Origin: Clostridia bacterium
GTDB lineage: Bacteria > Bacillota > Clostridia > Christensenellales > Aristaeellaceae
Assembly: GCA_017551645.1 (NCBI GenBank)
Contig: JAFZLE010000081.1
Coordinates: 1 to 5,945 of the forward strand
Reading direction: 5' to 3'
DNA: 5,945 bases
The first letter of the stretch is position 1. Every line of letters begins with the position of its first letter. Shown in pieces: positions 1 to 5,945 of the stretch. The notes below the pieces were generated by a model that was given only the letters and a program-made list of their open reading frames with translations, did not search any database and was not told where the DNA came from. The position numbers and the translations under genes are program-made.

Positions 1-38
1 AGATCAAGACCAATATTTACTGACGGAGAAGACAAATA
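1..38 (+). other. Leader of clpC with unresolved end of an upstream gene
   Basis: Two frames entering from the left edge stop just before clpC. One reads six codons (IKTNIY) to a TGA at 21-23. The other reads twelve codons (RSRPIFTDGEDK) to a TAA at 37-39 that overlaps the clpC ATG by one base. Either could be the tail of the preceding gene; in Bacillota that is often mcsB of a ctsR-mcsA-mcsB-clpC operon. Too little is present to identify the family or choose the frame. No CtsR operator is visible in these bases, so clpC is probably transcribed from further upstream. Confidence 0.3.
25..30 (+). promoter_or_regulatory. Ribosome-binding site of clpC
   Basis: GGAGAA lies 8 bases upstream of the ATG at 39. 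It supports this start, which also gives a protein whose N-terminus matches ClpC proteins of Bacillota in length. Confidence 0.75.
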
Positions 39-2474
39 ATGATAGCGAGATGCAACGAGCACGGCAACCGGGCGCTGGAATACGCGCAGCGGGAAGCTGC
101 CATGATGGGCAGGGCGTACATAGGTACGGAACACCTGCTTTTGGGCGTGCTTAACGATCCCGGAAAGGCTTCCATAGTGCTGGAGGGGATCTCCCTTGAG
201 GATGCCAGGAGCGAGATAATCCAGCTGGTGGGCAAAGGCGACGACAAGGTGGAACCGGGAAATCTTTCCTACACCATCCGCTCCAAGACCGTTATGGAGG
301 CCAGCGCCAGGGAAGCCCGGGAACTGGGCCAGGATTATATAGACACCGAACACATACTGCTCGCGCTTATGCGTGAAAGGGCGGGCGTGGCGGCGCACAC
401 CCTCGTACGGCTGGGGATAGACCTGAACAAGGCCCGTGAGGAGCTTATAAACGCGCTGGGCGGAAAAAAGCCACGCCAGTACGCCGGCATAGACGACAGC
501 AGGCCCCAGGGCGGCGGCAAGACTCCCATGCTGGACAAGTATGCCCGGGATCTGGTGCAGGAAGCGCATAACGGAAGCCTTGATCCGGTCATCGGGCGGG
601 ACAGGGAAATGGAGCGTATAATCCAGATCCTCTCCAGAAGGACCAAGAACAATCCTGTGCTCATAGGCGAGCCGGGCGTGGGCAAAAGCTCCATAGCCGA
701 AGGCCTGGCCCAGCGGATCGCCGACGGCCGCATACCGGAGATACTGAACGGCACCCGTATAATGTCCCTCGACATCCCTGGCATGCTGGCGGGCGCGAAG
801 TACCGCGGCGAGTTCGAGGAACGGGTAAAGAGCATGATAACGGAGGTCAAGGAAGCCGGCAACATCATACTGTTTATCGACGAGATGCACACCATGGTAG
901 GCGCGGGCGCGGGGGAAAGCTCCATAGACGCGGCGGCGATAATGAAGCCGGCGCTGTCAAACGGAGACATCCGCTGCATAGGTGCGACCACGCTCAGGGA
1001 GTACCACAAGTACATCGAAAAAGACGCCGCGCTGGAAAGGCGCTTTCAGCCGGTGAACGTGGGAGAGCCCGGGCTCGACGAGAGCATAGAGATACTCAAA
1101 GGCCTGAGGGAAAGGTACGAGAACCATCACCACGTAAAGATCACCGACGACGCTCTGGAAGCGGCGGTGAGGCTGAGCGACAGGTATATTTCCGACAGGT
1201 TCCTGCCTGACAAGGCCATAGACCTGGTGGACGAAGCGGCATCCAGGGTCAGGGTAAGGACGTTCCTGGCGCCGCCGGATATGCTGGAGCAGCAGAAGAA
1301 GCTGGAGGAGCTGGACGAGGAGATCCGCCGGGCGGTGTTCGACGAGAACTTTGAGCGGGCGGCGGACCTCAGGGACAGCAAGAAGCACCTGACCAGCGAG
1401 ATGGAAGAGCTCAAAAAGGATTGGGAGACCCGCCGCACCCAGAAGATAGAGACAGTGAATGAGGACGAGATCACCCAGGTGGTCAGCCAGTGGACGGGCA
1501 TACCCGTGTCCCGCATGACCCAGGACGAGGCGGAAAGGCTGCTGAATATGGAGGAGATACTGCACCGCCGCGTGGTGGGGCAGGACGAGGCGATAAAGGC
1601 CGTAAGCAAGGCGGTGCGCCGCGCCAGGGCCGGCCTCAAGGACCCCAGGCGCCCCATAGGCTCGTTCATTTTCCTGGGCCCCACGGGTGTGGGAAAGACG
1701 GAACTGTGCAAGGCGCTGGGCGAAGCGCTGTTCGGTGACGAGGACGCGCTCATCCGCGTGGACATGAGCGAGTATATGGAAAAATACTCCGTGTCCCGCC
1801 TTATAGGTTCACCGCCGGGCTACGTGGGCTACGACGAGGGAGGCCAGCTGACCGAGCGGGTGAGGCGCAAGCCTTACAGCGTGCTGCTGTTCGACGAAGT
1901 GGAGAAGGCGCACCCGGACGTATTCAACATACTGCTCCAGGTGCTGGAAGACGGACGCCTGACTGACGGCCAGGGCCGGGTGGTGGACTTCAAAAACTGC
2001 ATCATCGTAATGACTTCCAACGCGGGCGCGCATAAGATCGGCACGCGCCGGTCCATGGGCTTTGGCAGCGCCTCCGACGGGGAGAAGAGCTACGAGGACA
2101 TGAAAGAAACGCTCATGGGCGAGGTCAAGAAGATATTCAGGCCGGAGTTCGTGAACCGCGTGGATGAGATAATCGTGTTCCACGCCCTGGAGAAAGAGGA
2201 TATCGACAAGATCGCGCTGCACATGATGAACGACGTGGCAAAACGCATCAAGGAACGCGGCATAGAGTTGGAAGTGACCAGCGAGGCGGCGCAGGTGGCG
2301 GCAAAGGCAGGGTACGACCTGCAGTACGGAGCCAGGCCCCTGCGCAGGGCCATCCAAAGACTGGTGGAAGACGCGCTGAGCGAGGAGATCCTTTCCGGCA
2401 ATATCAAACTGGGGCAGAGGGTGCGCATGCTGCCTGACGGCGACAAGCTCAGATTCGTGCTTACCGAGGTCTGA
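39..2474 (+). CDS. clpC: ClpC, AAA+ unfoldase subunit of the ClpCP protease
   Basis: This is a class I Hsp100 ATPase that unfolds proteins and feeds them into ClpP in the cytoplasm. Its 811 residues match the usual ClpC length of about 810. In order: a double Clp_N repeat (about 4-140, with TEHLLLG at 30-36 and TEHILLA at 103-109); AAA+ domain 1 with Walker A (GEPGVGKS, 210-217), pore loop AKYRG (253-257), Walker B (D281-E282) and the ERRF arginine-finger region (333-336); the UVR/M-domain coiled coil (about 422-460) that separates ClpC from ClpA and ClpE; and AAA+ domain 2 with Walker A (GPTGVGKT, 547-554), GYVG pore loop (594-597), Walker B (D619-E620), sensor-1 N661 and sensor-2 GAR (764-766). 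The tripeptide MGF (673-675) sits where ClpC carries its ClpP-docking loop (VGF in B. subtilis). E31 and E104 align with the phospho-arginine-binding E32 and E106 of B. subtilis ClpC, which suggests McsB-type tagging; this is an inference. The gene looks intact. Confidence 0.97.
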   Translation: MIARCNEHGNRALEYAQREAAMMGRAYIGTEHLLLGVLNDPGKASIVLEGISLEDARSEIIQLVGKGDDKVEPGNLSYTIRSKTVMEASAREARELGQDYIDTEHILLALMRERAGVAAHTLVRLGIDLNKAREELINALGGKKPRQYAGIDDSRPQGGGKTPMLDKYARDLVQEAHNGSLDPVIGRDREMERIIQILSRRTKNNPVLIGEPGVGKSSIAEGLAQRIADGRIPEILNGTRIMSLDIPGMLAGAKYRGEFEERVKSMITEVKEAGNIILFIDEMHTMVGAGAGESSIDAAAIMKPALSNGDIRCIGATTLREYHKYIEKDAALERRFQPVNVGEPGLDESIEILKGLRERYENHHHVKITDDALEAAVRLSDRYISDRFLPDKAIDLVDEAASRVRVRTFLAPPDMLEQQKKLEELDEEIRRAVFDENFERAADLRDSKKHLTSEMEELKKDWETRRTQKIETVNEDEITQVVSQWTGIPVSRMTQDEAERLLNMEEILHRRVVGQDEAIKAVSKAVRRARAGLKDPRRPIGSFIFLGPTGVGKTELCKALGEALFGDEDALIRVDMSEYMEKYSVSRLIGSPPGYVGYDEGGQLTERVRRKPYSVLLFDEVEKAHPDVFNILLQVLEDGRLTDGQGRVVDFKNCIIVMTSNAGAHKIGTRRSMGFGSASDGEKSYEDMKETLMGEVKKIFRPEFVNRVDEIIVFHALEKEDIDKIALHMMNDVAKRIKERGIELEVTSEAAQVAAKAGYDLQYGARPLRRAIQRLVEDALSEEILSGNIKLGQRVRMLPDGDKLRFVLTEV

Positions 2475-2478
2475 TGGC

Positions 2479-2496
2479 TGATCTGAGACCAGATCA
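2479..2496 (+). other. Short hairpin just after clpC
   Basis: TGATCTG (2479-2485) and CAGATCA (2490-2496) form a perfect 7-bp stem around the loop AGAC, four bases after the clpC stop codon and directly before the first terminator. It has no T-tract, so it is unlikely to terminate on its own. It may protect the 3' end of the clpC mRNA or stack on the adjacent terminator stem. Its function is unknown. Confidence 0.45.
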
Positions 2497-2498
2497 AT

Positions 2499-2526
2499 GC
2501 GCCGCGCGGATCGCGCGGCGTCTTTT
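2499..2526 (+). terminator. Intrinsic terminator of clpC
   Basis: CGCCGCGCG (2500-2508) pairs perfectly with CGCGCGGCG (2512-2520) across a GAT loop. A G-U pair can extend the base of the stem (2499 with 2521). The T-rich run TCTTTT follows at 2521-2526. It lies about 25 bases after the clpC stop and ends the clpC transcript. Confidence 0.9.
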
Positions 2527-2556
2527 AAAACCACACATACAGTGACCTGAAATAAT

Positions 2557-2589
2557 AAGTGGACTGCCATGGGGCGGTTCACTTTTTTT
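2557..2589 (+). terminator. Second, tandem intrinsic terminator
   Basis: AAGTGGACTGCC (2557-2568) pairs over 12 bp with GGCGGTTCACTT (2573-2584), including two G-U wobbles, around the loop ATGG. A run of five T residues follows (2585-2589). The reverse strand has no comparable T-tract, so it works on + strand transcripts. It starts about 30 bases after the first terminator and would stop clpC read-through into the mraZ operon. Its T-run overlaps the first DnaA-box match (2586-2594). Confidence 0.85.
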
Positions 2590-2684
2590 ACACAGGTTTT
2601 TCCACAAGCCGGTCCCGGGCGCATGAGATACGACGGCGGTGAAGTGCCCCGCTCTCCCCGGCGCATTTTCCACAAAAATAACGG

Positions 2685-2714
2685 TTTATCCACAAAAGTA
2701 TGCCTGTGGATAAA
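2685..2714. repeat. Perfect inverted repeat made of two DnaA boxes
   Basis: TTTATCCACA (2685-2694) and TGTGGATAAA (2705-2714) are exact reverse complements of 10 bases separated by 10 bases. Each arm contains a perfect 9-base DnaA box. The two sites are 19 bp apart start to start, about two helical turns, so proteins bound to both would lie on roughly the same face of the DNA in opposite orientation. As RNA this would be an AU-rich hairpin; without a following T-tract it does not look like a + strand terminator. Confidence 0.8.
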
Positions 2715-2767
2715 AAAACGCCGTCACATTTAACATAGAATTTACACAAAATTTGCGTTTTACGGAC

Positions 2768-2813
2768 TGGAAATAAATGGAAAGATATTCCATATATGTG
2801 GGATAATGTGGTA
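2768..2813 (+). promoter_or_regulatory. Helically phased TGG repeats, candidate MraZ operator
   Basis: TGGAA occurs at 2768-2772 and 2778-2782, its inverse TTCCA at 2788-2792, TGGGA at 2799-2803 and TGGTA at 2809-2813. The start-to-start steps are 10, 10, 11 and 10 bp. The downstream pair belongs to an 11-base near-duplication, ATGTGGNATAA (2796-2806 and 2806-2816). MraZ is known to bind its own promoter through short direct repeats with a 10-bp period (TGGG-type in E. coli, GTGG-type in related systems). Position, spacing and core sequence fit autoregulation by the mraZ gene immediately downstream. Assignment to MraZ is inferred. Confidence 0.6.
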
Positions 2814-2825
2814 TAATTATCCACA
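2809..2825 (+). promoter_or_regulatory. Extended -10 promoter of the mraZ operon with overlapping DnaA box
   Basis: TATAAT at 2812-2817 is a perfect sigma-A -10 element preceded by TGG (2809-2811), giving the extended TGnTATAAT form. No good -35 is present at the right spacing (TTCCAT at 2788-2793 is the nearest), as is common for extended -10 promoters. The expected start of transcription is about 2823-2825, leaving a leader of some 22 bases with the ribosome-binding site. A second, weaker extended -10 (TGGGATAAT, 2799-2807) lies 10 bp upstream. The perfect DnaA box 2817-2825 begins on the last base of the -10 and covers the likely start point, so bound DnaA would be expected to block RNA polymerase. 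Confidence 0.7.
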
Positions 2826-2831
2826 CACAGA

Positions 2832-2842
2832 AGGGAGGGGAG
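2832..2842 (+). promoter_or_regulatory. Ribosome-binding site of mraZ, decides the start
   Basis: The purine run AGGGAGGGGAG contains GGAGG at 2834-2838, eight bases before ATG 2847 but only five before the in-frame TTG at 2844. The spacing and the better codon favour ATG 2847. Confidence 0.75.
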
Positions 2843-2846
2843 CTTG

Positions 2847-3338
2847 ATGGCGGAATTCAACGGCAGAAGCTTTTTGACGGTGGACTCCAAGGGCAGGCTT
2901 TTTCTTCCACAGGGGTACAGGGATCTGCTTGGGGAAAACTTCGTGATCTCCCTTTCCGAGGACCTTAAGACCCCTGCTTTTTATACTGCCGGGGACTGGG
3001 AGAAAAAGAGCGCCCAGCTCAGGCGGATCCCGCAGACGGACCGCAGGGCGCACGGGCTGCTCAGGATGATCTTCTCATCCACGTTTCCGGCCTACAACAC
3101 CGACGCCCAGGGCCGTGTGCTGATACCGCAGGCGCTTCGTCAGCAGTACGGACTTGGCGAAGGCAGCGAGGCGGTGCTGGCGGGCGTAGGGACCACGCTG
3201 GAGGTCTGGAACGCCGCGGCGTTCAACAACAGCCTTGCCGGGCTTGAAGGCGAAAACGCGGGAGAAGCGCTGGACTACATTTACGACACTTACTTTTCGA
3301 CAGGAATAGACGTTAGCAAAGGGGACGGGGAAGCATGA
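2847..3338 (+). CDS. mraZ: MraZ, transcriptional regulator of the dcw cluster
   Basis: MraZ is a DNA-binding protein built of two SpoVT/AbrB-like beta-barrel halves that assemble into rings and usually represses its own operon. Starting at ATG 2847 the protein has 163 residues. Two half-motifs are clear: VDSKGRLFLP (12-21, DxKGR signature 13-17) and TDAQGRVLIPQALRQQYGL (85-103, DxxGR signature 86-90). It is longer than the usual 140-150 residues because of a C-terminal tail after about 145. It is the first gene after the promoter, and candidate MraZ repeats lie directly upstream. Its TGA overlaps the ATG of the next gene by four bases (ATGA), suggesting coupled translation. The usual next gene, rsmH, is absent. 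The family call is firm; repression of this particular operon is inferred. Confidence 0.93.
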   Translation: MAEFNGRSFLTVDSKGRLFLPQGYRDLLGENFVISLSEDLKTPAFYTAGDWEKKSAQLRRIPQTDRRAHGLLRMIFSSTFPAYNTDAQGRVLIPQALRQQYGLGEGSEAVLAGVGTTLEVWNAAAFNNSLAGLEGENAGEALDYIYDTYFSTGIDVSKGDGEA

Positions 3339-3775
3339 GCCAGAGAAGGATAAACGGTCAGGGTGTTAGGCCGTATGTCTGGAATGACAGTGGCAGGAGT
3401 ACCCGTGCCCGCAGCAATGACAGGATGTCAGCGTCTGCCAGAGCCGCCAGAGAGGCTAAGCTCAGGAAAGAAAAGCAGAGAAGGTTATTCAAGTTTTGCT
3501 CTTTTGCCGTACTGTTCGTGGCGGTAGGCATGTGGTTTGCCCTGGTATGGTCCCAAAGCGCGAGAGCGGACAGGGACCTTGCACTGGCTGCGGAGAGGCG
3601 TCAGCAGTTGAGCGAAACGATAGAGAGAAAGCAGCTGATCCTCGATAACGAGATCTCTAACCGTGTGATCTGCCAGGTGGCGGAAGAAAAGATATACATG
3701 CAGCGCCCCTCGGCGGTGAAAACGGTAAGTATCTATCTGCCCCAACGCGCGGGAAACCAGACGGCCGGGAAGTAA
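3335..3775 (+). CDS. ftsL: FtsL-like bitopic cell-division protein
   Basis: FtsL works at the septum as part of the FtsQLB/DivIB-DivIC complex that activates septal wall synthesis. The 146-residue protein has the expected build: a basic, probably disordered cytoplasmic N-terminus (1-50, rich in Arg and Lys); one transmembrane helix (about 52-73, FKFCSFAVLFVAVGMWFALV); an outside coiled-coil segment (about 77-112, AERRQQLSETIERKQL region); and a short C-terminal domain (about 115-136) with the pattern AEEKIYMQRPSAV typical of FtsL/DivIC proteins. FtsL sequences diverge strongly, so the call rests on topology and on position between mraZ and murE. It could instead be a DivIC-type septum formation initiator. 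It overlaps mraZ by four bases, and GGGGA at 3321-3325 is its likely ribosome-binding site, nine bases upstream. The cytoplasmic tail is fairly long. The transpeptidase gene that normally follows is missing. Confidence 0.78.
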   Translation: MSQRRINGQGVRPYVWNDSGRSTRARSNDRMSASARAAREAKLRKEKQRRLFKFCSFAVLFVAVGMWFALVWSQSARADRDLALAAERRQQLSETIERKQLILDNEISNRVICQVAEEKIYMQRPSAVKTVSIYLPQRAGNQTAGK

Positions 3776-3784
3776 GGGAGAGGG
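3776..3784 (+). promoter_or_regulatory. Ribosome-binding site of murE
   Basis: GGGAGAGGG fills most of the 12-base gap between ftsL and murE. GGAG at 3777-3780 is seven bases before ATG 3788 and supports that start. Confidence 0.7.
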
Positions 3785-3787
3785 ACT

Positions 3788-5233
3788 ATGAAACTCAAGG
3801 AGCTGGCGGCAGGTCTGCCCTTTCCGTATGAGATAACAGGCGACGAAAATACAGAAATATCCGGCGTATGCACGGACACAAGGAGGCTGACAGAGGGCAG
3901 CCTGTTTGTGTGTGTAAAGGGACTTAAGACCGATTCGCACCTGCTCGCGGGGGATGCCGCCCGGCTGGGCGCTTCCGCGCTGGTGACCGAAAGAAAACTC
4001 GACACGCCCCTGCCGCAGGTACTGGTCAAGTCTACCCGCGAGGCGCTGAGCTACCTTGCCTCCACTTTCTATGGAGATCCTTCGAAAGACCTTAAGCTGG
4101 TGGGCATAACCGGCACAAAGGGCAAGACCACCACATCGTTCCTGCTCAAAAGCATACTGGAAGCCGCGGGCTGCAAAACCGGGCTTATAGGCACCGTGTG
4201 CGTGCTGATAGGCGACAGGGAGTATGAAGCGGGGCTTACCACGCCCGACCCGATAGAATTTCAGAAGATACTTTCCCGCATGAGGGAAGCGGGCATAGAA
4301 TATGTTATAATGGAAGTATCCGCCCACGCGCTGGATATGCACCGCATAGACGGCACGCGCTTTGAGGCGGCGGCGTTCACCAACCTGTCCCAGGACCATC
4401 TTGACTATTTCGGCACTATGGAAAACTATCTTAAAGCCAAGCTCAAGATACTTTCCATGACCGACAGGATGGTCGTGAACGTGGATGACGCCGTGGTGCG
4501 GCAGGCAGTGGACGCGCTGGGAGTGAACTATACCCCCGTTGGGATACGCGAAAAGGCTAATGTGTACGCCAAACAGATAGAGGTCATCGAGACGGGAGTG
4601 CGCTTTCTGCTGACCTTCCACAAGCGTTTCCGGGAAATCATCAATTTGCGCTTAAGCGGCATTTTCAACGTGTATAACGCCATGATCGCAGCCGCGCTGG
4701 CAGACGAGTGCGGTATCGATCCGGAGCATATCAAAGCGGGGCTTGAGGCTATATCAAACGTGCCGGGCAGGGTTGAACTGCTGGATACGCATACTCCCTA
4801 CAGGGTCATACTGGATTACGCCCATTCCCCGGACGCGCTGGAAAACGTACTGAAATCCTTAAGGCAGTCCACCCGCAAAAGGATTATAGCCGTGTTCGGC
4901 TGCGGCGGGGGACGGGACAGGACCAAACGGCCCATCATGGGCGAGATAGGCGGCAGGCTGGCGGATTACTGCGTGATAACCAGCGATAATCCCCGTGACG
5001 AAGATCCAATGGAGATAATCGACGCGATCGAGGCGGGGATCCGCGGGGTCACGCAGAACTATGAGATAATAGAGAACCGCAGGCTGGCCATACGCCGCGC
5101 GCTGTCCATGGCGCAGAGCGGTGATACCGTGGTGCTGGCGGGCAAGGGACACGAGACTTATCAGGAGATAAACGGAGTAAAGCATCCCTTTGACGAAAAG
5201 GAAATAGTAAGAGAACTGCTGAAGGAAATATAA
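3788..5233 (+). CDS. murE: MurE, UDP-MurNAc-L-Ala-D-Glu:meso-DAP ligase
   Basis: MurE is a cytoplasmic Mur ligase that adds the third stem-peptide residue to UDP-MurNAc-L-Ala-D-Glu using ATP. The 481-residue protein shows all three domains: an N-terminal UDP-binding domain (1-100, CTDTRR at 28-33); a central ATPase domain with P-loop GTKGKTTT (109-116), TTPDP (151-155), the EVSAHALD segment (176-183) and YLKAK (214-218), whose K218 is the expected carbamylated lysine; and a C-terminal domain with VPGRVE (325-330), DYAHSPDAL (343-351) and GKGHETYQ (452-459). DNPR at 400-403 is the signature of enzymes specific for meso-diaminopimelate; lysine-adding enzymes carry other residues there, such as DNPA in S. 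aureus. Length and start are typical. It sits 12 bases after ftsL and three before mraY. ftsI and murF, which usually flank it, are missing here. Confidence 0.97.
   Translation: MKLKELAAGLPFPYEITGDENTEISGVCTDTRRLTEGSLFVCVKGLKTDSHLLAGDAARLGASALVTERKLDTPLPQVLVKSTREALSYLASTFYGDPSKDLKLVGITGTKGKTTTSFLLKSILEAAGCKTGLIGTVCVLIGDREYEAGLTTPDPIEFQKILSRMREAGIEYVIMEVSAHALDMHRIDGTRFEAAAFTNLSQDHLDYFGTMENYLKAKLKILSMTDRMVVNVDDAVVRQAVDALGVNYTPVGIREKANVYAKQIEVIETGVRFLLTFHKRFREIINLRLSGIFNVYNAMIAAALADECGIDPEHIKAGLEAISNVPGRVELLDTHTPYRVILDYAHSPDALENVLKSLRQSTRKRIIAVFGCGGGRDRTKRPIMGEIGGRLADYCVITSDNPRDEDPMEIIDAIEAGIRGVTQNYEIIENRRLAIRRALSMAQSGDTVVLAGKGHETYQEINGVKHPFDEKEIVRELLKEI
5222..5226 (+). promoter_or_regulatory. 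Ribosome-binding site of mraY inside the end of murE
   Basis: AAGGA within the last codons of murE lies ten bases before ATG 5237. The gap to the murE stop is only three bases, so translation of mraY is probably helped by ribosomes finishing murE. Confidence 0.55.
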
Positions 5234-5236
5234 ATT

Positions 5237-5945
5237 ATGAAGCTTTTTGCTTTTGCGGCGCTGGCGGCGTTGCTTTGCGCTCTGGGTGCCCAGTACGTGC
5301 TTGAGCCGATCCTGAAAAAACTGTCGGCGAGGCAGACCATAAACGAACTGGGGCCGCAGAATCACAAGTCCAAGCAGGGCGCGCTGACCATGGGCGGCAT
5401 CGGCTTTCTGAGCGTGGGCGCGCTGCTAACTATAGTGTTATCATTGATTTGGAAGGGTAGTATTCCCCTTCCTTTGCTGTATTCTGTAGCGTGCATGCTT
5501 CTGTTCGGAGCGATCGGCTTTTACGACGATTATCTGAAAGTCGTGCGCCGCAGGAGCGTAGGCCTGAGCGCGAGACAGAAAATGCTGCTGCAGATAGGCG
5601 CAGCGCTGATAATGACGCTGATAGGCCTTAAAGTAAACATTTACGGCACAAAGCTCAGCCTGCCCTTTACGGATACGAAGCTGAACAGCGCGTTTGTGTA
5701 CCTGCCGCTCACTCTGTTCGCGTTCGTGGCGGTGGATAATTCCGCTAACCTGCTGGACGGGCTGGACGGTCTGCTCAGCTCAAACGGCGTTATAGTATTT
5801 CTTTCAATGGCGGCTTTTCTGGTCGCGACGGGGAGCAAGACCCAGAACGACGCGCTTATCTCCCTGGGGCTTTTCGCGGTCATCATGGCCTGCGCACTCA
5901 TCGGTTTTCTGGTGTACAACACCAATCCCGCCAGGATGTTCATGG
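5237..5945 (+). CDS. mraY: MraY, phospho-MurNAc-pentapeptide transferase (3' end cut by window)
   Basis: MraY is an integral membrane enzyme that transfers phospho-MurNAc-pentapeptide from UDP to undecaprenyl phosphate, making lipid I. The reading frame is open from ATG 5237 to the right edge (236 codons visible; the family is about 320-360). Hydrophobic segments are seen at about 1-22, 52-72, 80-96, 116-133, 153-168, 184-200 and 208-229. Family motifs: NHKSKQGALTMGG (42-54), corresponding to the usual HxxKxGTPTMGG; FYDDYLKVVRRRSVGLSARQK (95-115) with the catalytic-site DD pair at 97-98; NSANLLDGLDGL (168-179), corresponding to NAVNLTDGLDGL; and NPARMFMG at the right edge, the start of the FMGDTGS motif. 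The two substitutions, GTPT to GALT and NLTDG to NLLDG, are unusual but spare the charged residues. WecA-type paralogs are a weak alternative, less likely given the murE neighbour. The frame has no stop codon before the edge. Confidence 0.93.
   Translation, partial: MKLFAFAALAALLCALGAQYVLEPILKKLSARQTINELGPQNHKSKQGALTMGGIGFLSVGALLTIVLSLIWKGSIPLPLLYSVACMLLFGAIGFYDDYLKVVRRRSVGLSARQKMLLQIGAALIMTLIGLKVNIYGTKLSLPFTDTKLNSAFVYLPLTLFAFVAVDNSANLLDGLDGLLSSNGVIVFLSMAAFLVATGSKTQNDALISLGLFAVIMACALIGFLVYNTNPARMFM

Follow-up and report, generated by a model that had tools for sequence, protein, structure and literature searches.

A lineage-specific array of predicted DnaA boxes upstream of mraZ in Clostridia and its possible role at the division operon promoter

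Clusters of DnaA boxes outside the replication origin are already known, as is DnaA at the ftsL promoter of Bacillus subtilis, the latter through a review (PMC8203912). The B. subtilis clusters outside oriC (upstream of sda/yqeG, ywlC, ywcI/vpr, trmE and yydA, and at gcp-ydiF) consist of near-consensus 9-mers grouped in intergenic DNA away from dnaA, mostly upstream of genes; the array described here is likewise built. Of the genes listed next to these clusters, most seem to be repressed by DnaA (ywlC, vpr and three operons), and sda is activated (PMC4447404). None of the eight strong regions named in that paper is at mraZ; binding was measured there and is predicted here. An earlier note on the present DNA had invoked a B. 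subtilis precedent linking DnaA to ftsL, and the literature bears this out: the ftsL promoter is bound by DnaA in vivo (Goranov 2005, as cited in PMC8203912). In both cases DnaA is linked, here by prediction, to the mraZ–ftsL part of the dcw cluster; the present locus differs in having a dense array upstream of mraZ, and in being lineage-specific. The main text of PMC4447404 mentions neither 'ftsL', 'yllB' nor 'mraZ' and thus describes no dense array at the ftsL promoter. According to PMC11019786, the B. subtilis proteins RsmH and PbpB (ftsL operon) are unchanged when initiation is blocked, with FtsL undetected.

Several Escherichia coli loci also bear comparison. The promoter of mioC, a division-linked gene, likewise carries DnaA boxes, and E. 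coli MraZ binds a site that overlaps one of them (PMC4446571, citing Eraso 2014); this locus differs in lying beside oriC and in having two conserved boxes, and the dcw operon is not involved. DARS1 and DARS2 are also short non-coding clusters of conserved spacing with a plus-minus-minus core order. The core spacing is 14 and 12 at both (core boxes as read from the gaps), compared with 19 and 20 in the matching triple here, and a DARS element was rejected since + 14 − 12 − is not matched by + 19 − 20 −. The datA locus likewise has five DnaA boxes (PMC4585315); datA also needs an IHF site between its boxes. The DnaA boxes upstream of ftsZ are similarly placed beside division genes, but they lie inside ftsQA and are reported not to act on ftsZ (PMC8203912). 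Literature on DnaA with mraZ or ftsL, judged by titles and in a coverage that excludes many subscription journals, held no report of a DnaA array at mraZ.

The window, that is, the whole stretch of 5,945 bp analysed here, is contig C56 of an assembly (G000) of 2,168,408 bases in 397 contigs, 75% complete. It contains exactly six matches to TTWTNCACA (Table 1); 200 dinucleotide shuffles gave a mean of 0.17 and a maximum of 2. All six lie in the 372 bp that separate the clpC stop (2474) from the mraZ ATG (2847), where the earlier note had placed them correctly to the base, and three (boxes 4, 5 and 6) are TTATCCACA. The successive start-to-start distances are 12, 68, 20, 19 and 112. Boxes 1–5 (2586–2713) constitute the array, the first four in the same orientation and the fifth in the opposite one (++++−), and box 6 is set apart. 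Under the definition of a DnaA-box cluster as at least three boxes at a mean distance under 100 bp (PMC7561715), six boxes at these distances form such a cluster.

Table 1. Predicted features of the window (positions in the forward strand)
Feature	Position	Strand	Remarks
clpC, 811 aa	39..2474	+	Pfam Clp_N, AAA, AAA_2, ClpB_D2-small
Intrinsic-terminator-like hairpin	2557..2584	+	12-pair stem, then T-run; T-tail forms part of box 1
DnaA box 1 (predicted), TTTTACACA	2586..2594	+	Pattern match; sister has TTATGCACA
DnaA box 2 (predicted), TTTTCCACA	2598..2606	+	Pattern match; unchanged in sister
DnaA box 3 (predicted), TTTTCCACA	2666..2674	+	Pattern match; unchanged in sister
DnaA box 4 (predicted), TTATCCACA	2686..2694	+	Pattern match; unchanged in sister
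DnaA box 5 (predicted), TTATCCACA, inverted relative to boxes 1–4	2705..2713	-	Pattern match; sister has TTTTCCACA
WalR-like box, TTAACATAGAATTTACA	2730..2746	+	Consensus match
MraZ operator (probable) and extended -10	2768..2817	+	TGG/GTGG repeats, 10-bp period; TATAAT at 2812-2817
DnaA box 6 (predicted), TTATCCACA	2817..2825	+	At -10 / predicted transcription start; sister has TTGTCCACA
mraZ, first gene of the dcw operon	2847..3338	+	Pfam MraZ 6.7e-17; TIGR00242 3.7e-19, below curated cut-off
ftsL-like gene	3335..3775	+	By position only; no Pfam or NCBIfam match
murE	3788..5233	+	Mur ligase domains
mraY, cut by window end	5237..5944	+	Glycos_transf_4

The whole assembly has 123 TTWTNCACA sites (45 + 78), compared with 83 for the backwards pattern, and single sites therefore carry little meaning. 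When sites at most 150 bp apart are linked, one cluster of six (the clpC–mraZ gap), one of three (contig C201) and four pairs are obtained; the Poisson expectation for six sites in 240 bp is about 5e-10 per genome. The density was earlier said to be far beyond chance, and this holds: six boxes against 0.17 expected form the densest cluster among the 123 sites, and the whole-genome scan proposed as a check shows that similar clusters are not common in this genome. The adjoining AT-rich stretch is also real (2714–2816, 31% GC versus 57% for the window); it is the mraZ promoter region, with 26–37% GC in all seven genomes of the genus. The genome encodes a DnaA with ATPase and DNA-binding domains, and the same type of 9-mer is present at its own dnaA gene. 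The clpC–mraZ array lies outside the dnaA–dnaN region (array on C56, dnaA on C77) and, judged by its predicted boxes, fits a non-origin DnaA-box cluster of the B. subtilis kind.

In the sister species (G001), clpC is preceded by ctsR, mcsA-like and mcsB-like genes (CtsR, UVR motif and ATP-gua_Ptrans matches), and MurD-type and FtsA-type genes, the FtsA match being below the family cut-off, follow mraY on the same strand. Among the open reading frames of the window, rsmH and ftsI frames are absent between mraZ and murE; the ftsL-like frame and then murE come directly after mraZ. The run of clpC beside mraZ is found, among the seven genus genomes, only in the window's species and its sister. The gene before mraZ encodes a metallophosphoesterase in G002, G004 and G005 (in G003 by eye) and is another gene in G006.

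The comparison with the sister species, whose MraZ is 88% identical, shows boxes 1–5 in the same order with start-to-start distances of 11, 67, 20 and 19 (12, 68, 20 and 19 in the window). The letters of these boxes are identical at 42 of 45 positions, with two differences in box 1 and one in box 5, whereas the four spacers between them agree at 47 of 92 aligned columns (51%; the longest spacer gives 49% when shuffled). Fourfold-degenerate sites are identical at 186/362 in clpC and 106/213 in murE (50–51% each) and at 49/71 in mraZ (69%). Neutral positions are thus near saturation in two of the three genes and the spacers resemble random sequence, while the boxes are almost unchanged. This single species pair provides good evidence for selection on boxes 1–5. 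Promoter nearness may add to their conservation, because conservation is also high downstream of box 5 as far as the start codon (103 of 138 columns identical). In the sister locus (L045:11225–14875) an L-serine ammonia-lyase gene separates clpC from the array, so the array has stayed with mraZ. A GC-rich hairpin with a T-tail is also seen by eye just before box 1 there.

The array is located just upstream of the WalR-like box, the MraZ-like operator and the extended −10 promoter, and about 100 bp separate the end of its nearest box from the −10, a distance that counts against control of the promoter. The WalR-like box is so named from TTAACA-N5-TTTACA, which we take to be the WalR consensus. 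With at most one mismatch, the box is present upstream of mraZ in 7/7 genus genomes (with the register shifted by 11 bp in G006) and in 1/7 of the reversed-sequence controls; at two mismatches the control rises to 6/7. A wider set that includes the seven gives 13/50 versus 2/50 for the control. The presence of this box upstream of mraZ suggests a WalRK input to the dcw operon. The promoter element reads TGTGGTATAAT in six of the seven genus genomes and ATATGGTATAAT in the seventh, and a simple pattern search found TGG/GTGG repeat pairs in five of them. Box 6 overlaps the last base of the −10 hexamer; the sister's promoter also contains TTTTCCACA, besides its own variant at box 6, and the other five genus genomes have no box at this position.

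Strict boxes in the 450 bp preceding the mraZ match were counted in 52 genomes, the window's own included (two genomes have less than 200 bp of upstream sequence). Two genomes have six boxes, one has two, three have one and 46 have none. All three genomes with at least two boxes (3/52) belong to the genus: the window's species and the sister have six apiece, and G004 has a pair; four of the seven genus genomes have none, and, of the 45 relatives outside the genus, 42 have none and three have one. The G004 pair, TTATCCACAATTTATCCACA, starts 173 bp upstream of the mraZ match, behind the metallophosphoesterase gene; its boxes are 11 bp apart, and G004 has just one other tight direct pair. The genus tree is weakly resolved (support 34–79, except for the window–sister split at 100), which is too weak to call the G004 pair an independent gain. 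The organism, itself uncultured, is related to rumen bacteria: those relatives identified through MraZ that bear names are uncultured Clostridia, and goat abomasum, buffalo rumen and sheep rumen are the sources of several. A class-wide set comprised the best-scoring 90 of 180 genomes with a PF02381 match (180 of 196 genomes), with upstream stretches of up to 720–860 bp ending at or just inside the match, two of them cut by contig ends. In these best 90 of 180 genomes, at least three strict boxes were found in none (0/90); 81 genomes have no strict box, seven have one and two have two, G493 showing a tight pair 12 bp apart. The counts in the 52 genomes and in the best 90 of 180 class-wide genomes indicate that the mraZ array is lineage-specific, and they rule out an ancestral feature of the dcw cluster. 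The earlier note would count it against the DnaA link if relatives that keep mraZ lacked the boxes; most of them do, which goes largely against a general form of the link.

The favoured reading, held tentatively and at a little below even chance, is that the five-box array conserved in the sister binds DnaA cooperatively and lowers or times transcription of the mraZ-led operon when free DnaA is high. DnaA would load on boxes 1–5, and the complex built there, immediately before the dcw promoter, could then reach box 6 on the promoter. The effect on the operon would presumably be negative at high free DnaA, by analogy with the B. subtilis clusters, and repression is the more natural sign because box 6 sits at the −10. 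This complex would, as a by-product, keep DnaA from oriC. The direct link between DnaA and the dcw operon that the earlier note considered plausible survives for this locus, where the array is beyond chance and the boxes look selected in the sister; a DnaA–dcw link common to the relatives is not supported. For the question of how bacteria couple division to replication, a selected-looking DnaA array on a dcw promoter offers a concrete, swappable promoter on which to test such coupling. These proposals draw on predicted binding, metagenome assemblies, one sister species and a weak genus tree.

DnaA-box arrays are also found elsewhere in these genomes. Tight direct TTWTCCACA pairs occur in 47 of 60 genomes, and the backwards pattern gives 3/60. 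A second DnaA-box array of fixed geometry, with a box and an inverted box 66–67 bp apart, is present in all seven genus genomes in several gene neighbourhoods; the copy of the window's genome is at G000:C201:806-924. The same geometry at 65–68 bp is seen in 31 of 308 family genomes (backwards control, 2/308). A 15-base motif, AAACAGACTTTTCCC, lies 43 bp from the central box in five of the seven genus genomes: four match it perfectly, and G002 deviates at one position there but carries a perfect copy at a further array (C50). At this offset G003 and G006 show no clear motif. With one-mismatch boxes included, the second array has three boxes in the window's species, the sister and G002, four in G003 and five in G004–G006; boxes 1 and 3 have been lost in the window's species and its sister. 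Its neighbours are an MgtE-type gene and a rhamnulokinase-like gene in the sister (tested) and the window's species (by eye), a rhamnulokinase-type gene and murJ in G002, tsaD in G003, a sigma factor gene and a nucleotidyltransferase gene in G004 and a Clp_N-domain gene in G005. In G007, of another genus, a box cluster is located between tsaD and a rhaB-like kinase gene. Given the neighbours in G000–G003 and G007, tsaD/rhaB may be the old place of the second array, with moves in some species. One of the eight strong DnaA regions of B. subtilis lies downstream of gcp (PMC4447404), which is tsaD by family names, and the arrays at tsaD in G003 and at tsaD/rhaB-like genes in G007 resemble it in this respect. 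The second array is a candidate for a partly mobile replication-control element. The mraZ array and the second array are not simple duplicates, because their box orders differ (++++− at 12, 68, 20, 19 versus +++−+ at 16–17, 53–54, 13, 18), and a copy of the one from the other was rejected on this ground.

Since the fixed-geometry array sits at other genes, arrays in the genus need not serve the neighbouring promoter. It is possible, at well under even chance, that the mraZ array is a DnaA reservoir that titrates DnaA from oriC, as six B. subtilis clusters do together, and that its place beside mraZ is irrelevant to the operon. Joint deletion of those six leads to early initiation (PMC5295017), and the presence of the second array in all seven genus genomes in varied neighbourhoods points the same way; moreover, only three boxes of the second array are left in the window's species and its sister, a loss for which the mraZ array could make up. 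However, G002 also has a three-box second array without an mraZ array, though with another array elsewhere (C50), and four of the seven second arrays are still by rhaB or tsaD, implying limited mobility. Elsewhere, the same review states that no B. subtilis cluster has been identified as having a significant role in initiation control (PMC5295017). In two species whose upstream genes differ, the mraZ array remains beside the promoter, a third (G004) has a box pair at the same promoter, and box 6 at the −10 is not needed for titration. The titration locus that the earlier note listed as an alternative is thus favoured by the similar arrays at other genes in the genus, and at this locus it is inseparable from promoter control; the two are mutually compatible. 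Natural material for telling them apart comes from the genus-wide arrays, whose fixed geometry recurs in several neighbourhoods.

An extended version of promoter control, which we consider unlikely, would have DnaA wired into the dcw promoter, with the species' largest non-origin DnaA reserve now located there instead of in the dwindling genus-wide array. One assembly, perhaps competing with MraZ for the same 9-mers, would report replication status to mraZ–ftsL–murE–mraY beside the WalR-like input, and replication would thus be coupled to division at a single promoter.

The 9-mers alone are no proof of DnaA, because the E. coli MraZ site overlaps a DnaA box at mioC, and the same report gives weight to a reading in which the distal boxes extend the MraZ operator. 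Read on the minus strand, they give TGTGG(A/T)AA, and MraZ would be the main ligand or compete with DnaA; the MraZ-like unit resembles an inverted DnaA box, and boxes 3 and 4 yield two GTGG copies at a distance of 20 bp, or two periods of the 10-bp direct repeats at 2768–2817. Such an operator is improbable: the remaining spacings of 12, 68 and 19 and the inverted box 5 misfit a 10-bp tandem array, the four genus members without distal boxes all keep mraZ, and these 9-mers are also found at dnaA and in arrays remote from mraZ.

Conservation for some other reason, such as hairpins, or boxes devoid of function, is very doubtful. Boxes 4 and 5 do form a perfect 10-bp inverted repeat (2685–2694 / 2705–2714) that is also scored as a minus-strand terminator-like hairpin. 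The change of box 5 in the sister from TTATCCACA to TTTTCCACA breaks the perfect pairing and keeps a DnaA box, on which ground a pure hairpin was rejected, and boxes 2 and 3 are outside any such structure.

A displaced origin, as raised earlier, or a second one, for which a box cluster adjoining an AT-rich stretch would speak, is hardly credible and was rejected: C77 carries dnaA, boxes near it and, behind the gene, a dnaN-like frame (52% identity to the beta-clamp gene of G004 across 64 residues), and the array is on C56; the GC skew, proposed as a check, changes sign neither in the window (0.000 to 0.186) nor in 40 kb of the sister contig holding the array (negative throughout); and a simple pattern of our own found no DnaA-trio-like run of four triplets in the gap (2475–2846).

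Box triples of the mraZ type (spacing of about 20 and 14–18 bp) were found at 13 places in 12 of 308 family genomes, the window and the sister included. In G023 (L208) and G129 (L209) such triples lie just upstream of dnaA, and in G306 (L217, tested), G308 and G309 (both by eye) just behind a RecF-type frame; no mraZ was seen by eye at the other triple loci that were read. DnaA-box arrays also occur next to an N-acetylmuramoyl-alanine amidase gene of the cwlD type in three genera: at L190, L191, L193, L194 and L195 (five of the seven loci read of one other genus), L179 and L146. The amidase domain was found for L190, L195, L179 and L146; the CwlD model match of L191 is below the cut-off, and L193 and L194 were assigned by eye. 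A DnaA-box pair at G005:C30 (L054), 42277–42306, lies in an apparent mobile element with an integrase-like frame (by eye).
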